Below, in pieces: positions 1 through 64,000 of a stretch of 64,000 nt of DNA; the stretch's first letter is position 1; each line of letters begins with the position of its first letter. Under the pieces are notes generated by a model that did not search any database, was not told where the DNA came from, and saw nothing but the letters and a program-made list of their open reading frames with translations. The DNA comes from a virus. The stretch spans positions 1-64,000 of the IMG/VR virus record IMGVR_UViG_3300022756_000004; one strand, 5' to 3'. A program made the position numbers and the translations under genes.

Positions 1-60
1 CTGGACGACATCGTTCCCGACGACCTGCCCACCGAGCCCCCGGTCGAGACCCAGGGCTAA
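1..60 (+). CDS. 3' end of an unidentified gene (partial)
   Basis: The first 19 codons of the window are open in frame 1 and end at TAA 58-60. The visible C-terminal tail is rich in Asp, Pro and Glu (LDDIVPDDLPTEPPVETQG). The start lies outside the window. Such acidic, proline-rich tails are common in phage proteins and give no function. Everything downstream to 1046 looks non-coding, so this is the last gene of the preceding operon. Confidence 0.6.
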   Translation: MDDIVPDDLPTEPPVETQG

Positions 61-359
61 GCTTCCGAATGTAGTATCCTCTAGAGGATCCTTCATCAGG
101 GCGGCTCTAGCCTCGTAGCCGTGGAAGACAACGAGGCGCGGCCTGGGTACGCCAGTGAAACTGCCCGTGAACCACACAGAGTTCCAAGCTAGGGCGGAAT
201 CCAACGAGAGAGTAGCACTCTCTTAGCCCTGCCGGTAGCCGGGTATCGTGAGAGCGCCGCAAGGTAGACTCCCGGACATAAGCTTCGGCCGGGCGCTGAA
301 GGCACAAAGGGACCGGAGTATAGGATCAGCGGGCATACACCAAGGCCCTATATTTCCGA
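61..359 (+). other. non-coding, hairpin-rich region upstream of the tRNA
   Basis: No convincing ORF. Visible structure: a 14-nt perfect palindrome ATCCTCTAGAGGAT (76-89); a 6-bp stem CCTCGT/ACGAGG (111-116 with 131-136); a nested stem-loop in which AGGGC/GCCCT (191-195, 226-230) encloses AGAGAGT/ACTCTCT (207-213, 217-223). The string TATCCT followed by AGAGG near 75-87 resembles the sequence just before the terminase gene (1492-1502), so it may be a promoter for this stretch. Probably transcribed structured RNA around the tRNA genes; role unknown. Confidence 0.5.
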
Positions 360-433
360 AGCGGGATAGCGCAGTTAGGCAGCGCGTCGGGCTCATAATC
401 CGAAGGCCGTGGGTTCAAATCCCACTCCCGCCA
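360..433 (+). tRNA. tRNA with CAU anticodon (Met, or Ile2 if modified)
   Basis: A complete cloverleaf can be drawn: acceptor 360-366/426-432, D-stem GCGC 369-372/382-385, anticodon stem TCGGG/TCCGA 387-391/399-403 with loop CTCATAA (anticodon CAT at 394-396), T-stem GTGGG/CCCAC 409-413/421-425 with loop TTCAAAT, discriminator A433, no encoded CCA. The first acceptor pair is an A-C mismatch; the other six pair. The anticodon stem lacks the three consecutive G-C pairs typical of initiator tRNA, so this is more likely an elongator tRNA-Met or a lysidine-modified tRNA-Ile. Confidence 0.9.
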
Positions 434-626
434 CGAGTAGTAGTAGCCATTCAAGAATCGCACAAGTGCAGCTACTACGAGTCAGGTAGACCGATTACCT
501 CTGCGGGGTAAGCTCTCGCAGTTAAGAGCGGTGTAGGTATTGGTTTGTGGATAGGGGAGTAGCTACCTCAAGTCTAGGCCAGCCGAACAGAGCGCGCCCC
601 GATCTTTTTAAACACTCCGGGGCTGC
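434..626 (+). other. non-coding spacer with several stem-loops
   Basis: No convincing gene. Perfect stems: GTAGTAGC/GCTACTAC (440-447 with 471-478), AGGTA/TACCT around 484-500 with a 7-nt loop, GCTCT/AGAGC around 511-528, and GCCCCG/CGGGGC (596-601 with 618-623) ending four bases before the tRNA-like element. Some 5-bp stems with 6-8-nt loops resemble isolated tRNA arms, but I could not assemble a full cloverleaf. Confidence 0.4.
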
Positions 627-696
627 GGACCCTTAGCTCATTGGCTGAGCACTCGGGAGCCCGAGAGGTAGGCAGGTTCGATTCCTGCAGAGTCCA
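627..696 (+). tRNA. tRNA-like element with a shortened anticodon loop (degenerate tRNA?)
   Basis: Acceptor 627-633/689-695 (six of seven pairs), U8 and A9, D-stem GCTC/GAGC (636-639/647-650), T-stem GCAGG/CCTGC (672-676/684-688) with canonical TTCGATT loop and discriminator A696 are all present. The anticodon stem CTCGG/CCGAG (652-656/661-665) pairs perfectly but encloses only GAGC, four bases instead of seven, so no normal anticodon exists. It may be a decayed tRNA or a tRNA mimic. The D- and T-arm sequences are those of an ordinary tRNA. Confidence 0.6.
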
Positions 697-1000
697 CGTT
701 GAGAGTAGTGTCCCATTGACCATAATAGTCGTTTGGATACGTCCACTGCTCTCAGCTTAGCTTCCCGAAGCGGTAACGCAGCCTAGGGATACGGCCCAGG
801 TCTCATCCCCCAGAGACTGGCCGTACGAGGTTGCTGGACCTCGAGAGCAAACCAGCCACTGAGCTCCTGAGCACGAGCTGACAACAAAAGATACTCAGTG
901 GTCTAGAGTGCGACCCGAGGAATAAATCTACTCTAGGGAAGGGACGAACCCGAACTATAGAATCCCCTGGTTGCCCTGCCCATGCTTCCGCGCTGGGTAG
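697..1000 (+). other. non-coding region with tandem hairpins before the first head gene
   Basis: No gene is convincing. Perfect inverted repeats follow one another: GTCTC/GAGAC within 815-840, CGAGGT/ACCTCG around 826-843, CCACTGAG/CTCAGTGG (856-863 with 894-901), CTAGAGT/ACTCTAG (903-909 with 930-936). The series ends just before a promoter-like GGTATACT (1001-1008). Confidence 0.4.
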
Positions 1001-1008
1001 GGTATACT
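1001..1008 (+). promoter_or_regulatory. candidate promoter -10 (GGTATACT)
   Basis: TATACT with the upstream GG shared by several candidate promoters in this window lies 38 nt before the first head-module ATG. No good -35 hexamer is visible 16-18 nt upstream, so it would rely on an extended -10 or an activator. Confidence 0.4.
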
Positions 1009-1046
1009 GGTCTCTAGGCTGAATACGGAATAGACAGGAGAAAGCG

Positions 1047-1295
1047 ATGGGAGCAGTAAAGCGATTCCAGCATCGCGGTGGGCAGTTCAATCCCATCTTG
1101 CGAGAGGTGGGTCAGCAGGACATTGACGCGGCTACCGAGCTCGCGATCCACACCGCATCGACCTTGCGTCGGCGTTCCCCGCAGGCTCCTCAGAACCGCT
1201 TCATCGGCGCGAACAGCACCTCGGGTTTCCCGGCCGGTGGGCAGCGCATTCGGGGCGGTACGTCCAATCCGATCCGCAACAGCAAGTTCGTATAG
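1047..1295 (+). CDS. small basic protein upstream of terminase
   Basis: An 82-aa ORF starting at ATG 1047 behind an AGGAGAAAG ribosome-binding site seven to eight bases upstream. The protein is rich in Arg, Gly, Gln and Asn (MGAVKRFQHRGGQFNP at the start; GGQRIRGGTSNPIRNSKF near the end), has no hydrophobic core segment and no motif I recognise. Its position directly before the large terminase is where a small terminase subunit or a DNA-binding head protein would sit, but nothing in the sequence shows a helix-turn-helix. A longer overlapping frame (1078-1374) has no ribosome-binding site and is rejected. Confidence 0.6.
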   Translation: MGAVKRFQHRGGQFNPILREVGQQDIDAATELAIHTASTLRRRSPQAPQNRFIGANSTSGFPAGGQRIRGGTSNPIRNSKFV

Positions 1296-1406
1296 ACATC
1301 GGCTGCCGGTGCCGCCAGGGGTTCCGCCTTTTCCTCTGTCTGTGCAGCCGATAGGACTGGCGATCGCGTATTAGCTTCGTCGGCCGGTACGCTCGATCCC
1401 GTCCAA

Positions 1407-1447
1407 CACAGAACCTCGCTAGAGACCACCACTAGCGAGGTTCTGTG
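1407..1447 (+). terminator. 16-bp perfect hairpin, probable transcription terminator
   Basis: CACAGAACCTCGCTAG (1407-1422) pairs without mismatch with 1432-1447 around a 9-nt loop. There is no T-run afterwards, as is usual for many actinobacterial and actinophage terminators. It separates the leader gene (ends 1295) from a fresh promoter-like site before terL. The rest of 1296-1503 shows no gene. Confidence 0.6.
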
Positions 1448-1491
1448 CTATTGAGAACTAGGAGAGCGGGCGAACACCCCGCTTCGCGTGG

Positions 1492-1503
1492 TATCCTAGA
1501 GGC
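1492..1503 (+). promoter_or_regulatory. candidate promoter for a leaderless terL mRNA
   Basis: TATCCT (1492-1497) sits exactly six bases before ATG 1504. There is only a short AGAGG between them, too close to the start for an ordinary ribosome-binding site. In actinobacteria a TANNNT hexamer 6-7 nt upstream of an ATG typically yields leaderless transcripts starting at the A of ATG; the same spacing recurs at 15115, 32736 and 33076. Confidence 0.4.
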
Positions 1504-3051
1504 ATGGCAGCCCCACACATCTTCGATAAGTGGGCGATTCTAGACTACATTGGGTGGGATCCACATCCGGGACAGTTGATGATCGCCGAGTCTACGGCCC
1601 GGCATCGAGTAGCTTCGTGTGGTCGTCGTTTCGGCAAGAGCGACTTGGGTGGACACGAGCTAGTCCCGGAAGCTTTCTATACGCTCACGCAGAAGAAGCG
1701 CCTCGAACATGAGATGAAGCGGCGTGAGTTCTGGATCGTAGGGCCTAACTACAGCGATAGCGAGAAAGAGTTTCGCGTCCTGTACAACGAGCTAACGAGG
1801 CTGGACGTTCCTTTCGACAAGCCGGGCACCTACAACGACCCTCTTGGCGGAAGTATGCACATCTCTCTATGGGATGGTAGATTCCAGGTGCACGGCAAGT
1901 CGGCGGCTCACCCGGAGAGCTTGGTGGGTGAAGGTCTCAGCGGGGTGATCATGGCTGAGGCAGCGAAGATCAAAGAGCGGGTGTGGACCAAGTCTATTCG
2001 TCCTACCCTGGCAGACTTCAACGGCTGGTCGCTGCATACCTCCACCCCTGAGGGCAAGAATCACTTCTATGAGAAGTGGCGCATGGGCCAGGACCCCGGT
2101 ATTCCGGACTGGGCTAGCTGGCGTGCGCCCTCGTGGATCAATCCTTACGTCTATCGCAAGCCCACAAAAGCGCGAGATGTGAAGACGTTGCAACAGCTGA
2201 TGAGTGCAGAGTTCGCGACTTTAGGTGCATCGGCAGCTGAGCTGCTCATGGAGAAGGCAGAGCGCGAGAACCCTGATGATACCATTGGGCGTCTCCAGAA
2301 GATGTGTCAGGCGCATGGATTAGCTGTGGATTCTGAGATCCTAGACCTCATGGATTCTATGACGCAGGAGAGCTTTAATCAAGAAATCGGTGCAGATTTC
2401 ACTGAATTCGTAGGCCGCGTATTCAAGGAATTCGATGAAGAGATCCATGTCGGGGATCTGGAATACGATCCAGATTGGCAAACTTTCGGTGCGGTGGATT
2501 ATGGATTCACGAATCCTAACGTATGGCTTCTCATTCAGGTGGGACCCTGGGGAGACGTCAACGTCCTCAAGGAGTTCTACCAGCCCGGCCTTACTGCTCA
2601 AGAGTTCGCTGATGAGGTCTACCGGCGGGGGCTCGCGCCATCCAGCCTTATCACTTTCTATCCAGATCCGGCCTCACCAGGCGATACTCGTATACTCGAG
2701 AACACGCTGAAGGTGCGCGCGCGAGGCAATACCGGAGGTGAGCTACAGCATCGAATTGATGCTATTCGCAAGTCTCTCAAGGAAGTAAATGCACACGTAC
2801 CGCGTGGTCATGTGGATCGTAGACCGCAGCTGATGATAGACCGGTCGTGTACAATGTGCATTTACGAGTTTAATGAGTACAGATATCCTGAGAAAAGGGA
2901 GCAGAGTTCCGTCGCATCTCAGGAACTTCCAATGAAGAAGGACGATCACACGCCCGAGGCACTGGGTCGTTTCTTCAAGGGATTCTTCGGTACGCCTCAA
3001 GATCGAGCGTCCGAAAGTCGATCCAGAAAGGCTAAGGTTCGCGCACGATGA
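1504..3051 (+). CDS. terL: terminase large subunit
   Basis: 515 aa, the normal length for TerL, the ATPase/nuclease motor that packages DNA into the prohead and cuts it. Walker A is CGRRFGKS (residues 39-46); a Walker B-like strand GVIMAEAAK lies near residues 147-155, with the catalytic Glu but an Ala where Asp is common; the C-terminal RNase H-like nuclease has the metal-binding Asp in AVDYGFTNP near residue 331. It overlaps the portal gene by 4 nt. The ATG start is preceded only by AGAGG and a TATCCT hexamer, so translation may be leaderless. Confidence 0.92.
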   Translation: MAAPHIFDKWAILDYIGWDPHPGQLMIAESTARHRVASCGRRFGKSDLGGHELVPEAFYTLTQKKRLEHEMKRREFWIVGPNYSDSEKEFRVLYNELTRLDVPFDKPGTYNDPLGGSMHISLWDGRFQVHGKSAAHPESLVGEGLSGVIMAEAAKIKERVWTKSIRPTLADFNGWSLHTSTPEGKNHFYEKWRMGQDPGIPDWASWRAPSWINPYVYRKPTKARDVKTLQQLMSAEFATLGASAAELLMEKAERENPDDTIGRLQKMCQAHGLAVDSEILDLMDSMTQESFNQEIGADFTEFVGRVFKEFDEEIHVGDLEYDPDWQTFGAVDYGFTNPNVWLLIQVGPWGDVNVLKEFYQPGLTAQEFADEVYRRGLAPSSLITFYPDPASPGDTRILENTLKVRARGNTGGELQHRIDAIRKSLKEVNAHVPRGHVDRRPQLMIDRSCTMCIYEFNEYRYPEKREQSSVASQELPMKKDDHTPEALGRFFKGFFGTPQDRASESRSRKAKVRAR

Positions 3052-4739
3052 CAAGTCCACTCACGGCGGCTGGTCAGTACGCGAGTGCCGTTCCGTTCTT
3101 CGACAAGGTTGCCTTGGATTCGAATCTGGCATCTTCTGGCGAAGACATGTTCCGCATTCGGGCGTACAAGCTGTATGAAGACTTCTATCATAATCGTCCC
3201 GAGATGTTCAAGGTCCTGCTGCGAGGTGAGGACCAAGACGGGCTGGAGTTGTACATCCCGTCCGCGCGCAAAATGGTGGACGCAGCGAATCGTTTCCTCG
3301 CTAAGGACTTCAGCTATGTGGTGAGCCCCAAATTCGGAGACAATGCGCAGCGAGCCGAAGCTGAACTGGCGATGAGCAATCTCTTCAAGCGCGAGAAGAT
3401 GCACTCCAAATTCAACAACCAGCGGCGCTACTATCTCATTCGCGGGGATGCGCTATGGCACATCACCGCTGACGAGACCAAGCTGCCAGGTTCCAAGATA
3501 AGCATTCATGAGCTGAACCCTAGTAACTACTTCGCGATCGAAGATCCCGATAATTCGGATCGGTTGCTGGGTGCGCACCTCGTAGACTTCGTGCAAGACC
3601 CGAACAAGCCGGACGATCGCTCGGCCAAGATTGTTCGTCGTCAGACGTACCTTCGAGCGAACGCCGTGCTCGACAAGAATGGTGGTTACTTTGTCCCACT
3701 GGGGAGCGATCCCGGAGGATGGACTAGTGCGCTAACCTTCTGGGAAATTGGTAAGTGGGACGATCGGTATCTGAAGACGGCAGATCTCAAGCCGGTATCG
3801 AATCCAGCGACTAAGCCTCAGTTCGCGCTGGATGCTCGCATCACTTCGATGCCGATCTACCACTGGAAGAACAATCAGATCCCCGGACAGACCTACGGCC
3901 TCAGCGAGATCGCAGGCGTAGAGACTCTCATCTCGGGCATCAATCAGTCTCTCACAGACGAGAACCTGACGCTGGTGATGCAAGGTCTCGGCGTGTACGC
4001 GACGGACGCAGCTCCGCCAAAGAACGCAGACGGCACTGATGGCGATTGGACCATCGGCCCCGCCACAGTGGCTGAGGTGGGACAGGGCAACTTCTTCAAT
4101 CGCGTGAGCGGCGTGTCCACCGTGGCCCCGTTCCAAGATCACAGCAAGTCGCTTCACGAGCACATGTCTCAGGCGCTGGGCATTCCCGAGATCGCGCAAG
4201 GCCGAGTAGACGTCACGGTGGCGGAATCGGGCATCTCGCTGTCGCTTCAGCTGGGACCGATTCTTTCGAACAATGAGGTGAAGGAAGTAGAGATTCTGGG
4301 TACGCACGACCAGATGTTCTACGACCTGATGACCATGTGGTTCCCCGTGTTCGAGAGTCTGGACCTTCCGGATGTGCGGGTTGTCTCAGTAGTGGGCGAT
4401 CCCATGCCCGTGAACCGCGAGGCTCGCATCCAAGAGATCCTGCTGCTCCAGGCTAGTGGTCTCATCACTATCGCACAGGCACAGGCCAAGCTGTCGCAGT
4501 ACGGCTACACCTTCGACGAAGGTGATGATCTCAAGGTGGTTCAGGAGGCTGCTGCGATCGCTGCCGCTCAGAATGGCGATGAGCTGGCGAATCGTTGGGC
4601 TCAGGAGATTGAAGGCCAAGCGAAGAATTGGTCTGCGAATATCGGCACCTCCAGTGTTGCGAGTGCCGCAGTTCAGGGCACGGGCGCACCCTCTGTGACC
4701 ACGGTAACGAACAACAACGCGGGGCCGGGCGCAAGGTAG
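3048..4739 (+). CDS. portal protein
   Basis: 563 aa, starting in the ATGA overlap with terL. Portal proteins form the dodecameric ring through which DNA enters and leaves the capsid. Assignment rests on position directly after terL, length, and a portal-like N-terminal region (Arg/Tyr-rich helices, then a long alpha/beta core with SPKFGDN and a FFNRVSGVSTV segment near the middle) followed by an Ala/Gln-rich C-terminal tail. No catalytic motif is expected. A different minor head protein is unlikely at this size and place. Confidence 0.85.
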   Translation: MTSPLTAAGQYASAVPFFDKVALDSNLASSGEDMFRIRAYKLYEDFYHNRPEMFKVLLRGEDQDGLELYIPSARKMVDAANRFLAKDFSYVVSPKFGDNAQRAEAELAMSNLFKREKMHSKFNNQRRYYLIRGDALWHITADETKLPGSKISIHELNPSNYFAIEDPDNSDRLLGAHLVDFVQDPNKPDDRSAKIVRRQTYLRANAVLDKNGGYFVPLGSDPGGWTSALTFWEIGKWDDRYLKTADLKPVSNPATKPQFALDARITSMPIYHWKNNQIPGQTYGLSEIAGVETLISGINQSLTDENLTLVMQGLGVYATDAAPPKNADGTDGDWTIGPATVAEVGQGNFFNRVSGVSTVAPFQDHSKSLHEHMSQALGIPEIAQGRVDVTVAESGISLSLQLGPILSNNEVKEVEILGTHDQMFYDLMTMWFPVFESLDLPDVRVVSVVGDPMPVNREARIQEILLLQASGLITIAQAQAKLSQYGYTFDEGDDLKVVQEAAAIAAAQNGDELANRWAQEIEGQAKNWSANIGTSSVASAAVQGTGAPSVTTVTNNNAGPGAR

Positions 4740-4742
4740 AAT
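4735..4742 (+). promoter_or_regulatory. candidate promoter -10 (GGTAGAAT)
   Basis: TAGAAT preceded by GG straddles the portal stop codon and lies 24 nt before the next GTG start, which has its own GAGGAGGAG ribosome-binding site. It fits the GGTANNNT pattern seen before several transcription units here. Confidence 0.35.
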
Positions 4743-4766
4743 AGGTCAAAGCACTGAGGAGGAGTC

Positions 4767-4964
4767 GTGGCGTTCGGCATTCGCAAGTTTGCGGTACGAG
4801 TGCAGCGGCAGAACGCGAGTGTCAGGCGTCCCGTCCATAACACCCTGGTCATGCAACACCGGATCGGGGCGGGCGTCAAGGCTCCCAAGTCTGCCAAGAA
4901 GGCGGAAGATAGATTGAAGAATCTTCTACGCGGGTCCAAGCTGAAGAGGGGATTGAAGCACTGA
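4767..4964 (+). CDS. small basic head-region protein
   Basis: 65 aa from GTG 4767, placed by a strong GAGGAGGAG ribosome-binding site. Very rich in Lys and Arg (for example LKNLLRGSKLKRGLKH at the C-terminus), with no membrane segment. Overlaps the next start by one base (TGATG). I do not recognise it; the charge and location suggest a DNA-binding or internal head protein, which is inference only. Confidence 0.65.
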   Translation: MAFGIRKFAVRVQRQNASVRRPVHNTLVMQHRIGAGVKAPKSAKKAEDRLKNLLRGSKLKRGLKH

Positions 4965-6016
4965 TGGCACGTCGTCGTAAGTACAATCCCTCCCAGAAGC
5001 GGGACTTCCATGGTCGTTGGTCAACCGGTTCTCTTGGAGGACTCAAGACCGCTGGCGCTACTCCTATCAAGAGGAGTAGTTCTATGGCTAGCGCTACCGG
5101 GGGAAACACCAAGCGTTACGATGCGTTCCTTGCGAAACAGGCACAGCAGAAGCAGGCCGCGCGTAGGACGAACATCAAGCGGGCCGCGCTTGGTGCGGTG
5201 GTCGTAGGTGCTGCCGGTGCGGGGGCGTATATTGGTTCACGTGGAAACAACAAGGGAACCAAGGATGCCCCGCTCGGAAACGTCGCACACGTTCCCGTCA
5301 AATCTAAAGGACCGAAAGCGCCGTTCATTGGAAAGATCACTGAGCCAACGAAAATGGAGACTGCACCGAGCCCGTCTCGCACAGTTTCTCCTGCACCTGT
5401 TCACGCGAAAGCAGTAAACGGAACCGAGGTTAAGCCGAGTAAGCCCACGGCTAAATCGAATCCCACTTCTTCGCCAGTGGCAGCCAAGGTGACGACCGGT
5501 GTCGCAACAGTGCAGAGCGAACGTGCACTGGTAGATCTGAAGCGCAAGGGGCCGAAGCCGAAGTCTAATCCTACGAGCAATTCCGTCCCTACGCCGGGCG
5601 CGCTCATCACCGAAGACGGCAAGCACGTCACGGTCGTCAAGGGGCTGAACGACGCCGAGCGCATTCGTCTGGAGAACAACGCCGTTGCCGCAGCGAAGAA
5701 GCTGGCGGACTTGGAGAAGAAGGCGGGCGTCAACGTAGGTTCGCAGGCTCGTAGGGACTTCGAAAAGAAGAACAAGGCGAAGCGAACCAAGGCGCAGGCT
5801 AAGCTCGACGCCAATGAGGCTATCCGCCTCAAGCGCCGTGAGGATATGTCCAAGGCTATCCAAGATAGCTTCGGGGCCGGGGCAGTGGTAAAGGCTACAG
5901 GGTCCCGGAGGGACCGAGCTGAGGCGCGGTACGTGTCTATCCTTGAGAATATGATGGATAGGGGTACAGCTCTCAATCGTGCGCAGCGCAAGTTCCTCAA
6001 AGATTACGGAGTATGA
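4964..6016 (+). CDS. basic, Pro/Ser/Lys-rich head-region protein with RDxxGRW motif
   Basis: 350 aa. The N-terminus carries KRDFHGRWSTGS (about residues 12-23), the motif also found at the start of the proteins at 6018 and 6641. Residues about 70-90 form a short Gly/Ala-rich hydrophobic segment, followed by a long low-complexity stretch of Pro, Ser, Lys and Thr and then a charged, helical C-terminal third (AKKLADLEKKAG and following). It looks like a disordered internal virion or scaffolding-associated protein rather than an enzyme. Tightly coupled to its neighbours (TGATG start). Confidence 0.7.
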   Translation: MARRRKYNPSQKRDFHGRWSTGSLGGLKTAGATPIKRSSSMASATGGNTKRYDAFLAKQAQQKQAARRTNIKRAALGAVVVGAAGAGAYIGSRGNNKGTKDAPLGNVAHVPVKSKGPKAPFIGKITEPTKMETAPSPSRTVSPAPVHAKAVNGTEVKPSKPTAKSNPTSSPVAAKVTTGVATVQSERALVDLKRKGPKPKSNPTSNSVPTPGALITEDGKHVTVVKGLNDAERIRLENNAVAAAKKLADLEKKAGVNVGSQARRDFEKKNKAKRTKAQAKLDANEAIRLKRREDMSKAIQDSFGAGAVVKATGSRRDRAEARYVSILENMMDRGTALNRAQRKFLKDYGV

Positions 6017-6017
6017 T

Positions 6018-6374
6018 ATGGGACTACGTCGTGGATACAAGCGAGACACCCGAGGCCGGTTCTCTAGGACTGCGGGATCGAAGGGCACCAAGAGCGTAGC
6101 GAAGCGTTCGTCTCCTAAGCGCAAGAGATCGGCGCTCGCAAGCCACAAGGCGGCTCGTCGGGCGATCGCTCAGCATAAGGCTTCAAAGCTTCCGAAGTTG
6201 ACCACGGCTCAGGCGAACGCTCGGCGCAAGAAGATCAGGCGGAACGTCAATATCGCGAGGGCTGTGATTATCGCTGGCGCGGTGGGTGCGCAGGCGTACG
6301 GAGCGCATCAGGCAGCTTCTCCAACCCTCGCGACTCGTCGTATGCACGCTCATGACATGGGGCAGCGAATGTAA
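6018..6374 (+). CDS. small basic protein with RDxxGRF motif
   Basis: 118 aa from ATG 6018, one base after the upstream stop. N-terminus MGLRRGYKRDTRGRFSRTAG repeats the RDxxGR(W/F)S/T motif of its neighbours. The middle is strongly Lys/Arg/Ala-rich and residues about 90-107 (ARAVIIAGAVGAQAYGAH) form one hydrophobic segment. Function unknown; the shared motif with 4964 and 6641 points to a common partner, probably in the head. Confidence 0.65.
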   Translation: MGLRRGYKRDTRGRFSRTAGSKGTKSVAKRSSPKRKRSALASHKAARRAIAQHKASKLPKLTTAQANARRKKIRRNVNIARAVIIAGAVGAQAYGAHQAASPTLATRRMHAHDMGQRM

Positions 6375-6375
6375 T

Positions 6376-6471
6376 ATGGCTCTGTCTAGGATTGAGGACG
6401 AAGATTACATGAAGCGAGCCAGGGCTTATCTGGAGTTAGGAGGTTTTGATCCCATTGTCTCCGAAACGTAA
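6376..6471 (+). CDS. 31-aa micro-protein
   Basis: ATG 6376 to TAA 6471, reading MALSRIEDEDYMKRARAYLE and 11 more residues. It is acidic and helical in contrast to the basic neighbours, begins two bases after the upstream stop and overlaps the next frame, so it is likely translated by coupling. No function can be given. Confidence 0.5.
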   Translation: MALSRIEDEDYMKRARAYLELGGFDPIVSET

Positions 6472-6644
6472 ACGTGGAGTGTATCACGGCTTTAAGTCCA
6501 AGAAGCAATGGCGAAGACCGATGGGCCTTTGCGAGTAAACAGCCATGGGCGCACGAGAAGGCGCATCGCACAGCGGGCGGGCCGAAGATACGGTATCGTA
6601 GGTTGCCAGCGAGCAAGCACAGCGGAAAGAAGGGAAGGCGATGA
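6455..6644 (+). pseudogene. small basic head-region protein split by a +1 frame change
   Basis: Frame B opens at TTG 6455 behind AGGAGG and reads SPKRKRGVYHGFKSKKQWR; it stops at 6536-6538. The next frame (+1) continues as RWAFASKQPWAHEKAHRTAG to TGA 6642-6644, which overlaps the next ATG as ATGA. From memory, phage proteins of the form GFKSxxQWRWAFA...WAHxxAH are common, so the two halves look like one gene. The junction near 6511-6522 contains what looks like seven extra bases. It may be a real frameshift mutation, a programmed +1 shift, or a sequence error. Confidence 0.5.
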
Positions 6645-7186
6645 GCCGGTTCAATAGTCGCCAGGCGCGAGATCGTTTCGGCCGATGGACTTCGGGCCGT
6701 AAGGTCTCGAGCGTGCCCTACACTCGGCATAGTCTTCGCTCTCAGACGGCAGGCATCAACGCTGGCACCAACATCTCCAAGAACTATCGTGTCTCGGCGG
6801 GGGTGCATTTCCGCGTGGAGCGGCGCAGCCCGACCAAGTTCGAAAGTGCAGTCACGGCCAAGAACGAATCCGCCATCAAGAAGCTCGTAAAGAAGATCAG
6901 TCCGGGCGAGCACCTAGATCCCGTGATTGAGAAGACCATTCGCAAGGCCCAGAATCGAGTAACGAGCAAGGTCCTGGGCCAAACGGTGAATCTCGGCAAG
7001 AAGGTCAATGTCCGTGGCGGAACCACGCGGTCCGGCCTTCCTTCCGTGACGGTTCGATATGGTGGCAGCAAGAAGGCTGCTGCGAATCGTTCTTCGGGTA
7101 TCTCTCAGTTCAACTCTGCGATGCAGGGGAAGCGCGTTGCGAGGGCAGCCTCCAAGGCTCCTCGGCCTCAGCGTCGAGGTAAGTAA
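6641..7186 (+). CDS. basic head-region protein with RDxxGRW motif
   Basis: 181 aa, starting in an ATGA overlap, with a GAAGGGAAGG ribosome-binding site upstream. The N-terminus MSRFNSRQARDRFGRWTSGR has the RDxxGRW(T/S) motif seen in the proteins at 4964 and 6018. The remainder is basic, with beta-like segments in the middle (VSAGVHFRVERRSP) and a Lys/Arg/Ala tail. No enzyme motif. Likely a virion-internal or morphogenesis protein by position only. Confidence 0.65.
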   Translation: MSRFNSRQARDRFGRWTSGRKVSSVPYTRHSLRSQTAGINAGTNISKNYRVSAGVHFRVERRSPTKFESAVTAKNESAIKKLVKKISPGEHLDPVIEKTIRKAQNRVTSKVLGQTVNLGKKVNVRGGTTRSGLPSVTVRYGGSKKAAANRSSGISQFNSAMQGKRVARAASKAPRPQRRGK

Positions 7187-7206
7187 TGTTCACGGAAGGA
7201 GACGTC

Positions 7207-7350
7207 ATGGGAAAGCCATCCAAGGGGACGAAGAAGGATCGGCGTCTCAAATCTAATAAGAGCACGAAGAAGAAGCGCAAGGGCAGCGGATCTGCGAAGA
7301 AGTTGAACAAGAAGAAGTCCCCGGCCTTCAACAAGATTCTGGTGTACTGA
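7207..7350 (+). CDS. Lys-rich 47-aa protein
   Basis: Start chosen at ATG 7207 because GGAAGGAG lies five bases upstream; an in-frame ATG at 7186 overlaps the previous stop but has no such site. About half of the first 40 residues are Lys, Arg or Ser (MGKPSKGTKKDRRLKSNKS), ending in FNKILVY. It ends in TGATG with the next gene. Probably a nucleic-acid or internal head protein; not recognised. Confidence 0.6.
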   Translation: MGKPSKGTKKDRRLKSNKSTKKKRKGSGSAKKLNKKKSPAFNKILVY

Positions 7351-7712
7351 TGATTGATCTTCCAGCGAATACCATTCATGGCCTGGTGGCTCTGGCGAAC
7401 AGCATTCAGGAAATCTGCGGATATGTGCTGGATGATGGCAGTTTCATTGTGATGCCGAATATCTCTGATGCCCCGATGGATTCGTACGAGGTGAATCCGG
7501 AGTCTCAGGGATGGATCCTCCCAATGGTTTGGGAGAGAGTTGTCGCGATGTTCCATACACATCCTCGAGGCATCTGCTGGCCTAGTGATGAAGACATGAG
7601 GAATTGGCCTCCGGCTGCTTCTGAGGGCGGTGCGAGATACTTCATCGTCACTGCCCGAGAGGTGAGAGAGTTCAGATTGGACGAGGATGGCAAGCCAAAG
7701 CCTGTCGGATAA
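7350..7712 (+). CDS. JAB/MPN (JAMM) domain metallopeptidase-like protein
   Basis: 120 aa. It has a full JAMM zinc-binding signature: Glu21 in QEICGYV, then H69-T-H71, seven residues, S79, two residues, D82 (FHTHPRG ... WPSDED). JAMM proteins are zinc isopeptidases or proteases; in siphophages the domain is best known in tail-tip protein K. Here it lies between basic head proteins and MuF, before the scaffold, where a prohead protease is often found. It overlaps MuF by 26 nt. Fold and metal site are well supported; a role in head maturation is inference. Confidence 0.8.
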   Translation: MIDLPANTIHGLVALANSIQEICGYVLDDGSFIVMPNISDAPMDSYEVNPESQGWILPMVWERVVAMFHTHPRGICWPSDEDMRNWPPAASEGGARYFIVTAREVREFRLDEDGKPKPVG

Positions 7713-8589
7713 GGAGAACTGGCTTGTCCGCTTCCTCAGGGTTCAGAAGGCATCTGACGCCCAAGTTGCCGCAGTGCTACAGGCTGCATTAGAGGACCTT
7801 GACAAGCACCTCAGCCGCATTGACGCTGCGCCGGGTGTAGGTGCCGCTGTGCGGCGTGCTCAACTGCTGGGCAACCGTGGGGCCATCACGATGGTGCTCT
7901 CATCGCTGTACAAGAAGCTCGGAGATGTAGTTCGAGAGGGCCAGGCGAATGCGGCACAGGCGGCCACGGAGGCCGAGTTTCATTCTGCATCTAAGATCTA
8001 TGATCGCATCATTGAAGATCCGGCTAAGCGGGAAGTCCTCAAGCGATCGTTGGAACAGACCTCTCGACGTAATATTCAAGTCACGGTAACGAGGATGACC
8101 GACTCTCAGCAGCCGCTGAGTAAGCGGTTATATAGGTCTGAAGCCCTATCTAAAGGCCAAGTTAGCCGAGTCGTAAATAGCCATCTCGCTAAGGGATCGT
8201 CTGCGGCAGACATGGCGAAGGATCTAAGGTCGTTCTTCAACCCCAAAGTGCCCGGTGGAGTGAGCTTTAGAGCTCAAACCTTGGCTCGAAGCGAAATAAA
8301 TAATGCGTTTCATGCGCAAGCTGCGGCTGATATGGCCGATCGACCTTGGGTGAATCAGTCCAGATGGCATCTTTCCGGCTCGCACAAAGTTCCCGACGAG
8401 TGCAATACCTACGCCTCGATCGGGTTATTTCCGGTAGATCGTATTCCCAAGAAGCCTCATCCGAATTGCTTGTGCTATATCACTCCCGATCTTCCGGATG
8501 TTCAGACAGTGATCAACGATTATCTGGCTGGGAAATACAATTCGTGGCTCGCCGAACACACAGATGATGGGCTCCGCCGGTCCGCATGA
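7687..8589 (+). CDS. MuF-like minor head protein
   Basis: 300 aa. The C-terminal third matches the phage Mu F pattern: ARSEINNAFHAQ, then W.LSGSHKVPDECNTYA, then PHPNCLCYI with conserved Asp, Cys and His residues. The N-terminal half is helical. MuF-family proteins sit inside or on the head near the portal and may be ejected with DNA. It follows the JAMM gene with a 26-nt overlap and precedes the scaffold gene, the usual position. Strong assignment for the family, weak for exact function. Confidence 0.85.
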   Translation: MASQSLSDKENWLVRFLRVQKASDAQVAAVLQAALEDLDKHLSRIDAAPGVGAAVRRAQLLGNRGAITMVLSSLYKKLGDVVREGQANAAQAATEAEFHSASKIYDRIIEDPAKREVLKRSLEQTSRRNIQVTVTRMTDSQQPLSKRLYRSEALSKGQVSRVVNSHLAKGSSAADMAKDLRSFFNPKVPGGVSFRAQTLARSEINNAFHAQAAADMADRPWVNQSRWHLSGSHKVPDECNTYASIGLFPVDRIPKKPHPNCLCYITPDLPDVQTVINDYLAGKYNSWLAEHTDDGLRRSA

Positions 8590-8597
8590 GGTAGTAT
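8590..8597 (+). promoter_or_regulatory. candidate promoter -10 (GGTAGTAT)
   Basis: TAGTAT with upstream GG overlaps the end of the MuF gene, 44 nt before the scaffold ATG. The transcribed leader would contain a GTCGG...CCGAC stem and then the GGAGG ribosome-binding site. This would allow separate, high expression of scaffold and capsid. Confidence 0.4.
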
Positions 8598-8641
8598 GTC
8601 GGCAGGCTTCAAGCATACCGACGAACCGGAGGTTCTCCGAA

Positions 8642-9391
8642 ATGAGCAAGAGCTCCCTTCCCCGACTGGATCTTTTTCTGCTGCCGTTCCGTGGCGGAAA
8701 CAACGATGGCTCTGCGGGAGATGATGGCAACGAATCGTCAAAGGGTGCCGTCGATAAGGTGGCGGACAAGGATGATGACGATGATGGCGACGAAGATCAC
8801 GATGATGATGATCTGTCTGGCATCGCAGATCCACGAGATCGCCAGATCGCGGCACTGAGCAGGGAAGCGGCACGGCATCGCCGCGAGAAGAACAAGAACA
8901 AGAAGGAAGCGGAGCGCATTCAGGGAGAGCTGGATGCCCTGAAGAACGGCAAGGGAACCGAGCAGGAGCAGTGGGAAGCTGAGAAGAGGTCGTTCGAGCA
9001 GAAGTACGAAGAGCTGCTCACGAACACTTCCAACACAGTCCTTCGAAACGCGGTGAGGGATCCCGACAATAAGTACTCGTGGTACGATGTACCGGTGGTA
9101 ATGAGCTTGGTCAATCGCGACGTAATCGAGATCGATCTCGAAGAAGGCGTCGTGGACGGCTTGGAGGCCGAACTGAAGCGCATTGCCAAAGAGAAGCCGT
9201 ATCTCGTGAAGAAGGCTCCTGCTGGTGGCGGGAACTCCAATAACGGGAACAACGGAAATGGATCGGTATCCGGCAGCGCCGGATCTGCGGGTAGCACAGG
9301 AAGCAATCCGTCCGGTCGGAATAGCTCCAACGACGCAAAAGCGGCCCAGAGGGCGACACTCGAAAGTAAGTATCCGGGGCTTAGTGTATAG
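8642..9391 (+). CDS. capsid scaffolding protein
   Basis: 249 aa from ATG 8642, chosen because GGAGG precedes it; an in-frame ATG at 8564 lies inside MuF without a site. Layout is typical of scaffolds: a very acidic Asp-rich N-terminal stretch (about residues 25-60), a long charged coiled coil (about 65-120), a small ordered part and a Gly/Ser/Asn-rich tail (about 190-235) ending in a basic/helical patch. Scaffolds drive prohead assembly and leave before packaging. It directly precedes decoration and capsid genes. The first 17 residues resemble the capsid N-terminus. Confidence 0.8.
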   Translation: MSKSSLPRLDLFLLPFRGGNNDGSAGDDGNESSKGAVDKVADKDDDDDGDEDHDDDDLSGIADPRDRQIAALSREAARHRREKNKNKKEAERIQGELDALKNGKGTEQEQWEAEKRSFEQKYEELLTNTSNTVLRNAVRDPDNKYSWYDVPVVMSLVNRDVIEIDLEEGVVDGLEAELKRIAKEKPYLVKKAPAGGGNSNNGNNGNGSVSGSAGSAGSTGSNPSGRNSSNDAKAAQRATLESKYPGLSV

Positions 9392-9418
9392 CTCTGGAAC
9401 AATCCAAGGAAGGTAATC

Positions 9419-9817
9419 GTGGCTCGTTACGATAAGTACGACCCGATGGTGGGCGGTTTCCGCGCGCCCCTTGCCGCTGACTGGCTGCTCGCTGATGTGA
9501 ATCGACCCCGTGGGGTCGGTCTCAATTCCAGTGGCCAGATCGTCAAGGGAGCTGGCAACACCGGCATCGTGGGCATTCTGATTCTCACTAAGATCCGCAA
9601 GGCTGGTGAGATCGTGGACACCATGGACGCGGGCGAGATTGTGGAATGGGATCCCGTTACTGCGGGTACGTTCGGCACGGCGGGAACTACTTATTACGCC
9701 GATGCGACTACGGGTGTCATCAATTCCACTTCGGCCACTGGCAAGTTCCAGGTTGGCCGGACGGCTGAAGGCACTCGTCTTGTCTGCCGCGTGAACCGGA
9801 CGGCGGTGCCCGCATGA
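9419..9817 (+). CDS. probable capsid decoration/stabilisation protein
   Basis: 132 aa from GTG 9419 with AAGGAAGG upstream. Composition is Gly/Thr/Ala-rich and all-beta in appearance (AGEIVDTMDAGEIVEW, YYADATTGVI). Small beta proteins of this kind between scaffold and major capsid protein are usually trimeric decoration proteins that cement the mature shell. It overlaps the capsid start by 4 nt (ATGA). A link with DUF2190-type proteins is likely but not shown. Confidence 0.65.
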   Translation: MARYDKYDPMVGGFRAPLAADWLLADVNRPRGVGLNSSGQIVKGAGNTGIVGILILTKIRKAGEIVDTMDAGEIVEWDPVTAGTFGTAGTTYYADATTGVINSTSATGKFQVGRTAEGTRLVCRVNRTAVPA

Positions 9818-10998
9818 TCAAGTCGAATCTCCTCGAACTGCTGCTCCTTCCGTTCAAGGGTGCGGACTTCAAGGGCGGTTACCACACCGAAGGTGACATC
9901 GTCACCGTCACTCTCGACGGTATTGATGTTAACTCGCTGTGGGATGAATTCCAGGCTACCCTCGACATCTACAACGCGAAGCGCGCTCAGCTCATCGGGC
10001 TGCTGACCTACCCGGTCACCAACCTCGTCGAGACTGTCCCGCAGGTTGGCGATGCGACCTTCGAAGAGGCGTCTGAGTTCGGCGTCCCGAAGTCGAGCCG
10101 CGTGACCGTCGATTACTTCCAGCTGGGTTACGACTTCAAGTGGTACGACGTCGCGAACCGCTTCACCTGGAAGTACCTGGCAGATGCGGACGCCCGTCAG
10201 ATCCAGGCGATCCACAACAAGATCCTCGAGGCTGACCAGAAGCTCGTCTTCCGGAAGGTCATGGAGGCGATCTTCGACAACCGGAACCGCTCCGCGGACA
10301 TCCGAACCCAGACGTACAACGTCTATCCGATCTACAACGCTGACGGAACCGTTCCGCCCACCTACAAGGGCGAGACCTTCGACGGCACCCACTCTCACTT
10401 CGTGGTGTCGGCTGGCGCGCAGATCGACTCGGGTGACCTCGAGGATGCGTACGAGCACATCGCCGAGCACGGCTTCTCCATCGAGAACGGCACCACTGTC
10501 GTTTCCATGGTGAACCGCGCGCAGGCGAAGGAGATCCGAAAGTTCAAGGCCGGGGCCGTCAACAACAACGGCGTCACCGCGAACTACGACTTCATCCCGG
10601 CGGCGGGTCAGCCCGCCATCATCATCCCGAATGCGGATGGTCTCCTGGGTGAGCGGCCTCCGAGCCAGTACAAGGGCTTCAAGGTGATTGGCTCCTACGC
10701 GGATGTCCTGATCATCGAGGAGTCGTACATCCCCGAGGGCTACATGCTGACCTTCGGTTCGGGTGGCGCGGGCAATCTGCAGAACCTCGTCGGCCTGCGC
10801 GAGCACGCCAACCAGGCGATGCGCGGCCTGCGACTGCTGCCGGGTAACCAGCAGAACTACCCCCTCGTGGAGTCGTTCTACAACCGTGGCTTCGGCACCG
10901 GCATCCGTCAGCGCGGTGGTGCGGTCGTGACGCAGTTCAAGGCGTCCGGTTCGTACGACATCCCGACCGTGTACGCGAACGGTGGAGGGCTGGTCTAG
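9814..10998 (+). CDS. major capsid protein
   Basis: 394 aa, beginning in the ATGA overlap. Size, position after scaffold and decoration genes, and strongly biased GC-rich synonymous codons (typical of the most highly expressed virion protein) support the HK97-fold major capsid protein. Long beta segments and a C-terminal region ending in TVYANGGGLV follow. The N-terminus MIKSNLLELLLLPFKGAD resembles that of the scaffold. The large minus-strand frame over this gene is a codon-bias shadow. Confidence 0.88.
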   Translation: MIKSNLLELLLLPFKGADFKGGYHTEGDIVTVTLDGIDVNSLWDEFQATLDIYNAKRAQLIGLLTYPVTNLVETVPQVGDATFEEASEFGVPKSSRVTVDYFQLGYDFKWYDVANRFTWKYLADADARQIQAIHNKILEADQKLVFRKVMEAIFDNRNRSADIRTQTYNVYPIYNADGTVPPTYKGETFDGTHSHFVVSAGAQIDSGDLEDAYEHIAEHGFSIENGTTVVSMVNRAQAKEIRKFKAGAVNNNGVTANYDFIPAAGQPAIIIPNADGLLGERPPSQYKGFKVIGSYADVLIIEESYIPEGYMLTFGSGGAGNLQNLVGLREHANQAMRGLRLLPGNQQNYPLVESFYNRGFGTGIRQRGGAVVTQFKASGSYDIPTVYANGGGLV

Positions 10999-11000
10999 TC

Positions 11001-11384
11001 ATGAGCCTGCATGGTAAGATCGATCTCTCCCGGCCTCTCACGGACGCCGAGAAGGAGTGGCTGGTCACCCGTCCGGGTGGCAAAGCCTCGGTCGCAGTGA
11101 ACGATCGGCAGTTCGGTCACATGTCGGACGAAGAGCGGTCTGCCTTGCAGGTCTCTCATCAGGAAGACGTGGACGACGAGGCCTCTCGTCTCCGGGCCTA
11201 TCTCCAGGAAGAAGACGAAGACGGGGAAGGTTTCGATCCCGAGGACGTCGGAAAGGTTGCGCCCCTCACGGTCACGGAGCTTCGCGCGTGGCTGAAGAAG
11301 AAGGGCGAGGACCAGACCGGATCCAAGGAAGAACTCCAGATCCGTATGCTGGAAAAGATGGAAGCTGACCGCGAGGCCAAGTAG
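11001..11384 (+). CDS. acidic protein with SAP-like C-terminus after the capsid gene
   Basis: 127 aa, ATG two bases after the capsid stop. The middle is highly acidic (EEDEDGEGFDPEDVG). The C-terminal 35 residues (PLTVTELRAWLKKKG...SKEELQIRML) look like a SAP-type helix-extended-helix, a fold that binds DNA. In related siphophages the gene after the capsid is often a head-tail connector or a small structural protein with such a C-terminal helix pair. Exact role unknown. A terminator follows. Confidence 0.65.
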   Translation: MSLHGKIDLSRPLTDAEKEWLVTRPGGKASVAVNDRQFGHMSDEERSALQVSHQEDVDDEASRLRAYLQEEDEDGEGFDPEDVGKVAPLTVTELRAWLKKKGEDQTGSKEELQIRMLEKMEADREAK

Positions 11385-11397
11385 CCATTCGTAGGGA

Positions 11398-11436
11398 GGG
11401 GGTAGCTGGGCCTGTGACTAGCTGCTCCCTTCTTTC
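11398..11436 (+). terminator. rho-independent-type terminator after the capsid operon
   Basis: GGGGGTAGCT (11398-11407) pairs over ten positions (two G-U) with AGCTGCTCCC (11420-11429) around a 12-nt loop, followed by TTCTTTC. It closes the capsid transcription unit just before the fibre/spike cassette. Confidence 0.65.
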
Positions 11437-11450
11437 GTAGGGGAGAAGGA

Positions 11451-12101
11451 ATGACTGTATACGCGGGAAGGTATGGACCGGAGGGTTTAGAGTATCCGGA
11501 CGGAACTCACGCCGTAAACCGTGCTGTCTCAGTGTATATTTCTGACGGAACTACATTGGCGATTCTATTTGGCAATAGGGATCGTTCCGTCAATTTGCCA
11601 AATCCATTGTACACAGATTCTATTGGAAACTTGGCCTTCTGGACTAATCCGGGAAACTACATTGGCGAGATTGATGGAAGCCATCAGTTCTCTATTCAGG
11701 TTCCTGAGGATCCTGACGAAGCCGTAACCGGTAGTACTTCAGCCGAACTAGTGATCGTTCAGCGCATGGTCGCCCAGGACACCTCGGGCCATCGCCTTAT
11801 GGTTCCGGATGACGACGGTCAGGCGATATACGCGGACTCTTCGGATCCCACTCACATTTCTCGTCCAGTATGGATGACGACCAATGCCTGGAGCAATGGT
11901 ATTCAGGCGGATCTATTGGCTCTCGGCCAAGTCGTAGAGCCTACTTGGGATTGGACTCCGAACCAGCCGATATGGATTGGCTCTGACGGATTTCTAACGC
12001 AAGACTATCCTGTCGGTGCCGCTTTCTTGCGTCGTGTGGCGGAAGCCGTCACTCCGATTACCATTTATTTCTCGCCACAGCAGTCGATAGCAATAATCTA
12101 A
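11451..12101 (+). CDS. virion surface/fibre protein
   Basis: 216 aa with GGGGAGAAGG before the ATG. All-beta appearance; the N-terminal half (TVYAGRYGPEGLEYPDGTHA, then NPLYTDSIGNLAFW) resembles the small N-terminal attachment domains found on phage fibre and head-appendage proteins. It starts the cassette that carries the beta-helix spike. Likely an adaptor linking spikes to the capsid or neck; which site is not shown by sequence. Confidence 0.55.
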   Translation: MTVYAGRYGPEGLEYPDGTHAVNRAVSVYISDGTTLAILFGNRDRSVNLPNPLYTDSIGNLAFWTNPGNYIGEIDGSHQFSIQVPEDPDEAVTGSTSAELVIVQRMVAQDTSGHRLMVPDDDGQAIYADSSDPTHISRPVWMTTNAWSNGIQADLLALGQVVEPTWDWTPNQPIWIGSDGFLTQDYPVGAAFLRRVAEAVTPITIYFSPQQSIAII

Positions 12102-12110
12102 GGAGCGAGC

Positions 12111-12617
12111 ATGGCTGGCGATAAGTACCTCTACAACAATGCGGGAACGACCACTGAAAAGGCAGCGATCCAGACCTCGGCTGGTGCCGGTGACGCGGGA
12201 AAAATTCCCGCCCTGGATGCCGCTGGCCTGTTGTCTACGACAATGATGCCGGTTGGCATCGGCGCTGATACGGCTGCGATCACTGCTTCGGAAGCTCTCA
12301 GTGCAGGTGATCTCGTCAATGTGTGGAACTCGACCGGAGCCAAGGTTCGCAAGGCTGACGCTTCTACCTCAGGAAAGGAAGCACACGGATTTGTTCTGGC
12401 TGCGGTATCTTCCAGCGCGACGGCAACCGTGTACTTCGAGGGTAATGACACCGGAGTAACGGGCCTAACTCCCGGACCTCAGTTCCTGTCTACGACCCCA
12501 GGAGCGGCTACTTTGACAGCTCCTTCCGGATCGGGCAATGTGGTGCAGCGAGTTGGATTCGCAACAGCAGCAACGGCGCTCAACTTCCAGTCTCAGCCTC
12601 CGATTGTATTGGCGTAG
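12111..12617 (+). CDS. Ala/Thr/Gly-rich fibre-like protein
   Basis: 168 aa, GGAGCGAG before the ATG. Rich in Ala, Thr, Ser and Gly with short beta repeats (SSSATATVYFEGNDTGVTG), no Cys, no charged core: a composition usual for fibrous or capsid-surface proteins. It sits 3 nt before the spike gene and may be a fibre shaft or head-fibre protein. Not recognised as a named family. Confidence 0.5.
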   Translation: MAGDKYLYNNAGTTTEKAAIQTSAGAGDAGKIPALDAAGLLSTTMMPVGIGADTAAITASEALSAGDLVNVWNSTGAKVRKADASTSGKEAHGFVLAAVSSSATATVYFEGNDTGVTGLTPGPQFLSTTPGAATLTAPSGSGNVVQRVGFATAATALNFQSQPPIVLA

Positions 12618-12620
12618 TCT

Positions 12621-14435
12621 ATGGCAGTCAGGACCGTTCGTCTAAATGGCGGTTCCATCTCGGCCACTGACATTGACGGCGTCGTTAATGTCAAGGACTA
12701 CGGGGCTGTAGGAGATGGAACTACAGACGACACAACAGCAGTCGGAGCGGCGTACACGGCTGCTTCGGGACGACCATTGTTCTTCCCAAACGGAACGTAT
12801 TTGGTCACAGCGCTTCCGGCGCTTACCGATAAGGATCGTCTTGTAGGATCTGGATATAGTTCCATCATCAAGTATGCTGGATCCGGGACGTTGCTCACTC
12901 TTACAAGTAAGCAAGACGTTTCATTTCGGTCTTTGGATATATGGATATCTGCTGCTGGCGGAAAAGCCTTTGATCTATCCGGATGCTTTCAGATCTCTTT
13001 TGACGATGTGCGAATTCGTGGTGCGCATGACGGCTCCACTGGATCTACATACTATGGGCAGAAGGGTTTGATCCTTCGGGATAATACGGGGAATACTAGG
13101 ATCCATAATTGTGTTTTTGAAAATCTTGGCGAGGGAATAGAAACTTCGTGCATCCAGAATGAGATGACGAATTCCAAGATTGTCAATTGCTACAACAGCA
13201 TTAAAGGTATTGGTGGAACGGCCAATGCTGGATTCATAGCCATTGGATGCGAGTTCATTGGAGACACCGATCCAGATACCGTTGCGGCGCATGTGAATAT
13301 CACAGGTACTGCGAACACATGGATATTCGATGGATGCTGGTTTGAAGGATCTACCACCGGATTGGTGGTGGGCGTATTCGGCTCTGGCGGTCCCAGTAGC
13401 TTCTTGATGTCGGGTTGCAAGGTTGCTGCACGAAGCGTCGGCATCCAATTCAATAATTGCCGCCAGCCCACTCTCATTGGTTGCGAGTTCAACGTGGACT
13501 CTGGCGGAACCATGACAGAGATCGTGTTCGGAGGAAGTCCAGCCGGAGATGAAGTTATCGAAGGCATGGCCATCAACTTGGTCACGACTCTTCGATCTGA
13601 CTTCGTCGATGCTGATTTTCCACAGTACTGGAATATCTTTCGGCGTGGCTCGATGCGCACTCCGAACTTCCATTCTACGGCTAATGCAATTGTGGATGGT
13701 ACCACCACCACTGGAGATCTAAAGGTGGTGAATGGATCACCGACGGCCGGTAAAGTATTGACCTCAACCGGCACTGATGGATCCATGTCATGGGCTACCC
13801 CCGACGCTACGCAGGCTGAGCTTGACGCGAAGCAGGGATTGGACGCCACCCTGACAGCTCTTGCCGCTGTTACAACGGCAGCGGACAAAGTTATCTATGC
13901 CACCGGAGTGGATACTTTCACGACTACTGACCTCACCAGTACGGCTAGAACTTTGCTGGATGATACTTCTACTTCGGCAATGCGAACTACTCTTGGGCTG
14001 GTCATTGGTACAAATGTGCAAGCTTGGGACGCAGATCTAGACACGCTTGCGGCGAAGGCTATTCCCACTGGTGCTCTGATCGGCACAACAGATGCTCAGA
14101 CGATGAGCGCTAAAAGAATTAATCCTAGAGTTACTACGGTTGCTGCTCCGACCGGAACTCCGTCTATTAACTCGGACAACTCTGACTTTGCTATATTCAC
14201 GGGCATGACCACGGCCGTTACGTCCATGACGACTAACCTCACCGGCACTCCGGTAGACGGTCAGAGGTTGTGGATATCCTTTACGGGAACTGCGGCCAGG
14301 ACAATCGCGTGGGGAGCAAGTTACGAAGCTTCTACAGTGGCTTTGCCTACGACCACTGTGACAACAGCTCGTCTAGACGTTGGTTTTGTGTGGAATGCGG
14401 CAACGTCCAAATGGCGCTGCGTCGCGGTGGCCTAG
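12621..14435 (+). CDS. tailspike-like protein with pectate-lyase-type beta helix
   Basis: 604 aa. Residues about 20-60 read NVKDYGAVGDGTTDDTTAV then RPLFFPNGTYLV, the standard opening of Pectate_lyase_3 right-handed beta helices, followed by about 300 residues of parallel-beta coils. The C-terminal 230 residues are Thr/Ala-rich with TLTALAAVTTAADKVIYATG and TLAAKAIPTG type repeats found in many phage fibres, ending in a compact beta domain. Such spikes bind or cleave host surface polysaccharide. Active-site residues cannot be assigned by eye. Location between capsid and connector genes is unusual. Confidence 0.8.
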   Translation: MAVRTVRLNGGSISATDIDGVVNVKDYGAVGDGTTDDTTAVGAAYTAASGRPLFFPNGTYLVTALPALTDKDRLVGSGYSSIIKYAGSGTLLTLTSKQDVSFRSLDIWISAAGGKAFDLSGCFQISFDDVRIRGAHDGSTGSTYYGQKGLILRDNTGNTRIHNCVFENLGEGIETSCIQNEMTNSKIVNCYNSIKGIGGTANAGFIAIGCEFIGDTDPDTVAAHVNITGTANTWIFDGCWFEGSTTGLVVGVFGSGGPSSFLMSGCKVAARSVGIQFNNCRQPTLIGCEFNVDSGGTMTEIVFGGSPAGDEVIEGMAINLVTTLRSDFVDADFPQYWNIFRRGSMRTPNFHSTANAIVDGTTTTGDLKVVNGSPTAGKVLTSTGTDGSMSWATPDATQAELDAKQGLDATLTALAAVTTAADKVIYATGVDTFTTTDLTSTARTLLDDTSTSAMRTTLGLVIGTNVQAWDADLDTLAAKAIPTGALIGTTDAQTMSAKRINPRVTTVAAPTGTPSINSDNSDFAIFTGMTTAVTSMTTNLTGTPVDGQRLWISFTGTAARTIAWGASYEASTVALPTTTVTTARLDVGFVWNAATSKWRCVAVA

Positions 14436-14436
14436 C

Positions 14437-15102
14437 ATGACCGCCGTTATTGTGGGATCTGCGCAAATTGCAGGAAACGGTACGTCTCTGACGTGCAACA
14501 AACCGACGGATACGGCTGATGGCGATCTTATGATCGCATTTCAGTTTGATGATTATGGAACTTATGCTGCGATGACGGCTCCGGCTGGATGGGCGGCGAT
14601 CACTGGGCTGGATCGAGGATCCAATCTTCTGCATTTTAAGTCGTGGAGTAAGGTCGCCGCCAGTGAAGGGGCTAGCTATATATTCCAACAAGGATCTGGG
14701 AATCCAGATGGAGTTTTGCTGATTGTAACCATTCGTGGTGCGATCAATACTTCTGGTACTTGGATCTGGTCGACTCCGGTGTGGACGGCCACCGGAACTC
14801 CGAGAGTCACACCTACTGTCGCTGGAATACTTCCCGGCGGGATATTGCTGTGCAGTGCATCCGCAGACATGAACAATGTCACCGCTGCCTGGACTGCCCC
14901 CTCTGACATGGTGAGTCTCGGGGCTCCGCAATCCACTACATATGGAACCATGTGCGTCGCAGGAATGGCCTCAGCTGCCAATCCATCTGGAACTAAATCT
15001 TTCGCAGTAACAGGAGCTCAGTTCGGCACCAGTGGCGGAATTGAGTGGGCTATTGGACTTCAACCTTTAGTTTCTGCCGGACAATTCATGGGCCTATTTT
15101 AA
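14437..15102 (+). CDS. surface/fibre-associated beta protein
   Basis: 221 aa, ATG one base after the spike stop. Rich in Gly, Ser, Thr, Ala and Trp (GWAAITGLDRGSNLLHFKSW), all-beta, resembling receptor-binding or lectin-like accessory proteins of phage fibres. No catalytic motif. It ends the surface cassette; a promoter-like site follows. Function beyond virion surface location is inference. Confidence 0.55.
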   Translation: MTAVIVGSAQIAGNGTSLTCNKPTDTADGDLMIAFQFDDYGTYAAMTAPAGWAAITGLDRGSNLLHFKSWSKVAASEGASYIFQQGSGNPDGVLLIVTIRGAINTSGTWIWSTPVWTATGTPRVTPTVAGILPGGILLCSASADMNNVTAAWTAPSDMVSLGAPQSTTYGTMCVAGMASAANPSGTKSFAVTGAQFGTSGGIEWAIGLQPLVSAGQFMGLF

Positions 15103-15112
15103 TCAGCCGTAA

Positions 15113-15126
15113 GGTAGGATGTCATC
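15113..15126 (+). promoter_or_regulatory. candidate leaderless promoter (GGTAGGAT)
   Basis: TAGGAT (15115-15120) lies exactly six bases before ATG 15127, with no ribosome-binding site between. Same arrangement as before terL. Confidence 0.4.
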
Positions 15127-15450
15127 ATGGCAACAACTCTGGAGGACGTGAAGAATAACCTTCCGCCAGACGCGGTCGGTGAAGGATGGGACGACGTCAA
15201 GATTACGGGCTTGGTGGAGACAGGTGATTCTCTGGCTCGGATCATGATGACGTATTGGAGTGGTCGGGCGGCGGCCTACTCGAAGTTCGTGACCGTTTCT
15301 GAATCAGGGTCTACGAGGTCCCTTTCAGATGTTCACAAGCAGGCTCTCGACATGCTCAAGTATTGGACTGATCGAGCCAATCGTGAAGAGGGAATCGTAG
15401 ACGATCCCAGATTGCGCTCCATTCGTTTCGGTCGAATGAAGCGGGTATGA
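15127..15450 (+). CDS. head-tail connector (adaptor) protein, probable
   Basis: 107 aa, largely helical and charged (LEDVKNNLPPDAV, then LSDVHKQALDMLKYWTDRA). First gene of the neck set; adaptor proteins that bind the portal have this size, helical content and position. No diagnostic residue is visible. No ribosome-binding site; translation may be leaderless from the site at 15115. Confidence 0.6.
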   Translation: MATTLEDVKNNLPPDAVGEGWDDVKITGLVETGDSLARIMMTYWSGRAAAYSKFVTVSESGSTRSLSDVHKQALDMLKYWTDRANREEGIVDDPRLRSIRFGRMKRV

Positions 15451-15451
15451 G

Positions 15452-15898
15452 ATGTTGTTTGTTCCTTTTCCGGACGGTTTTGTTCCTCCCGATCCTCCTC
15501 CATATGAGCCGGGGGAACCAGGGCTAAGCGTCCTACGACAGCTGACGCATTGGTTCATTTTGCAGGACCCCAGCTACATACAGCTGACCCCAAGGGATCG
15601 GGTTAGCACTGGCAATGGCGGCTTTACGTTGGCCGATGGTGCCCCGCGTAGCCAGCAAAGAGTCAAGATGATATTCACCGCTGGCAGCAGCGATGGAATC
15701 GTTGCGAGCCAGGACGGCCAGGATCGACAGTACGACTTTATAGTAGTTGGTGAATGGAATGCCACTATCCATACGGATGACTACTGGGTAGATCCGCTGA
15801 CAGCTCAGAAGTATGTCGTAACCGGCGTGTCGGCTGCCAATGGCTACGAAGTGAAAGCCAGCATTAAGAGTTATGGTCCGGAGGCTCTTTATGGCTAG
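15452..15898 (+). CDS. head-closure (stopper) protein, probable
   Basis: 148 aa, starting one base after the upstream stop (TGAG ATG). Pro-rich N-terminus (VPPDPPPYEPGEPG) then a beta-rich body (YDFIVVGEWNATIHTDDYW, VTGVSAANGYEVKASI). Size, beta fold and order adaptor-stopper-gp10-terminator suggest the stopper. It overlaps the next gene by 8 nt. Confidence 0.6.
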   Translation: MLFVPFPDGFVPPDPPPYEPGEPGLSVLRQLTHWFILQDPSYIQLTPRDRVSTGNGGFTLADGAPRSQQRVKMIFTAGSSDGIVASQDGQDRQYDFIVVGEWNATIHTDDYWVDPLTAQKYVVTGVSAANGYEVKASIKSYGPEALYG

Positions 15899-16250
15899 CA
15901 CAATCAAGTTCACTTTCGACGACGGCGGCATGTCTCAGAGAATTGAGATTATGGAGGTCAAGCTCAAGGGCGCTGTCGGCATTCTGGTAGACTACGCTTC
16001 TCTCAAGGGAATGGAGCATCTGAAGACCGATGCGCCTTGGACTGATAGAACCGGCGCGGCCCGCGCGGGTCTTCACACGATCTCGTTCAGTGGCGGAGAC
16101 AAGTACACTATCATATTCTCTCACGCGGTGCACTACGGAATTTGGCTGGAAGTCAAGTTCAGCGGTCGAGATGAAGTAATCATGCCGACTGTTCGAAAGA
16201 CTGGTCGAGATCTAATGCAATCTCTCGACGGTTTGTTGGGGCGGATATGA
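15891..16250 (+). CDS. neck/minor tail protein (HK97 gp10-like), probable
   Basis: 119 aa from ATG 15891, chosen for GGAGG six bases upstream; ATG is inside the previous gene. The part GMEHLKTDAPWTDRTGAARAGLHT followed by HAVHYGIWLEVKFS (shown in pieces) fits the gp10-like family, which has a W.D.TG.A..gl and H..YG.ylE pattern. These proteins join neck and tail. Good fit by pattern and place. It overlaps the next gene by 4 nt. Confidence 0.7.
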   Translation: MASTIKFTFDDGGMSQRIEIMEVKLKGAVGILVDYASLKGMEHLKTDAPWTDRTGAARAGLHTISFSGGDKYTIIFSHAVHYGIWLEVKFSGRDEVIMPTVRKTGRDLMQSLDGLLGRI

Positions 16251-16663
16251 GTAGACGAGCAGTATTCCAGGCGTTGGTCAACGACACGTTTTTAAACAGC
16301 CAGGGCATTACCGATAGCACTGTCTTTGCGAATTATAGCAAGGATGAGACTCCGGTGCGGGGATTTCCGTTCGTCATCCTGCGGTGGCAGGAACGACCGA
16401 TGCGTGGTAATCTGATCGGACCACAGATTCTTACCGTGTGGGTTCATTGGCCCAAGGAAGATTCTACGGACTTCGCCAAGGTGGATCTTATCCTCCGTCG
16501 GATAGAAGAAGTTCTTGTTGGCATGGAACAGGTAGACGGAGCCGATGGATATATCGTTACTTGTGTGAGATTTACCGGAGAAGGCGGCGATTTAGTAGAT
16601 CCGGGGTACAACACCATTACGAAGAACGGTGCTTTCGAAGTGCTGTTCCGGGCTTCTGCATGA
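16247..16663 (+). CDS. tail terminator protein, probable
   Basis: 138 aa from the ATGA overlap. Alpha/beta pattern with VILRWQERPM and LTVWVHWPKED, typical of small tail-terminator proteins that cap the tail tube. Order and size agree: it lies between the gp10-like gene and the tail tube. No unique motif. Confidence 0.65.
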   Translation: MSRRAVFQALVNDTFLNSQGITDSTVFANYSKDETPVRGFPFVILRWQERPMRGNLIGPQILTVWVHWPKEDSTDFAKVDLILRRIEEVLVGMEQVDGADGYIVTCVRFTGEGGDLVDPGYNTITKNGAFEVLFRASA

Positions 16664-16671
16664 GGTATACT
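16664..16671 (+). promoter_or_regulatory. candidate promoter -10 (GGTATACT)
   Basis: TATACT with GG upstream, 30 nt before GTG 16702, directly after the tail-terminator stop. It would start the tail-tube transcript. Confidence 0.45.
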
Positions 16672-16701
16672 TAGGGGCAACCCAAGGAAGGACAGTCCAA
16701 A

Positions 16702-16983
16702 GTGGCGCAGGAAAAGGCAAAGACTTCTGATTCCGAAGAGACGACTTCGGTAGCAGAGAAGACGCCGGTCAAGTACGTAATGTATGACGGCCCGGCCTCC
16801 CGGAGGGAGATCACGGTCGATCAGTGGTCGGCTAAAGGCATCAAGGTGGACAAGGATTCCAACTGGATGTTCGGCAACAGCTTCAAGCTGCCGGTGGCAG
16901 ATTTTCCTCCGGAGGCTGTGGAGTACCTTCTCAACGAGCGTCGGGCTGACAACCGAACTTCTTTCCGGCTCGTGACTGAGTAG
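16702..16983 (+). CDS. small tail-region protein
   Basis: 93 aa from GTG 16702 with AAGGAAGGA about 12 bases upstream. N-terminal 25 residues are disordered, Lys/Glu/Ser/Thr-rich; the rest is a compact alpha/beta domain (VKYVMYDGPASRREITVDQW). Small proteins like this precede the tail tube gene in many actinophages. Function not known. Confidence 0.6.
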   Translation: MAQEKAKTSDSEETTSVAEKTPVKYVMYDGPASRREITVDQWSAKGIKVDKDSNWMFGNSFKLPVADFPPEAVEYLLNERRADNRTSFRLVTE

Positions 16984-16986
16984 CTC

Positions 16987-17181
16987 GTGGAGGAGCTGAG
17001 ATGCGACAGCAAGAAACATGGGGTCCTGAATGACGGTGTCATCGAGATCAAATGTTCTTCTCGCTGGTGCGGATCAGAGCCCGGTGTGATCGTACTACAT
17101 CGGTTCGATGCGGGGAGCGGCGTTCTTCTCGAAACTCGAAAATTCAAGGATCCCTCCAAAGGAGAACAGAAATGCCACTAG
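16987..17181 (+). CDS. Com-like zinc-finger micro-protein before the tail tube
   Basis: 64 aa from GTG 16987. Cys pattern C6 ... C23-x4-C28 with ELRCDSKKHGVLNDGVIEIK and HRFDAGSGVLLETRKFKDP, close to small actinophage proteins that I recall before major tail genes, and distantly like Mu Com, a zinc-binding translational regulator. It overlaps the tail tube start by 10 nt, consistent with translational control of that gene, but this is inference. Confidence 0.6.
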   Translation: MEELRCDSKKHGVLNDGVIEIKCSSRWCGSEPGVIVLHRFDAGSGVLLETRKFKDPSKGEQKCH

Positions 17182-18014
17182 CAGAAGCTCTGCCGTACGG
17201 CGTCCGAGACCTGAAGATCACCCCGTATCTCGACGCTGCCGGTACCCAGCTCTCGACCACCTCGGTGGATCTTCCGAACATGCAGACCCTAACCTTCAAG
17301 GAGAAGGAAGAGTTCCAGGATCTGCGCGGCGATGACCGCATCGTGACCACCCGTGGTAAGGGTGCGCAGGTTGAATGGGATCTCGAGGCGGGCGGTATCT
17401 CGCCGAAGGTGTGGGCGATTTTCACCGGCGGCGAGCTGGTCGAGTCGGGCACCACTCCGAATATCAAGATCCTCCTCCGTAAGCGCGGCTCGGACACTCG
17501 TTCGTACTTCAAGATCGAGGGACAGTCGATCTCGGACTCCGGCGGTGACGTTCGTGTCACCATCTACCGCGCCCGTTGCAACGACACCATCGAGGGCGAG
17601 TTCAAGGACGGCGAGTTCTTCATCACCAAGGGTTCCGGTCTCGGCCTGCCCCTGCTGGATGACCAGAACGATCTCCTGTACGACATCGTGCAGAACGAGA
17701 GCCAGACCTCCATCACTCTCACTCCGACCCCGAACCCGCTGCCGACTCCGCAGAATCTCACCGTTGGTGCGGTTACTGCGACCACGGTTGCCCTCACCTG
17801 GGATGCGGTCACTGCTGCGACCAGCTACTTGGTCGAGAAGTCAGTGTCTCCGTACAGCACTTGGACCACTCTCACGGGCACCATCACCGGTGCTTCGATC
17901 GCGGGTACCGGACTTACCACGGCGACCGCATACAAGTTCCGTGTCTCGGCGATCTTCGCATCCGGCCCGAACTCGGATCCGTCGACCACCACCGGTATCG
18001 TCACCACCTCGTAA
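17172..18014 (+). CDS. major tail tube protein with C-terminal Ig/FN3-like domain
   Basis: 280 aa from ATG 17172 behind AAAGGAG. Residues 1-190 have the tail-tube pattern, including GAQVEWDLEAGGISPKVWA and a long beta hairpin region. A Pro-rich hinge near residues 185-195 leads to a domain of about 85 residues (PQNLTVGAVTATTVALTWDA ... YKFRVSAI) that is a clear fibronectin III fold. Such Ig-like additions decorate tail surfaces and may bind carbohydrate. GC-rich preferred codons indicate high expression. Confidence 0.85.
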   Translation: MPLAEALPYGVRDLKITPYLDAAGTQLSTTSVDLPNMQTLTFKEKEEFQDLRGDDRIVTTRGKGAQVEWDLEAGGISPKVWAIFTGGELVESGTTPNIKILLRKRGSDTRSYFKIEGQSISDSGGDVRVTIYRARCNDTIEGEFKDGEFFITKGSGLGLPLLDDQNDLLYDIVQNESQTSITLTPTPNPLPTPQNLTVGAVTATTVALTWDAVTAATSYLVEKSVSPYSTWTTLTGTITGASIAGTGLTTATAYKFRVSAIFASGPNSDPSTTTGIVTTS

Positions 18015-18049
18015 GCAAGTCAGTTTCATAGGAGCCCTAGGAGGCCAAC

Positions 18050-18595
18050 ATGACCGATCCGTACGCAGTAACCTCGTGGGGCGTGGTCAACGCACCATTC
18101 GACATGACCACGCCTTCCGGGCAGAAGTGCCTCGTTCGTAAGCTCGAGATGGAAGACGTGCTCGCGCATGGCCTTATCAATGAGCTGGACGGAATCTCCA
18201 CCGCCCTGATTGACGAGAGCGCACCAGAGGAAGAGCAGGAGTCGGGAGCCTCCCTCCTCGTTGCCTTCAAGGATACCGAGAAGTTTGGCCGTCTGGAGAA
18301 GACGATCAACAAGATCGTCCAGATCACCGTGGTTCAGCCCGTGATCTACGGCATCCCGGACGAAGTCATCAATCCCCAGACTCGTAAACCGGAGGCCGGT
18401 CCTCGGGTCGAGGGTCGAGCATACGTGGATCAGATCTCGTTCATGGACAAGATGTCCATCTTCGGCAAGGTGTTCGAAGGGTTTAAGGGCCTCGAGCAGT
18501 TTCGCGAAGACGAACAAGCCAGCGATCTGGGAACTCTGGAGAATGTCGAAGCGGTATCAGCGACCGCCGAGCTCCCTGTTGGGAATCCCGCCTAG
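18050..18595 (+). CDS. tail assembly chaperone G-like
   Basis: 181 aa with AGGAGGCC before the ATG. Helical, Glu/Lys-rich protein (GQKCLVRKLEMEDVLAHGLI at the start of the conserved part; MDKMSIFGKVFEGFKGL near the end). Position between tail tube and tape measure and an overlapping second frame identify it as the first tail chaperone, which coats the tape measure during tail assembly. The second part is at 18543. Confidence 0.8.
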   Translation: MTDPYAVTSWGVVNAPFDMTTPSGQKCLVRKLEMEDVLAHGLINELDGISTALIDESAPEEEQESGASLLVAFKDTEKFGRLEKTINKIVQITVVQPVIYGIPDEVINPQTRKPEAGPRVEGRAYVDQISFMDKMSIFGKVFEGFKGLEQFREDEQASDLGTLENVEAVSATAELPVGNPA

Positions 18596-18845
18596 CACCA
18601 TTCGAGGGTTCTATCTAGACAGAGGGATATTTTTATTCTGTAGCAAGATCGAGGCAGAAATGGACGAGGCAGGGCACAAGGCGTCGAACCCCACGTTCGC
18701 TCGTGCCGCCCGCATTCGAGTCTTTAACCGCTACATTCATCCGGAACAGGCATCCGGAAAAGGCGTGTACAAAGATCCCGTCGTCACGGTCAAGAGTGAA
18801 CCCGAGGTTCAAGAGCGAGACCTAGGAGCGAACTTCTTTGGCTGA
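18543..18845 (+). CDS. tail assembly chaperone T-like frame, likely made as a G-T frameshift fusion
   Basis: This frame is open through 18845 and overlaps the end of the G frame. Its real product probably starts as G and shifts frame: relative to G the frame is +1 (or -2), not the usual -1. The unique part (GIPPSTIRGFYLDRG, then NPTFARAARIRVFNRYI) begins close to the G stop at 18593-18595. The coordinate given starts at the first ATG in the frame (18543) only for convenience; no good ribosome-binding site is there. The slippery site cannot be fixed by eye. Confidence 0.65.
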   Translation: MSKRYQRPPSSLLGIPPSTIRGFYLDRGIFLFCSKIEAEMDEAGHKASNPTFARAARIRVFNRYIHPEQASGKGVYKDPVVTVKSEPEVQERDLGANFFG

Positions 18846-19290
18846 TTACGATCTTGTAGAGAAATTCTGGTCTTTTGTAGACGTCACTCCCGATCATTGG
18901 CTTTGGAATGGTTCTCTGACAAAGGGCTACGGCAAATTCACTTACTACGAAGATGGCGTTCGGATCCAAGAGCAAGCGCATCTATTCTCTCATCGTGTTA
19001 TAGAAGGATCTGTCTATCCCGATATGGAGGCAGATCATACTTGTAAGGTGCGACATTGCGTTAAATGGGGTCCTGGACATTTAGAATGGGCGACACATTC
19101 TCTCAATGTGTTGAGGTCCGATCATGCCAATCGGAAGAAAACGCATTGCGCGAACGGCCATAGTTTTTCTGATTTCGGAGTGGTTAGCAGAAGCGGTAGC
19201 AGAGGATGCAACGAATGCAATCGCCTATCCTATCACGCTAGAAAAATCGGAATGACCGTCAAGCAGTATTGCGAATTGGGGTTGGGCTAA
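18838..19290 (+). CDS. HNH homing-type endonuclease
   Basis: 150 aa from TTG 18838. It has the phage HNH pattern: DxxWLWNGS..KGYGKF, HLFSH, then MEADHTCKVRHCVKWGPGHL, and Cys pairs HCANGH and GCNECN for structural zinc. It overlaps the T frame by 8 nt and its TAA overlaps the tape-measure ATG. Free-standing HNH genes are mobile and often inserted beside conserved genes. Its first six residues MADYDL equal those of the tape measure protein. More AT-rich than its neighbours, a sign of recent arrival. Confidence 0.85.
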   Translation: MADYDLVEKFWSFVDVTPDHWLWNGSLTKGYGKFTYYEDGVRIQEQAHLFSHRVIEGSVYPDMEADHTCKVRHCVKWGPGHLEWATHSLNVLRSDHANRKKTHCANGHSFSDFGVVSRSGSRGCNECNRLSYHARKIGMTVKQYCELGLG

Positions 19291-22200
19291 TGGCCGACTA
19301 CGACCTAGGGACTGCGCACGGCAAGATCGAGATTGACAGCGATACCCGTGGGACCGCCCAGGCACTTCGTCAGCTGGCGGAACTGAAGGCTGCGGCTGCT
19401 CAGTTGGATCGGTCGTTTGCCGAAACTCGAAGTTCCTTGGAAAACTTTTCCCACAATATCGAGGCAGTCGGGGCGTCCTCGGATTCTGGTGGGCGCAAGG
19501 TCGGTACGCTATCCAGTCGAGTTAAGACTCTCGGCACGGATAGCGATGGAGCTTCTGGCGGCGTAAGTCGCCTGAATATCGATATTCAGAAGTTGTCTGA
19601 GCTGTCTATCGCAGCCGGACAGCGGGTGGCAAAGCTACACGGAGAGATTCAGAAGTTCACTTCTCTCAGCGGTGCCCTGGGCAATATCGCTGGTAAATTC
19701 ACGGACGTAGACGATATTCTAGCCAAGGCTCCGCAGTGGCAGCAAAATATCGTAAGGGCTTCTAAGGCAGTTGCTACCTTCGGTGCTGCTTCTGGTATCA
19801 TCCGTGGTGTTGTAACATCATTTGGTGGCATGATTGCCGGTACTGCGGCATTCGGCATCATCGCGCCACGCGTGCGTACTGGCATCACCGCTATTCGAGG
19901 CTTGCTCGGTGCGGCTGCTCTCATGTCTCCGGCCTTTGCAACAGCCGGAGTGGCGCTACGTGGATTCGCTAGCTCTATTGGACTAGCCAGTCGAGGATTC
20001 TCAGCCTTCGCTGGAGGTGTCGGGCAGGCTACTCGCGGCGCTTCTCAGATGGTTATTGGTGCCCTTCTTCTGCAGAGAGGTTTAGCTGGGATCGCTACAG
20101 CGGCCAAGTTCGCTGTACTCGGGATGGGAGGCATTGCGGTAGCCGCTGCGGGCCTCCAGCTCGTCGGTACCGTGGTGCTGGGCGTGGCCAATGCGCTCAA
20201 GACGATGTCCGGAGCGGCTCTGCTGGCTCCCGGTGCGTTCACTGCGATCGGCATCACTGTTGGCGTGGCGAAGGTTGCATTCAAGGGAATGGGAGATGCC
20301 TTCAAGGCAGCTGCCTTGGATGGCAAAGAGTTCGATGACGCTGTCAAGAAGCTCTCTCCGGAGATGCAAAAGACGGCTCGAGCTGCCCATGAGATGAAGG
20401 CCAAGTTCAGCGAGATCAGGGATGTCGCTCAGCTCACGGCTTTGAGTGGTTTCTCGGACGACATCAAGCTCGTCGGCAACACCTACATGCCGACTCTGGA
20501 ACGGGGTGTGAGTGCTGTCGGAACGGGCCTGGCTAGAGTTCGTTCTGGATTCAAGGACTTCCTCCTTCAGCCTGCCACGATTCAGGACGTCAACTCGGCG
20601 TTCGGCAATACCCGTACCATTCTGGACAATCTTTCTCGCGCGGTGTGGCCATTCTTGGCAGCACTGCGGGACATTGGCTCTGTCGGTCTTGAGGTTCTAG
20701 CTGGCATCTCAAATGGTGCTGGGCAGGCTGCGGCCAAATTTGCCAACTTCATCTCCGAGGCTCGTCGTACCGGAGAACTAAAGCAATTCATCACCGATGG
20801 CATCCAGGCTTTCAAGGATCTTGGAACTACGCTGGGAGCTACCGGCCGGGCGATCAAGACCATCTTCGAAGCCTTCGGTGCTTCGGGTGAGAACTCCCTC
20901 TCTCGATTGGCCAAGGGAGCCAAGGGCTTCGAAGATGCGATGAAGAAATCTGCTTCTGGCGGAAGCTTGCAGACTATCGCAGATTCCTTCAAGCGTATCT
21001 CCAGTATCTCTATGACGGTAGTAGTAACTGCTCTTCAGCAGTTGATGAATATCGTGGAGAAGCTGGCTCCGTTTGCTGCGCAGATGCAAGAGTCATTCGG
21101 ATCTGGTCTGGTTACGGCGTTCAAGGCAGTGGGAACCGCTGTCTCATTCTTCGCTAGCATCATCTCCAATATCCCCGGACTTGGTGGATTCCTTGGATCT
21201 ATTCTGGCGATCGGCGTTGCCCTCAAGGCGATGGCGATTCTTTTCACTCCCATTGTTCGTGCCATTCAGATTCTAGTTGGTGTCTTCAAGCTTTTGCAAG
21301 GCGCGATCAATACGATCGCTGGTGTGAATACTGCTCTTGCTGCGATGGAGGCTCGTGGTGGAGCAGCAGCGGTGGCAGCAGGCCGAGTTCGAACGGCAAT
21401 GATCCTGCTTCAGATTGCTGGAGCTGCCCTTATCGCGACGCTTGCAGCCGTAACGGTTGCTTGGTTGGCTATTGATTCCGCCAACCAGAACGCCGAGGCT
21501 GGGATCAAGCGCGTTGCGGATCGCCAGAAGGAGTTGAAGGAAGAGACCAATAATCTGGTCGATGCGCTGACCAACAGCGGCGGTCAGATGAGCAAGAACG
21601 TGTTCGAGGTCATCTCCACAGATGTCAAGAACATGGTCAAGGATATGGAGACGGCTGCCGATCAGACGACTTCCACTTGGCAGGGTACCGGCGCGTCTCT
21701 GGAAACTCTATTCACGCATCCGGGAGCACTCGCAAAATCTTTGTTCGATGGAATCTCGGGAGATTCAAAGAAGGCGTTTGGCGATCTGAAGGGTACCGCT
21801 CTCGAGGGTGCCCTGAGCATGAAGGCGACTGGCGAAGCGGCAGAGAAGGCCGCAACCCAGATCCAGCAGACCGGTCTATCGGCCGAGGCACTGGGTCGAT
21901 TGGTTGTCGGTAGTGACGCCGATCTTCAGATTCTGATCTCGGCTCTGGCAAAGACGGACAACGGTGGCAAGGAAGCCAGCATCGCTCTGGCGCAATTGCG
22001 GCAGCAGAGCCTACCGCTAATCGAGTCCATGGCTCGCCTCGGGCCGAATGCGATTACGCTTTCCGAGGCCATGAAGACCTTGGGGGATGCGGGCGCTTCA
22101 GCATCAGACAAGATGAGTGCTCTCCGGACTGCGCTTCAGTCTCTGGGCATTCTGGAGTCCTCGGCTGAAGAGGCGATGTTCAATATCGCCAAGGCTGTTC

Positions 22201-25151
22201 AGGCGATTGTTGATTCTGGTTCCGGATTCAAGGAAGGTGGTGGCTTCGGCCAAGAACTCCTGACGAATCTTGGAAAACTGAACGGTGCCAGCGCCAATGC
22301 AGTAATTCTCCGAGATAAGCTCAAGGAACTCGGCGATCAGCTTCTCCAGGTTGCTGCCAACGGCGGAGACATCACCGCTGCGTTCGGTAACATGACTCCG
22401 GCCTTTGATGCTCTTTCGCAGCAGACCGGGCTTGGCCGAGATAAGCTTATCGAGTTGGCTCGGGCCTTCGGTGTGGTTCCAAATGAGCTCAATGTTCTGG
22501 TCGCGATCAAGGGCAAAGACGCGGCCATCGCTGAGCTTACTTCTCTGTCTCTTCAGGCAACGGCTCTGGGGCAAGGCGTCCACGAGATCACGATGGTCAT
22601 GAAGGACCAGGATGCTATCACAGCGCTTCGCACGCTGGGCATCCAGGTTCAGGAAATCAACAAGACCACCGGCGAAGTTAAGATCAATGTAGACACTGCA
22701 CAGATCGAAGCTCTTCAGATCGCTCTGTCGCAGATGAAGAATAACCAGCCGATCACTATTCCGGCTCCCAAGGTGGACCAGCCGGTCGTACCGGTTCCAG
22801 TTCCGCCAACTACTCAGCCCAATGTCCCGGCTCCGAAGGTTGATGTTCCAACCGTACCTCAGCCAATTCCTCCGACTACGCTTCCGGTAATTCCAGCTCC
22901 TACCGTAGACAAGCCCGTGGTTCCTGCTCCGGCTGCTCCGGTGATCCCAACGATCCCGGCTCCTACGGTAGACAAGCCGGTAATCCCACAGCCCGATCCG
23001 CCTGCTCCTATCGCACCGATCTCAGTGCAGATCCAGGGTGTAGATGGCGTGGTCGCTGGGCTGGGCTCGGTTACCGCTGCTGTTCACGGAGTAGACGACG
23101 CCACTGCGGGCAGCACGGGCAAGTGGAACGACTACGCAGCGGCTATCAGCACGGCGATGGGCACCGCGCAGACTGCGGTGAACACTGCTATATCCAGCAT
23201 CGGAACTGCGCTTGCGGGCGCGTCAAGCGGTGCCAACGCCAGCGGTCAAGCACTGGGTCAGGGCTTCGCAGACGGTATCAATTCCAAGGTTGCAGCGGTA
23301 CAGGCTGCGGCGCTCGCTCTGGCCAACGCTGCGGCGGCTCCGTTGCCCCGTTCACCTGCGCTCACTGGTCCATTCTCCGGATCCGGATGGACTCCCTTCC
23401 GAGGGAAGAAGCTGGCGGAAGGGTTCGCCGAGGGCATCCTCGCTGGAGCTGCGACAACTAAGGACGCCGGTGTCGTAATCGCTGCCAGCGTCAGCGATGC
23501 GCTGGACGGAGTGATGGGGCTTCTTGGTAAGCCGAAGTCACTTCTCGGTGCGAATCGTATTCCGGGTGCTGGTGGTTCTCTATTTGTTCGAGATACTACG
23601 AAGACCGATTCTGATCTTGCCAAGGCTCGTTCGGACAAGCAGGCTGCGGCGGCAGTTACGGCTGAGGAGAATGCGCGCTTCGCAGACTCTGATGCTGCTA
23701 AGAAGGCCGCCGAATCCACGGCCGATAGCTCGGTCTCAACTGGTAAGGTCGGCGACAGCAGTCAAGTAGACAAATTTGTTAAATCGATGGACGATGCTCA
23801 GTACGGCATGGGCAAGTTCAATGAGTCAATGGTAGACTGCTCTGCGTTTGTTTCTTCGGTAGCTAATGTCGCAACAGGACGTGCTCCGTTCTCTGAGCGT
23901 GGCAGTACGGCCAACATGCGCGAATTCCTCAAGGCTCGTGGATTCAAAGAGGGCACTGGTGGCTCTGGAGATTTGCGTGTTGGCTGGTTCAATGATCCCA
24001 GCTCTCCTGGTGGAGGGCATACCGCACTCACAACCGGCAGTGGACTCAACGCCGAGAGTACAACCGGTGGAGTTCGATTCGGCAAGGGCGCGGCTGGATC
24101 TAATGACAAGCAATTCACAGATCACATGTTCTTGTCGATGTCAAAGTCTCAAGACCAAACAGAAGAGTCTCTTAAACAGCAGGAGAATATTCTCGACGGC
24201 CTGAGCGGTACTTCTTCGGATACCAAGGATTCGTCCGCGGATACCGCTGAAAATACCGACATCATGGCGAAGAACATCCAGACGGGCGATTCCCCCACGG
24301 ATCAAGCCGTCAAGGCTTTGCAGAGTGGTACTGCGAGCGACGAAGAAGTCATCCGAGCTCTTCAGACCATTGACGACACAATCGCCAGCACGCCGGATCG
24401 TACTACCCATGACGATCTCAAGTCTCTCGAAGAAGCGGTCATGGAAGACCGTGGAATCAAGAAGTTCGATTCATCTGAGGGTGCCAGCACAGATCCAACC
24501 AGCGACATCATCTCGGTTGCTTCTTCGATCGTGGGGCTGTGGGACACAATAGAATCGGGCTTCACTGCGGCCACCACGGCGGCAGAGCAACTGATCCGAG
24601 GATTCTCCAGTACGAAGGACGTCAACACCTTCGTAGATTCGGTGCAGTCGGTAGCTTCTACCTTTAGTTCTGTGGTCTCTACAGTATCCAGCATCGTCTC
24701 CACGGTGGCGAGCCTCGCCGCGCTGGCTGGTGCAGCCATTCCCGGAATTGGCCAGGTCGCAGCAGTCGCGTCGGTGGTCACTGGCGGAATTGCCAATGTC
24801 AACTCCGTGATCGACACGGTTCAGCAGGTGTTCAAGATTGTTGGCCGGTTCGTGGGCGGTGCACTGTCCTCGCTGGCCGGTGGAGCGAATGGACCTCTCA
24901 TGGGTGATGTCAAGGTTCTGCTGGACACAAACGACAATACGATCAAGACCTGGAGCGAAGACAATCCAGACGACAAGCGGGTTCATTCTCTGAACGATCC
25001 GTTCGCGACACAGACCCAGAACAATCAAACCACAACCGGAGTCGGTCAACTTCAGGTGTTCGCTGGACCCGGAGACGATCCCAACAAGGTTATGGCTGAT
25101 GCGATGTTCGCGGTTCGTGCCGCCCAAATTGGAGCAGGAGCGTTCGGATAA
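19290..25151 (+). CDS. tape measure protein with NlpC/P60-like domain
   Basis: 1953 aa from ATG 19290 (TAATG). N-terminal coiled coils, several Gly/Ala-rich hydrophobic stretches (about residues 170-340 and 600-730), a Pro/Val repeat hinge of about 85 residues near 1155-1240 (PAPKVDxPVVP type repeats), then a papain-like NlpC/P60-type domain: catalytic Cys1517 in VDCSAF and His1577 in GGHTALTTG. Such domains cut peptidoglycan at DNA entry. C-terminal region has another hydrophobic segment. Tape length sets tail length; at about 0.15 nm per residue this predicts a tail near 290 nm. Confidence 0.93.
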   Translation: MADYDLGTAHGKIEIDSDTRGTAQALRQLAELKAAAAQLDRSFAETRSSLENFSHNIEAVGASSDSGGRKVGTLSSRVKTLGTDSDGASGGVSRLNIDIQKLSELSIAAGQRVAKLHGEIQKFTSLSGALGNIAGKFTDVDDILAKAPQWQQNIVRASKAVATFGAASGIIRGVVTSFGGMIAGTAAFGIIAPRVRTGITAIRGLLGAAALMSPAFATAGVALRGFASSIGLASRGFSAFAGGVGQATRGASQMVIGALLLQRGLAGIATAAKFAVLGMGGIAVAAAGLQLVGTVVLGVANALKTMSGAALLAPGAFTAIGITVGVAKVAFKGMGDAFKAAALDGKEFDDAVKKLSPEMQKTARAAHEMKAKFSEIRDVAQLTALSGFSDDIKLVGNTYMPTLERGVSAVGTGLARVRSGFKDFLLQPATIQDVNSAFGNTRTILDNLSRAVWPFLAALRDIGSVGLEVLAGISNGAGQAAAKFANFISEARRTGELKQFITDGIQAFKDLGTTLGATGRAIKTIFEAFGASGENSLSRLAKGAKGFEDAMKKSASGGSLQTIADSFKRISSISMTVVVTALQQLMNIVEKLAPFAAQMQESFGSGLVTAFKAVGTAVSFFASIISNIPGLGGFLGSILAIGVALKAMAILFTPIVRAIQILVGVFKLLQGAINTIAGVNTALAAMEARGGAAAVAAGRVRTAMILLQIAGAALIATLAAVTVAWLAIDSANQNAEAGIKRVADRQKELKEETNNLVDALTNSGGQMSKNVFEVISTDVKNMVKDMETAADQTTSTWQGTGASLETLFTHPGALAKSLFDGISGDSKKAFGDLKGTALEGALSMKATGEAAEKAATQIQQTGLSAEALGRLVVGSDADLQILISALAKTDNGGKEASIALAQLRQQSLPLIESMARLGPNAITLSEAMKTLGDAGASASDKMSALRTALQSLGILESSAEEAMFNIAKAVQAIVDSGSGFKEGGGFGQELLTNLGKLNGASANAVILRDKLKELGDQLLQVAANGGDITAAFGNMTPAFDALSQQTGLGRDKLIELARAFGVVPNELNVLVAIKGKDAAIAELTSLSLQATALGQGVHEITMVMKDQDAITALRTLGIQVQEINKTTGEVKINVDTAQIEALQIALSQMKNNQPITIPAPKVDQPVVPVPVPPTTQPNVPAPKVDVPTVPQPIPPTTLPVIPAPTVDKPVVPAPAAPVIPTIPAPTVDKPVIPQPDPPAPIAPISVQIQGVDGVVAGLGSVTAAVHGVDDATAGSTGKWNDYAAAISTAMGTAQTAVNTAISSIGTALAGASSGANASGQALGQGFADGINSKVAAVQAAALALANAAAAPLPRSPALTGPFSGSGWTPFRGKKLAEGFAEGILAGAATTKDAGVVIAASVSDALDGVMGLLGKPKSLLGANRIPGAGGSLFVRDTTKTDSDLAKARSDKQAAAAVTAEENARFADSDAAKKAAESTADSSVSTGKVGDSSQVDKFVKSMDDAQYGMGKFNESMVDCSAFVSSVANVATGRAPFSERGSTANMREFLKARGFKEGTGGSGDLRVGWFNDPSSPGGGHTALTTGSGLNAESTTGGVRFGKGAAGSNDKQFTDHMFLSMSKSQDQTEESLKQQENILDGLSGTSSDTKDSSADTAENTDIMAKNIQTGDSPTDQAVKALQSGTASDEEVIRALQTIDDTIASTPDRTTHDDLKSLEEAVMEDRGIKKFDSSEGASTDPTSDIISVASSIVGLWDTIESGFTAATTAAEQLIRGFSSTKDVNTFVDSVQSVASTFSSVVSTVSSIVSTVASLAALAGAAIPGIGQVAAVASVVTGGIANVNSVIDTVQQVFKIVGRFVGGALSSLAGGANGPLMGDVKVLLDTNDNTIKTWSEDNPDDKRVHSLNDPFATQTQNNQTTTGVGQLQVFAGPGDDPNKVMADAMFAVRAAQIGAGAFG

Positions 25152-26011
25152 TGGCGATGCGGCCCGGACAGTTCTCGATCGGAAGTGTTATCTTCGGTCG
25201 AAATACTATGTATCCGATCAACGAGCTCAACATGAACGGATACGACGTCACTGCTGGAGACTATCAACTCTCTTCAGCCGACGAGGTTCGCATGACCAGG
25301 GACTTCTTCAAGCCGACCTCGATCAGCTTTACGATCGGTGTGCTGGATAACTTTCTGATCGAGAACCTGGCTGGATACGGCACGGGTGTCGCTCCTCCTG
25401 ATGGGAAAGTCCTATTGGACAACTTCATCAGAGAGTGGCGCGCTGACGAAGTGCGTAACGTATGGGGCGCAACTAAGCCCATCAAAAACCGGCAGGACAA
25501 CAACCAGACCACTCTAATATACGGTAGGCCGCGCAAGTTGGCGGTAGGCAAAGCTAGCCTAAAATCTGAGTTCGCCATTGTGATCGCCGAGTATCAGCGG
25601 CTGGATACGTTGGCCTACTCGGACACGGAGTACTTCATCAACGTAGCTCCAGGAGCTTCGGCGGTGAATGCGATTCGTCAGGGCGGACAGGCTCCGGCGT
25701 GGCTGCGGTTCTTGGTCACTGGACCTGCGAATAATCTGCTCATCAACTTCGGCAGCCTATTTCAGATCCAGGTGAACTACAACATTCCGGCGGGGCAAGT
25801 CCTGGAGATCAATTCGTATCCATGGACGAGGCGTGTTATACTGGCACCGAGCAATTTGAACCTGTCGCCTCTGATGGTTCCGCCTTCGCCGTATCTCAGT
25901 GACGTGAAGTTCCCCGCGAACTCCACAGTTCCTGTCACCTGGTCTGCTGGCGGAACCACGGGGGCTACGAATCTGTCCGTGCTGTGGCGAGAAGCCTATC
26001 TCTACTGGTGA
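25151..26011 (+). CDS. distal tail protein
   Basis: 286 aa, starting in TAATGG overlap with the tape measure stop. First gene after the tape measure, with beta-rich composition and a C-terminal galectin-like-looking beta domain (VILAPSNLNLSPLMVPPSP). Distal tail proteins form the hub ring joining the tube to the baseplate. Position and size support this; no catalytic residue expected. Confidence 0.75.
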   Translation: MAMRPGQFSIGSVIFGRNTMYPINELNMNGYDVTAGDYQLSSADEVRMTRDFFKPTSISFTIGVLDNFLIENLAGYGTGVAPPDGKVLLDNFIREWRADEVRNVWGATKPIKNRQDNNQTTLIYGRPRKLAVGKASLKSEFAIVIAEYQRLDTLAYSDTEYFINVAPGASAVNAIRQGGQAPAWLRFLVTGPANNLLINFGSLFQIQVNYNIPAGQVLEINSYPWTRRVILAPSNLNLSPLMVPPSPYLSDVKFPANSTVPVTWSAGGTTGATNLSVLWREAYLYW

Positions 26012-26026
26012 GCCCTGGGAGGCCGT

Positions 26027-27169
26027 GTGAGATATATCGTTGAGCAGGCGGTAACTGGAGTTATCCAGTCACGAGACCTGCAAGTTATCAACCCGAAGAT
26101 TGTCATCAATCTGTCGGGTGCTGCGGTGATTGAGTTCGAAGTACCCTATGACACTTCAGCAGACATCATTGCTGCTGGAATTGATTTCAAGGCGTATGGG
26201 CAGTATGTCTATTGCGAAGAGAATACGGTAGCTGGTCAGCGCCAGATCGTAGCCTTCGGAATCACTCAGCCTTGTACGGTAGATCCGGACACCGGCAACA
26301 TGAAGGTCTCCATCGCCGGTCCATCGAACTATCTCAAGAATATCCCGTGGTTGGATAACTACAATCCAATCGCTATTGATCCATTTGCGGTGGCGGCAAG
26401 GATCTGGAACCATGTGCAGACGCAAACTCATGGGAACATCGGAATCACCCTGGAGCCCGCAAGCTCGGGGACGCTCCTCCTCCCTGGCTTCGGGTTCGAT
26501 GGAACCGAACTCTCCATCAACTTCTTCGCATATTTTGTGCGAGCAGCTGACTTCCGAGACTGCGGAGACGAGTTCAACAAGCTCGCCCGAGATATTCCAT
26601 TCGACTATATAGAGACAGCCGCATGGAATGGATCGTACACCGCGATCAACAAGAAGATCGTCATGTCGTATCCCCGACGTGGCTCAATGCGAACAGACCT
26701 GGCTTTCCGGTTCGGTGAGAATATCCTGAACGGCAGCCCCGCGACCGAGGCAGAGATCAAATGGGTATCGGATGTGATTGTCAAAGGGTGGTTTCCGGGG
26801 AAGGTTTACTCTTCCACTCTGAGCAATGCGGATCCTACCCGTTTTCGCCGCGTCATCAAGGAAGACGACGCGAAGATCAACAGCAAGGAACGGGCCGAAG
26901 TATGGGCAGCTCGCAAACTTCAGCGCAGGCAGATCCCGAACTACTGGTCCAGCATCACGATTGACATGGATCATCCTAGCGCTCCGTTCGGTAGTTGGCA
27001 GCTCGGGGATGACATCTACGTCGAAGGCGTGATGCCATGGGTCGGTGACGTGAAGGACTGGCACAAGGTTCTCTCCGCCACCATTGAGCCGGATAAGCGA
27101 CACGTCACTCTCGGGCTGATGCACACCGGTGCATTCAATTACGACCCGATCACCTTCCCGGATTCGTAG
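26027..27169 (+). CDS. tail-associated hub protein
   Basis: 380 aa from GTG 26027 with GGGAGG upstream. Beta-rich N-terminal and mixed C-terminal parts (MRYIVEQAVTGVIQSRDLQV; later WAARKLQRRQIPNYWSSI). In siphophages the gene after the distal tail protein is the tail-associated hub (Tal/gp27-like); ReqiPepy6 Gp37-like proteins of actinophages have similar length and place. No peptidase motif is visible, in keeping with the lytic domain being in the tape measure. Confidence 0.7.
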   Translation: MRYIVEQAVTGVIQSRDLQVINPKIVINLSGAAVIEFEVPYDTSADIIAAGIDFKAYGQYVYCEENTVAGQRQIVAFGITQPCTVDPDTGNMKVSIAGPSNYLKNIPWLDNYNPIAIDPFAVAARIWNHVQTQTHGNIGITLEPASSGTLLLPGFGFDGTELSINFFAYFVRAADFRDCGDEFNKLARDIPFDYIETAAWNGSYTAINKKIVMSYPRRGSMRTDLAFRFGENILNGSPATEAEIKWVSDVIVKGWFPGKVYSSTLSNADPTRFRRVIKEDDAKINSKERAEVWAARKLQRRQIPNYWSSITIDMDHPSAPFGSWQLGDDIYVEGVMPWVGDVKDWHKVLSATIEPDKRHVTLGLMHTGAFNYDPITFPDS

Positions 27170-27177
27170 GAGGCGCT

Positions 27178-28839
27178 GTGAGCTGGGGTGACTACGAATC
27201 TTCAACGACCAGAGCACTACGGTCGATTGATAGTTCCAAGTATAATCAAGACTTCACTCGGAACATGCAAGCCCTGAACTACGCGACGGACTTCATGGCC
27301 GACTACATGACCGTCATGCAGACGGGCATCGACGACGCGAACAAAGACATCATCCAGAAGATTCAGGACTTCATCGAGGACCTGATCATCATCTTCGGTG
27401 GCGGAGACACGGGAGACTCTGGTTTTGACTGGGGAGATCTCAAGTACATCATCCAGGCTATCGGCGCGCTGTTTGGCTTCGGTGGATCTGGTCCGGTCAA
27501 CCTGCTGGACGCAGCTGGACATCTGCTCACCAATTTCGGCGGGGCGGCCATCAATGGATTCATTGACGCCTTCATCAGTTTCCTTATCGGGTTGGTTGAC
27601 GGCATTCCGATTGTTGGTGGATCCATTGCTGCTGCTCTCGCGGGTCTGATCAATCAGAAAGCTTCCAAGCAGGAAACGAGCAACGTATCGGCGATCTTCG
27701 ATTGCGAGAATGCCGACTACCGCACGGCTTTCCCGAGTGCCGCGAGCATGTGGAGCTACGCGAATACTGGTGGCTTCGCCCATAACGGGACGTGGTACCT
27801 CAAGCTTGCGCCAACGGCCGGTTATGCTGGTTTCTCAAAGATGAAGATCGGAATTAAAACTACTACTACTCCTAACGAGAAGATTCAGTTTGACTGGTGG
27901 CAGCGCCGTGAGTCTGCGAGCTTCCCAGCTTGCCTGATCGTGCAGTACTACGACAGCGCGGGCACCTTCGTTTCAGACGGTATGCCGACGGTCATCCCGG
28001 ATAGCACCGCAGATAACTCTTCCTGGATCAATTATCGCTCTCAGATCACTGTGCCGAGCGGTGTGGCTGCGTTCGTTCCGTCCGTCAAGTTGAATCTAGC
28101 CGGTGGTGGATCTCCGACGGGCTACTGGGTCTTTGACGACATGGTGACGCGCCGGGCTCCGGACCCCAACGTTCAGCAAGTTCCGGTTCAGTCTCTGTCT
28201 GTATCTATCGATCCCAACGAGCAGACCACCATTAGTCGAAACGCTCTGTCCTTTGGAGCGGCTCCCAACACTTCCTCCGGTGGTTCTACCACAGCCAACG
28301 CGCACACTCATCCTCTGGCTAGGATCCCAGACTATGTGCCGTCCGGTGGCGGAAACGACATGCTGGAGTTGGGATACATTCGTATCCTGCAGAATAAGGT
28401 TCTGACCCAGGTTGGTTTCGCAACCGGCGGATCAAATACATTCGCGGGTATCACAGCAGCTCGCATGGGAATCTGGAAGATGGATCCGATCACTGGGCAG
28501 CTCATTCTTCAGACTCCTACGTTGGCCACTACGGACATCAAGGCATCGATCACGACTCAGAACAAGGAATTTCGTTTCGGTCTGGGATTGAAGATCAATG
28601 CCATTCAGGGAGATGTTTTCGCAGTTGGAATTTGCCAGCAAACAGGTTTCGGGCAGAACTGCGCCTCTCTTCTTTGCCAGACGGTGACCGACGTCACGAA
28701 CCCTGCCAGTCAATTCCCCAGACGCCTATATGGATACGTGGATCTGACTTCAGCGAGCGGTGTGCTGCCCGCGACAATCAATGAATCTAGCATCAACTAC
28801 GGAGCCTCGACGAAGATTCCGTTCTACGTTCTACAGTAA
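27178..28839 (+). CDS. minor tail protein / baseplate component
   Basis: 553 aa from GTG 27178 with GGAGGCG upstream. The N-terminal 160 residues are helical with a Gly-rich hydrophobic portion (ALFGFGGSGPVNLLDAAGHL; FLIGLVDGIPIVGGSI). The rest is beta-rich, with a carbohydrate-binding-like jelly-roll region around residues 175-325 and a C-terminal domain of about 200 residues. Likely receptor-binding or baseplate protein; exact role unknown. Confidence 0.65.
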   Translation: MSWGDYESSTTRALRSIDSSKYNQDFTRNMQALNYATDFMADYMTVMQTGIDDANKDIIQKIQDFIEDLIIIFGGGDTGDSGFDWGDLKYIIQAIGALFGFGGSGPVNLLDAAGHLLTNFGGAAINGFIDAFISFLIGLVDGIPIVGGSIAAALAGLINQKASKQETSNVSAIFDCENADYRTAFPSAASMWSYANTGGFAHNGTWYLKLAPTAGYAGFSKMKIGIKTTTTPNEKIQFDWWQRRESASFPACLIVQYYDSAGTFVSDGMPTVIPDSTADNSSWINYRSQITVPSGVAAFVPSVKLNLAGGGSPTGYWVFDDMVTRRAPDPNVQQVPVQSLSVSIDPNEQTTISRNALSFGAAPNTSSGGSTTANAHTHPLARIPDYVPSGGGNDMLELGYIRILQNKVLTQVGFATGGSNTFAGITAARMGIWKMDPITGQLILQTPTLATTDIKASITTQNKEFRFGLGLKINAIQGDVFAVGICQQTGFGQNCASLLCQTVTDVTNPASQFPRRLYGYVDLTSASGVLPATINESSINYGASTKIPFYVLQ

Positions 28840-28847
28840 GGGATCAC

Positions 28848-29288
28848 ATGGCTGACAAGTTGGCGAATGTCAAGGCGTTCTACTATGCTACGACCTTCGA
28901 TGGATACGGGATCCGGAACTTCACGGATCGGACTTACATGACGGAGGGTCAGAAGTACATCCACGATGAACTTCTCCCCTGGCTGTATCTGGCAATTGTC
29001 GCTGACGACCCGGCATTCGATGCGCACGCGGTTGTGATGGGGCAGAAACCGGAGAGCGAATCTCCCGACGATGCGGTGGTGAAACGTTACATCCTGGAGC
29101 TGGCTCGAGACGGCGTGGCCTTGGGTCGATACGACAAGGGATCAGCGGCTTACCATATGGTCTTCACTCAGGGTCAGACCGGATGCTACTTCGACAAGCT
29201 GTTTGATGCGATGAAGAAAGACGACCCGGAATGGTATCCGAAAGACATCCCGGACTTCCGTAACGCTGTGCTCACACTAGGACAATAG
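28848..29288 (+). CDS. small minor tail-region protein
   Basis: 146 aa, ATG 28848 following AAGGGATCAC. Mixed alpha/beta, Tyr/Asp-rich (VKAFYYATTFDGYGIRNF). No motif recognised. Between the baseplate genes and lysis cassette, so it may be a tail component or chaperone. Confidence 0.55.
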   Translation: MADKLANVKAFYYATTFDGYGIRNFTDRTYMTEGQKYIHDELLPWLYLAIVADDPAFDAHAVVMGQKPESESPDDAVVKRYILELARDGVALGRYDKGSAAYHMVFTQGQTGCYFDKLFDAMKKDDPEWYPKDIPDFRNAVLTLGQ

Positions 29289-29296
29289 GAGTCAAC

Positions 29297-29623
29297 ATGG
29301 TAGCCCTTCGCAGTCCTCTCCTGGATCTTCAGCTGGATCCCATTGCTTCCCTGTACGTGGGTCATCTGGAGCGCCAGCTTCTGGCGTACCAGATCAATGA
29401 CATCAAGTATCGAGCTCTTCTGGAGATGCTGACCGGGGAAGCCTGGGATGACCTGGCCACCGATCTCGAGAACAAGGAACTCTTTGATATCGCCGTAGCT
29501 CTGACCGAAAAGAAACTCGGCGTCGGCAACATGGAGGCACGGAGAATCATTCGTCAGCGGCAGGCCAAAGCCAATTCCACAGAAGACGGAACGAACAAGG
29601 CTTTGGACCCTGGCCTCAGCTAA
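29297..29623 (+). CDS. small helical protein at the end of the tail operon
   Basis: 108 aa with GGAG before the ATG. Helical, Leu/Glu/Arg-rich (VGHLERQLLAYQINDIKYRA), no hydrophobic segment. In several actinophages a small helical protein precedes the lysis genes; function unknown. It is followed by a promoter-like GGTACACT. Confidence 0.55.
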   Translation: MVALRSPLLDLQLDPIASLYVGHLERQLLAYQINDIKYRALLEMLTGEAWDDLATDLENKELFDIAVALTEKKLGVGNMEARRIIRQRQAKANSTEDGTNKALDPGLS

Positions 29624-29630
29624 CAGGTAG

Positions 29631-29638
29631 GGTACACT
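29631..29638 (+). promoter_or_regulatory. candidate late promoter before the lysis genes (GGTACACT)
   Basis: GGTACACT lies 22 nt before the endolysin ATG and is followed by a very strong ribosome-binding site AAAGGAGGTG at 29645-29654. Together they would let lysis genes be expressed apart from the tail operon. Confidence 0.5.
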
Positions 29639-29659
29639 AAGGGTGAAAGGAGGTGTGAC

Positions 29660-30430
29660 ATGAGCTTCCGACAGGCTTATGGAAACGACTGGTCTGAGAA
29701 TAGCTGGCGGATGTGCAACAGAGACGAATGCGCATTGCCGATTTCTCCTGACATGACATTCGTTGATACTGCACCAATTCGAAAAGGCGAGCCGCTGACT
29801 ATCCTGTCAGCCTGGCTCAAGTACTACGACGACAATATCGATCCGGTCAGCAGTCCGGTATGGGGCTGGTCTGCCGACAATGATGTAGAGACCAGCAACC
29901 ATCTATCCGGTACTGCGCTGGACATCAACGCGCCGAAGTACCCATGGGGTTCGCGGGTTATGCCTCGTGATCGCATCGCGAAGGTTCGGAAGGGGCTGGA
30001 TCTTTTCGAAGGTACGATCTTCTGGGGTGCGGACTGGGATCGCGCCGACGAGATGCACTTCCAGATGAACTTCGAAGAGGGCGACAAGCGCAACGATGCG
30101 TTTGCTGCGAAGCTCAATGGGGGATATCTGGGAATTTATGGTGGTGGGGGAAACAAGACAGGAGCAACCTCCGTGTGGAATGAGCAGATCAAGAACTTCC
30201 TCGGCAACATGGTCAGCTATGGAACCATCATGTTCCATCTGGACCGCAAGTTGGAAGACGTTCGGCATCAGACCGTGGACGGCTGGCCTCAGCTGGGCAA
30301 GAACGAGAAGGGTCCTCTGACTCTGATCGACAATCAGGCAGCCCAGAATGCCAAGCTGGACGCTATCTCCGCCAAGCTGGACGAGCTTCTGGCTCTCCAG
30401 AAGCAGCAGCTGAATCCCAAGTCGGTGTGA
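29660..30430 (+). CDS. endolysin, M15 D-Ala-D-Ala carboxypeptidase type
   Basis: 256 aa. The M15/VanY zinc peptidase signature is present: S79-x-H81 ... G84-x-A86-x-D88 (SNHLSGTALD) and E131-x-H133 (DEMHFQM). These enzymes cut peptidoglycan cross-links. The C-terminal 80 residues contain QTVDGWPQLG and a coiled coil (AKLDAISAKLDELLALQKQ), a tail seen in actinophage lysins, rather than a classic wall-binding repeat. First gene of the lysis cassette, holin follows after 1 nt. Confidence 0.85.
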   Translation: MSFRQAYGNDWSENSWRMCNRDECALPISPDMTFVDTAPIRKGEPLTILSAWLKYYDDNIDPVSSPVWGWSADNDVETSNHLSGTALDINAPKYPWGSRVMPRDRIAKVRKGLDLFEGTIFWGADWDRADEMHFQMNFEEGDKRNDAFAAKLNGGYLGIYGGGGNKTGATSVWNEQIKNFLGNMVSYGTIMFHLDRKLEDVRHQTVDGWPQLGKNEKGPLTLIDNQAAQNAKLDAISAKLDELLALQKQQLNPKSV

Positions 30431-30431
30431 A

Positions 30432-30719
30432 GTGACCGCGCCGAATGATCCGCTCTGGGCGGTCAAGGAACTGATTCAGAGTCAGCCTTGGTACAAGCGA
30501 TTCTCCAACACGATTACGGCGAGCGTTGGATCTTTGGTCGGCCTTCTCTGGCTGGCCGTCTCATTCGGGGTGGATGTTCCAGACGATGTGTCCAAGTGGG
30601 TCTTTGTAGTGATCGGGATTCTGACGGCTCTGGGAATTCTCAAGACCCCGAATGGAATGACGGAAACTCAGCTGAAGGAAATCCAGGAAGTCACTGCCGG
30701 TCGGCATCGCAAGCTCTGA
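30432..30719 (+). CDS. holin (two membrane segments)
   Basis: 95 aa from GTG 30432. Two hydrophobic segments (TITASVGSLVGLLWLAVSF at about 28-46 and WVFVVIGILTALGIL at about 55-69) with a short turn and a charged C-terminus (KEIQEVTAGRHRKL). Size, topology and position directly after the endolysin fit a class II holin that triggers lysis. Confidence 0.8.
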   Translation: MTAPNDPLWAVKELIQSQPWYKRFSNTITASVGSLVGLLWLAVSFGVDVPDDVSKWVFVVIGILTALGILKTPNGMTETQLKEIQEVTAGRHRKL

Positions 30720-30740
30720 CCGGTCTATCTAGGATGTGAT

Positions 30741-31058
30741 GTGCTCCGTTGGCTAGCTCAAACTTCACCCGACCCCACTGGAGGCGTGCTGCTCCAGTAT
30801 GGGGCAATCGGGGCGATTTTGGTGCTTGCGGTTTGGGCCGTTTACTATCTCTATCGGAGACAGGAACGCCAACATGATCAAGAACGAGATTCATGGCGAC
30901 TAATGTTTCAAGAGGAGCGTCAGCGTGGCGACCGCCTCGAGGAGAGACTACTTGGACTCCATGGAGAGATCGGCAACAAGTTCGCCGGAGCGCTGGCGGA
31001 GTCCACCGCCTCGATGCGAGAATGGTCCGAGACAATGAAAAATCGAGGCGATCGATGA
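30741..31058 (+). CDS. membrane protein with one TM and coiled coil, lysis cassette
   Basis: 105 aa from GTG 30741; TAGGAT sits 5 nt upstream. One hydrophobic segment (GAIGAILVLAVWAVYYLYR, about 22-40) followed by a long, Arg/Glu-rich coiled coil. It overlaps the next gene by 4 nt. Could be a second holin, antiholin or spanin-like protein; no lipobox is visible. Confidence 0.6.
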   Translation: MLRWLAQTSPDPTGGVLLQYGAIGAILVLAVWAVYYLYRRQERQHDQERDSWRLMFQEERQRGDRLEERLLGLHGEIGNKFAGALAESTASMREWSETMKNRGDR

Positions 31059-31246
31059 TGGTCGATGCGGAGCACAGTTCTGGGGCTGGCTCGGGTGCGG
31101 CGCGCAGGGATCCAGACCAGATCATGAAGGAGTCCAGAGTCCTCCTCGCTCAGCTGATGGCTGGCTTTGACGAGTTGGAGAAGGTGATCGTAGAGACACG
31201 GCAGGACGCTCGCCGGGAGCGCGGCTCTAATAGATGGGGTCGATGA
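31055..31246 (+). CDS. small soluble helical protein, lysis cassette
   Basis: 63 aa from ATG 31055 in the ATGATG overlap (an alternative ATG is three bases later). Charged helix (ESRVLLAQLMAGFDELEKVI) with basic C-terminus (RQDARRERGSNRWGR). No membrane segment. Function unknown; translational coupling to its neighbours on both sides. Confidence 0.5.
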   Translation: MMVDAEHSSGAGSGAARRDPDQIMKESRVLLAQLMAGFDELEKVIVETRQDARRERGSNRWGR

Positions 31247-31410
31247 TGGGGTTCTGGCCTTTGAGTTCTCGTAGGCGCAATGCGGCGCTTGCCGAGGAAA
31301 AGAAGTATGCCGAGATGCAGCACAAGATTGACGATCTTCGTGCGATGGTGACCTTGCTGGAGTCCAATTTCAAAGAGATTGAGAATCGTCGAAAGAAGGA
31401 TGTTGTATGA
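31243..31410 (+). CDS. coiled-coil micro-protein, lysis cassette
   Basis: 55 aa, ATGATG overlap with the upstream stop. Short N-terminal hydrophobic patch (MMGFWPLSS) followed by a charged helix (KYAEMQHKIDDLRAMVTLLE). No clear membrane span. Unknown; could interact with the neighbouring coiled-coil membrane proteins. Confidence 0.5.
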   Translation: MMGFWPLSSRRRNAALAEEKKYAEMQHKIDDLRAMVTLLESNFKEIENRRKKDVV

Positions 31411-31826
31411 GCCCGGAAGAGGCGAAGCTACAGGAGGCTATCGAAGCAGTTGGTAAGTTGGGCGCTTCGGTGGATGAACTTGCTCAACGAGCCAATGTCA
31501 ACCGGGACAACATCAAGAGAGGAGAGGTAAGAGATCGCTGGTTGGCTGCTAGCGTTGCCCTGGACATTATCCTTTCGCTTGCTTTGATATTCGCTGGATA
31601 TTTCATTGATAGCAATCAGAACGAGATCGGCAAGATCCAGCAGAGCCAACAAGAACTCACGGAAGTAAATCGTAGCAATCAATGCGCGATGGTGAACATG
31701 TTTCTTTCTTATTCCACAACGGTTCAGAGATCTACTACTCTGACGGAGGAAGAGAAGAATCAGCGGCTTCAGGCATACGCGGTCATCCAAAAGATCCACG
31801 ATGATCTGAAGTGCGCTAACGAGTAG
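31407..31826 (+). CDS. membrane protein with TM and coiled coils, end of lysis cassette
   Basis: 139 aa, ATGA overlap. N-terminal coiled coil (about 1-40), one TM (WLAASVALDIILSLALIFAGYF, given here as LAASVALDIILSLALIFAG, about 46-65), then a predicted outside helix region with one Cys pair C92...C136. More AT-rich than its neighbours. Not recognised. The stop codon overlaps the first unit of the hairpin repeat array. Confidence 0.6.
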   Translation: MSPEEAKLQEAIEAVGKLGASVDELAQRANVNRDNIKRGEVRDRWLAASVALDIILSLALIFAGYFIDSNQNEIGKIQQSQQELTEVNRSNQCAMVNMFLSYSTTVQRSTTLTEEEKNQRLQAYAVIQKIHDDLKCANE

Positions 31827-32056
31827 GGTTCTATCCCTCCCTAAGAAGAACCCCCTTCAGAATCAGCGCCTGCTCGTAGGGCTATGCGTCCGGGGTTCGT
31901 TCCCTCCCTCTATTAGAACCCCCTTCATTTTTCTGTGCGAGGGGGTTCGTTCGTATATGCGGGGTTCATTCCCTCCCTATTAAGAACCCCCTTCAATTTC
32001 GGCGCGCTCGTACGCGGGGTTCGATCCCTCCTATTAAAGAACCCTCCCTTCAAAGA
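31826..32056 (+). repeat. tandem array of four hairpin-forming repeats
   Basis: Four imperfect copies begin at 31826, 31892, 31961 and 32016 (spacing 66, 69, 55). Each has GGGGTTC, two variable bases, TCCCTCC, a short A/T-rich part, GAACCCCCTTCA; the ends pair (for example 31892-31898 with 31916-31922; 31961-31967 with 31984-31990; 32016-32022 with 32039-32044). The spacers also share GCGC and CTCGTA elements. Copy 2 is followed by ATTTTT. It divides the late structural/lysis block from the next genes. Most likely serial terminators or a structured RNA; not CRISPR. Confidence 0.75.
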
Positions 32057-32292
32057 TCAAGATCTGCGCGCTCGCAGGGCTGCGTGTTAAAACCTTTCGT
32101 ATTGCTGCGTGTTTGCTCCGCGCGCGCCCACTGTTCTCCGCGCTCGCGCGCGCCCGTTCCCCTATACCCTTACGGGGCGGGTACGGGGTGGCCAAAAGGC
32201 CCCCTACCAGGCAAGTTAGGCAAAATCCCGGCTTGTACGTAATGTTTTGGGCAGCACCACAACCCACCACAACCACAGCAAGGGGCAAGGCA
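32057..32292 (+). other. GC-rich intergenic stretch
   Basis: No supported gene. It contains runs of GCGC alternation (CGCGCGCGCCC twice, around 32117-32155), and short inverted repeats CCCC/GGGG around 32158-32180 and GGCC-AAAA-GGCC at about 32192-32201. An in-frame ATG at 32239 could extend the next gene N-terminally but lacks a ribosome-binding site. Confidence 0.4.
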
Positions 32293-32622
32293 ATGGCAAC
32301 CACACACAGCGGCAGCGGGCAACGCAAGGTCCGGGTAACGGCTCCCAGCGGGGGCTCTGCCCGCAAGGGCAACCGCTACACCATGGGCACGGGTCTGTCC
32401 CAAGCAACGCAAGCCCTTTGGGCTACCCCTAGCCCTTACCAGGTCCCCGGCAACCCCTTTGCCCCCGGCATACCCAGCTTGGCCACACGCAACAAAATTG
32501 CGGACAGGGCTATGGCTGGATTGGGCTCCACGGCACCCGCCAAGGGTGGGCACTGGGGCAAGGTCTGTCCGGCCTGCGGCTTGCAGCGTAGCCGTACCAA
32601 CCTTTGCGGCTGCAACTCCTAA
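32293..32622 (+). CDS. Gly/Thr/Pro-rich protein with C-terminal zinc knuckle
   Basis: 109 aa from ATG 32293, with AAGGGGCAAGG eight bases upstream. The body is low-complexity (MATTHSGSGQRKVRVTAPSG; NPFAPGIPSLATRNK) and the C-terminus has C-P-A-C ... C-G-C (VCPACGLQRSRTNLCGCNS), a zinc-binding knuckle. Codon choice (many CCC, ACC, GGC) differs from neighbouring genes, suggesting foreign origin or strong expression. Function unknown. Confidence 0.55.
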   Translation: MATTHSGSGQRKVRVTAPSGGSARKGNRYTMGTGLSQATQALWATPSPYQVPGNPFAPGIPSLATRNKIADRAMAGLGSTAPAKGGHWGKVCPACGLQRSRTNLCGCNS

Positions 32623-32626
32623 GCAC

Positions 32627-32747
32627 GCCGGTAGTGTGTGGGGCACCCTACGGGGTTCCCCGCGCAGTGCTTACGCGCTACGTGGTCCAATCCTGGCCAC
32701 ACCCTTGCCCTTACAGGGCAAGGTTCCACCACAGTTAGGGTACAATC
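32627..32747 (+). repeat. duplicated 5' leader, copy A (with candidate leaderless promoter)
   Basis: Shares with 33008-33087: GCCGGTAG, a GC-rich hairpin block around CACCC/GGGGT, the string GTGCTTACGC, TCCAATC, and CCACCACAGTTAGGGT followed by six bases and ATG. Copy A has an extra ~40 nt containing a 9-bp hairpin CCTTGCCCT/AGGGCAAGG (32703-32711 with 32715-32723). TAGGGT (32736-32741) is six bases before ATG 32748 and there is no ribosome-binding site. Confidence 0.65.
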
Positions 32748-33008
32748 ATGCCTTCGCTTCGCAAGCGGCTGGCGTACGGGGTTCTCAGCGCTATCGCTGC
32801 CCCCGCCGCTGGTCTCCTCGTCACCTGGCTCAGGGGTCTCCCCTGGTATCGCATCGGTCAGCTCCTGCGGCACGGTCCGGCTACGCCGTGGCAGCGCCGT
32901 ACGGTTCGCCGCCTCAGCAATGGGCTTCAGCCCGGCGGTGTCTACGCGCCCTGGTGGGGTACCTACCCCGATGCTCAGCGCGAGATCTCTCGCCTTCGCA
33001 ACCGGTAG
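32748..33008 (+). CDS. small basic protein with hydrophobic N-terminus
   Basis: 86 aa from ATG 32748. Residues about 9-30 (AYGVLSAIAAPAAGLLVTW) form one hydrophobic segment, followed by an Arg/Trp-rich part (WQRRTVRRLSNGLQPGG). Could be a small membrane protein. Start is fixed by the duplicated leader, which ends in the same six bases plus ATG before the next gene. Not recognised. Confidence 0.55.
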   Translation: MPSLRKRLAYGVLSAIAAPAAGLLVTWLRGLPWYRIGQLLRHGPATPWQRRTVRRLSNGLQPGGVYAPWWGTYPDAQREISRLRNR

Positions 33009-33087
33009 CCGGTAGCGCATGGTGCACCCCTCGCGGGGTGCTCCGTGCGGTGCTTACGCACCAATCCACCACAGTTAGGGTCCAATC
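33008..33087 (+). repeat. duplicated 5' leader, copy B (with candidate leaderless promoter)
   Basis: Second copy of the 32627 leader. It includes a perfect hairpin GCACCCC-TCGC-GGGGTGC (33023-33040 region), GTGCTTACGC, then CCACCACAGTTAGGGT and ATG 33088. TAGGGT occupies 33076-33081, six bases before the ATG. Confidence 0.65.
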
Positions 33088-33471
33088 ATGGGAGACCTGT
33101 CTCAACTCCGCATGGGCATGTGCAACGACTATGGCCTCTGGGAGTACTACACGCATACCTACGAGCCCGCCGAGAAGATTCCTGAGGATCATCCTCTGGA
33201 TGGCCTGCTGTCCGAGTTGGGCGAGGTCCCCGGCGGGTACTACGCGCAGAACTGCGAGAATTGCGGGGTTCAGCCCTACGATGTCCGCATCTACGGCACC
33301 TACAACTACGAGGACCGGGAGTGCACTCAGCCCGTAGGAGACAGCGCCCTGTCTTACTGCGAGCCCTGCCTGGTCCAGCAGATCATCGGTACCTACCGCT
33401 CCCAGGTATGGCACGACGATGTTCAGATCTGCTGGTACGTGGCGGAGGCTAAGCCTCACCCGTACGTCTAA
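33088..33471 (+). CDS. zinc-ribbon-like acidic protein
   Basis: 127 aa. Two Cys pairs form a probable zinc site: C-x2-C in NCENCGVQ (about residues 56-59) and C-x2-C in YCEPCLVQ (about 91-94), with a Tyr-rich loop between (IYGTYNYEDRECTQP). N-terminal half is acidic with Tyr and Glu. Shares its leader with the upstream gene, so the two are probably co-regulated. Family not recognised. Confidence 0.6.
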   Translation: MGDLSQLRMGMCNDYGLWEYYTHTYEPAEKIPEDHPLDGLLSELGEVPGGYYAQNCENCGVQPYDVRIYGTYNYEDRECTQPVGDSALSYCEPCLVQQIIGTYRSQVWHDDVQICWYVAEAKPHPYV

Positions 33472-33547
33472 GCCCTGGTGGAGTGATCTGACCTTACGGT
33501 CACTCCACCAGTCACCACCTCCGTACCTTGCGATTTGCGCTGGGTAT

Positions 33548-33582
33548 GGTACAGTTCAATCTGTACCGGGCGGCACCGGTAC
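33548..33582 (+). promoter_or_regulatory. candidate promoter (GGTACAGT) with 5'-UTR hairpin
   Basis: GGTACAGT (33548-33555) in the string GGGTATGGTACAGT, which is repeated exactly at 36762-36775. The start of the transcript would carry a perfect 7-bp hairpin GTACCGG/CCGGTAC (33563-33569, 33576-33582), then GAGAGGA and ATG 33601. Confidence 0.5.
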
Positions 33583-33600
33583 ACGACGAGAGGAAATACC

Positions 33601-34074
33601 ATGACCACTTCCGAGAAGTCCAACATGGACCTCGAATTGGAGCGTATGCTCGCGGGTGACATCGTCGACGAGTCCGACAAGGACTGGACGTATCTCCTGG
33701 ACAAATCTCCGCAGTCCAACCACCAGCTCTTCGCCAAGATCATGCGCGAGAAGCTGGGCAACGAGGCCGTGGACAATGCGTCTCCGGAGCAGATGATCTA
33801 CTGGCTCCTCGCCATGCACCGCTGGATGCAGAAGACCCAGGCCAACCGCGACCGTACCGAGTTCCACGGGCGCACGGTGGGCTCGGTCCTGAAAGGCTCC
33901 GCCACCTTGGCGGAGCGGCTGGCTCCGCGTGACCAGGACGAGGTCCTGGTGACCCCGGTCCCGCTGGCCATCGGCGAGCCGGTCAAGCCCAAGCGGGCGG
34001 CTCGCAAGCCGCGCACTCCGCGCGCTAAGGTCCAGGCTCCCAAGGTGGATGCGCCCGAGGCCATCTCCGCGTGA
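33601..34074 (+). CDS. acidic/helical protein with basic Ala-Pro-rich tail
   Basis: 157 aa from ATG 33601 with GAGAGGAA upstream; earlier in-frame ATG 33535 lies before the promoter. N-terminal half is acidic and helical (MDLELERMLAGDIVDESDKD); the C-terminal 45 residues are Lys/Arg/Pro/Ala (KPKRAARKPRTPRAKVQAPK), a likely nucleic-acid-binding tail. GC-rich preferred codons and own promoter suggest high expression. Function unknown. Confidence 0.6.
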   Translation: MTTSEKSNMDLELERMLAGDIVDESDKDWTYLLDKSPQSNHQLFAKIMREKLGNEAVDNASPEQMIYWLLAMHRWMQKTQANRDRTEFHGRTVGSVLKGSATLAERLAPRDQDEVLVTPVPLAIGEPVKPKRAARKPRTPRAKVQAPKVDAPEAISA

Positions 34075-34078
34075 TCCA

Positions 34079-34307
34079 AGAAAGGATTCTTGCCGGGGCT
34101 CTAGGTCTACGACCTAGGGTCTCGGGAGGGAGACCTCACATTTCCCCCTGTGGTGGAGGGTGAATACCCTCCCCGGCTGATCATTGGCGATTAGGTCGGG
34201 GAGGGGTTTGACTTCCCACCCGCGAGCTGGACAGCGAAGTCCCTTGGCGAACAGCGTAGTTCGTAGCCGCCCCCTAACTCAAAAGGCGAAACACAGAAAG
34301 GACGAGA
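34079..34307 (+). other. structured 5' leader with three consecutive hairpins
   Basis: No ORF. Perfect stems: CTAGGTC-TAC-GACCTAG (34101-34117), GGTCTC-GGGAGG-GAGACC (34118-34135), GGAGGGT-GAAT-ACCCTCC (34155-34172). The first two are adjacent and flanked by GGGG (34095-34098) and CCCCC (34144-34148), so a three-way junction can be drawn. A looser GGGGAGG/CTTCCC pairing follows. It precedes the gene at 34308. Candidate cis-regulatory or stable RNA. Confidence 0.5.
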
Positions 34308-34559
34308 ATGGCGTTCCCCTGCAAGGCGAAGAACCTCAAGCCCAACGACGAGATCAACTTGGGCAAGACCCGATGGATCCACTCTGAAGACGGACCCCGA
34401 CCTCCGGTCACTGGCTGGGCGGTGGTCATGGGCATCTCGCGCAACGAAGGAAACGAGCGCGATGGTAAGCTAGACATCGGCGTGAAGTTCGGCGAGGACG
34501 AGTACATTCGGTTCTCCGTGGACCACGACCAGTACTTCCAGACGAAGCGGGAGAAGTGA
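34308..34559 (+). CDS. small protein of unknown function
   Basis: 83 aa, GAAAGGACGAG before the ATG. Compact alpha/beta look with a beta-rich second half (GKLDIGVKFGEDEYIRFSVD). It starts a long run of overlapping small genes up to 43027. No motif recognised; the long structured leader upstream suggests regulation at RNA level. Confidence 0.6.
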   Translation: MAFPCKAKNLKPNDEINLGKTRWIHSEDGPRPPVTGWAVVMGISRNEGNERDGKLDIGVKFGEDEYIRFSVDHDQYFQTKREK

Positions 34560-34633
34560 TGGACTTCGAGGCAATGACTCCGGAGGAGTTCGAAGCATAC
34601 TTCGGCATGGCAGATTTCCGGGGGAAGCTGTGA
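34559..34633 (+). CDS. 24-aa acidic micro-protein
   Basis: TGATG start at 34559, stop 34631-34633 overlapping the next GTG as GTGA. Sequence is MDFEAMTPEEFEAYFGMADF plus four residues, an acidic amphipathic helix. Coupling on both sides supports translation. Possibly only a coupling peptide. Confidence 0.4.
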   Translation: MDFEAMTPEEFEAYFGMADFRGKL

Positions 34634-35049
34634 ACATGGCAGAGCTCAAGGACGTCGAGTTCAAGGACCAGCATATGCTCGTGAGGCACGCGATCCGAGC
34701 GTGGCTTCCGGCCATCAACAAGGAGTCCAATCCCCGGCTGATGAATGCCTCCCTCACGGGAGACTACCTCTGGAACGAGGAGCATCAGCATGGCTGGGTC
34801 GGAGTCTGCCTGGACTGGCACGGCACGGCCGAGGTCCATCAGGTTCTCATAGAAGGCGGCGAGATCGTGGCCGCTTTGCCCATGGAAGAATGCTCCGGGG
34901 ACTATCAGGAGTACGTGTTCATGCGCGTCTTCGGAGAGCTGGCGGAGTTTGACGCCATGACGAAGTCAACAGATCCGATCGCGATGTACGGTCTCCGCCA
35001 AGCGGCTGATTTGGAAGCGATTCACGGATATTACGAGGAGAACAACTAA
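34630..35049 (+). CDS. conserved-looking small protein
   Basis: 139 aa from GTG 34630 (GTGA overlap; ATG 34636 is an alternative). Alpha/beta appearance with acidic patches (WNEEHQHGWVGVCLDWHGTA). Not recognised. Overlaps the next start by one base (TAATG). Confidence 0.55.
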   Translation: MNMAELKDVEFKDQHMLVRHAIRAWLPAINKESNPRLMNASLTGDYLWNEEHQHGWVGVCLDWHGTAEVHQVLIEGGEIVAALPMEECSGDYQEYVFMRVFGELAEFDAMTKSTDPIAMYGLRQAADLEAIHGYYEENN

Positions 35050-35267
35050 TGCCTTGGCTGTTCCGGCCGAGGATCGGTCCATGGGTGTTCGTGAAGCGTG
35101 CTTCGCGTACCCCGGTGGGAGCGGTTCTGCCGTTCTCGGTCATCGGACTTATCGTGGTGGCGTTCGTCATGCTGCCTGCTATCCCGGTGGCCGCGACGAT
35201 AATCGCGATGGTAATCTGGCTGGGAGTTTTCTTCTGGTCCATACGAAAGGTCACGAAGTGGCATTGA
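35049..35267 (+). CDS. small membrane protein
   Basis: 72 aa, TAATG start. Positively charged N-terminus, then two closely spaced hydrophobic segments (FSVIGLIVVAFVMLPAIPV at about 29-47, ATIIAMVIWLGVFFW at about 49-63), basic C-terminus. Likely inner-membrane hairpin. Such small early membrane proteins may alter host envelope functions or block superinfection; not shown. Confidence 0.6.
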   Translation: MPWLFRPRIGPWVFVKRASRTPVGAVLPFSVIGLIVVAFVMLPAIPVAATIIAMVIWLGVFFWSIRKVTKWH

Positions 35268-35686
35268 AACTGAAGATGAACGTAGACGTACCGGAGAATC
35301 TCCTCTCGGAGATCCTCGTCACCGCATTCGACGGCGACGGCGCGGGCTCCCGCTTCTGGTCCGAACCGCATCCCAATGACGACGATGACGACTGGATCAT
35401 CACGGACCCGTTCGACGACAGGAAGGATCCCGCCTGGAAGGGCGTACGCATCCGCCACGTCGAGCAGGACGAGGACGACGCGACCTTCTGGACCGTCGAC
35501 TGGAACACCCTGGTCACGGGGATGCAGAATATCCTGGACGGAGACTTCTCCGGACATCAGGGTCTTCGCAAGCTCCAGGGCTACATCCAGGAAGCCGTCA
35601 TCGAAGATGACGGAGGGCAGCTGGACACGAACGCCGTGGACACCATCGTCCAGTTCGGCCTCTTCGGAAACGAGCAGTACTCATGA
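35258..35686 (+). CDS. acidic small protein of a phage hypothetical family
   Basis: 142 aa from GTG 35258, inside the end of the previous gene (10-nt overlap). Asp-rich segment EPHPNDDDDDWIITDPFDD, then VDWNTLVTGMQNILDGDF and a C-terminal TIVQFGLFGNEQY. I recall similar short phage and plasmid proteins with the same TxVQxxLFGxxxY ending, all of unknown function. Start chosen because the longer ORF upstream is the shadow of the membrane gene. Confidence 0.6.
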   Translation: MALKLKMNVDVPENLLSEILVTAFDGDGAGSRFWSEPHPNDDDDDWIITDPFDDRKDPAWKGVRIRHVEQDEDDATFWTVDWNTLVTGMQNILDGDFSGHQGLRKLQGYIQEAVIEDDGGQLDTNAVDTIVQFGLFGNEQYS

Positions 35687-35922
35687 ACGTCAATCTGACG
35701 AACAGCGGAATCCACGCTGAGATTCAGGGCGCTCGAGAGATCACGCAGAAGGCCGTGCCTGATGCGGAGCTGAAGCGAGTCATCCTCATCGAGTCTCCGG
35801 ACTTCCTCGGCCTCGGGGTGTACGAGGTGTGGTTCTCCACGAATCACGACACCATGGTTCACGTGACGGTGGAAGGCCAGCTCGTCGCGGTGGACCTTCC
35901 GTATGAGGAGGAGCATTTGTGA
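35683..35922 (+). CDS. small protein of unknown function
   Basis: 79 aa, ATGA overlap. Beta-rich with amphipathic segments (KRVILIESPDFLGLGVYEVW). Ends in GTGA overlap with the next gene. Not recognised. Confidence 0.55.
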   Translation: MNVNLTNSGIHAEIQGAREITQKAVPDAELKRVILIESPDFLGLGVYEVWFSTNHDTMVHVTVEGQLVAVDLPYEEEHL

Positions 35923-36098
35923 CCGGCGAAGACAGCCACCTGGAAGCCGCGTACGAAGATGCCAACGGGGATCCGCACGGCATCGGCTCGCCCGAATGGG
36001 AGGAGCAAGACGTCGAGGAAGAGACTCGAGAATGCCGCGTCTGCGGAGCTATTGAGGAGGTGGAGATCTGTGAGTGCCCCGAAGGACCTCGCTACTGA
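35919..36098 (+). CDS. 59-aa acidic protein with CxxC...CxC
   Basis: GTG 35919 to TGA 36098. Acidic N-terminus (EDSHLEAAYEDANGDPHG) and a C-terminal zinc-type cluster CRVCGAIEEVEICECP. The next gene starts inside it. One of a group of tiny Cys-rich proteins in this arm. Confidence 0.5.
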   Translation: MTGEDSHLEAAYEDANGDPHGIGSPEWEEQDVEEETRECRVCGAIEEVEICECPEGPRY

Positions 36099-36228
36099 AG
36101 AAGACCCCTGTGACCTCTGCGGCGAGGATATCGACGGAAATTCCGGCCTCTTCTGGGACCCGGAGAAGTTGAAAGCTGTGTTCGCACACGACCAGTGCGG
36201 CATCGATGCGGGCTTGAACCCCGCCTGA
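36070..36228 (+). CDS. 52-aa zinc-finger-like protein
   Basis: GTG 36070, chosen because GAGGAGGTGGAG is just upstream; overlaps the previous gene by 29 nt. CDLCGEDIDGNSGLFWDP and AHDQCG give C-x2-C ... H-x2-C, a treble-clef-like zinc site. Function unknown. Confidence 0.5.
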   Translation: MSAPKDLATEEDPCDLCGEDIDGNSGLFWDPEKLKAVFAHDQCGIDAGLNPA

Positions 36229-36240
36229 AAGGAAACACAA

Positions 36241-36600
36241 GTGAAGAAGTACATCGCAGCCGGTTTGATCAGCATCGCGGCCACCCTGGGCATAGCCGGT
36301 ACCGCTCAAGCGGGCACGCCCGAACAGAACAACGCAGCCATGAGTGAGTTCAGCTCCACGGTCGGCGTTGCCACGACCACCGGCGGTCTCGTAGGCACGG
36401 GCATCGGGTTCATCCTGGGCTGTGCCGTGGGTGGAGTCGTGACCAGCCCGACCGTGGTGTTCATCCCGTTGGGATGCCTCACCGGCGGAGCGACCTTCGC
36501 GGCGGCTGGCGGAGTCCTCGGCACTTTGATCGTGGGCGGACCGACCGCCGTGATCAAGGGTGTCCAGATGGCCTCGGTGCTGCTGACTCCGGCAGCATGA
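36241..36600 (+). CDS. secreted Gly-rich protein with signal peptide
   Basis: 119 aa from GTG 36241 with AAAGGAAAC upstream. Clear signal peptide: MKKY, hydrophobic IAAGLISIAATLGIAGTAQA with an Ala-x-Ala cleavage site near residue 23-25. The mature part has Gly-zipper-like hydrophobic stretches and two Cys (C60, C80) that could form a disulfide. Exported small proteins like this occur in many actinophages and their hosts; role unknown, perhaps envelope exclusion. Confidence 0.65.
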   Translation: MKKYIAAGLISIAATLGIAGTAQAGTPEQNNAAMSEFSSTVGVATTTGGLVGTGIGFILGCAVGGVVTSPTVVFIPLGCLTGGATFAAAGGVLGTLIVGGPTAVIKGVQMASVLLTPAA

Positions 36601-36740
36601 CCACCTATCGCATCACGCTTCGAGAACTTGTTCAGGACAAAGCCCTCTGGAAGACGAAGCGTGAGTGGAATCTTCAGGCCGAGAGTGAGCAAGAAGCGAT
36701 GCAAAAGGCCGTAGATGGAATGAAGGGAAAAAACACCTAG
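36597..36740 (+). CDS. 47-aa protein
   Basis: ATGA overlap with the secreted protein gene. MTTYRITLRELVQDKALWKT then charged helix (ESEQEAMQKAVDGMKGK). The pattern resembles small phage proteins with a short beta-strand and helix of unknown function. Confidence 0.5.
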   Translation: MTTYRITLRELVQDKALWKTKREWNLQAESEQEAMQKAVDGMKGKNT

Positions 36741-36767
36741 TCGCCATTGCCCGCGATGGGCGGGTAT

Positions 36768-36775
36768 GGTACAGT
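36768..36775 (+). promoter_or_regulatory. candidate promoter (GGTACAGT)
   Basis: The 14-nt string GGGTATGGTACAGT (36762-36775) is identical to that at 33542-33555. Here it is 31 nt before ATG 36807. Both have a TTGC about 12 nt upstream of TATGGT, which is too close for a normal -35. Confidence 0.5.
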
Positions 36776-36806
36776 GATCAAGCGGCCCAGACGAAAGGCA
36801 AAATCG

Positions 36807-37559
36807 ATGCCGAGCATCACTTGTGGCTCATGCCACAGCACCCACTCGTCCATCCAGGCGGTTCGGGATTGCTACAACTTCAAGGAGCCCGAACCGGCTC
36901 CGTATCTCGACTACGAGCACAAGCCTTCCGGAGAGAAGTACGGCGATGAGACGCCGGACCATCTCAAGGAGGCTGACGAGCTCGCCAAGCTGTATCCGCG
37001 CAAGACTGTGGACCCCAGCGAGCGCGTCTACCTGAGCGTTCCCTACGAGGACAAGGACAAGGCTAAGCCTCTCGGGGCTCGATGGGATAAGGGCGCGAAG
37101 CTCTGGTGGGTCTCCCAGGAAGACTGGGATAAGCACGCCGACGACCTCCGCCAGTGGAAGCCGGAACCGATCGCAGTTCGCAAGGTTGGAGAGCCGAAGC
37201 GGCCTGCGGCAGAAGTGAAGGCTCTGAGCTTCACCCCGGAGCAACTCCCTGGCGGATACTATGCTCTTCTCAACGAAGAGAATGCGTGGAAGTTCTACCG
37301 AGTTTCCTGGGGAAAGGAGGGAGGTCGATGGGAAGGTCGGGCGTTCTTGGAGGTGCAGGCTAGCGACGATCTCCACAAGATCTCCAATCCGCATACGCGC
37401 AACGCGATCTTCGCTCGTATAGCCGAGGATCCCAGGGAGGCTGCCCTCCAGTACGGCCATCAGGTTGGTCAGTGCTCGCGGTGCAATCGCACACTGACCG
37501 ATGAGCAGAGCATTGCAGATGGAATCGGCCCCGTCTGCAAGGAGAAGGCGGGATGGTAA
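36807..37559 (+). CDS. DUF5710-like protein with zinc-binding ends
   Basis: 250 aa from ATG 36807, ACGAAAGGC upstream. N-terminal CGSCHSTHSS zinc pair; residues about 72-105 (YLSVPYEDKDKAKPLGARWD, KLWWVSQED) match the DUF5710 pattern found beside TraC-like primases and toprim proteins; C-terminal CSRCNRTLTDEQSIADGIGP then VC fits the DUF6011-type zinc knuckle. Likely nucleic-acid-binding. The same GARWxxxxKxWxxP idea recurs at the N-terminus of the helicase at 40792. Confidence 0.7.
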   Translation: MPSITCGSCHSTHSSIQAVRDCYNFKEPEPAPYLDYEHKPSGEKYGDETPDHLKEADELAKLYPRKTVDPSERVYLSVPYEDKDKAKPLGARWDKGAKLWWVSQEDWDKHADDLRQWKPEPIAVRKVGEPKRPAAEVKALSFTPEQLPGGYYALLNEENAWKFYRVSWGKEGGRWEGRAFLEVQASDDLHKISNPHTRNAIFARIAEDPREAALQYGHQVGQCSRCNRTLTDEQSIADGIGPVCKEKAGW

Positions 37560-37774
37560 TGTACAGCTCTCGCTGCGAGAATTGCAGCAAGGACATCTAC
37601 ATTCTTCGATGGGCTACCAAGATCGCTGTCCGGATGGGGAAGAATAAAGGCAAGGAAGTCAAGATCCCGATCTGGCGACATCGGGTACAGGTAGCTCCGG
37701 GAGCCCTCTGCGGAGAGGGCCTCAACATGAATCTCACCGCAACACCGCCACCAGGAGAGGAATTCAAGGAATGA
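37559..37774 (+). CDS. 71-aa Cys-containing protein
   Basis: TAATG start at 37559 (an ATG at 37553 is in frame but inside the upstream gene). CENCSKDIYILRWATKIAVR with one C-x2-C and a third Cys later (GALCGEG). Possible single zinc site. Unknown function. Confidence 0.5.
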   Translation: MYSSRCENCSKDIYILRWATKIAVRMGKNKGKEVKIPIWRHRVQVAPGALCGEGLNMNLTATPPPGEEFKE

Positions 37775-37995
37775 CGCTGGATGGGGACGCCAAGCGAAAT
37801 GAAGTGAACTGGGCAAGGAATCATGCCCGGACCTGGGCGGAGAATAACGGCCTCGAAGACGACGAGGCGGATGGCTTCGCTGAGTACTTCAAGGACGGGT
37901 GGCTTCTCCATCTGGAAAAGAACGCGGACGAGGTGGACCGCGCTCTACAAAAGGTGTACGAATCGTACCGAGAGGAAAAGGCAAGTGGTCGCTAA
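37771..37995 (+). CDS. small acidic helical protein
   Basis: 74 aa, ATGA overlap. MTLDGDAKRNEVNWARNHAR then acidic helices, ending KVYESYREEKASGR. Small and soluble; not recognised. The next gene starts inside its end. Confidence 0.5.
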   Translation: MTLDGDAKRNEVNWARNHARTWAENNGLEDDEADGFAEYFKDGWLLHLEKNADEVDRALQKVYESYREEKASGR

Positions 37996-39016
37996 CGACC
38001 GCACGGCTCGGAAGATCAAGCAGATCGAGGATCTGCTCCGCATCGCCTCCGACCCGCGTTCCAATACCCATGAACGAGAACTGGCGCAGCAGAAAGCTGA
38101 CGCCATCATGTTCCAGAATCGCATTGACCGTGCGATGCTCAACAAGAGTCAGCCCTCCGCTGCGCGCGAGGTAATCGTGCGAGAGTACGACGCGGCGGCT
38201 GCCGAGGAATTCATCGGCGTAGCTAACCATATGCGAGCCAATCTGTTCATCCATGCCGGTTGCATGGCGAACGACCGCTGGCGAAAGACCACGGTCGTGG
38301 GATACGAGGACGACATCCAGATGGCAGAGATGCTCTGGGCCTCGGTGTTCCTGCACTTCACTCGAACGGTCTTCCCGAAGTGGGAGAACTACAAGACCTT
38401 CGACGCCAATGTGTACGACCTCAAATCGGCCGGTTACTCCTGGCCGTTTGTGCGAGAGGAAGGACTGAAGCGGGAAGCCGGAGATCAGACCGGCAAGCTC
38501 ACCGCGAAGAACGCTGGCAGCAAGCTCCGCACGGCATTCAAGCGCGAAGCCGCGCGACGCGGGGAGAAGGTCAGCAGCCAGCCGATCAACTTCAAGAAGT
38601 GGCGAACTTCGTTCGCCGATGCCTACGCTTCCCGGCTCGGACAGCGCTTGTACGCAATGCGGGCGAAGAACGAGGCCGAGGCAGGCGAAGCCGGAGTGCT
38701 GGCGCTGGTGTCCGACCAGGACAAGATCAAGCAGCAGTTCTACGCGCTGTTCCCGGAGCTGAATCCGGAAGTTCGCAAGTGTCGTCAGCAGGAGGCCTCC
38801 GATGCGGAGGAAGCTCGCTGGAATGCCCTGACTCCGGAAGAACAGGCCAGGGAAATGCGGGAACGGGAGAAGGAAGACGCGAAGTGGGCTCGGCAGTACG
38901 CCAAGCGACCCGCTTACTACGACGAAGGCGGATGGTCCGCTGGAACCCGAGCCGCCGACAAGGCGGACCTCGGACAGGAACGTATCGGAGCTAGCTCCGG
39001 AAGGGAATTGGAATGA
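37985..39016 (+). CDS. DUF2786-domain protein
   Basis: 343 aa from GTG 37985, overlapping the previous stop by 11 nt; upstream sequence in the frame is the shadow of the preceding gene. Residues 7-45 (ARKIKQIEDLLRIASDPRSN, then THERELAQQKADAIM) match DUF2786, a small helical domain frequent in phage and mycelial-actinobacterial proteins of unknown function. The rest is helical and basic, with a charged Arg/Glu-rich coiled coil (RWNALTPEEQAREMREREKE). Possibly DNA-associated. Confidence 0.65.
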   Translation: MVANDRTARKIKQIEDLLRIASDPRSNTHERELAQQKADAIMFQNRIDRAMLNKSQPSAAREVIVREYDAAAAEEFIGVANHMRANLFIHAGCMANDRWRKTTVVGYEDDIQMAEMLWASVFLHFTRTVFPKWENYKTFDANVYDLKSAGYSWPFVREEGLKREAGDQTGKLTAKNAGSKLRTAFKREAARRGEKVSSQPINFKKWRTSFADAYASRLGQRLYAMRAKNEAEAGEAGVLALVSDQDKIKQQFYALFPELNPEVRKCRQQEASDAEEARWNALTPEEQAREMREREKEDAKWARQYAKRPAYYDEGGWSAGTRAADKADLGQERIGASSGRELE

Positions 39017-39213
39017 GCAATCGGGAGGACAAAGTCACCCTGACCGCCATCCTGGGATTCATGATGATCTTCGCCTTCGTTGGGGGAACGGTTCTCGGGT
39101 CCGGACTGTGGCTGCTCGGCGCTCCGATCGTCATGTCCTATGTTGCGACCACTCTGATCGGCGCAGGTGTCGGCCTGTTCTTGGGTGTCCTGGCGGAGGT
39201 GAATAACCGATGA
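39013..39213 (+). CDS. small membrane protein, two TM
   Basis: 66 aa, ATGA overlap. Two hydrophobic segments (LTAILGFMMIFAFVGGTVLG at about 9-28, VMSYVATTLIGAGVGLFLGV at about 39-58) joined by a short loop. Function unknown; could be a holin-like or membrane-modifying early protein. Confidence 0.6.
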   Translation: MSNREDKVTLTAILGFMMIFAFVGGTVLGSGLWLLGAPIVMSYVATTLIGAGVGLFLGVLAEVNNR

Positions 39214-39623
39214 CCGAGCCTGAGCGGGAGAACATCTTCTACGTTTCCGCCAGGAGCCAGAAGGGTTTCACTATGGATCCTGCTCAGGCCATGATCGATC
39301 TCACGGGTGCCCCGGTCATCGCGCCGGGGCATGTGAAGAACATCCTGGAGAAGCAGGACCGGCGTTACATGCGCTCGCTGGACGTACAGCGGCAGGCAGT
39401 GAAGCGCATCTGGGACTCCCTCATGGACACCATGGAGTCGTCCCTCACGGCTCAGGACTTAGGAGACCTGGAACGCCAGAAGTGCCTGGACAACAAGGCG
39501 CTCGGGTTCCTCACCTCTCTCGCCATCCTGGAATACGGACATGATTACAAACAAGATCCCGAAGCCACTCTGGAAAAGGTGGCCGAGATGGCTCGGGTAC
39601 GATACGATCAGGAGTCAGAATAA
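39210..39623 (+). CDS. protein of unknown function
   Basis: 137 aa, ATGA overlap. Mixed alpha/beta N-terminus, helical charged C-terminus (QRQAVKRIWDSLMDTMESSL). No motif recognised. Tight coupling with both neighbours. Confidence 0.55.
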   Translation: MTEPERENIFYVSARSQKGFTMDPAQAMIDLTGAPVIAPGHVKNILEKQDRRYMRSLDVQRQAVKRIWDSLMDTMESSLTAQDLGDLERQKCLDNKALGFLTSLAILEYGHDYKQDPEATLEKVAEMARVRYDQESE

Positions 39624-39871
39624 TGAAGAGCACGCAGGAGACCATCGCCGGAGCCATTGAAGAGGCCAAGGAGGGGATTCGGCAGTTGGTCTCCATCATC
39701 AAGGAGGAAGTCGGCTCGGTCGGCCTCACCGACGAAGAGCAGTTCATGACCTTCATCATGGCCGCGACCATCAGCAAGGTCTGCGAAGGAGAGAAGATCG
39801 CTCTCGCAAGCAACTTCGCGGCAGCTCTCATGATCCGTGATCTGGAGGCGAAACTCCAGGAGCAGAAGTGA
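39623..39871 (+). CDS. small helical protein
   Basis: 82 aa, TAATG start. Acidic helices (GAIEEAKEGIRQLVSIIKEE) and an amphipathic C-terminus ending LEAKLQEQK. GTGA overlap with the next gene. Unknown. Confidence 0.55.
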   Translation: MKSTQETIAGAIEEAKEGIRQLVSIIKEEVGSVGLTDEEQFMTFIMAATISKVCEGEKIALASNFAAALMIRDLEAKLQEQK

Positions 39872-40473
39872 GCGCTGTCCAAAAGGCAGCTGACTTCATC
39901 GCCCTCCTGAAGGAGAATGGCTGGAAGGGCAAGCTGGACCTGGATGAGAAGAACGACTGGGCGAAGATATTCGCCCATCGGGATCAGGAACGGCTGGAGA
40001 TCGGCTGGTGTGTCAATCAGCTGATCGGCCCTCCGAAGTACGAGTTTGCCGGGACTATCGCCAACCTGCATAGCGCAGCGGTGGCCCGGCAGCACGTACG
40101 GGCGAGCAAGCCAGACATGTCCATATACCTCAAGCGCAAGCGCCGCAAGGTGCGGGCGGTACAGCGTGCCAACCAAAATAACTCAAGCAGCGCACCGGAA
40201 GAGTTCGACACAACCCAGCACGAACTTCCGTTCGACATTCACGAGTCCACCGACAAGGAAATCTTGCGAGCCATTCGTGGCTCCACCATCATCTGGAAGA
40301 ACACCCTCACGGGGATGCCGGAGAGCGAGTACGTGCCACGAGAGATGAATCGCGATCTGAACAACACGTTCTACGTGGCGGAAAGCTCCGAAGGAAGAGC
40401 GTACGTCAGCTTCATGACGAGCGGCGGCGTATTCCGTGCGGTTGCACTCGAACAGATTCTACAAGTAAGGTAA
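39868..40473 (+). CDS. protein of unknown function with basic centre
   Basis: 201 aa from GTG 39868. N-terminal domain of about 85 residues (WKGKLDLDEKNDWAKIFAHR), basic linker SIYLKRKRRKVRAVQRANQN around 88-108, and a second alpha/beta domain (TFYVAESSEGRAYVSFMTSG). The middle suggests DNA or RNA contact. Not recognised. Confidence 0.55.
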   Translation: MSAVQKAADFIALLKENGWKGKLDLDEKNDWAKIFAHRDQERLEIGWCVNQLIGPPKYEFAGTIANLHSAAVARQHVRASKPDMSIYLKRKRRKVRAVQRANQNNSSSAPEEFDTTQHELPFDIHESTDKEILRAIRGSTIIWKNTLTGMPESEYVPREMNRDLNNTFYVAESSEGRAYVSFMTSGGVFRAVALEQILQVR

Positions 40474-40477
40474 GCAC

Positions 40478-40573
40478 ATGTCACACGCAGATATCGTTTC
40501 CATCTGCTGGGCGGTGGTGGGCGTCGTGTTCATCATCGCCGTAGCGGTAGTCCTCATGTGGGAGATGAAATGA
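40478..40573 (+). CDS. 31-aa single-TM micro-protein
   Basis: ATG 40478 to TGA 40573; almost wholly one membrane span (ICWAVVGVVFIIAVAVVLMW). Overlaps the next ATG as ATGA. Weak ribosome-binding site (GTAAGG). Confidence 0.45.
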   Translation: MSHADIVSICWAVVGVVFIIAVAVVLMWEMK

Positions 40574-40635
40574 TCCCCGACTGGATTCTCTGGTGGCTGT
40601 GGGAGCACATGCCACGAGGAGGAAGGCCGGGCTGA
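40570..40635 (+). CDS. 21-aa Trp-rich micro-ORF
   Basis: ATGA start at 40570, stop overlapping the next ATG (TGATG). Sequence MIPDWILWWLWEHMPRGGRP then G. Could be a coupling peptide rather than a functional protein. Confidence 0.3.
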   Translation: MIPDWILWWLWEHMPRGGRPG

Positions 40636-40826
40636 TGCCCAGTAAGAACTCTAATCCTGCACCAACATACTGCTACTCCTCCCTTCAGTTCGAGGGAGAG
40701 ACCCACCGATGCAAGTGCTCATGGCCGGGATGTGAAGGAACATTCCACATGTGCTTCTGCGGAAAACACTGGAAGAATAAGGAGGTGAACAATGGCCAAG
40801 ACAATACGGATCGAAAAGTATCGTAA
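40635..40826 (+). CDS. 63-aa Cys-rich zinc protein
   Basis: TGATG start at 40635. CKCSWPGCEGTFHMCFCGKH gives at least five Cys and two His in 20 residues, enough for one or two zinc ions. It overlaps the helicase gene by 35 nt. Unknown function. Confidence 0.5.
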   Translation: MPSKNSNPAPTYCYSSLQFEGETHRCKCSWPGCEGTFHMCFCGKHWKNKEVNNGQDNTDRKVS

Positions 40827-42723
40827 CGAGATTCGGGTGTACTGCCCCTGGAGTGAAGGCGGACCCCAGGCGTGCAAGTCCGTGCACGGCGCTCGGTGGA
40901 ACCCGAAAGAGAAGTGCTGGACGTACCCGCTGCTCTGGCACGTCTGCCTGGAGATCCGCAAGAAGATCGCCACGCCTCTGAAGATGGAGATCGAGCTCGG
41001 AGAGGAGATGAGTGCATGGGCGTACGCCGAAAAGGCGCGCCAAGCCGAAATCCCAGACGTATTAGGTTTGGAGGCTGTGACACTGGACCGCCTCCCGACT
41101 TTGAATCCGGTACTTTTTGGTGCGGCATCGAATCGGCCGTTCCAGACTGTTGGGATCAAGTTCGGAGCGATGAACCGAGAGGTTCTGCTGGCGGATGATC
41201 CTGGTCTCGGCAAGACGATGCAGACGATCGGCATGTTCCAAGAGGCTAATGTCACGGGGCCGATTTTGGTGGTGGCTCCTAAGGCTGCGGCCCTGATCAC
41301 TTGGCCCAACGAGATCCGTAGGTGGACGGACAACGAAGAGGTCTTCGTCTTCAATGCGGACATCCCGGTTGGCCGACGGAACGATCGTATCCGCACTATC
41401 TTCGAGAAAGCGTGGATGCATCCGGACCGTAGGTTCTGGGTGATCATCAATCCGTACTGGCTGCGGGCGGACGTTAAGCTGGACAACTACGGCAAGTATG
41501 AGCGGGACGACGCCGGGTTCAAGATCACTACGAGCAAGCTTCCTTCTATTTTCGAGAAGCCGTGGGCCGGTATCGTGGTGGACGAATCTCACACAACCCT
41601 CGCAGGCAGCACTGGCAACGCGAAGAAATGGTCGCAACAGCGCCGAGGCCTGGGAGCTGTCCAGCTCAAAGATAAGGGCATTCGGGTCGCCATCTCCGGA
41701 ACTCCGTTCCGAGGCAAGCCTGAGAACCTGTTCGGAACTCTCCAATGGTTGCGACCGGATCTCTACACTTCCTATTGGAAGTGGGTCGGTCGGCACTTCG
41801 TCACCGAGAACGATGGATATTCGCAGGTCATCACAGGCGGCATCCTGGACGAAAAGGCTTTCTACGACGAAGCTGCCAGCGTGATGATCCGTCGCACCAA
41901 GGATCAGGTCGCCCCGGATCTTCCGCCAAAGATGTACGGCGGGGAGCCCCTGGACAAGGACGACCCGGATAGCGTCGTGGGCGTGTGGTTGCCCATGGAC
42001 AAGAAGCAAGAGACCCAATACAAGGCCATGGCGAAGGCTGCTGAGGCCGAAATCGAAGGAGGTAGGCTGGAAGCTATCGGCATCCTGGCGGAGATGACCC
42101 GACTGAAGCAGTTCTCCAACTCTGCGATGTCGGTGGTGACGGACAAGAATGGAGAGCCGAAGTATCATCCCGTGCTCCCGAGTAATAAGGTGGAATGGAT
42201 CGAGGAGTTCCTCTCTGAGCGAGATTTGGTGGGGCAAGGTGCCAAGGGCATGAGCAAACTCATCGTCGCGAGCCAGTTCACTGGATTCATCAACATGCTC
42301 GGTGCGCATCTGAGCAGCATCGGAGTGGAGTTCTACAAGCTCACTGGCGAGACGAACGCCAAGGAACGAGTTCGTATCGTCGAGGAGTTCCAGGAGAATC
42401 CGGATAGCGCCAAAGTGTTCCTCTTGAATACCAAGGCGGGCGGCGTCTCCTTGACCCTGGATCAGGCCGACGACGTAATCATCTGCGATGAGACATTCAT
42501 CCCGGATGATCAGTTGCAGGTAGAGGATCGCGCGCATCGATTGTCCCGTACGGATCACAATGTGACAATCTGGTACCTTCGAAGCCTCGGTACGATCGAG
42601 GAGAGTATCGGAGCAACCACAACGGAGCGGGAGAAAGTATGTCGCGGTCTAATCGACGGGACAAGAGGCGTGGACTTTGGGAAGCAATTTCTGAGTTCCT
42701 CTCGGCAATCATTGAAGGACTGA
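40792..42723 (+). CDS. SNF2-family DNA helicase/translocase
   Basis: 643 aa, AAGGAGGTG before the ATG. Superfamily 2 motifs: I DDPGLGKT (135-142), II DESH (about 263-266), III SGTPFRG, V-VI with VSLTLDQADDVIICDE and QVEDRAHRLSRTDHN. N-terminal ~80 residues (ACKSVHGARWNPKEKCWTYP) form a HARP-like domain that binds DNA forks in SMARCAL1-type proteins. Phage SNF2 helicases of this kind act in replication-fork remodelling or recombination. Complete length. Overlaps the upstream gene by 35 nt. Confidence 0.9.
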   Translation: MAKTIRIEKYRNEIRVYCPWSEGGPQACKSVHGARWNPKEKCWTYPLLWHVCLEIRKKIATPLKMEIELGEEMSAWAYAEKARQAEIPDVLGLEAVTLDRLPTLNPVLFGAASNRPFQTVGIKFGAMNREVLLADDPGLGKTMQTIGMFQEANVTGPILVVAPKAAALITWPNEIRRWTDNEEVFVFNADIPVGRRNDRIRTIFEKAWMHPDRRFWVIINPYWLRADVKLDNYGKYERDDAGFKITTSKLPSIFEKPWAGIVVDESHTTLAGSTGNAKKWSQQRRGLGAVQLKDKGIRVAISGTPFRGKPENLFGTLQWLRPDLYTSYWKWVGRHFVTENDGYSQVITGGILDEKAFYDEAASVMIRRTKDQVAPDLPPKMYGGEPLDKDDPDSVVGVWLPMDKKQETQYKAMAKAAEAEIEGGRLEAIGILAEMTRLKQFSNSAMSVVTDKNGEPKYHPVLPSNKVEWIEEFLSERDLVGQGAKGMSKLIVASQFTGFINMLGAHLSSIGVEFYKLTGETNAKERVRIVEEFQENPDSAKVFLLNTKAGGVSLTLDQADDVIICDETFIPDDQLQVEDRAHRLSRTDHNVTIWYLRSLGTIEESIGATTTEREKVCRGLIDGTRGVDFGKQFLSSSRQSLKD

Positions 42724-42727
42724 TCCC

Positions 42728-43027
42728 ATGGTAGATTTTCTATGGGCTGTTCTGGATGGAATGGTTGGAGGTTCTGTTGGAGCCGGAGGGATGTTCTTCA
42801 GCGTTAATCGCTGGATCCGTCCGATCTGGGAGAAGAAGGCCATCCGAAACTGGTATCCGCCAGCAGTGATGGCAGAGGCAATGTTCCCTCGAGACGAAGA
42901 GCTGGAGCGCCTGGCGCTGCGGCGTGAGCTGCACGATAGCGGCCGATTGTACCCGGCCAGGACCGACGCAGGCCGACCGGCACGGCTGCATAAGGCCAAG
43001 CCGCGAGGCAAGCGGTCAACGCTTTAG
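42728..43027 (+). CDS. small protein with hydrophobic N-terminus
   Basis: 99 aa, ATG 42728 four bases after the helicase stop. N-terminal hydrophobic, Gly-rich segment (LWAVLDGMVGGSVGAGGMFF) then charged helices (RDEELERLALRRELHDSGRL) and basic tail. Possible membrane association. Unknown. Confidence 0.5.
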   Translation: MVDFLWAVLDGMVGGSVGAGGMFFSVNRWIRPIWEKKAIRNWYPPAVMAEAMFPRDEELERLALRRELHDSGRLYPARTDAGRPARLHKAKPRGKRSTL

Positions 43028-43091
43028 GGAGATTGTCCAAATAAAAGGCAAACAAAGTTTGCAAAAGTTGCCCGACATGGGCTGTCAATGG

Positions 43092-43104
43092 TGTAGGCTG
43101 TACT
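43092..43104 (+). promoter_or_regulatory. candidate promoter region
   Basis: TGTAGGCTGTACT, preceded by a perfect small hairpin GCAAAC-AAA-GTTTGC (43048-43062 region). It resembles GGTAGGCTGATAC before the gene at 47811. It lies 59 nt before ATG 43163. Confidence 0.35.
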
Positions 43105-43162
43105 AAGGCAGCAAGCGCCGAGCGTGAACGAATGGCCGAGAGGCCCCTACTAAAGGAACGAA

Positions 43163-43618
43163 ATGGCACCGTCAACCAAGGATCAGCTCCAGGCTCTCAC
43201 GGCCGAAGACATCAAGCCCACCGAGGCGCACGTCTCCCTCGCGAACTTCCTGACCGAGTTCGGTCCGGTCGAGGTCACCGCCGATCAGGCGTGGGCATTC
43301 ATCATGGGGCATCGCATCTGGCAGTCCTCGGAAGAGCGCAAGGTGGAGAAGGACAACCTCAAGGGCTCGAAGGCGGAAGAGGCCGAGATCAAGAAGGCCG
43401 AGCGCGAGTTGGCCCGCGCCGAGAAGAAGGCTGCGGCCGAGAAGACCGCCGAAGAGCGCGAAGCCAAGAAGGCTGCGAAGGCTGCGAAGGACGCGGACAG
43501 CGACGACGACCTGGCCGAGACCTCGGACGAGGAGGGTCTCGAGGACGGCGAAGACGTCGTGGAAGAGGCCAAGCCGAAGCGGCGTCGGCGCAACGTTCCC
43601 GCTGCCGGGGAGTTCTAA
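43163..43618 (+). CDS. Lys/Glu/Ala-rich coiled-coil protein
   Basis: 151 aa, AAAGGAACGAA before the ATG. A small N-terminal domain of about 55 residues (LTEFGPVEVTADQAWAFIMG), a charged Ala/Lys/Glu coiled coil (about 58-110), an acidic patch and a basic tail KPKRRRRN. GC-rich preferred codons imply strong expression. Perhaps a DNA-associated architectural protein. Confidence 0.6.
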   Translation: MAPSTKDQLQALTAEDIKPTEAHVSLANFLTEFGPVEVTADQAWAFIMGHRIWQSSEERKVEKDNLKGSKAEEAEIKKAERELARAEKKAAAEKTAEEREAKKAAKAAKDADSDDDLAETSDEEGLEDGEDVVEEAKPKRRRRNVPAAGEF

Positions 43619-43731
43619 GACCACCCCCTCCCTAACCCCTCGCGGGGACAGTAGCAGCCAGGCTTGTAAACCGGGTGAGGCGCTGAAAGGGTGGCCGGGT
43701 CCAGGATTCAAGGGGTTGACTCCTGGGCTGC

Positions 43732-43816
43732 GGTGGAGATTGGATCAATCTGCGGCCCGGTGCGAGTCCGGTTTGAAAAGACAGCGCTAAGACAATGATC
43801 CAATCTCCTCCGGAGG
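43732..43816 (+). ncRNA. candidate switch-like 5' leader RNA
   Basis: GGAGATTGGATCA (43735-43747) is the perfect complement of 43796-43808, plus two more pairs outside a single mismatch. The same left arm can instead fold locally: AGATTG-GAT-CAATCT (43737-43751). The two helices exclude each other. Between them lies GCCCGGTGCGAGTCCGG with self-complementary CCGG ends. The long helix ends three bases before GGAGG (43812-43816), the likely ribosome-binding site of the gene at 43829. This is the layout of a riboswitch or translational attenuator; ligand unknown. 43619-43731 holds only a short CCCC/GGGG hairpin. Confidence 0.5.
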
Positions 43817-43828
43817 TACCGGTTAAGA

Positions 43829-44140
43829 ATGGCGAACAGCCCGGAGGCAAACAAGAGAAGACTGGAGCAATTGGTATGGGTGTACGACGACACTCAGCCC
43901 GAAGGCGGATATGATTATGCAGCGGCTGTCCCTCCCGAACGGCACGGGAGTAAGGCGACTTACGTCAACTGGGGCTGTCGTTGCCCACATTGCACTCTGG
44001 CTAATACCAACGAACAAGGAATAAGGCGACATGCAAATAGACTTGCCGCTTTTGCGGCAGAGCGAGCGCACCTGTTTTCGCAGGTGTACGCAAAGATGGT
44101 GGTGGGGATATCGCGAGGGCCTCGTTCTCCGAAAGCCTGA
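43829..44140 (+). CDS. small zinc-binding protein (HGSxxxYxNxxCRCxxC type)
   Basis: 103 aa, GGAGG 12 bases before ATG 43829. HGSKATYVNWGCRCPHCTLA resembles a frequent actinophage and actinobacterial small-protein pattern with C-x-C-x2-C and an upstream His, followed by a helical basic region; probably DNA-binding. Its last 110 nt overlap the start of the nuclease gene in another frame. The N-terminal ~70 residues carry the recognisable part. Confidence 0.6.
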   Translation: MANSPEANKRRLEQLVWVYDDTQPEGGYDYAAAVPPERHGSKATYVNWGCRCPHCTLANTNEQGIRRHANRLAAFAAERAHLFSQVYAKMVVGISRGPRSPKA

Positions 44141-45212
44141 CTCCGGAGCCGCGTGGTTCGGGACTGGCCTCCATGTCTGCTTGGCGGAATGGTACATCCC
44201 AGGCACGAAGCGGGGACGCCCTCTGCTGGAGACCTGGGAGCAGTACACGAAGGACTCGTACGAGAGCATCCGGGTGTATCCGGACTTCGGTGACGACGAA
44301 GCTGCGACTTATGAGGACGCAGTAATTCTCGGTCGCGAGATGCTCGAGATGTACGAAGAGCGATACGGCCTGGACGATCAGTTCGAGGTCATCGCACCCG
44401 AGCAGCGGTTCCGTGTTCTCATCCCCGATCCGGCCAATCCGAAGCGAGCGATCGCCGAGAACGTAGGAACTTTTGACGCGGTGATTCGGGATCATTCCGA
44501 CGGCCGTATCAAGATGGTGGATCACAAGAGCTGCCGATACTTCGCGTTCAAGCATCTGACGCTTGACGATCAGGGCGGTAGTTACTGCGCACTTAGTACG
44601 CACGCGCTTCGTCAACAGGGGCTGATTGGCCCCAAAGAGGCTGTCTCGGGGATGATCTACAACTTCCTTCGGAAGGCGCGGCGGGATACGCGCCCCGAGA
44701 ACGCTGAGGGGCTGAAGCTCAACAAGCCCGAGAAGAAGCACTACGCGGCAGCCTTGACAGAATATGTTTCGGATACATTTCAGTCAGAGAAAGCTTACAC
44801 GGGATTCATGAAAATGACCCTTCCGGCTCTCAAGGCGGAGGCCGATAAAATCGACCTCGTGGTTGGCGGAGATGTCAGCAAGGTTCAGCCCAGCCCAATC
44901 TTCTATCGTCACTTCGTGGAGCGCACGGCTAAAGAGCGCAATCGGCAGATCGTAAGGATCGGCCAAGAGGTTCAGATCATGAACATGGTGCGCCAGGGTC
45001 TCATTCCGATCACCAAGAATCCAACCGAAGCCTGCGCCAACATGTGTGACTTCTTCGACCTGTGCGAACTGGACGAAACTTCCGGAGACACCGAGGACAT
45101 GAAGTCCATGATGTACTCCGTACGAGACCCGTATGCGGATCACAGGGAAGGAGCAGAAAACAGCAAGACTTCGGTCTCAGCTGATACTCGGAGAAAGGTT
45201 CCCCGTGGCTAG
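44031..45212 (+). CDS. Cas4/RecB-like PD-(D/E)XK nuclease with Fe-S type cysteines
   Basis: 393 aa; AAGGAATAAGG before the ATG. Nuclease core: Asp in GTFDAVI near residue 149 and DHK in MVDHKSCR near 164-166, with QxxxY-like SYCALSTHALRQQ after it. Cys in TCFRRCTQRW near residue 15-20 and ACANMCDFFDLCELDE near the C-terminus fit the four-Cys iron-sulfur arrangement of Cas4/AddB-type nucleases. Likely a recombination exonuclease that acts with the Sak4-like ATPase and SSB downstream. Confidence 0.82.
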   Translation: MQIDLPLLRQSERTCFRRCTQRWWWGYREGLVLRKPDSGAAWFGTGLHVCLAEWYIPGTKRGRPLLETWEQYTKDSYESIRVYPDFGDDEAATYEDAVILGREMLEMYEERYGLDDQFEVIAPEQRFRVLIPDPANPKRAIAENVGTFDAVIRDHSDGRIKMVDHKSCRYFAFKHLTLDDQGGSYCALSTHALRQQGLIGPKEAVSGMIYNFLRKARRDTRPENAEGLKLNKPEKKHYAAALTEYVSDTFQSEKAYTGFMKMTLPALKAEADKIDLVVGGDVSKVQPSPIFYRHFVERTAKERNRQIVRIGQEVQIMNMVRQGLIPITKNPTEACANMCDFFDLCELDETSGDTEDMKSMMYSVRDPYADHREGAENSKTSVSADTRRKVPRG

Positions 45213-45396
45213 GAGCCTCAAGACCCTTGGCATCCAAGAATCGAACGCCCTTCGCCAGAGAGTCCGGCGTCAGCATGGTTTGGGTCGGATCAGAAAGATC
45301 GACGCAGATTTCCTGGTAGATCTACTCGACAAGTTCGAAGCCCGAGTCGTCTCCATGCAAGAGGGAGACGACGATGAAACAAGAAGGGAGTTGTAA
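45205..45396 (+). CDS. 63-aa helical protein
   Basis: Start chosen at GTG 45205 because GGAGAAAGG is six bases upstream; longer upstream frame overlaps the nuclease without a site. MARSLKTLGIQESNALRQRV, basic, then acidic tail ending EGDDDETRREL. May be a small DNA-binding or regulatory subunit between nuclease and Sak4 genes. Stop directly abuts the next ATG. Confidence 0.5.
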   Translation: MARSLKTLGIQESNALRQRVRRQHGLGRIRKIDADFLVDLLDKFEARVVSMQEGDDDETRREL

Positions 45397-46242
45397 ATGG
45401 CGACCCATCCCAGCATCATTTCGCTCGAGGATGAAGAGGATAAGGTAAATCTCCTCGTCTACGGGAAGTCCGGCGTAGGCAAAACGGTATGGGCAGGCAG
45501 CGCGAACAACGTTCTGTTCATCGCCCCCGAGGACGACGGCACCATTTCCGCCAAGCGACGAGGTTCCAAGGCGAAGAAGTGGAAGATCAAGTCCTGGGAC
45601 GACCTCATGGAAGCCCTGGAGTGGCTGGAGGACAACGAGGATCACGGCTACGACGTGATCTGCATTGATTCCATCACGCACATGCAGCAGATTCTGCTCC
45701 GTCACATTCTCGAACTGGTGGTGGAGGAGAAGCCGGACCGCGATCTGGACATCCCCGCGATCCAGGATCATCAGAAGTGGCAGAACATGTTCAAGCGGTT
45801 CGTTCTGCGCTTCAACGCCTTGCCTGTGAACGTTGTGTGGACCGCTCTGGTCCGCAACGAGACGGACGAAGAGGGAAGCGATTTCCTCACGCCCGACATT
45901 CAGGGCAAGGGCTACCAGATGTCCCAGACCATCTGCTCGTACATGACTAGCTATGGCTGCTTGCAAGCCAAGCGGGTCAAGAACAAGGAAGCGAAGGAAG
46001 GAGAACCGGAGTACCGCATTGTTCGTGGAATCACCTGGGAGGATACCGGGGTGGTGCAGGGCAAGGATCGCACGGGCGTTCTGGCTCCCAAGACCACGGA
46101 CAGGTCTCTTCAGCAAGTCCTGGATATGATCTTCCCTCCCGATGGCGGAAAGACCACCGCGCGGGCACCTCGAAACGGTGCCGTGAAAACCAAGTCCACT
46201 CGCGTGTCCACTTCGACCGCAGTCGAGAAAGTTGAGGCATAA
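45397..46242 (+). CDS. Sak4-like RecA-fold ATPase (single-strand annealing recombinase)
   Basis: 281 aa. Walker A YGKSGVGKT (22-30), Walker B DVICIDS (D91) and a RecA-like core with no helicase motifs; typical of AAA_24 / Sak4 proteins, which with a phage SSB promote strand annealing. C-terminal ~35 residues are Thr/Ser/Lys-rich (NGAVKTKSTRVSTSTAV). The next gene is an SSB-like protein, a pairing known for Sak4. Good confidence in the ATPase family, moderate in Sak4 subclass. Confidence 0.8.
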   Translation: MATHPSIISLEDEEDKVNLLVYGKSGVGKTVWAGSANNVLFIAPEDDGTISAKRRGSKAKKWKIKSWDDLMEALEWLEDNEDHGYDVICIDSITHMQQILLRHILELVVEEKPDRDLDIPAIQDHQKWQNMFKRFVLRFNALPVNVVWTALVRNETDEEGSDFLTPDIQGKGYQMSQTICSYMTSYGCLQAKRVKNKEAKEGEPEYRIVRGITWEDTGVVQGKDRTGVLAPKTTDRSLQQVLDMIFPPDGGKTTARAPRNGAVKTKSTRVSTSTAVEKVEA

Positions 46243-46244
46243 GA

Positions 46245-47117
46245 ATGCCCGTTGTCAAGTTCGGAAATCATGTCAGCAATGCTGCGACCGCAGCGGACGA
46301 GGTCGCCGATGGCGGCTACAGCGGTCCCATTCCCACCGAGCGGGGGATCTACCCCTGCTACGTCAAGATCTTCGATCTGGTGACCAACAGCAAGGGCGAC
46401 CCGATGCTCAAGGGTCTCGCGGTCATCGATGTCCCGAAGAAGCACAAGTTCGCCAAGTTCAACGGCTACGGCATCTGGTTCCAGCAGAACATCACGGATC
46501 AGGGCAAGCCGTTCGTGAACCAGCTCCTCAACGCGCTCTCGGACGGCTCCGCGGAACACGCCGCGAAGATCCGCAAGGCGTTCTGGACCACGGGTGCTCA
46601 GACTGAGAAGGCGCTGCCGTCCAAGCCCAGTCAGTCAGCGGGGGCAATCCTCAAGATCGGGCCGCTGCGCTTCATGGATCTGGACGACAAGAAGCTCCGC
46701 ATCCTCATCGCGGGCAAGCCGGAGACCTACAAGGACGAGCCGAAGCTGTCCGCCGGTAAGTACGTCATGAAGCAGAACGACGAAGTCAACTCGGACGACG
46801 ATGACGAGGATGACGACGACGAGATCGATACCGGCTCGGATGTTCTCGATGACGACGAGGATCTCGAGGACGACGAAGACGACGATGAGGATGACGACTT
46901 CGACGAGGACGAGGATTCGGACGACGAAGATGAGGACGAGGACGACGACGAGGACGAAGTCGACACCGAAGACGACGACCTGGACGACGAGGACGAGGAT
47001 TCGGACGACGAAGATGAGGACGAGGACGACGAGCCCGCTGCGCCCGTGACGCCGATCAAGAAGGCTTCGGCGAAGAAGACCACCGGCGCGAAGAAGCGCG
47101 GAGAGCCTGCGTTCTGA
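46245..47117 (+). CDS. SSB-like protein with very long acidic tail
   Basis: 290 aa. Residues 1-175 look like an OB-fold DNA-binding domain (YPCYVKIFDLVTNSKGDPML, FAKFNGYGIWFQQNITDQ) as in actinophage SSBs placed after Sak4. Residues about 183-262 are almost only Asp and Glu with a few Ser/Val/Leu, then a basic tail KKASAKKTTGAKKRGEPAF. The acidic part is coded by a partly repeated DNA block (46911-46948 and about 46994-47030). Acidic SSB tails recruit partners; this one is unusually long. Confidence 0.7.
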   Translation: MPVVKFGNHVSNAATAADEVADGGYSGPIPTERGIYPCYVKIFDLVTNSKGDPMLKGLAVIDVPKKHKFAKFNGYGIWFQQNITDQGKPFVNQLLNALSDGSAEHAAKIRKAFWTTGAQTEKALPSKPSQSAGAILKIGPLRFMDLDDKKLRILIAGKPETYKDEPKLSAGKYVMKQNDEVNSDDDDEDDDDEIDTGSDVLDDDEDLEDDEDDDEDDDFDEDEDSDDEDEDEDDDEDEVDTEDDDLDDEDEDSDDEDEDEDDEPAAPVTPIKKASAKKTTGAKKRGEPAF

Positions 47118-47206
47118 TGTGCCAGTACTGCGGCCATCTGTCCCATATGCATGGGCCGATGGGATGCATCCTTTGCAAATGCACTAGCACAGGGAATCAC
47201 ACCTGA
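47117..47206 (+). CDS. 29-aa Cys/His micro-protein
   Basis: TGATG start at 47117, stop overlapping the next ATG. MCQYCGHLSHMHGPMGCILC then K-C: C-x2-C plus C-x2-C-x-C with several His, enough for a zinc site. Too short for the usual annotation cut-offs. Confidence 0.45.
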   Translation: MCQYCGHLSHMHGPMGCILCKCTSTGNHT

Positions 47207-47430
47207 TGAGGTACTTCAAGACCCGGTTGCATTACAACCCGCGACCGTCTGAACGATGGACCTGGATCTATGGCCACCGCTATACATCCAAGGGCATCAA
47301 AGAAATCAAGATTGGAGGGTGCTACCACTACTGGCCCTCCAAAACGACTCACTGGTTCGTGTGGAGTGTTCATCACAGCGACAATACGTGGCTGCGCGGT
47401 GAGCATGAGAGGCTCCATGTGAGCCGGTGA
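47206..47430 (+). CDS. small basic aromatic-rich protein
   Basis: 74 aa, TGATG start. Rich in Trp, Tyr, His and Arg (WTWIYGHRYTSKGIKEIKIG; THWFVWSVHH). Beta-rich look. Not recognised. Last gene of this operon; 47431-47543 downstream holds no gene. Confidence 0.5.
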   Translation: MRYFKTRLHYNPRPSERWTWIYGHRYTSKGIKEIKIGGCYHYWPSKTTHWFVWSVHHSDNTWLRGEHERLHVSR

Positions 47431-47543
47431 TGGGATGGGGTGAGAGAGCGCACACGGCTGGCTCCTCTTAAATGACCGCGCCACTGTACCGAGGCGTTTT
47501 CCTGGCTTCGGTCCGACGACAGGCGGCCCCTCTCTTCCTGTTG

Positions 47544-47570
47544 TATATTAGATGATTAACAAGGAGGTGA
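47544..47570 (+). promoter_or_regulatory. candidate promoter and near-perfect ribosome-binding site
   Basis: TATATT (47544-47549) is one of the most AT-rich hexamers in this region. It is followed at 47561-47570 by AAGGAGGTGA, a full complement of the 16S rRNA 3' end, four bases before ATG 47575. Confidence 0.5.
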
Positions 47571-47574
47571 ATAT

Positions 47575-47652
47575 ATGGGTTCCAGCGATGCCAGCATCGG
47601 CGTACTGTTGCTCCAGCTGCTGAAGTACATGCAGATGGGGAGCGGCAACTAA
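47575..47652 (+). CDS. 25-aa micro-protein with very strong translation signal
   Basis: ATG 47575 to TAA 47652: MGSSDASIGVLLLQLLKYMQ plus five residues, an amphipathic to hydrophobic helix. The preceding AAGGAGGTGA is among the best ribosome-binding sites in the window, and a terminator hairpin follows at 47690, so this may be a monocistronic unit. Function unknown; could be a small membrane-active peptide. Confidence 0.55.
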   Translation: MGSSDASIGVLLLQLLKYMQMGSGN

Positions 47653-47689
47653 GGTCTGCCAAGAGTTGCAACGAACTCCAACGGCATAG

Positions 47690-47723
47690 CGGGGATCGGT
47701 TTGACGACGGCCGGTCCCCGTTT
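47690..47723 (+). terminator. rho-independent-type terminator
   Basis: CGGGGATCGG (47690-47699) pairs over ten positions (one G-U) with CCGGTCCCCG (47711-47720), then TTT. It ends the micro-protein unit. Confidence 0.6.
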
Positions 47724-47770
47724 CCACAATAAATGACAGGTCGGATTGGCCCGTAATACACCTCGGGTAT

Positions 47771-47778
47771 GGTAGGCT
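47771..47778 (+). promoter_or_regulatory. candidate promoter -10 (GGTAGGCT)
   Basis: GGGTATGGTAGGCT echoes the GGGTATGGTACAGT promoters at 33542 and 36762. It lies 32 nt before GTG 47811, just after a terminator, so it likely starts the replication/nucleotide operon. Confidence 0.45.
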
Positions 47779-47810
47779 GATACAACCTGTTAGGTCTGGA
47801 AAGGCGAGAA

Positions 47811-48254
47811 GTGCAGACTTACATGACCCGGCTCGGCCTCTGGCGGACAGCTGTGGATCTCCATCTGGAGGAGCTGGACGAGTGCATCAACACTTCTGTG
47901 CATGTTCTCTCGTGGCTTATGGGGTCCGATGAGCCCCGGTTTCCGCCAGAGGAAACGCCTAGCTGGCTCGACGTGACTACGGCTTGGACCGGACACGAAC
48001 ATGCTCTGGCGAATTACGGCGCGGTTCTGTGCAATCGGCATTGGGTTCTCTCTGGAGGCAAGATTCGCCCCGAGGCCCCCTGGTTTGCCCGGCAACAGCG
48101 CATAATTCGAGAGCAGGGATGGTCGTACAGCCGCCCGGCATGGGCTACCGACGTTAACGTGCTTACCGGGCACCGCTCAGAATTACTCAAGCTACGGCCT
48201 GAGTGGTATGGACCCAAGTTCGATATGACACCGAGGGAAGTAGAGGGAACGTGA
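47811..48254 (+). CDS. pyrimidine-dimer DNA glycosylase-like protein (MSMEG_6728-like)
   Basis: 147 aa from GTG 47811 (GGAAAGG upstream; starts MQTYM as that family does). C-terminal half fits well: TAWTGHEHALANYGAVLC, then LTGHRSELLKLRPEWYGPKF. From memory this is an actinobacterial family related to T4 endonuclease V. An alternative ATG at 47823 gives MTRLGLW, like the MTRI start of T4 DenV whose Thr2 is the nucleophile. Key Arg/Glu residues cannot be assigned with confidence, so activity is uncertain. Confidence 0.55.
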   Translation: MQTYMTRLGLWRTAVDLHLEELDECINTSVHVLSWLMGSDEPRFPPEETPSWLDVTTAWTGHEHALANYGAVLCNRHWVLSGGKIRPEAPWFARQQRIIREQGWSYSRPAWATDVNVLTGHRSELLKLRPEWYGPKFDMTPREVEGT

Positions 48255-49108
48255 AAGTAGCCATTCTGGGATGTGGCCCGACCGGTTTGTTGGCGGCGCA
48301 CGCCTGCGCGATGAACGCAGTGGACTTCACCATCTTGTCCAAGCGTCGTAAGTCCTTCCTATTCGGTAGCCAATATCTGCACGAGCCCATCCCCGGGATC
48401 AGTGACTTCGACCGAAAGGTTGAGATCACGTATCGCACGGATGGCTCCCCCGCAGAGTATCGGCGCAAGGTTCACGGTCCCGCCTGGGATGGCGTCATCC
48501 TCCCCGAGGATTTCGAACAGCACGATCAGGCGTGGGATATCCGGTTCGCATACGATCGGCTCTGGGCCGAGTACGGCCGGATGGTGCAAGAGTTCGAGAT
48601 CCCGATGAAGCCGGAAGGCAACAACAACGCGGGACACTGGAACATCCCGGCAGCCATCTCGCGCGGCAAGTTGCACGAATACGATCTGGTGGTGTCCACC
48701 GTTCCCCGAACGTATTGGAAGATGCCGGGGGATCAGTTCATTCATTCCAGCGGATGGGTTCTGGGGGATGCGCCGGAGCACGGCCAGTTCTGCCCGTTCA
48801 CCACTCCTCAGGACAACATGATCATCTGCAACGGGGAGGCCGAGCCCAGCTGGACCCGACTGAGCCGTGTCTTCGACTACACGACCGTGGAATGGCCTGG
48901 CGGAACGAAGCCGCCCATTCCCGGAATCTCGGAGATCATCAAGCCGTTGCGGTTCGAGGCAGGCCCCATCCCTCCTCCCCCGAACTGGATGTTCGTCGGA
49001 AGGTACGGAAAGTGGCACAAAGGCGTTCTAGTGACGGATGCTTTCAACGAGGTCCTGCAAGCCACCGGGACCAAGCCCGAGTGGATCTACAAGAAAGAGG
49101 CGCAATGA
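48251..49108 (+). CDS. FAD-dependent oxidoreductase-like protein
   Basis: 285 aa from GTG 48251 (GTGA overlap). N-terminal Rossmann motif VKVAILGCGPTGLLAAHACA is the GxGxxG dinucleotide site; LHEYDLVVSTVPRTYWKMPG resembles the second strand-loop of FAD amine oxidase-like proteins. Short for the family, so the substrate domain is reduced. Known phage FAD proteins include enzymes acting on modified bases, but substrate here is unknown. It is translationally coupled to a DNA-glycosylase-like and a DUF1599-like gene. Confidence 0.7.
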   Translation: MKVAILGCGPTGLLAAHACAMNAVDFTILSKRRKSFLFGSQYLHEPIPGISDFDRKVEITYRTDGSPAEYRRKVHGPAWDGVILPEDFEQHDQAWDIRFAYDRLWAEYGRMVQEFEIPMKPEGNNNAGHWNIPAAISRGKLHEYDLVVSTVPRTYWKMPGDQFIHSSGWVLGDAPEHGQFCPFTTPQDNMIICNGEAEPSWTRLSRVFDYTTVEWPGGTKPPIPGISEIIKPLRFEAGPIPPPPNWMFVGRYGKWHKGVLVTDAFNEVLQATGTKPEWIYKKEAQ

Positions 49109-49590
49109 GTTCGGATTCGGTATTTTGCAGCGTAGATTTGCTTTTTCATCCGGAAACCAAGCAGGCAGAGCGTATCCTCAACGAGATTCTCCCTGGAGTA
49201 ATCGAGCTCTTCCTGGCCAAAAACAAGGATTACAAGATCGAGGGGATCGACATCGCTGCCACGCTCGGCGTACGCGGGCAGTGGTCGGACATGTTTCGGA
49301 AGATCGCCAAGCTCAAGCAGGAGATGTGGGACCAGGACGGTTCTGGCCTCCAATTTGAGACCGCCGAAGAAGTGATCAAGGACCTTATCGGACACTGCCT
49401 GCTGTCCCTGCTGTTCCTCAAGGACGCGAAGCCGAAGACCGTAAAGCTTTCCGAGGGATTCCTCCAGACCACCGGAGGATATCCCGGAGGATATCCCGTC
49501 GTCGGCGAGGCCAATCCGACCAAAGGATTTGTTGAAGGTCGCCCTTTCGTGGGGACGGCTCGGAAGATCGTGGACAACCCGCAGGCATGA
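49105..49590 (+). CDS. DUF1599 (Nmad1)-like protein
   Basis: 161 aa, ATGA overlap; start chosen because upstream sequence in this frame is a shadow of the oxidoreductase. LFLAKNKDYKIEGIDIAATL, then RGQWSDMFRKIAKLKQEMWD and EVIKDLIGHCLLSLLFLKDA match the pattern of the nucleotide-modification-associated domain 1. Such proteins travel with base-modification and nucleotide genes. The C-terminal 45 residues are Gly/Pro-rich. No catalytic role known. Confidence 0.55.
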   Translation: MSSDSVFCSVDLLFHPETKQAERILNEILPGVIELFLAKNKDYKIEGIDIAATLGVRGQWSDMFRKIAKLKQEMWDQDGSGLQFETAEEVIKDLIGHCLLSLLFLKDAKPKTVKLSEGFLQTTGGYPGGYPVVGEANPTKGFVEGRPFVGTARKIVDNPQA

Positions 49591-49736
49591 GCGGACTGAA
49601 AGAGTTCTCGGTGGCCTTCGAAATCAAGGATATCGATGCCAATTTCGCGGCATTGTTCTTCGGTCCGGAATTCTGGGAGTGGCTGATGCAACCGCAGATT
49701 GAAGAATGGGAAAACGAAGGAGGAGCAATCCGATGA
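49587..49736 (+). CDS. 49-aa acidic protein
   Basis: ATGA overlap at 49587. MSGLKEFSVAFEIKDIDANF, then aromatic FFGPEFWEWLMQPQIEEWEN. Overlaps the next gene by 4 nt. Unknown. Confidence 0.5.
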   Translation: MSGLKEFSVAFEIKDIDANFAALFFGPEFWEWLMQPQIEEWENEGGAIR

Positions 49737-49900
49737 CATTCTGGCACTTGTTGATTCTTATCTTGGTCTGCTGGATTCTCGGCTCGGTGTGGCTCTCGAT
49801 GTACATCGGGCACCGCATCAAGATGGCCGAGATGGAGCAGAAAGTGATCGATCGCGAATACGAGATCGAGAAGCTCAAGAGCGACTTCAGGAACTCATGA
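49733..49900 (+). CDS. small TM plus coiled-coil protein
   Basis: 55 aa from ATG 49733 with GGAGGAG upstream. One membrane span (FWHLLILILVCWILGSVWLS) followed by a charged helix (MAEMEQKVIDREYEIEKLKS). Unknown; ends in ATGA with the HNH gene. Confidence 0.5.
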   Translation: MTFWHLLILILVCWILGSVWLSMYIGHRIKMAEMEQKVIDREYEIEKLKSDFRNS

Positions 49901-50247
49901 GCACCAAGAGCGCTGCACAACTAAGGATGTGGAGGGCTGTCCAGGCCGGGAAACTGATACCTTCCTCGGAGTGCCAAGAATGTGGGAAAACTCCACTTCC
50001 AACCAAGAATGGTCGTCGGGCAATTCAAGGCCATCACCACAATGGATACGAGGATGCGCTGGACGTCATTTGGCTATGCCCTAGCTGTCATAAGCTGGCT
50101 CATCGATATACGGCTTCTGAAGAGACTAAGAGGAGGATGAGCGTGGCCAATAAGGGGCGAGTGCTTAACTTGTCTCCCGAAGACAGAGCCAAGAAGGCGG
50201 AGTCTTGCAGGATTCAGGCTCCGTGGAAGGCTAGGTGGGGCGCATAA
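49897..50247 (+). CDS. HNH endonuclease with NUMOD3-like repeat
   Basis: 116 aa, ATGA overlap. C-x2-C in CQECGKTPLP, HHHNGYEDALDVIWLCPSCH gives the HNH core (GHHHNGY ... WLCPSCHKLAH). The C-terminal SEETKRRMSVANKGRV and LSPEDRAKKAES look like a NUMOD3 DNA-binding repeat of homing endonucleases. It directly precedes the DNA polymerase gene (TAATG) as a free-standing mobile nuclease would. Confidence 0.85.
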   Translation: MSTKSAAQLRMWRAVQAGKLIPSSECQECGKTPLPTKNGRRAIQGHHHNGYEDALDVIWLCPSCHKLAHRYTASEETKRRMSVANKGRVLNLSPEDRAKKAESCRIQAPWKARWGA

Positions 50248-53200
50248 TGCGATACGTCAGCCTTCATACCCACAGTACGTTCTCGTACGGGGATGGATTC
50301 GGCCCCGTAAAATCCCATGTGGCCCGCGTGGCGGAACTGGGCATGAAGGCTGTCGCCCTGACAGAACATGGGAATACGAGCTCCCACGTACAGCTCGAGA
50401 AAGCCTGCAAGGACTATGGGATTAAACCCCTTTACGGCTGCGAGCTCTATACGGCACCGACTGATTTCGAAGCCGACGATGGTCGCCCAATCCGAACTCG
50501 TAAGAAGTTCCATCAAACTGTTATCGCTCGAGACGAAGAAGGCTATCGCAATCTCAATCGGATGGTCTCCGCCAGCTGGAGAGATCACTTCTTCCAGTGG
50601 CCGACAACTTCTGCTCGACTTCTCAACGAGTTCGGCTCAGGCCTCGTGGTACTCAGCGGGTGTGCTGACTCACTCCTATCTTGTACCTTACTCGGTGGAA
50701 AGGAACTTGGCCCTAAACGACTGGAGTACTCCGGAGAAGATTTTGCCCGAGCTCGTGAGGTCATTGAGCGATATCAAGACATATTTGGGGAATGGTACTT
50801 TCTGGAAGTACAACGCTTTCCGGGCCTGGAGCGAACTTGCGTTCTTAATCCTGCTTTTGCAGAGCTTTCACGAATTACTGGAGCTCGACTCGCCGCAAGC
50901 TCTGATGTCCACTACCCATTTCCAAACGATAATGAAATGCAACGGGTTCTCCACGCAGCCCACCGAGGAGGAACTGTAGAGCAGGTAGACGCGAGCTGGG
51001 AGTACGACATCCTGCTCACCTATCCTACCTCGGACAAGGAAATACGTGATGACCTGGTCGCAACAGGACTCTCTAAGGTAGATGCGCGAGCTGCAATTGA
51101 TGCAACCGCTCTTATCGCAGACGAGTGCACAGTATCTCTTCCAAGAAACGAGCCGATTAAGTTCCCCTATCCTGGTTCCGACATGGATGGAATGGATAAA
51201 ACCTGGGCGTGGGAACGAGAGCCCGAAGACGAAGAGGGATTCGTACGAGAATACGGGTCTATTGAAGAATACGTATGGCAGAAACTTCGGGATGGCTGGC
51301 GTTTTCGGGCTGAGGGTAATTCCGAGATGGTCCGCTCTGACGCCCGAACGAAGGAGTACGTGGACCGCCTTCAATACGAAATGGAGCAGGTTTCTGAGAA
51401 AGGATTCCTGCATTATTTCGCCATGCTGTCTGATGCCGTGTCCTGGGCTAAGGATCACAAGATCCCTGTGGGACCCGCTCGCGGTTCAGCTGCCGCGTCT
51501 CTCACCTGCTACCTACTTCGGATCACTGAAGTGGATCCGATGCAGTTTCCCAACATGTTGTTTGCTCGCTTTATCGACCCCAATCGTCTCGACCTCCCTG
51601 ACGTTGACCTCGATTTCGCCGATGATCGCCGAGATGAGGTCCGGAAATACCTTGTTTCGGTTTACGGGGCCGATCGTGTTGGGAATATTGGAAACTTTAC
51701 ACGGTACAAGGGCAAGAACTCAATTGACGATATTGCACGAGTGTACCGGATTCCGGGGTACGAGGCTAACGCTATCAAGGATCTCATCGTCGAGAGGTCG
51801 GGTGGTGACGCTCGCCAGTCAGAATCTCTTGCAGATACGTTTGCCATGTTCCCTAAAGCCAGGGAAGTTCTGGATCGGCATCCAGAATTCGCTCTCGCCG
51901 AGCGGCTCGAGGGTAACTACCGTGGACTCGGGGTTCACGCCGCCGGTATTGTAATCTCCAATGCACCCATCACGGACACTTGCGCGGTCTACACGCGGCC
52001 GAAAGCCAACTCGGACCAGAACGTAACCGTGGTGGCGTACGACAAGAAGGACACCGAGTACCTCGGTATGCTGAAGGCGGACTTCCTGGGATTGTCCACC
52101 ATGGGCATGATCGGTATTGCCCTGGACATCATTGGCATGGACCTGGAGGATCTGTATCGTGTCCCCATCACCGAAGAACGAACCCTACGTGCATTTAAGG
52201 ATAACGACCTCACGGGAATATTCCAATTTGAAGGCCGGGCCACGGCAATCGTCAACGCTGATGTTGTCCCGGACAACTTCGGGCACCTGGCGGATATCAA
52301 TGCTCTCTCCCGCCCCGGACCGCTCTTCTCTGGAATGACCGCTGAGTACTGCCACGTCAAGCACGGCAGAAAGGAGGCTGAGAAGCTGCACCCGGTCGTT
52401 GACCGGTTGACCGGCTGGACCTATGGTCAGATTGTATATCAAGAACAGGTTCTCAGTATCGTCAAGGATCTCGCAGGATTCCCAATGGCGCGCGTCGGCG
52501 ATATCCGTCGTATCATTAGCCAGAAACTCGGCCAGATGGCCATGGCTAATGCATACCAGGAATTCGAGGAAGGATGTTTCAAGACCCATGGGATCAAGGC
52601 GGATCTAGCTCGCCGGATCTGGAACTTTATCGCTACGAGCTCTACCTACAGCTTCAACCAGAGTCATTCGGTGAGCTACTCGCTGCTTGCATTCTGGTGC
52701 ATGTACCTGAAGTTGTACCACCCGACTGCTTTCTACGCCGCCCAGCTCACAAAGGTCGGCGACGGCAAGGATGATCTGTATGACCGAGGCAAGCTCATGC
52801 AAGACGCCATCCGCCACGGGATTACGATTGCGCCCCCGGACATCGAGCTTTCGGGACCGAACTGGACAGCCGACACGGATTCGAAACGGGTCCTGGCTGG
52901 CTTCATGCAGGTTTCCGGAATCGGACCGGCCACGACGCAGAACATACTTCAGTGGCGGAAGGACGAGAGAGAGTTTCGAGAGCTGTCATCTTCTGGGATC
53001 AATGCTCCTTATCAGTGGGGCGATCTCATCGCCGTCAAGGGGATTGGTCCCAAGACCATCGAAAAGATCAAGGAGTTTGCGGAGGCGGAGGATCCTTTCG
53101 GGATCCACGCGGTAGAGCGCAAGGTCGGCCCGGTGCGTACAGCAATTCAGAATGGAGAGGATGGGATGGAGATGTTACCCGCTCCGTCCCACCACTCCAC

Positions 53201-53549
53201 TGAGATGCCGCGCGATGGGGTTCATACTGTGACTTGGCTCGGTATCGCCCGGAGCCTTAACTACAAGGACTACGTAGAAGCGACCCGTACTCGCACTGGC
53301 CAAGACGAGGAGGAGATCCTGGCCAATATGCGGGATCCCGAATTGCGAAAGTCATGCGTAGTGCGCGCCTACGACGAGGGTGACGAAGATGTCTACCTGC
53401 GATTCAACAGGTGGCAGTATCCGAAGTTCCAGGAGGCTCTGGAAGAACTGAATCCTGAAGAGGATCTGGTTCTGATCCGGGGCACCAAGCGCGAGGACTT
53501 CGGTATTTCAATCCACGTAAAAGATCTCTGGGTGATATCTGGTGACTAG
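50247..53549 (+). CDS. dnaE: DNA polymerase III alpha subunit-like (C family)
   Basis: 1100 aa from ATG 50247 (TAATG; GTG 50235 is inside the HNH gene). N-terminal PHP domain: SLHTHSTFSYGDG and ALTEHGNTS with metal-binding His/Asp. Polymerase core: GPARGSAAASLTCYLL and the catalytic Asp triad region PDVDLDFADDRRDEV near residues 454-467. C-terminal HhH part (VKGIGPKTIEKIKE) and possible OB segment. Phage DnaE-like enzymes replicate the phage genome. Synonymous composition is more AT-rich in the first half than the second. Confidence 0.93.
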   Translation: MRYVSLHTHSTFSYGDGFGPVKSHVARVAELGMKAVALTEHGNTSSHVQLEKACKDYGIKPLYGCELYTAPTDFEADDGRPIRTRKKFHQTVIARDEEGYRNLNRMVSASWRDHFFQWPTTSARLLNEFGSGLVVLSGCADSLLSCTLLGGKELGPKRLEYSGEDFARAREVIERYQDIFGEWYFLEVQRFPGLERTCVLNPAFAELSRITGARLAASSDVHYPFPNDNEMQRVLHAAHRGGTVEQVDASWEYDILLTYPTSDKEIRDDLVATGLSKVDARAAIDATALIADECTVSLPRNEPIKFPYPGSDMDGMDKTWAWEREPEDEEGFVREYGSIEEYVWQKLRDGWRFRAEGNSEMVRSDARTKEYVDRLQYEMEQVSEKGFLHYFAMLSDAVSWAKDHKIPVGPARGSAAASLTCYLLRITEVDPMQFPNMLFARFIDPNRLDLPDVDLDFADDRRDEVRKYLVSVYGADRVGNIGNFTRYKGKNSIDDIARVYRIPGYEANAIKDLIVERSGGDARQSESLADTFAMFPKAREVLDRHPEFALAERLEGNYRGLGVHAAGIVISNAPITDTCAVYTRPKANSDQNVTVVAYDKKDTEYLGMLKADFLGLSTMGMIGIALDIIGMDLEDLYRVPITEERTLRAFKDNDLTGIFQFEGRATAIVNADVVPDNFGHLADINALSRPGPLFSGMTAEYCHVKHGRKEAEKLHPVVDRLTGWTYGQIVYQEQVLSIVKDLAGFPMARVGDIRRIISQKLGQMAMANAYQEFEEGCFKTHGIKADLARRIWNFIATSSTYSFNQSHSVSYSLLAFWCMYLKLYHPTAFYAAQLTKVGDGKDDLYDRGKLMQDAIRHGITIAPPDIELSGPNWTADTDSKRVLAGFMQVSGIGPATTQNILQWRKDEREFRELSSSGINAPYQWGDLIAVKGIGPKTIEKIKEFAEAEDPFGIHAVERKVGPVRTAIQNGEDGMEMLPAPSHHSTEMPRDGVHTVTWLGIARSLNYKDYVEATRTRTGQDEEEILANMRDPELRKSCVVRAYDEGDEDVYLRFNRWQYPKFQEALEELNPEEDLVLIRGTKREDFGISIHVKDLWVISGD

Positions 53550-53976
53550 ATATACATCAGCTCAGGCCATTATCAAGTTCTGGGGTCGAGTGGACATAAC
53601 TCCAATTTGCTGGAACTGGACGGCTGGAAGAGCTGGGAAATACGGACAGTGCTACACATTTACCGTCCCCAAATATGTCCACGTCGTATCCTATGAATTG
53701 GAGATTGGGTCAGTTCCAGAGGGGCTAGTTCTTGATCATATCTGTAATAATAAGATATGTGTAAATCCTCTTCATCTTGAGCCAAAAACTCAACGAGAAA
53801 ATATTCTTCGTGGAACTGGAGTGGCAGCAAACAACTCTCGAAAGACCCGCTGTTCAAACAATCACGAATTTAGTAAGGAGAATACCAGGAATTCAGTCAG
53901 AGGCAGAGTTTGCAGAGAATGCGAACGGATCAGAGACAAGAAAAGAGTAAGACCGTTATCAGGAGATGATGAATGA
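53542..53976 (+). CDS. HNH endonuclease (HNH_3 type)
   Basis: 144 aa, GTG 53542 overlapping the polymerase stop by 8 nt. Motifs FWGRVDI...CWNWTAG, LVLDHICNNKICVNPLHLEP, and C-terminal Cys pairs TRCSNNHEF and VCRECERI. Clearly AT-richer than neighbours, a sign of recent acquisition. Like the gene at 18838 in design. Free-standing homing endonuclease on the far side of the polymerase gene. Overlaps the next ATG. Confidence 0.87.
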   Translation: MTRYTSAQAIIKFWGRVDITPICWNWTAGRAGKYGQCYTFTVPKYVHVVSYELEIGSVPEGLVLDHICNNKICVNPLHLEPKTQRENILRGTGVAANNSRKTRCSNNHEFSKENTRNSVRGRVCRECERIRDKKRVRPLSGDDE

Positions 53977-54428
53977 CACAAGTAGTTAAGCCCTCGAATA
54001 TCGAGGATCAGGTTCTGAGCTTCATGCGGCAGGCCGGTCAGCTCGGAGAGATCGGCTATCCGCACTTCTACTCGGACCTCCGCCAGAACAGGTGGGAGAT
54101 GCTCATGGGAACCCACGGCGAGATCATGGAGTACATGGTCGCTGAGGCTCGGGACGATCTGGTCGAAGCGGTGGACGGCCTCATCGACTCCATGTGGGTG
54201 ATGATGGGAACGCTGCTCACCTACGTCGGCGCAGACTGCGCTCGGGATCTCATGAACGAAGTGGCACGAGCGAACCTGTCCAAGGTGGACGGCTCGTTGG
54301 CTCCACTGGAGCTGAACGACAAAGGCAAGGTCGTGAAGCCCGAAGCCTGGGAACCCCCGGATATCGAGGGCATCCTGAATCGGCACGGCTGGAAGCTGAA
54401 CGAGAACGGAACCCCGATCAGTGACTGA
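53973..54428 (+). CDS. MazG-like nucleotide pyrophosphohydrolase
   Basis: 151 aa, ATGA overlap. The all-alpha NTP-PPase metal motif is E50-x2-E53 ... E65-x2-D68 with D72 (HGEIMEYMVAEARDDLVEAV, DGLIDSMW). C-terminal NLSKVDGSLAPLELNDKGKV and PPDIEGIL match the phage MazG/PRA-PH pattern. These enzymes hydrolyse (d)NTPs, often to shape pools for unusual nucleotides or counter ppGpp signalling. It lies in the ThyX operon. Confidence 0.8.
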   Translation: MTQVVKPSNIEDQVLSFMRQAGQLGEIGYPHFYSDLRQNRWEMLMGTHGEIMEYMVAEARDDLVEAVDGLIDSMWVMMGTLLTYVGADCARDLMNEVARANLSKVDGSLAPLELNDKGKVVKPEAWEPPDIEGILNRHGWKLNENGTPISD

Positions 54429-54786
54429 CAAGGGCTTCGAAAAGGCGGCTGAGTTCCTCGAGGATGAGCCGAGCAACCTTCCGGCGAACACGCACGATCC
54501 AGAGACCGGTGAGCCGATCGGCCAGGGACTGACGGAGCTGGACTTCGCCATGTTTCAGAACCGATTCGGACCGGCAATGGCTGGAGAGATATCTCCCCAG
54601 CGTCGAGCGCTGGCGGAAGCTCGTATGAGGACGGTAGCGGCCCTCCTCGGACAGCAGGCTTCCACCTTCGTGGAATACCTGAAGAAGATCGGTCTGCCCT
54701 ATACGTTCGACACTAATGCCGACGGCAAGAAGATCATCTGCATCACCCTGGAAGACATCGCCGAGAACGACATGAAGAGAGGCTGA
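54421..54786 (+). CDS. protein of unknown function in nucleotide operon
   Basis: 121 aa from GTG 54421 (8-nt overlap). Disordered N-terminus (NLPANTHDPETGEPIGQG) then helical and a short beta part (LPYTFDTNADGKKIICITLE). Not recognised. Followed by the deoxyribosyltransferase-like gene after 1 nt. Confidence 0.55.
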   Translation: MTDKGFEKAAEFLEDEPSNLPANTHDPETGEPIGQGLTELDFAMFQNRFGPAMAGEISPQRRALAEARMRTVAALLGQQASTFVEYLKKIGLPYTFDTNADGKKIICITLEDIAENDMKRG

Positions 54787-54787
54787 A

Positions 54788-55318
54788 ATGGGCGTAGGAG
54801 CTAACGCCATTCGAACGGACCGACAGATCGTCACGCTGTGCGGCAGTATGCGGTTCTGGGGTCAGATGGTGGAAGTCGCCAAGGTGATGACCATGGATGG
54901 AGCTGTGGTACTTGCTCCGTTCGTGGACGTATCCATTCTGGATGATGAGGCTGAGGGGACCCATCGCAAGAAGAAGCAACTGGACGATTTGCACATGGAC
55001 AAGATCGCCATGAGCACCCGAGTGATCGTCGTGATGGTGGACAATTACGTCGGAGAGTCCACTCAGAAAGAGATCAGCTACGCTGCGGCCCAGGGTATCG
55101 AGATTCAGTTTCGGAACTTCCCCACCGCCATCGGAAACACCGGAGCGACGATCAACCAGCCCAAAGCATCAGAAGATGTTCAACTGATTAATACCGGAAA
55201 CGGTAAGGTCTTCGCCAACGGCGTTGAGGTAGATCCGGAGACGATGAAGCCGGTTCGCCAGGCCATGCATCTAGACAGCCTCCCTCCCTTCGACCCGTTC
55301 GAGGACGAGACGCTGTGA
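54788..55318 (+). CDS. nucleoside 2-deoxyribosyltransferase-like protein
   Basis: 176 aa. QIVTLCGSMRFWGQMVEVAK and LHMDKIAMSTRVIVVMVDNY then GESTQKEISYAAAQG follow the Rossmann-like NDT/DUF4406 pattern (G-S strand 1, D...I..sD.viv in the middle, G.stg.Ei.yA at the end). Such enzymes cleave or swap bases on deoxynucleosides or dNMPs. The C-terminal 60 residues are extra. Context (MazG, ThyX) supports a role in dNMP handling. Confidence 0.65.
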   Translation: MGVGANAIRTDRQIVTLCGSMRFWGQMVEVAKVMTMDGAVVLAPFVDVSILDDEAEGTHRKKKQLDDLHMDKIAMSTRVIVVMVDNYVGESTQKEISYAAAQGIEIQFRNFPTAIGNTGATINQPKASEDVQLINTGNGKVFANGVEVDPETMKPVRQAMHLDSLPPFDPFEDETL

Positions 55319-55410
55319 TCTTCGTATTTGGACTGGTGGTTGGACTGATCGTCGGCGGCATTTTGGGATTTATCGCCGGTCTGTTCATCGCCTCTATCGA
55401 GAACCCATAG
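55315..55410 (+). CDS. 31-aa TM micro-protein
   Basis: GTGA overlap at 55315. Wholly hydrophobic, Gly-zipper helix: MIFVFGLVVGLIVGGILGFI then AGLFIASIENP. Likely a single membrane span. Confidence 0.5.
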   Translation: MIFVFGLVVGLIVGGILGFIAGLFIASIENP

Positions 55411-55417
55411 GAGCACA

Positions 55418-56671
55418 ATGACGGAACCTGATATCGAAGGTATCTTTGACCGCAAGAATAAAGAGGAGTTGGGATACATTCCAGGGAAACAGGTAGCTAA
55501 GTACGCGGACGAGAGCATGTTCGTGGCGGAGAAGACCGAGGCGCTAACTCCTCGGGTAACTCTGATCCATGCGAACAACGATCCGCTCGGGCAGTTGGCA
55601 CAGCTCGGAATGATGTACCAGGGCAAGAGCGTTCGCAATATCGCCGAGATCACGGACGAGGATCGGCGGTATTACTTCAAGGACGGTCGCAAGAACATCC
55701 TCGGGATGCCTTCCGAGGCTATCGTGTTCCACTTTCTCATCGAGAACGTGACGCGGTCGTATACTCATCAGCTGGTTCGCACGCGGCACGCCAGCTACGC
55801 ACAGGAGTCTCTGCGATTTGCAGTCAAGGAAGATTTCCCGGTGGCTCTTCCGCCAAGCCTGGCGGGTACGAAGGACCTCGACGAGCGGGCTCTGGAGTTC
55901 TGCTTGCAGATGGGATGGGATCCAACCGACGGATTCCCGAACAGCAACATGGATCGAGCTCGGGCACAGGCCCGGTCCAATCGGACCGAAGCTGAGATCA
56001 TGCGGGATCAGTGGGATGACGAAGTAGACCGACTGGCACGTTCGTACAACATTCTGATCCATCAGGGAATGCCTGCGGAGGACGCCCGAGGGCTGCTCCC
56101 GCACAACATTCTCACCAAGGTCAACATGGTGATCTCGTTGAGGGCTCTGATGGGCATGGCTGGCCAACGGCTGTGCACTCAAGCACAGTTCGAACACCGG
56201 CAGGTGTGGGATCAGCTGCTCGCGGCTATGCGAACCTACGGGCACACCAAGGTCTACGCCAGAGATGGCCAAGATGAGTACGGGGAGTGGCAGGATTCTC
56301 CGAATTCGGGCTGGCAGTTCGACGCCATGGCGAATCAGTTCCTCCCCATCTGCTATCAGACCGGCAAGTGCCAGTTCGAGAGCGACTTCGATCGGTATTG
56401 CAACATCCGAGATCGGGTGCAGGCCAACGCCAAGATCGGCCGTCCTAGTAGCGAGTGGAATCGGGAATGGCTCGTGCCGGTGGCTCCGGATTACGATCCG
56501 CTGGTGGATCTCGGGATGCCCACATCTCCTCCGTTCCCCACCGTAGAAACCAGGGTCGGTATCCCGGCCATCAATCCGCAGGAATGGCTCCATCCCAATG
56601 CGGCTATCCAGCCGGATGGCCTGTGGCGGAGCCAGGAAGCGCAAGAGAACATCAAGGACAGGAGGCTCTGA
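55418..56671 (+). CDS. thyX: ThyX-like flavin-dependent thymidylate synthase, long variant
   Basis: 417 aa, GGAG before ATG 55418; typical ThyX is 220-320 aa. The ThyX motif region reads THQLVRTRHASYAQESLRF: R121-T-R123-x7-S131, so the second residue of the classical RHRx7S motif is Thr instead of His. The downstream region has QRLCTQAQFEHRQVWDQLLA like the ThyX C-terminal helix. ThyX makes dTMP from dUMP with FAD and methylene-THF. The variant motif and the ~100-residue C-terminal extension leave open a modified chemistry. Confidence 0.8.
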   Translation: MTEPDIEGIFDRKNKEELGYIPGKQVAKYADESMFVAEKTEALTPRVTLIHANNDPLGQLAQLGMMYQGKSVRNIAEITDEDRRYYFKDGRKNILGMPSEAIVFHFLIENVTRSYTHQLVRTRHASYAQESLRFAVKEDFPVALPPSLAGTKDLDERALEFCLQMGWDPTDGFPNSNMDRARAQARSNRTEAEIMRDQWDDEVDRLARSYNILIHQGMPAEDARGLLPHNILTKVNMVISLRALMGMAGQRLCTQAQFEHRQVWDQLLAAMRTYGHTKVYARDGQDEYGEWQDSPNSGWQFDAMANQFLPICYQTGKCQFESDFDRYCNIRDRVQANAKIGRPSSEWNREWLVPVAPDYDPLVDLGMPTSPPFPTVETRVGIPAINPQEWLHPNAAIQPDGLWRSQEAQENIKDRRL

Positions 56672-56887
56672 ATGAGTCAGCTGATCGTGAGCGGTGAGGA
56701 TCGTTCCGAGTTCTACGAGAAGATCCGAGAGTCCATCAATATCTGTTCGGTGGATAACGAACTGAATATTCCGGACTTCATCCTGGCCGAGTACGTTTTG
56801 AAGAATCTCCTCGCATTGAAAGAGACTCTCCAGGCTTCGTCTACCTGGAAGGGCGAGGCTTTCGATTTCACGCCGGGGAGGCAATGA
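56672..56887 (+). CDS. small protein after thyX
   Basis: 71 aa, ATG directly after the thyX stop with AGGAGGC upstream. MSQLIVSGEDRSEFYEKIRE then helical (FILAEYVLKNLLALKETLQA). ATGA overlap with the next gene. Unknown. Confidence 0.5.
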   Translation: MSQLIVSGEDRSEFYEKIRESINICSVDNELNIPDFILAEYVLKNLLALKETLQASSTWKGEAFDFTPGRQ

Positions 56888-57012
56888 AGCGCTGGCTGGA
56901 TCAGTTCTGGCACCAATACGGCCTCGGACATCTCATCTGCCGTAATTTCGAAGAAGTCCTGGGGCAAGGTCCCACCTACGAAGTATGCACCTGCGGAAAG
57001 GAATGGAAGTGA
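56884..57012 (+). CDS. 42-aa protein with CxC
   Basis: ATGA overlap. MKRWLDQFWHQYGLGHLICR and, near the end, YEVCTCGKEWK. With the upstream Cys it might bind zinc. GTGA overlap with the next frame. Confidence 0.4.
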   Translation: MKRWLDQFWHQYGLGHLICRNFEEVLGQGPTYEVCTCGKEWK

Positions 57013-57125
57013 AGACGTTCTTTCAGAAGCTGTTCATGGCGGTCGCTGTCTCCACGGCGGCGAAGCTGGCCTTCATCGGTCTCGAGGCCGTGATCGAGAA
57101 GGTCATCAAGGAGCACAAGCAGTGA
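57009..57125 (+). CDS. 38-aa amphipathic micro-protein
   Basis: GTGA start. MKTFFQKLFMAVAVSTAAKL and then AFIGLEAVIEKVIKEHKQ: one hydrophobic/amphipathic helix with basic ends. Overlaps the next GTG. Unknown. Confidence 0.4.
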   Translation: MKTFFQKLFMAVAVSTAAKLAFIGLEAVIEKVIKEHKQ

Positions 57126-57415
57126 AGAAGTACTACGAGATTCAGGTGAGCAACATCGACGAATGCAGCCTCCCCGAGGTTGTTGACATGGTCGAGAAGC
57201 TGCGAGCCATGCAGTTTCCCGGTACTTTCTGGGGCTGGGTCGGTGCGAAGCTGATGGTCACGGGCTACCAGAAGATGATCGATCTCTGCAAGAAGGAATG
57301 GGACAAGAAGATCCTCAAGGACCCGTCCAAGTTGGCGGAGATGCCCAAGTTCCCCGGCTTTCATCTCATGAAGGTGTACGAGGATTACGACAAGATCATG
57401 CGGGAGAAGAAGTAG
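57122..57415 (+). CDS. small basic protein
   Basis: 97 aa from GTG 57122 (GTGA). Starts MKKYYEIQVSNIDECSLPEV, later GTFWGWVGAKLMVTGYQKMI and a Lys-rich C-terminal half. Not recognised. Confidence 0.55.
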   Translation: MKKYYEIQVSNIDECSLPEVVDMVEKLRAMQFPGTFWGWVGAKLMVTGYQKMIDLCKKEWDKKILKDPSKLAEMPKFPGFHLMKVYEDYDKIMREKK

Positions 57416-58039
57416 ATGGGACAGACACCCAGGGCCATGGGATCCGACGACTACGAGGATATCACCGGCAAGGTGGATCTGGACGGCGGTCTGAATCTCG
57501 ACGACCCGATCTTCAAGGCGATCGCCGAGGCAAACCAGATCGCCAACTTCAAGAAGGCCGCAGGCGAAGCGGCTTGGACGGCGGTCCAGAACAACGTGAA
57601 CGTGGAGATCCCGAACCCCGGTATCGTCATCGCACCGGCCCGGAGCGTATCTGAGATCAGCGACGGGGATCACACCTTCAAGGATCTGTACTTCGCTCGG
57701 ATGCTCCTGAACGCGGCGCTGTTCAACGAGTGGTCGGGCTGGCAGTTCCCGCACAAGCGAGTCCGCAGCGTGCAGAAGTCCAAGCTCCACGCGGACGGAA
57801 CCATGTTCGAAGGCGGATGGTTCATCGTCATGGCCGAGCTGGAGCAGCGGGACGGATCCTTCAGACAGATCTCGTTCCATTACGAGATTATGTGGTGGGA
57901 TCTGTTCCAGATCAATCCCCGTGTACGGGCTGCGGAGTGGGACGGACACGACGCATCCGAAGCCTATCGCCGTATCGGGGAGTTCCTGTCTCTGACGGTG
58001 GCTCCGGATAGCACTCTCGGAACGCTGTTCAATGGCTGA
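57416..58039 (+). CDS. WDGH-type protein
   Basis: 207 aa, ATG directly after the upstream stop. HTFKDLYFARMLLNAALFNE, HADGTMFEGGWFIVMAELE, FHYEIMWWDLF and AAEWDGHDASEAYRRI follow the order of the phage WDGH domain (HTFxdLY..R..L ... dG..FdGwFIVgi ... YH ... yWdlF ... aPeWDGHT). Family is widespread in phages and uncharacterised. N-terminal 80 residues are extra. Overlaps the next gene by 8 nt. Confidence 0.75.
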   Translation: MGQTPRAMGSDDYEDITGKVDLDGGLNLDDPIFKAIAEANQIANFKKAAGEAAWTAVQNNVNVEIPNPGIVIAPARSVSEISDGDHTFKDLYFARMLLNAALFNEWSGWQFPHKRVRSVQKSKLHADGTMFEGGWFIVMAELEQRDGSFRQISFHYEIMWWDLFQINPRVRAAEWDGHDASEAYRRIGEFLSLTVAPDSTLGTLFNG

Positions 58040-58304
58040 GATTCTGACCCGTGAGGGCATGATCCAACAGATGAACGTCGTGGCGGAACGAGCCCTTGTG
58101 CTCGCCCGTCGGGCCAAGCTTCGCAGTGAAGACAAGAATGAGATGGCTAAGGCCATCCAGAAGGAGGGCATCTCGGAAGAAGTTTACCAGCTGATCGTAG
58201 ACGCATACTCAGCGGGTTTCAATGCAGCGACCCAGCCGTGGATGGACGTTCTCAAGAATTTCAAGACAATGCCCCTCTACAAAACCAATGGCCGTCACAA
58301 ATAA
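58032..58304 (+). CDS. small helical protein
   Basis: 90 aa from ATG 58032. Helical (ERALVLARRAKLRSEDKNEM) with C-terminal basic end KTNGRHK. Unknown. Confidence 0.5.
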   Translation: MAEILTREGMIQQMNVVAERALVLARRAKLRSEDKNEMAKAIQKEGISEEVYQLIVDAYSAGFNAATQPWMDVLKNFKTMPLYKTNGRHK

Positions 58305-58318
58305 GTGAGGCGAAGACC

Positions 58319-58519
58319 ATGCCCGAACTCAAGGGCGATCATCCCCAATCCTCCGTATATGTCGAGGTAGCGATCCCTACCGAGAATGGAGAGAGGGTTG
58401 TATTCTACACCGAGGAGTACACCACCGATCAACTGGACTTACAAGCCGTCCAGAGAATGCTCGCAAAGTCCGGCGAAGCTGTAGCCGAGAATCTCGGTCT
58501 TCGTAACCACCCGATGTAA
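58319..58519 (+). CDS. small protein of unknown function
   Basis: 66 aa from ATG 58319; GAGGCGAAG upstream decides the start against the in-frame ATG at 58238. Beta then helix (SSVYVEVAIPTENGERVVFY, LDLQAVQRMLAKSGEAVA). Not recognised. Confidence 0.5.
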   Translation: MPELKGDHPQSSVYVEVAIPTENGERVVFYTEEYTTDQLDLQAVQRMLAKSGEAVAENLGLRNHPM

Positions 58520-58527
58520 GGATGATC

Positions 58528-58590
58528 ATGGGACATCTCAAGACAAAACTTCAACGACACGGATACGCCCCGACACGGGTATCGGCTTAG
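58528..58590 (+). CDS. 20-aa basic micro-ORF
   Basis: ATG 58528 to TAG 58590, with TAAGGATG upstream: MGHLKTKLQRHGYAPTRVSA. Basic. May be real or chance; its only support is the ribosome-binding site and fit into the gap between genes. Confidence 0.3.
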   Translation: MGHLKTKLQRHGYAPTRVSA

Positions 58591-58674
58591 GTAAAGAAAG
58601 TGAGATTTCTAGACATGCTACTATCCAGGTTTCTCGAAACCAATGTCCCCAAGAAAAAGGAAGGAGGAAGGCGA

Positions 58675-58992
58675 ATGATCTCTCCTAACGAAGTTGTTTC
58701 CGCCAACGCAGATTGCCCGCACGAGCACCCCCTCGACATCGAATCACTCGTAAAAGGCGCTCAGCGACAGCGGAAACTGTACGTGAAGGACAAGATTCTC
58801 GCTAACAGCCCCTTGGTGCGGATGTTCTTCCGTACCGGCGAGGGTCACGACCACACCCCGATCATCACGGGGCATCTGGTTCGCGCACGAGCCGTCGAAA
58901 TCGACGGCATGAACGATATGTTCGAAGTAACCATTCGGGTTAATGCCGAACAGGCGGCCCAACTCCCCTTCGTGGAGGTCTACGATGCCTGA
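58675..58992 (+). CDS. small protein with Cys/His N-terminus
   Basis: 105 aa from ATG 58675, preferred because AAGGAGGAAGG lies seven bases upstream; an in-frame GTG at 58600 gives 25 more residues but has a weak site. MISPNEVVSANADCPHEHPL then a beta-rich domain (FFRTGEGHDHTPIITGHLV; MFEVTIRVNAEQAAQLPF). Unknown. Overlaps the next ATG by 8 nt. Confidence 0.5.
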   Translation: MISPNEVVSANADCPHEHPLDIESLVKGAQRQRKLYVKDKILANSPLVRMFFRTGEGHDHTPIITGHLVRARAVEIDGMNDMFEVTIRVNAEQAAQLPFVEVYDA

Positions 58993-59671
58993 AGTTATCA
59001 GCCGCTATCGCGCAGGCGACAGCAAAACTCTCCCCACACTATACCGAATTCCGTCCAAGTATGGAGCAGCGGTTCTCGTGAATCCTGACAAGTACGTCAC
59101 CCAGTCCCTTCCCCGTCAAGGCGGTGCTCATCGCGAGGGACCCACCACGAATTCTTTCCGCGCGATGAGCGCGGATACACAAATCTTTCCGGTCTATCGG
59201 GATAAGGAAGGCAATCCACGTCCCGCGAAGATGACCCAATCCATTCGGGACGAAACGGGCAAGCCCAGTTGGAAGCGAAACTGGTGGGATCGGAACCAGC
59301 ACAACGCCAAACCGCACCTGATCGCTGTGGGAATCGGTTTGGTCGTGATGTTCTTGGCCCTGATCCTGGCTGAGTGTGGCTCGGCCCATGCCGCTACCGC
59401 ACCCGTGCCGTCAACGAGCGCAGGAGTGCAGCTGGACCCCTCTAATTGGGGTCCGGGCAGCGCGCAGGGTGGCCCCGTGCCCGCGCCTATGCCGAACCGT
59501 TTCGAAGGTTTCCCGGGAAAGCTCCAGATCTGCCGGATCCTGGACTCCTGGCGATGGGGTCCGAATGCCCCCGCAATCCGTACGTTGGAACTTCGGTTCC
59601 CCGAACAGCGCTGTGCGCTACAGAACATCCCCGTGGGATACGACTCGGAGGCGTACACCCCGGGAGAGTGA
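58985..59671 (+). CDS. membrane-anchored protein with outer domain
   Basis: 228 aa from ATG 58985. N-terminal cytoplasmic part of ~110 residues (SKYGAAVLVNPDKYVTQSLP), one hydrophobic segment LIAVGIGLVVMFLALILAEC at about 116-135 with a Cys at its end, then a Pro/Gly-rich outer part of ~90 residues with two Cys (QICRILDSW; QRCALQNIP). The segment could be an internal signal anchor. Unknown function, possibly envelope-directed. Confidence 0.55.
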   Translation: MPEVISRYRAGDSKTLPTLYRIPSKYGAAVLVNPDKYVTQSLPRQGGAHREGPTTNSFRAMSADTQIFPVYRDKEGNPRPAKMTQSIRDETGKPSWKRNWWDRNQHNAKPHLIAVGIGLVVMFLALILAECGSAHAATAPVPSTSAGVQLDPSNWGPGSAQGGPVPAPMPNRFEGFPGKLQICRILDSWRWGPNAPAIRTLELRFPEQRCALQNIPVGYDSEAYTPGE

Positions 59672-59678
59672 GTCATGA

Positions 59679-60362
59679 GTGAAACCCCAGGTCGATGACC
59701 TGGACGCAGACCGGCGTCCTCGGGTAGTAAAGGAAATAGAAGTTCCGCGCATGGTTGAGATCATCGGTATCGATCCTGGCGGAACTACTGGGTGGACCCT
59801 GATGAAAGTTCCGCCAGAAGCCTTGCTACCCGAGGGCCCGAGCGTCTTACGGTCGGTAAAGGAATGGCGCATTGGTCAAGTTGACTGCGGCTCAACAAAA
59901 GGCAATCTGGGAAATAGTCTCTACGCAGGGATCTCTACTGCTGGAGAGTCTGCTGGAGCAGCTGTCCTCGGAAAGTTGCTCCGAGCTTATGACGGCTCTG
60001 CCATCGTGGTTGAGTCTTTCATTCTCAGACAATTCAGTAAGGATCAAGATCTCCTTTCCCCGCAAAGGATCACTGCGAAAATCGAGCAGTACCTGTACCT
60101 CGACGGACGCAACTACTTCACGCAATCCCCGTCCGAGGCGAAAACAAGCGCAACGGACGAGCGCCTGAAGGTCTGGGGATTCTACACTAGCGAGGGAGGG
60201 ATGCAGCACGCACGCGACGCGACACGGCACGCGCTGACGTTCTTGCGCCGAGCCTCCCAGCCCGGAAGAAAGGCGGCTGAGCTGAGAGCGGCTGCGTGGC
60301 CCTGGTTCTACGCACCCGGAGAGAAATACGGACCTCCTCTTCGATGTGAGGAAACCGCGTAA
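59679..60362 (+). CDS. RuvC-like Holliday junction resolvase / RNase H-fold nuclease
   Basis: 227 aa from GTG 59679 (ATG 59751 is a possible shorter start). Catalytic pattern of the RuvC fold: D32 in IIGIDPGGTTGW, Glu near residue 112 in IVVESFIL, and C-terminal HARDATRHALTFL with the final Asp. RuvC-like resolvases cut four-way and branched replication intermediates before packaging. Located in the replication module beside the primase-helicase. Confidence 0.8.
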   Translation: MKPQVDDLDADRRPRVVKEIEVPRMVEIIGIDPGGTTGWTLMKVPPEALLPEGPSVLRSVKEWRIGQVDCGSTKGNLGNSLYAGISTAGESAGAAVLGKLLRAYDGSAIVVESFILRQFSKDQDLLSPQRITAKIEQYLYLDGRNYFTQSPSEAKTSATDERLKVWGFYTSEGGMQHARDATRHALTFLRRASQPGRKAAELRAAAWPWFYAPGEKYGPPLRCEETA

Positions 60363-60368
60363 CCGTCC

Positions 60369-60407
60369 ATACCGACCTGGTAGTGTGGTACAGCGCCAGG
60401 TCGGTAT
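60369..60407 (+). promoter_or_regulatory. 12-bp perfect inverted repeat, candidate operator
   Basis: ATACCGACCTGG (60369-60380) is the exact complement of CCAGGTCGGTAT (60396-60407). The 15-nt centre TAGTGTGGTACAGCG contains GTGGTACAG, close to the GGTACAG promoter string. It lies 29 nt before a ribbon-helix-helix gene, so autoregulation is likely; a terminator hairpin is the alternative, but no T-run follows. Confidence 0.55.
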
Positions 60408-60435
60408 AGGCGTTTAGTGTGAATAGGAGACTTGC

Positions 60436-60699
60436 GTGGCTGAACCAAGGGTGAACGGAATTCGGGTTTACTTCAACGATGACGAAGTAGAGGCCATTAA
60501 AGATCTGGCTGAGGGAATGAGTATCTCGGATAGTTCCGCCATCCGGTATATGATGACGGTAGGATTGAATGCTCTGCGACATGCGCAACGGGAGCCGGTT
60601 AACCTGGACGTGGCGAATGCCTCGGTCCTGGAGCGACTGACCACTGCGATGAGCGAGCCGGGGGAGCGAAATAGGACGCCGATTCTGCGGTCGGCTTAG
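60436..60699 (+). CDS. ribbon-helix-helix (CopG/Arc-like) regulator
   Basis: 87 aa from GTG 60436, AGGAG seven bases upstream. A beta strand IRVYFNDDEVEAI then two helices (DLAEGMSISDSSAIRYMM, GLNAL) in the first 50 residues fit an RHH DNA-binding dimer, which binds palindromic sites. The C-terminal 35 residues are unlike known partners. The 12-bp inverted repeat directly upstream is a natural operator. Confidence 0.65.
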   Translation: MAEPRVNGIRVYFNDDEVEAIKDLAEGMSISDSSAIRYMMTVGLNALRHAQREPVNLDVANASVLERLTTAMSEPGERNRTPILRSA

Positions 60700-60734
60700 T
60701 CCAGTTGGTGTTGGATCTAGGGTAAAGGGCTGCC

Positions 60735-63629
60735 GTGGGTGATTTGAAAAATGTCGGCAATGACGGCGACAATGTTAGAAACATGATTAGTGTGAAGCCC
60801 TTCCGGCTCACAGCCTTGGAATACCATCGACGAGGATGGATTCCCTTTCCCCTGCCCCCACGAGATAAGTTTCCTCCACCAGAAGGCGCGACCGGTAAGA
60901 AGAATCCTGTCCCCGAGGATCGACTGGAACGTGTCACAGAGTATCTGGCTGACGGTTTCCAAGCTCGGGTGGACGGTCGTCCGCAGCACTTTGAAGCGGA
61001 CGTATGCAACATCGGTCTCCGCATGGATCACAGCGTCATAGGTATCGACGTGGACCATTACGAGGCCAAGCACGGAGCGGATGAATTGGCCGCTCTGGAG
61101 AAGAAACTCGGGAAACTGCCCGTCACCTGGACGTCTTCCGCCAGGACGGACGGCCATTCCGGTATCCGTTTCTTCCGTATCCCGAATAAATATCTCCCAG
61201 GTAGTAAGCTAGGCGGGAAGCACGGCTTGAGTTTTAGTGGTAAGGCTGCCAACGCTATTGATGTGGTGCAGTACAGCCACCGTTACACTGCGGCCCCTCC
61301 AAGCTACCACCCAGACGTACAGGCCGAGTACCGCTGGTTTGCGCCGGGCGAGCCCCTTGATAAAATCCCCAGCGGGTATCGGGTAGAGATCAAGGCCGTC
61401 TCAGAACGACACGAGCGCACCGAAGGTCCTCGGGATAAGTCGGTTGAAGGATATATCGCAAGTGGATATGGTGCGACCGTACGGTTCCTTGAGGAAAAAA
61501 CCAGCATCAAAATCCCGTACGTGGAAGAGCTGCCCGACCTGCCGGAGGCTTGGGTTCTGTTCTTGTCTCGAGGTGGGATCCGGGATGATCTCAAGGCTCG
61601 GGACATCACCTCCACGGAACGGGAGCTGCTCTCCTGGGCCGCAAAGAACTTTCCGGGTGGTAAGTCTGCGGCTCCATGCAAGACGGTCCGTAAGGCTGCG
61701 GAGACGCACAAGGAGCGGATGAAGACCGGTGAATCTTCGCACGACAAGATCGTGGAGATGCACTGGAATATCTACAACTATGCGCTCGAAGGACATCGCG
61801 GTGCTCTGCTCACTTCCGCCAGGCTAGAGAAACTGTGGACCCGTACAGTTCTCAAGGGCAACACCGTACACGGACAGAAGCGCCATCTCACCGAAGCCAG
61901 CGGGGAAATCTTCCGTAGCCGAGTGGAAGCCCTTCGCAAGATCAAGGGTATGGCGGATGAAGTCTTCGAGGACGGAGGCAATCCGTTCAAGACGGGCTGC
62001 ACTTGCCATGATCAGGAGGAGACTCAGCGAGAACTGGAACAGGCTGGCATCCCCAGCGGTATCGGTCAGATCCGAGATCTGGAGGAGTATGATCATAGCG
62101 ATCGGGGCCGAGGCGAGATGTTCCGGGACATGTTCACCGCCGAGCGAGTCAAGGTAGTGGGCAGCGGCGATACCTCCAAGTGGTTCTTCTGGAAGCTGGA
62201 CGGTACTGAGTTCGGCTGGCGACAGGATAACGATCTGGCTATGCGCCTCGTGGAGGCAATCTCCAAGGCGTATAAGACCAAGTATACGCAGCTTCTCCAG
62301 AAGTATCGCGAGCAGGTGGCCGCAGATGATCCCGAGGCCAAGCTCACCGGGGGCGAGATGCGCAAGTATCGCCAGCTCTACGAGAGCGCGGGCAACGCAG
62401 CTACGATCAAGAACTGCCTCACGATGCTAGGTACTCTACCCGATATCCGAGTGGAGGATACCTTCTTCGATCATAAGCCGCATCTCCTGGGCTTTGATGA
62501 CGGGGTGGTCGAGTTGCTTCCCGGACAGCCCTGGAAGTTCCGAGACAAGACGTTTGACGATCGTGTGAGTATGTCCGTCGGACGCCCCTTCATCGGCAAA
62601 AGCCTGCGGGAACTGGCTGCGGTTAAGGATCCCGGCTACTTGGCTCTTCTGGATTATCAGAAGACCTTCGTCCCAGACCTGGAGCTGTGGCATTTCGTAC
62701 AAGCCATCCTCGGATATACCCTGTATGGCGGAAATCCCTCTCGTCAGATTTACTTCTTCCATGGTGAGTCCAGTACCGGTAAGTCCATGCTCGTGAATGC
62801 TCTGCAGAAGGCTCTCGGGCCGTATGGCGCTAGCTCGAATGGCGATGTCTTCAACGACAAGGACGGTGGCCGCAACCCGGAAATCATGAAGACTCGGGGC
62901 AAGCGCCTCGTTCAGTTGCCCGAGTTCGGTGACGGACACTGGATTACGAACGACAGCCTCAAGCGGCTGGCCTCCGAGGATATCCTCTCGGTTCGTGATA
63001 ACTATGCCAAGAGCGATCAGATCGTAGAGTTCCAGCAGACCGCTACCTTCATTGGACCGACCAACTCAGTACCTCGAATCAATGGTATCGACACGGCGGT
63101 TAAGCGCCGCATCGTGGCGGTGCCGTTTGACGAGGTAATGCCTGATTCACAACTGGACTTGGACAAGGCCAATTTCTTGGCTACGCAGGGTCGAGATGCA
63201 GTAATCGCATGGGCTTTGGAGGGCTGGAACGCCTATTCCGCCAGTGGGGGAGGAGTGCTTCGGTCCAATAATTGGCCGCGCGTAGTGACGCAACGCACCA
63301 AGGAATTCATCGGGGAGATGTCCTCGATCGGTGAATTCGTGGAGGATTACATCAAGGTCACGGACAAGCCCGAGGACAAACTGTACGCAAAGTTCGTGTT
63401 CTCTCGCTATCTGGTGTGGGCAGACGAGCAGGGAATCCACGAAAGCAAGCGCATGGATCAGCGTAGGCTGTCGCGGGCTATCGCAGACTTCACCGGAAAG
63501 AAAACTCAGACGGTGAAGAACGGTAAGTCTGTGGAGCGTGGATGGAGCGGAGTTCGTCTCACGGGTGGTAATCCTAAGGTGCAGGGAAGGGGTTTCGAAG
63601 TAATCTCTGAACAAAGTACTGAGAAGTAA
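60735..63629 (+). CDS. primase-polymerase / SF3 helicase (D5-like)
   Basis: 964 aa from GTG 60735 (ATG 60783 also possible). N-terminal PrimPol domain: D105-V-D107 in IGIDVDHYE, then TDGHSGIRFFR with the conserved His. Middle helical part. C-terminal SF3 helicase: Walker A HGESSTGKS near 675-683, Walker B-like RLVQLPEFGDG, sensor strand TATFIGPTNSVPRI and Arg finger region AVKRRIVAVPFDE. It primes and unwinds at the phage origin. The heptamer array follows immediately. Confidence 0.93.
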   Translation: MGDLKNVGNDGDNVRNMISVKPFRLTALEYHRRGWIPFPLPPRDKFPPPEGATGKKNPVPEDRLERVTEYLADGFQARVDGRPQHFEADVCNIGLRMDHSVIGIDVDHYEAKHGADELAALEKKLGKLPVTWTSSARTDGHSGIRFFRIPNKYLPGSKLGGKHGLSFSGKAANAIDVVQYSHRYTAAPPSYHPDVQAEYRWFAPGEPLDKIPSGYRVEIKAVSERHERTEGPRDKSVEGYIASGYGATVRFLEEKTSIKIPYVEELPDLPEAWVLFLSRGGIRDDLKARDITSTERELLSWAAKNFPGGKSAAPCKTVRKAAETHKERMKTGESSHDKIVEMHWNIYNYALEGHRGALLTSARLEKLWTRTVLKGNTVHGQKRHLTEASGEIFRSRVEALRKIKGMADEVFEDGGNPFKTGCTCHDQEETQRELEQAGIPSGIGQIRDLEEYDHSDRGRGEMFRDMFTAERVKVVGSGDTSKWFFWKLDGTEFGWRQDNDLAMRLVEAISKAYKTKYTQLLQKYREQVAADDPEAKLTGGEMRKYRQLYESAGNAATIKNCLTMLGTLPDIRVEDTFFDHKPHLLGFDDGVVELLPGQPWKFRDKTFDDRVSMSVGRPFIGKSLRELAAVKDPGYLALLDYQKTFVPDLELWHFVQAILGYTLYGGNPSRQIYFFHGESSTGKSMLVNALQKALGPYGASSNGDVFNDKDGGRNPEIMKTRGKRLVQLPEFGDGHWITNDSLKRLASEDILSVRDNYAKSDQIVEFQQTATFIGPTNSVPRINGIDTAVKRRIVAVPFDEVMPDSQLDLDKANFLATQGRDAVIAWALEGWNAYSASGGGVLRSNNWPRVVTQRTKEFIGEMSSIGEFVEDYIKVTDKPEDKLYAKFVFSRYLVWADEQGIHESKRMDQRRLSRAIADFTGKKTQTVKNGKSVERGWSGVRLTGGNPKVQGRGFEVISEQSTEK

Positions 63630-63640
63630 AGGATTAAATT

Positions 63641-63727
63641 ATGGACGCGGATAGGGTAACGATGGGTAACGATGGGGGTAACGCGGTGCGCGTTACCCTA
63701 TCTGCGCAGGTGGGGGCATGTTTTTGA
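63641..63727 (+). CDS. 28-aa ORF inside the repeat array (doubtful)
   Basis: ATG 63641 after AAAGGATTAAATT, stop TGA 63727: MDADRVTMGNDGGNAVRVTL and eight more. Its sequence is dictated by the GGTAACG repeats, so it is probably fortuitous. Confidence 0.15.
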   Translation: MDADRVTMGNDGGNAVRVTLSAQVGACF

Positions 63728-63939
63728 GCCCTGGTAACGCGGTAACGCTTAACGGCCCTACCTTCTCTATATACGTAATACGTAAGGCCCTATACGAGGT
63801 TCTTAGGGTTGTATTTTCCTCACATGCGTATAAGTACATCGTTACCTCGTTACCTCGTTACCAAGGGGGTCGAAAAGGCTTCTACCAGGGGATATGAGGT
63901 AACGATGGCATCGTTACCAGGGTAACGCTCATCGTTACC
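63655..63939 (+). repeat. iteron-like array of 13 GGTAACG/CGTTACC heptamers
   Basis: GGTAACG starts at 63655, 63665, 63677, 63733, 63741, 63898 and 63921; its complement CGTTACC starts at 63691, 63840, 63848, 63856, 63912 and 63933. Three reverse copies are spaced exactly 8 nt. The array lies directly after the primase-helicase gene, with an A/T-rich central stretch (63760-63838). Candidate replication origin or operator cluster. No supported gene from 63630 to 64000. Confidence 0.75.
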
Positions 63940-64000
63940 ACAAAAGTTCGATAGCCAGAATAAACATCGGAATAGCCTGTTTACCAGGGTATATGTATGA

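Follow-up and report, generated by a model that had tools for sequence, protein, structure and literature searches.

A heptamer array directly downstream of a primase-helicase gene is a probable initiator-linked iteron replication origin in an actinobacterial phage

Satellite phage P4 has iterons at ori plus a separate crr site, and in the SaPI layout iteron sets flank AT-rich DNA. The SaPI helicase initiator reads iterons placed directly downstream of its own gene by means of its C-terminal domain (PMC7581432). SaPI Rep of the SaPI5 type, in which primase and helicase are found in one protein, and SCCmec Cch2 are the closest known systems to the locus described here. In Sulfolobus pRN1 the required origin region is also located directly downstream of the prim-pol/helicase gene (PMC4234260). 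Two proteins of eukaryotic viruses, C962R of African swine fever virus and D5 of vaccinia, share this primase-helicase architecture. The tail of C962R forms a winged helix that was likened earlier to the P4 origin-binding domain (OBD) and to RFX1, while the available part of that text describes no comparable iteron origin for these eukaryotic virus proteins (PMC10516667). The phage locus analyzed here shares with SaPI a D5_N-type helicase initiator and multiple short repeats directly 3′ of its gene (PMC7581432), with P4 alpha the presence of primase, helicase and a C-terminal winged-helix domain in one protein, and with pRN1 ORF904 a prim-pol/SF3 protein preceded by the gene of a small DNA-binding protein. 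It differs from SaPI in belonging to a tailed phage of actinophage type rather than to a staphylococcal island, in its different, fast-switching heptamers and in that its origin is putative. P4 differs by its iteron sequence and by not having a single array as found here, and pRN1 has a 100-nt stem-loop as its origin instead of iterons.

The window, i.e., the whole stretch of DNA that was analyzed, spans bases 1–64,000 of a virus record that is 67,214 bases long. Its genes code for a terminase large subunit, portal, major head protein, endolysin, exonuclease, Sak4-like protein, DNA polymerase, MazG-like enzyme and ThyX-type thymidylate synthase. The proposed initiator combines a primase with an SF3/D5-type helicase, as assigned by Pfam (Prim-Pol, E 1e-17; D5_N, E 1.9e-6), by PDB profiles (D5, C962R and 7ola) and by a model of the helicase part, and it matches PHROG 1156 DNA primase (E 8e-138). 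The helicase profile match to 7ola (“DNA primase”), which we take to be the SaPI5 protein, has an E value of 9e-19. The first-pass annotation had counted by eye seven forward and six reverse copies of the heptamer GGTAACG/CGTTACC at positions 63655–63939, including a triplet spaced by 8 nt. An exact count gave the same 13 copies and the triplet is present (Table 1). The first copy is found 25 bp past the end of the primase-helicase gene, which is thus directly upstream as initially reported, and the array is fully contained in the gap between this gene and the next ORF (start near 63993). Seventeen copies exist in the window, 13 of them inside the array. The expectation of about eight copies put forward in the first-pass annotation was too high because 100 dinucleotide shuffles of the window had a mean of 3.7 copies and a maximum of 9. 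The complete record contains 19 copies, 13 in the 285-bp array and six scattered, with no equal density elsewhere; this is the sole such heptamer array of the record. No one-mismatch copies were found within the array.

Table 1. Position and basis of assignment of the features found at the primase-helicase locus (window numbering; n+ and n- give the start and strand of individual copies).
Feature	Position	Strand	Detail	Basis
Small ribbon-helix-helix-like protein gene, just upstream of primase-helicase	60436-60699	+		Fold by eye only
Prim-pol/SF3 primase-helicase, proposed initiator	60735-63629	+	964 aa	Pfam, PHROG, profile matches
C-terminal winged-helix domain, proposed heptamer reader	63330-63626	+	Residues 866-964	AlphaFold2 model, covariation
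Forward GGTAACG copies	63655, 63665, 63677, 63733, 63741, 63898, 63921	+		Exact match
Reverse CGTTACC copies	63691, 63840, 63848, 63856, 63912, 63933	-		Exact match
Left iteron set, 6 copies	63655-63747		63655+, 63665+, 63677+, 63691-, 63733+, 63741+	Exact match
Second element GCGCAGGTGGGGG	63704-63716	+	Core GCAGGT	Recurs in the corresponding gap of relatives
AT-rich spacer between the two sets, proposed unwinding region	63748-63839		GC 0.41	
Right iteron set, 7 copies	63840-63939		63840-, 63848-, 63856-, 63898+, 63912-, 63921+, 63933-	
Inverted pair CGTTACC-AG-GGTAACG	63912-63927		Reads CGTTACCAGGGTAACG	Matches X-box consensus GTNRCC(0-3N)RGYAAC

The six- and seven-copy iteron sets face each other across a 92-bp spacer whose GC content (0.41, against 0.564 for the window) is equalled or undercut by 0.4% of the 92-bp windows. 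The AT-rich DNA that had been described as adjacent does exist and sits mainly within the array. Counted from the center outwards, the start-to-start steps are 8, 42, 14, 12 and 10 in the left set and 8, 8, 42, 14, 9 and 12 in the right one, and the strands of the two sets are mirrored for the most part. Shuffling of gaps and strands gave 2.5 expected mirror pairs for the 5 observed (p 0.012). GC skew, proposed initially as a check, gave no support: it is uninformative because it is positive almost throughout the window, without a switch at the array. No Rfam match was found in 63000–64000.

The gap carries other elements as well. The density of GCAGGT, the core of the second element, is 3.42/kb in the corresponding gaps of related phages versus 0.50/kb elsewhere (~7×). 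The element is found in the same gap of 29 of the 39 related loci introduced below (1–5 copies per gap, in both orientations), in most relatives in the form CGCAGGTAG or CGCAGGTCAG; GCATGTTTTT comes after it in the window, where the element also gives a terminator signal in a scan. Positions 63883–63896 and 63982–63995, 99 bp apart, form a 14-nt direct repeat (TACCAGGGGATATG / TACCAGGGTATATG), and the next ORF starts where the second copy ends. The closest relative (L010; see below) conserves both sites well.

A DNA-level search of the phage collection yielded no match and protein-level relatives were therefore used. A protein search found relatives of the primase-helicase in 904 phage records, and an alignment search of viral contigs identified 80 loci with homologues. 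For the majority of the closest full-length homologues, no 7-mer cluster of the locus is denser than the one within 500 bp downstream of the gene. Heptamers vary by phage (TGTAGCG, GGTAACC, CGTAACC, CGGTTAC, GCGGAAC, CTGAAAC, ATTACGG, AGTGTAG, GGTAGTA, GGGGACA and GTACCGA, among others). Thirty-nine loci were selected after an initial array survey, leaving out groups without an array and most of the distant matches. An array 3′ of the gene exceeds all other windows of the locus in 33 of these 39 loci, a proportion that is not an unbiased frequency because of this choice. Three features on which the loci were not selected characterize the 33 arrays, with p-values that are optimistic because the loci are related to each other: 31 have the two inner repeats on opposite strands (p 6.5e-8), the median spacing of these repeats is 103 bp (IQR 91–113), and in 32 the spacer has a lower GC content than the locus. 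Exact mirror symmetry, considered as a general rule, was significant in only 5 of 23 arrays. Opposite orientation and constant spacing of the inner pair are thus general, and full mirror symmetry is not. Homologous primases with no clear array directly 3′ of the gene were found in the Cluster D phages Troll4 and Gumball, in most of the L043–L057 group, and in L017 and L110; the origins of L017, L110 and L043–L057 may be elsewhere or of another form. Dense arrays of other heptamers (e.g., CTGTCCC ×13, AAGGTAC ×13) occur in the distant relatives L080, L090, L076, L070 and L099–L101, at other distances from the matched part of the primase.

The closest relative found, L010 (IMGVR_UViG_3300021412_000003), has a primase 82% identical to that of the window phage. 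Searches with a terminase-like protein and with a conserved flank pattern had this contig as the only match. The array of L010 is in the same place and, in the aligned gap, the two-set layout is kept, while the heptamer itself is switched: GGTAACG is absent and ten TGTAGCG/CGCTACA copies are found instead. At least seven aligned copies share the identical two base substitutions between the window phage and L010. Such a concerted change is characteristic of a sequence that one protein reads. The C-terminal domains of the two phages differ at 22 positions, among which T924S, T926M, K928R and V933T are located in the predicted wing region. Substitutions in this region may set heptamer specificity.

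The likeliest reader of the heptamer is probably the C-terminal winged helix of the primase-helicase, the protein part singled out when covariation was analyzed as the first-pass annotation had suggested. The similarity of repeats correlates with the distance between C-terminal domains in a Mantel test of 33 loci (r 0.25, p 0.0005), and the correlation holds after controlling for each other protein part. No repeat correlation was detected in this test for the AEP (primase), middle or SF3 parts. The signal survives dropping Lambovirus or the close pairs, not both together; since it vanishes when all close clades are left out, covariation is claimed only for recent divergence. Natural chimaeras are found among Gordonia phages, where the repeats GTAACCG and GGTACG are mutually exclusive. 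As far as about residue 330, Erutan and Zany are 95–100% identical; beyond it Erutan is closer to Jalebi and Alyssamiracle, and its repeats are of the Jalebi type (GTAACCG). Xenia2 is 75–88% identical to Jalebi up to about the same residue and 73–97% identical to Zany beyond it, and has the Zany-type GGTACG. Mosaic Gordonia phage primase-helicases (L102, L104, L106, L107 and L108) have their exchange point near residue 330–345, between the primase domain and the remainder of the protein. If the primase-helicase is the reader, these chimaeras locate recognition within its C-terminal two-thirds. They do not separate SF3 from the C-terminal domain, as both were exchanged together, and they are also compatible with linkage because the exchanged parts moved with the adjoining gap. 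Covariation and chimaeras agree on C-terminal recognition, with a signal that rests on few clades and that linkage could also produce.

The C-terminal domain is the part nearest to the array, so that linkage alone could cause the two to travel together and would yield covariation with the nearest gene end. The repeats could then be bound by a host protein or by an unrelated phage protein acting in regulation, packaging or at a terminator region. In the window record the gap is bordered by the replication genes on one side and, after the array, by the gene of a terminase small-subunit homologue on the other, and it contains a terminator-like hairpin. Several observations make this explanation quite unlikely. 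A host factor would not show heptamers switching in concert between close relatives, and the SF3 part adjoining the C-terminal domain has no significant correlation with 6-mers in the Mantel test, which argues against pure linkage. An unrelated binder is also at odds with the array layout, which is that of known initiator-linked origins, and with the origin-binding-type fold of the C-terminal domain.

Ribbon-helix-helix proteins can bind arrays of ~7-bp sites. The array might accordingly be an operator cluster controlling transcription or copy number through the ribbon-helix-helix-like protein encoded upstream of the primase-helicase; many related phages have a gene for a small protein ahead of the primase, in two cases annotated as ribbon-helix-helix, and in pRN1 a transcriptional repressor is encoded upstream of prim-pol (PMC4234260). 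The protein of the window phage has no significant Pfam or PHROG match. As a reader of the repeats it was rejected because protein or recognition strand is unchanged where the repeats differ: the upstream proteins of Jalebi and Gibbin are identical, yet the repeats of these two phages are the mutually exclusive GTAACCG and GGTACG, and the window phage and L010 share the putative recognition strand NGIRVYFND despite the changed heptamer. Several array-bearing phages carry an unrelated small protein at the upstream position, and a sigma-70 scan of the gap detected no promoter-like site. We therefore regard an operator cluster as very unlikely. A phage centromere (parS-like) or other partition site is highly improbable, for although centromeres too typically have clustered direct and inverted short repeats, a scan of 30 proteins from the window and its flank detected neither ParA nor ParB, and the array follows the replication enzyme across phages. 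The repressor-operator or centromere array named as an alternative in the initial annotation is thus less likely than an origin.

The last 99 residues of the proposed initiator are predicted to form a winged helix (AlphaFold2 model m9bbb74ec51f3, mean pLDDT 83). The best fold match of this domain is RFX1 on X-box DNA (Foldseek E 9e-4; superposition with Z 10.0 and 2.0 Å over 74 residues), followed by RFX5, the ASFV PrimPol tail and the P4 origin-binding domain (1ka8, Z 7.0). In a sequence-profile search of the PDB, RFX5 (E 0.001) and RFX1 (E 0.007) were the only plausible matches. The domain of the window phage does not reach the curated cut-off of Pfam RFX_DNA_binding (PF02257), and Pox_D5 appears below cut-off; the domain of the related phage Indlulamithi passes the RFX_DNA_binding cut-off (29.5 versus 27 bits). 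The X-box consensus is GTNRCC(0-3N)RGYAAC (PMC5752003), and GGTAACG contains the RFX1 half-site (RGYAAC/GTNRCC). An X-box half-site is present in 11 of the 33 arrays and in 6 of 25 distinct heptamers, versus 0.9% of random heptamers, an enrichment that is suggestive only because the heptamers overlap in register and ancestry. The likeness in fold between such tails, P4 and RFX1 was known earlier for C962R; the half-site overlap is added here. RFX proteins are stand-alone eukaryotic transcription factors, unlike the multidomain phage primase-helicase, and the shared site preference is either inherited or coincidental. Homology of the phage origin-binding domain and the eukaryotic RFX domain, with a retained preference for the GGTAAC/GTAACC half-site, is a tentative proposal that we find rather doubtful.

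An iteron origin tied to the primase-helicase, as proposed in the first-pass annotation, is the best-supported reading of the array. Neither of the two outcomes named there as contradicting it was observed: the heptamer has no equal density elsewhere in the record, and the closest relative with the same primase does carry an array, albeit of a switched heptamer. We assign a probability of about 84% to its being an initiator-linked origin of the SaPI/P4 type in an actinobacterial phage, an assignment made from sequence because layout, position and covariation fit it. Short repeats are located directly downstream of the initiator gene (13 heptamers here, arrays in 33 of the 39 chosen loci), iteron sets flank AT-rich DNA in the window as in 32 of 33 arrays, and the model predicts an origin-binding winged-helix fold at the initiator C-terminus. 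The origin belongs to a known kind, and its own features are the rapidly switching code and the RFX likeness. We infer heptamer binding, hexamer loading, unwinding and origin firing as follows. Each heptamer would be bound by a C-terminal winged-helix domain. Occupation of both sets would lead to loading of SF3 hexamers at the spacer, likely two in a head-to-head arrangement, and ATP hydrolysis would open the spacer. The N-terminal primase could then prime the opened DNA for extension by the phage DNA polymerase. The heptamer would serve as an identity code by which every phage copies its own genome.

A literature search found no description of these actinophage arrays, which does not prove that none exists, and no origin annotation is present in the record stretches examined of the primase-helicase relatives. 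The array provides a concrete, testable origin candidate for many of the 904 phage records with a relative of the primase-helicase. The heptamer switch and the chimaeras make a good system to study joint change of initiator and origin specificity, and the same phages are suited to the question of what prevents one phage from firing the origin of another during co-infection. The resemblance to RFX, in fold, in half-site and weakly in sequence, provides a link between a viral origin code and a eukaryotic regulatory code that can be tested. If the proposed homology is true, the ciliary and immune X-box code and a viral replication-origin code would share an origin, and within phages this code would diversify quickly as a replication identity tag.
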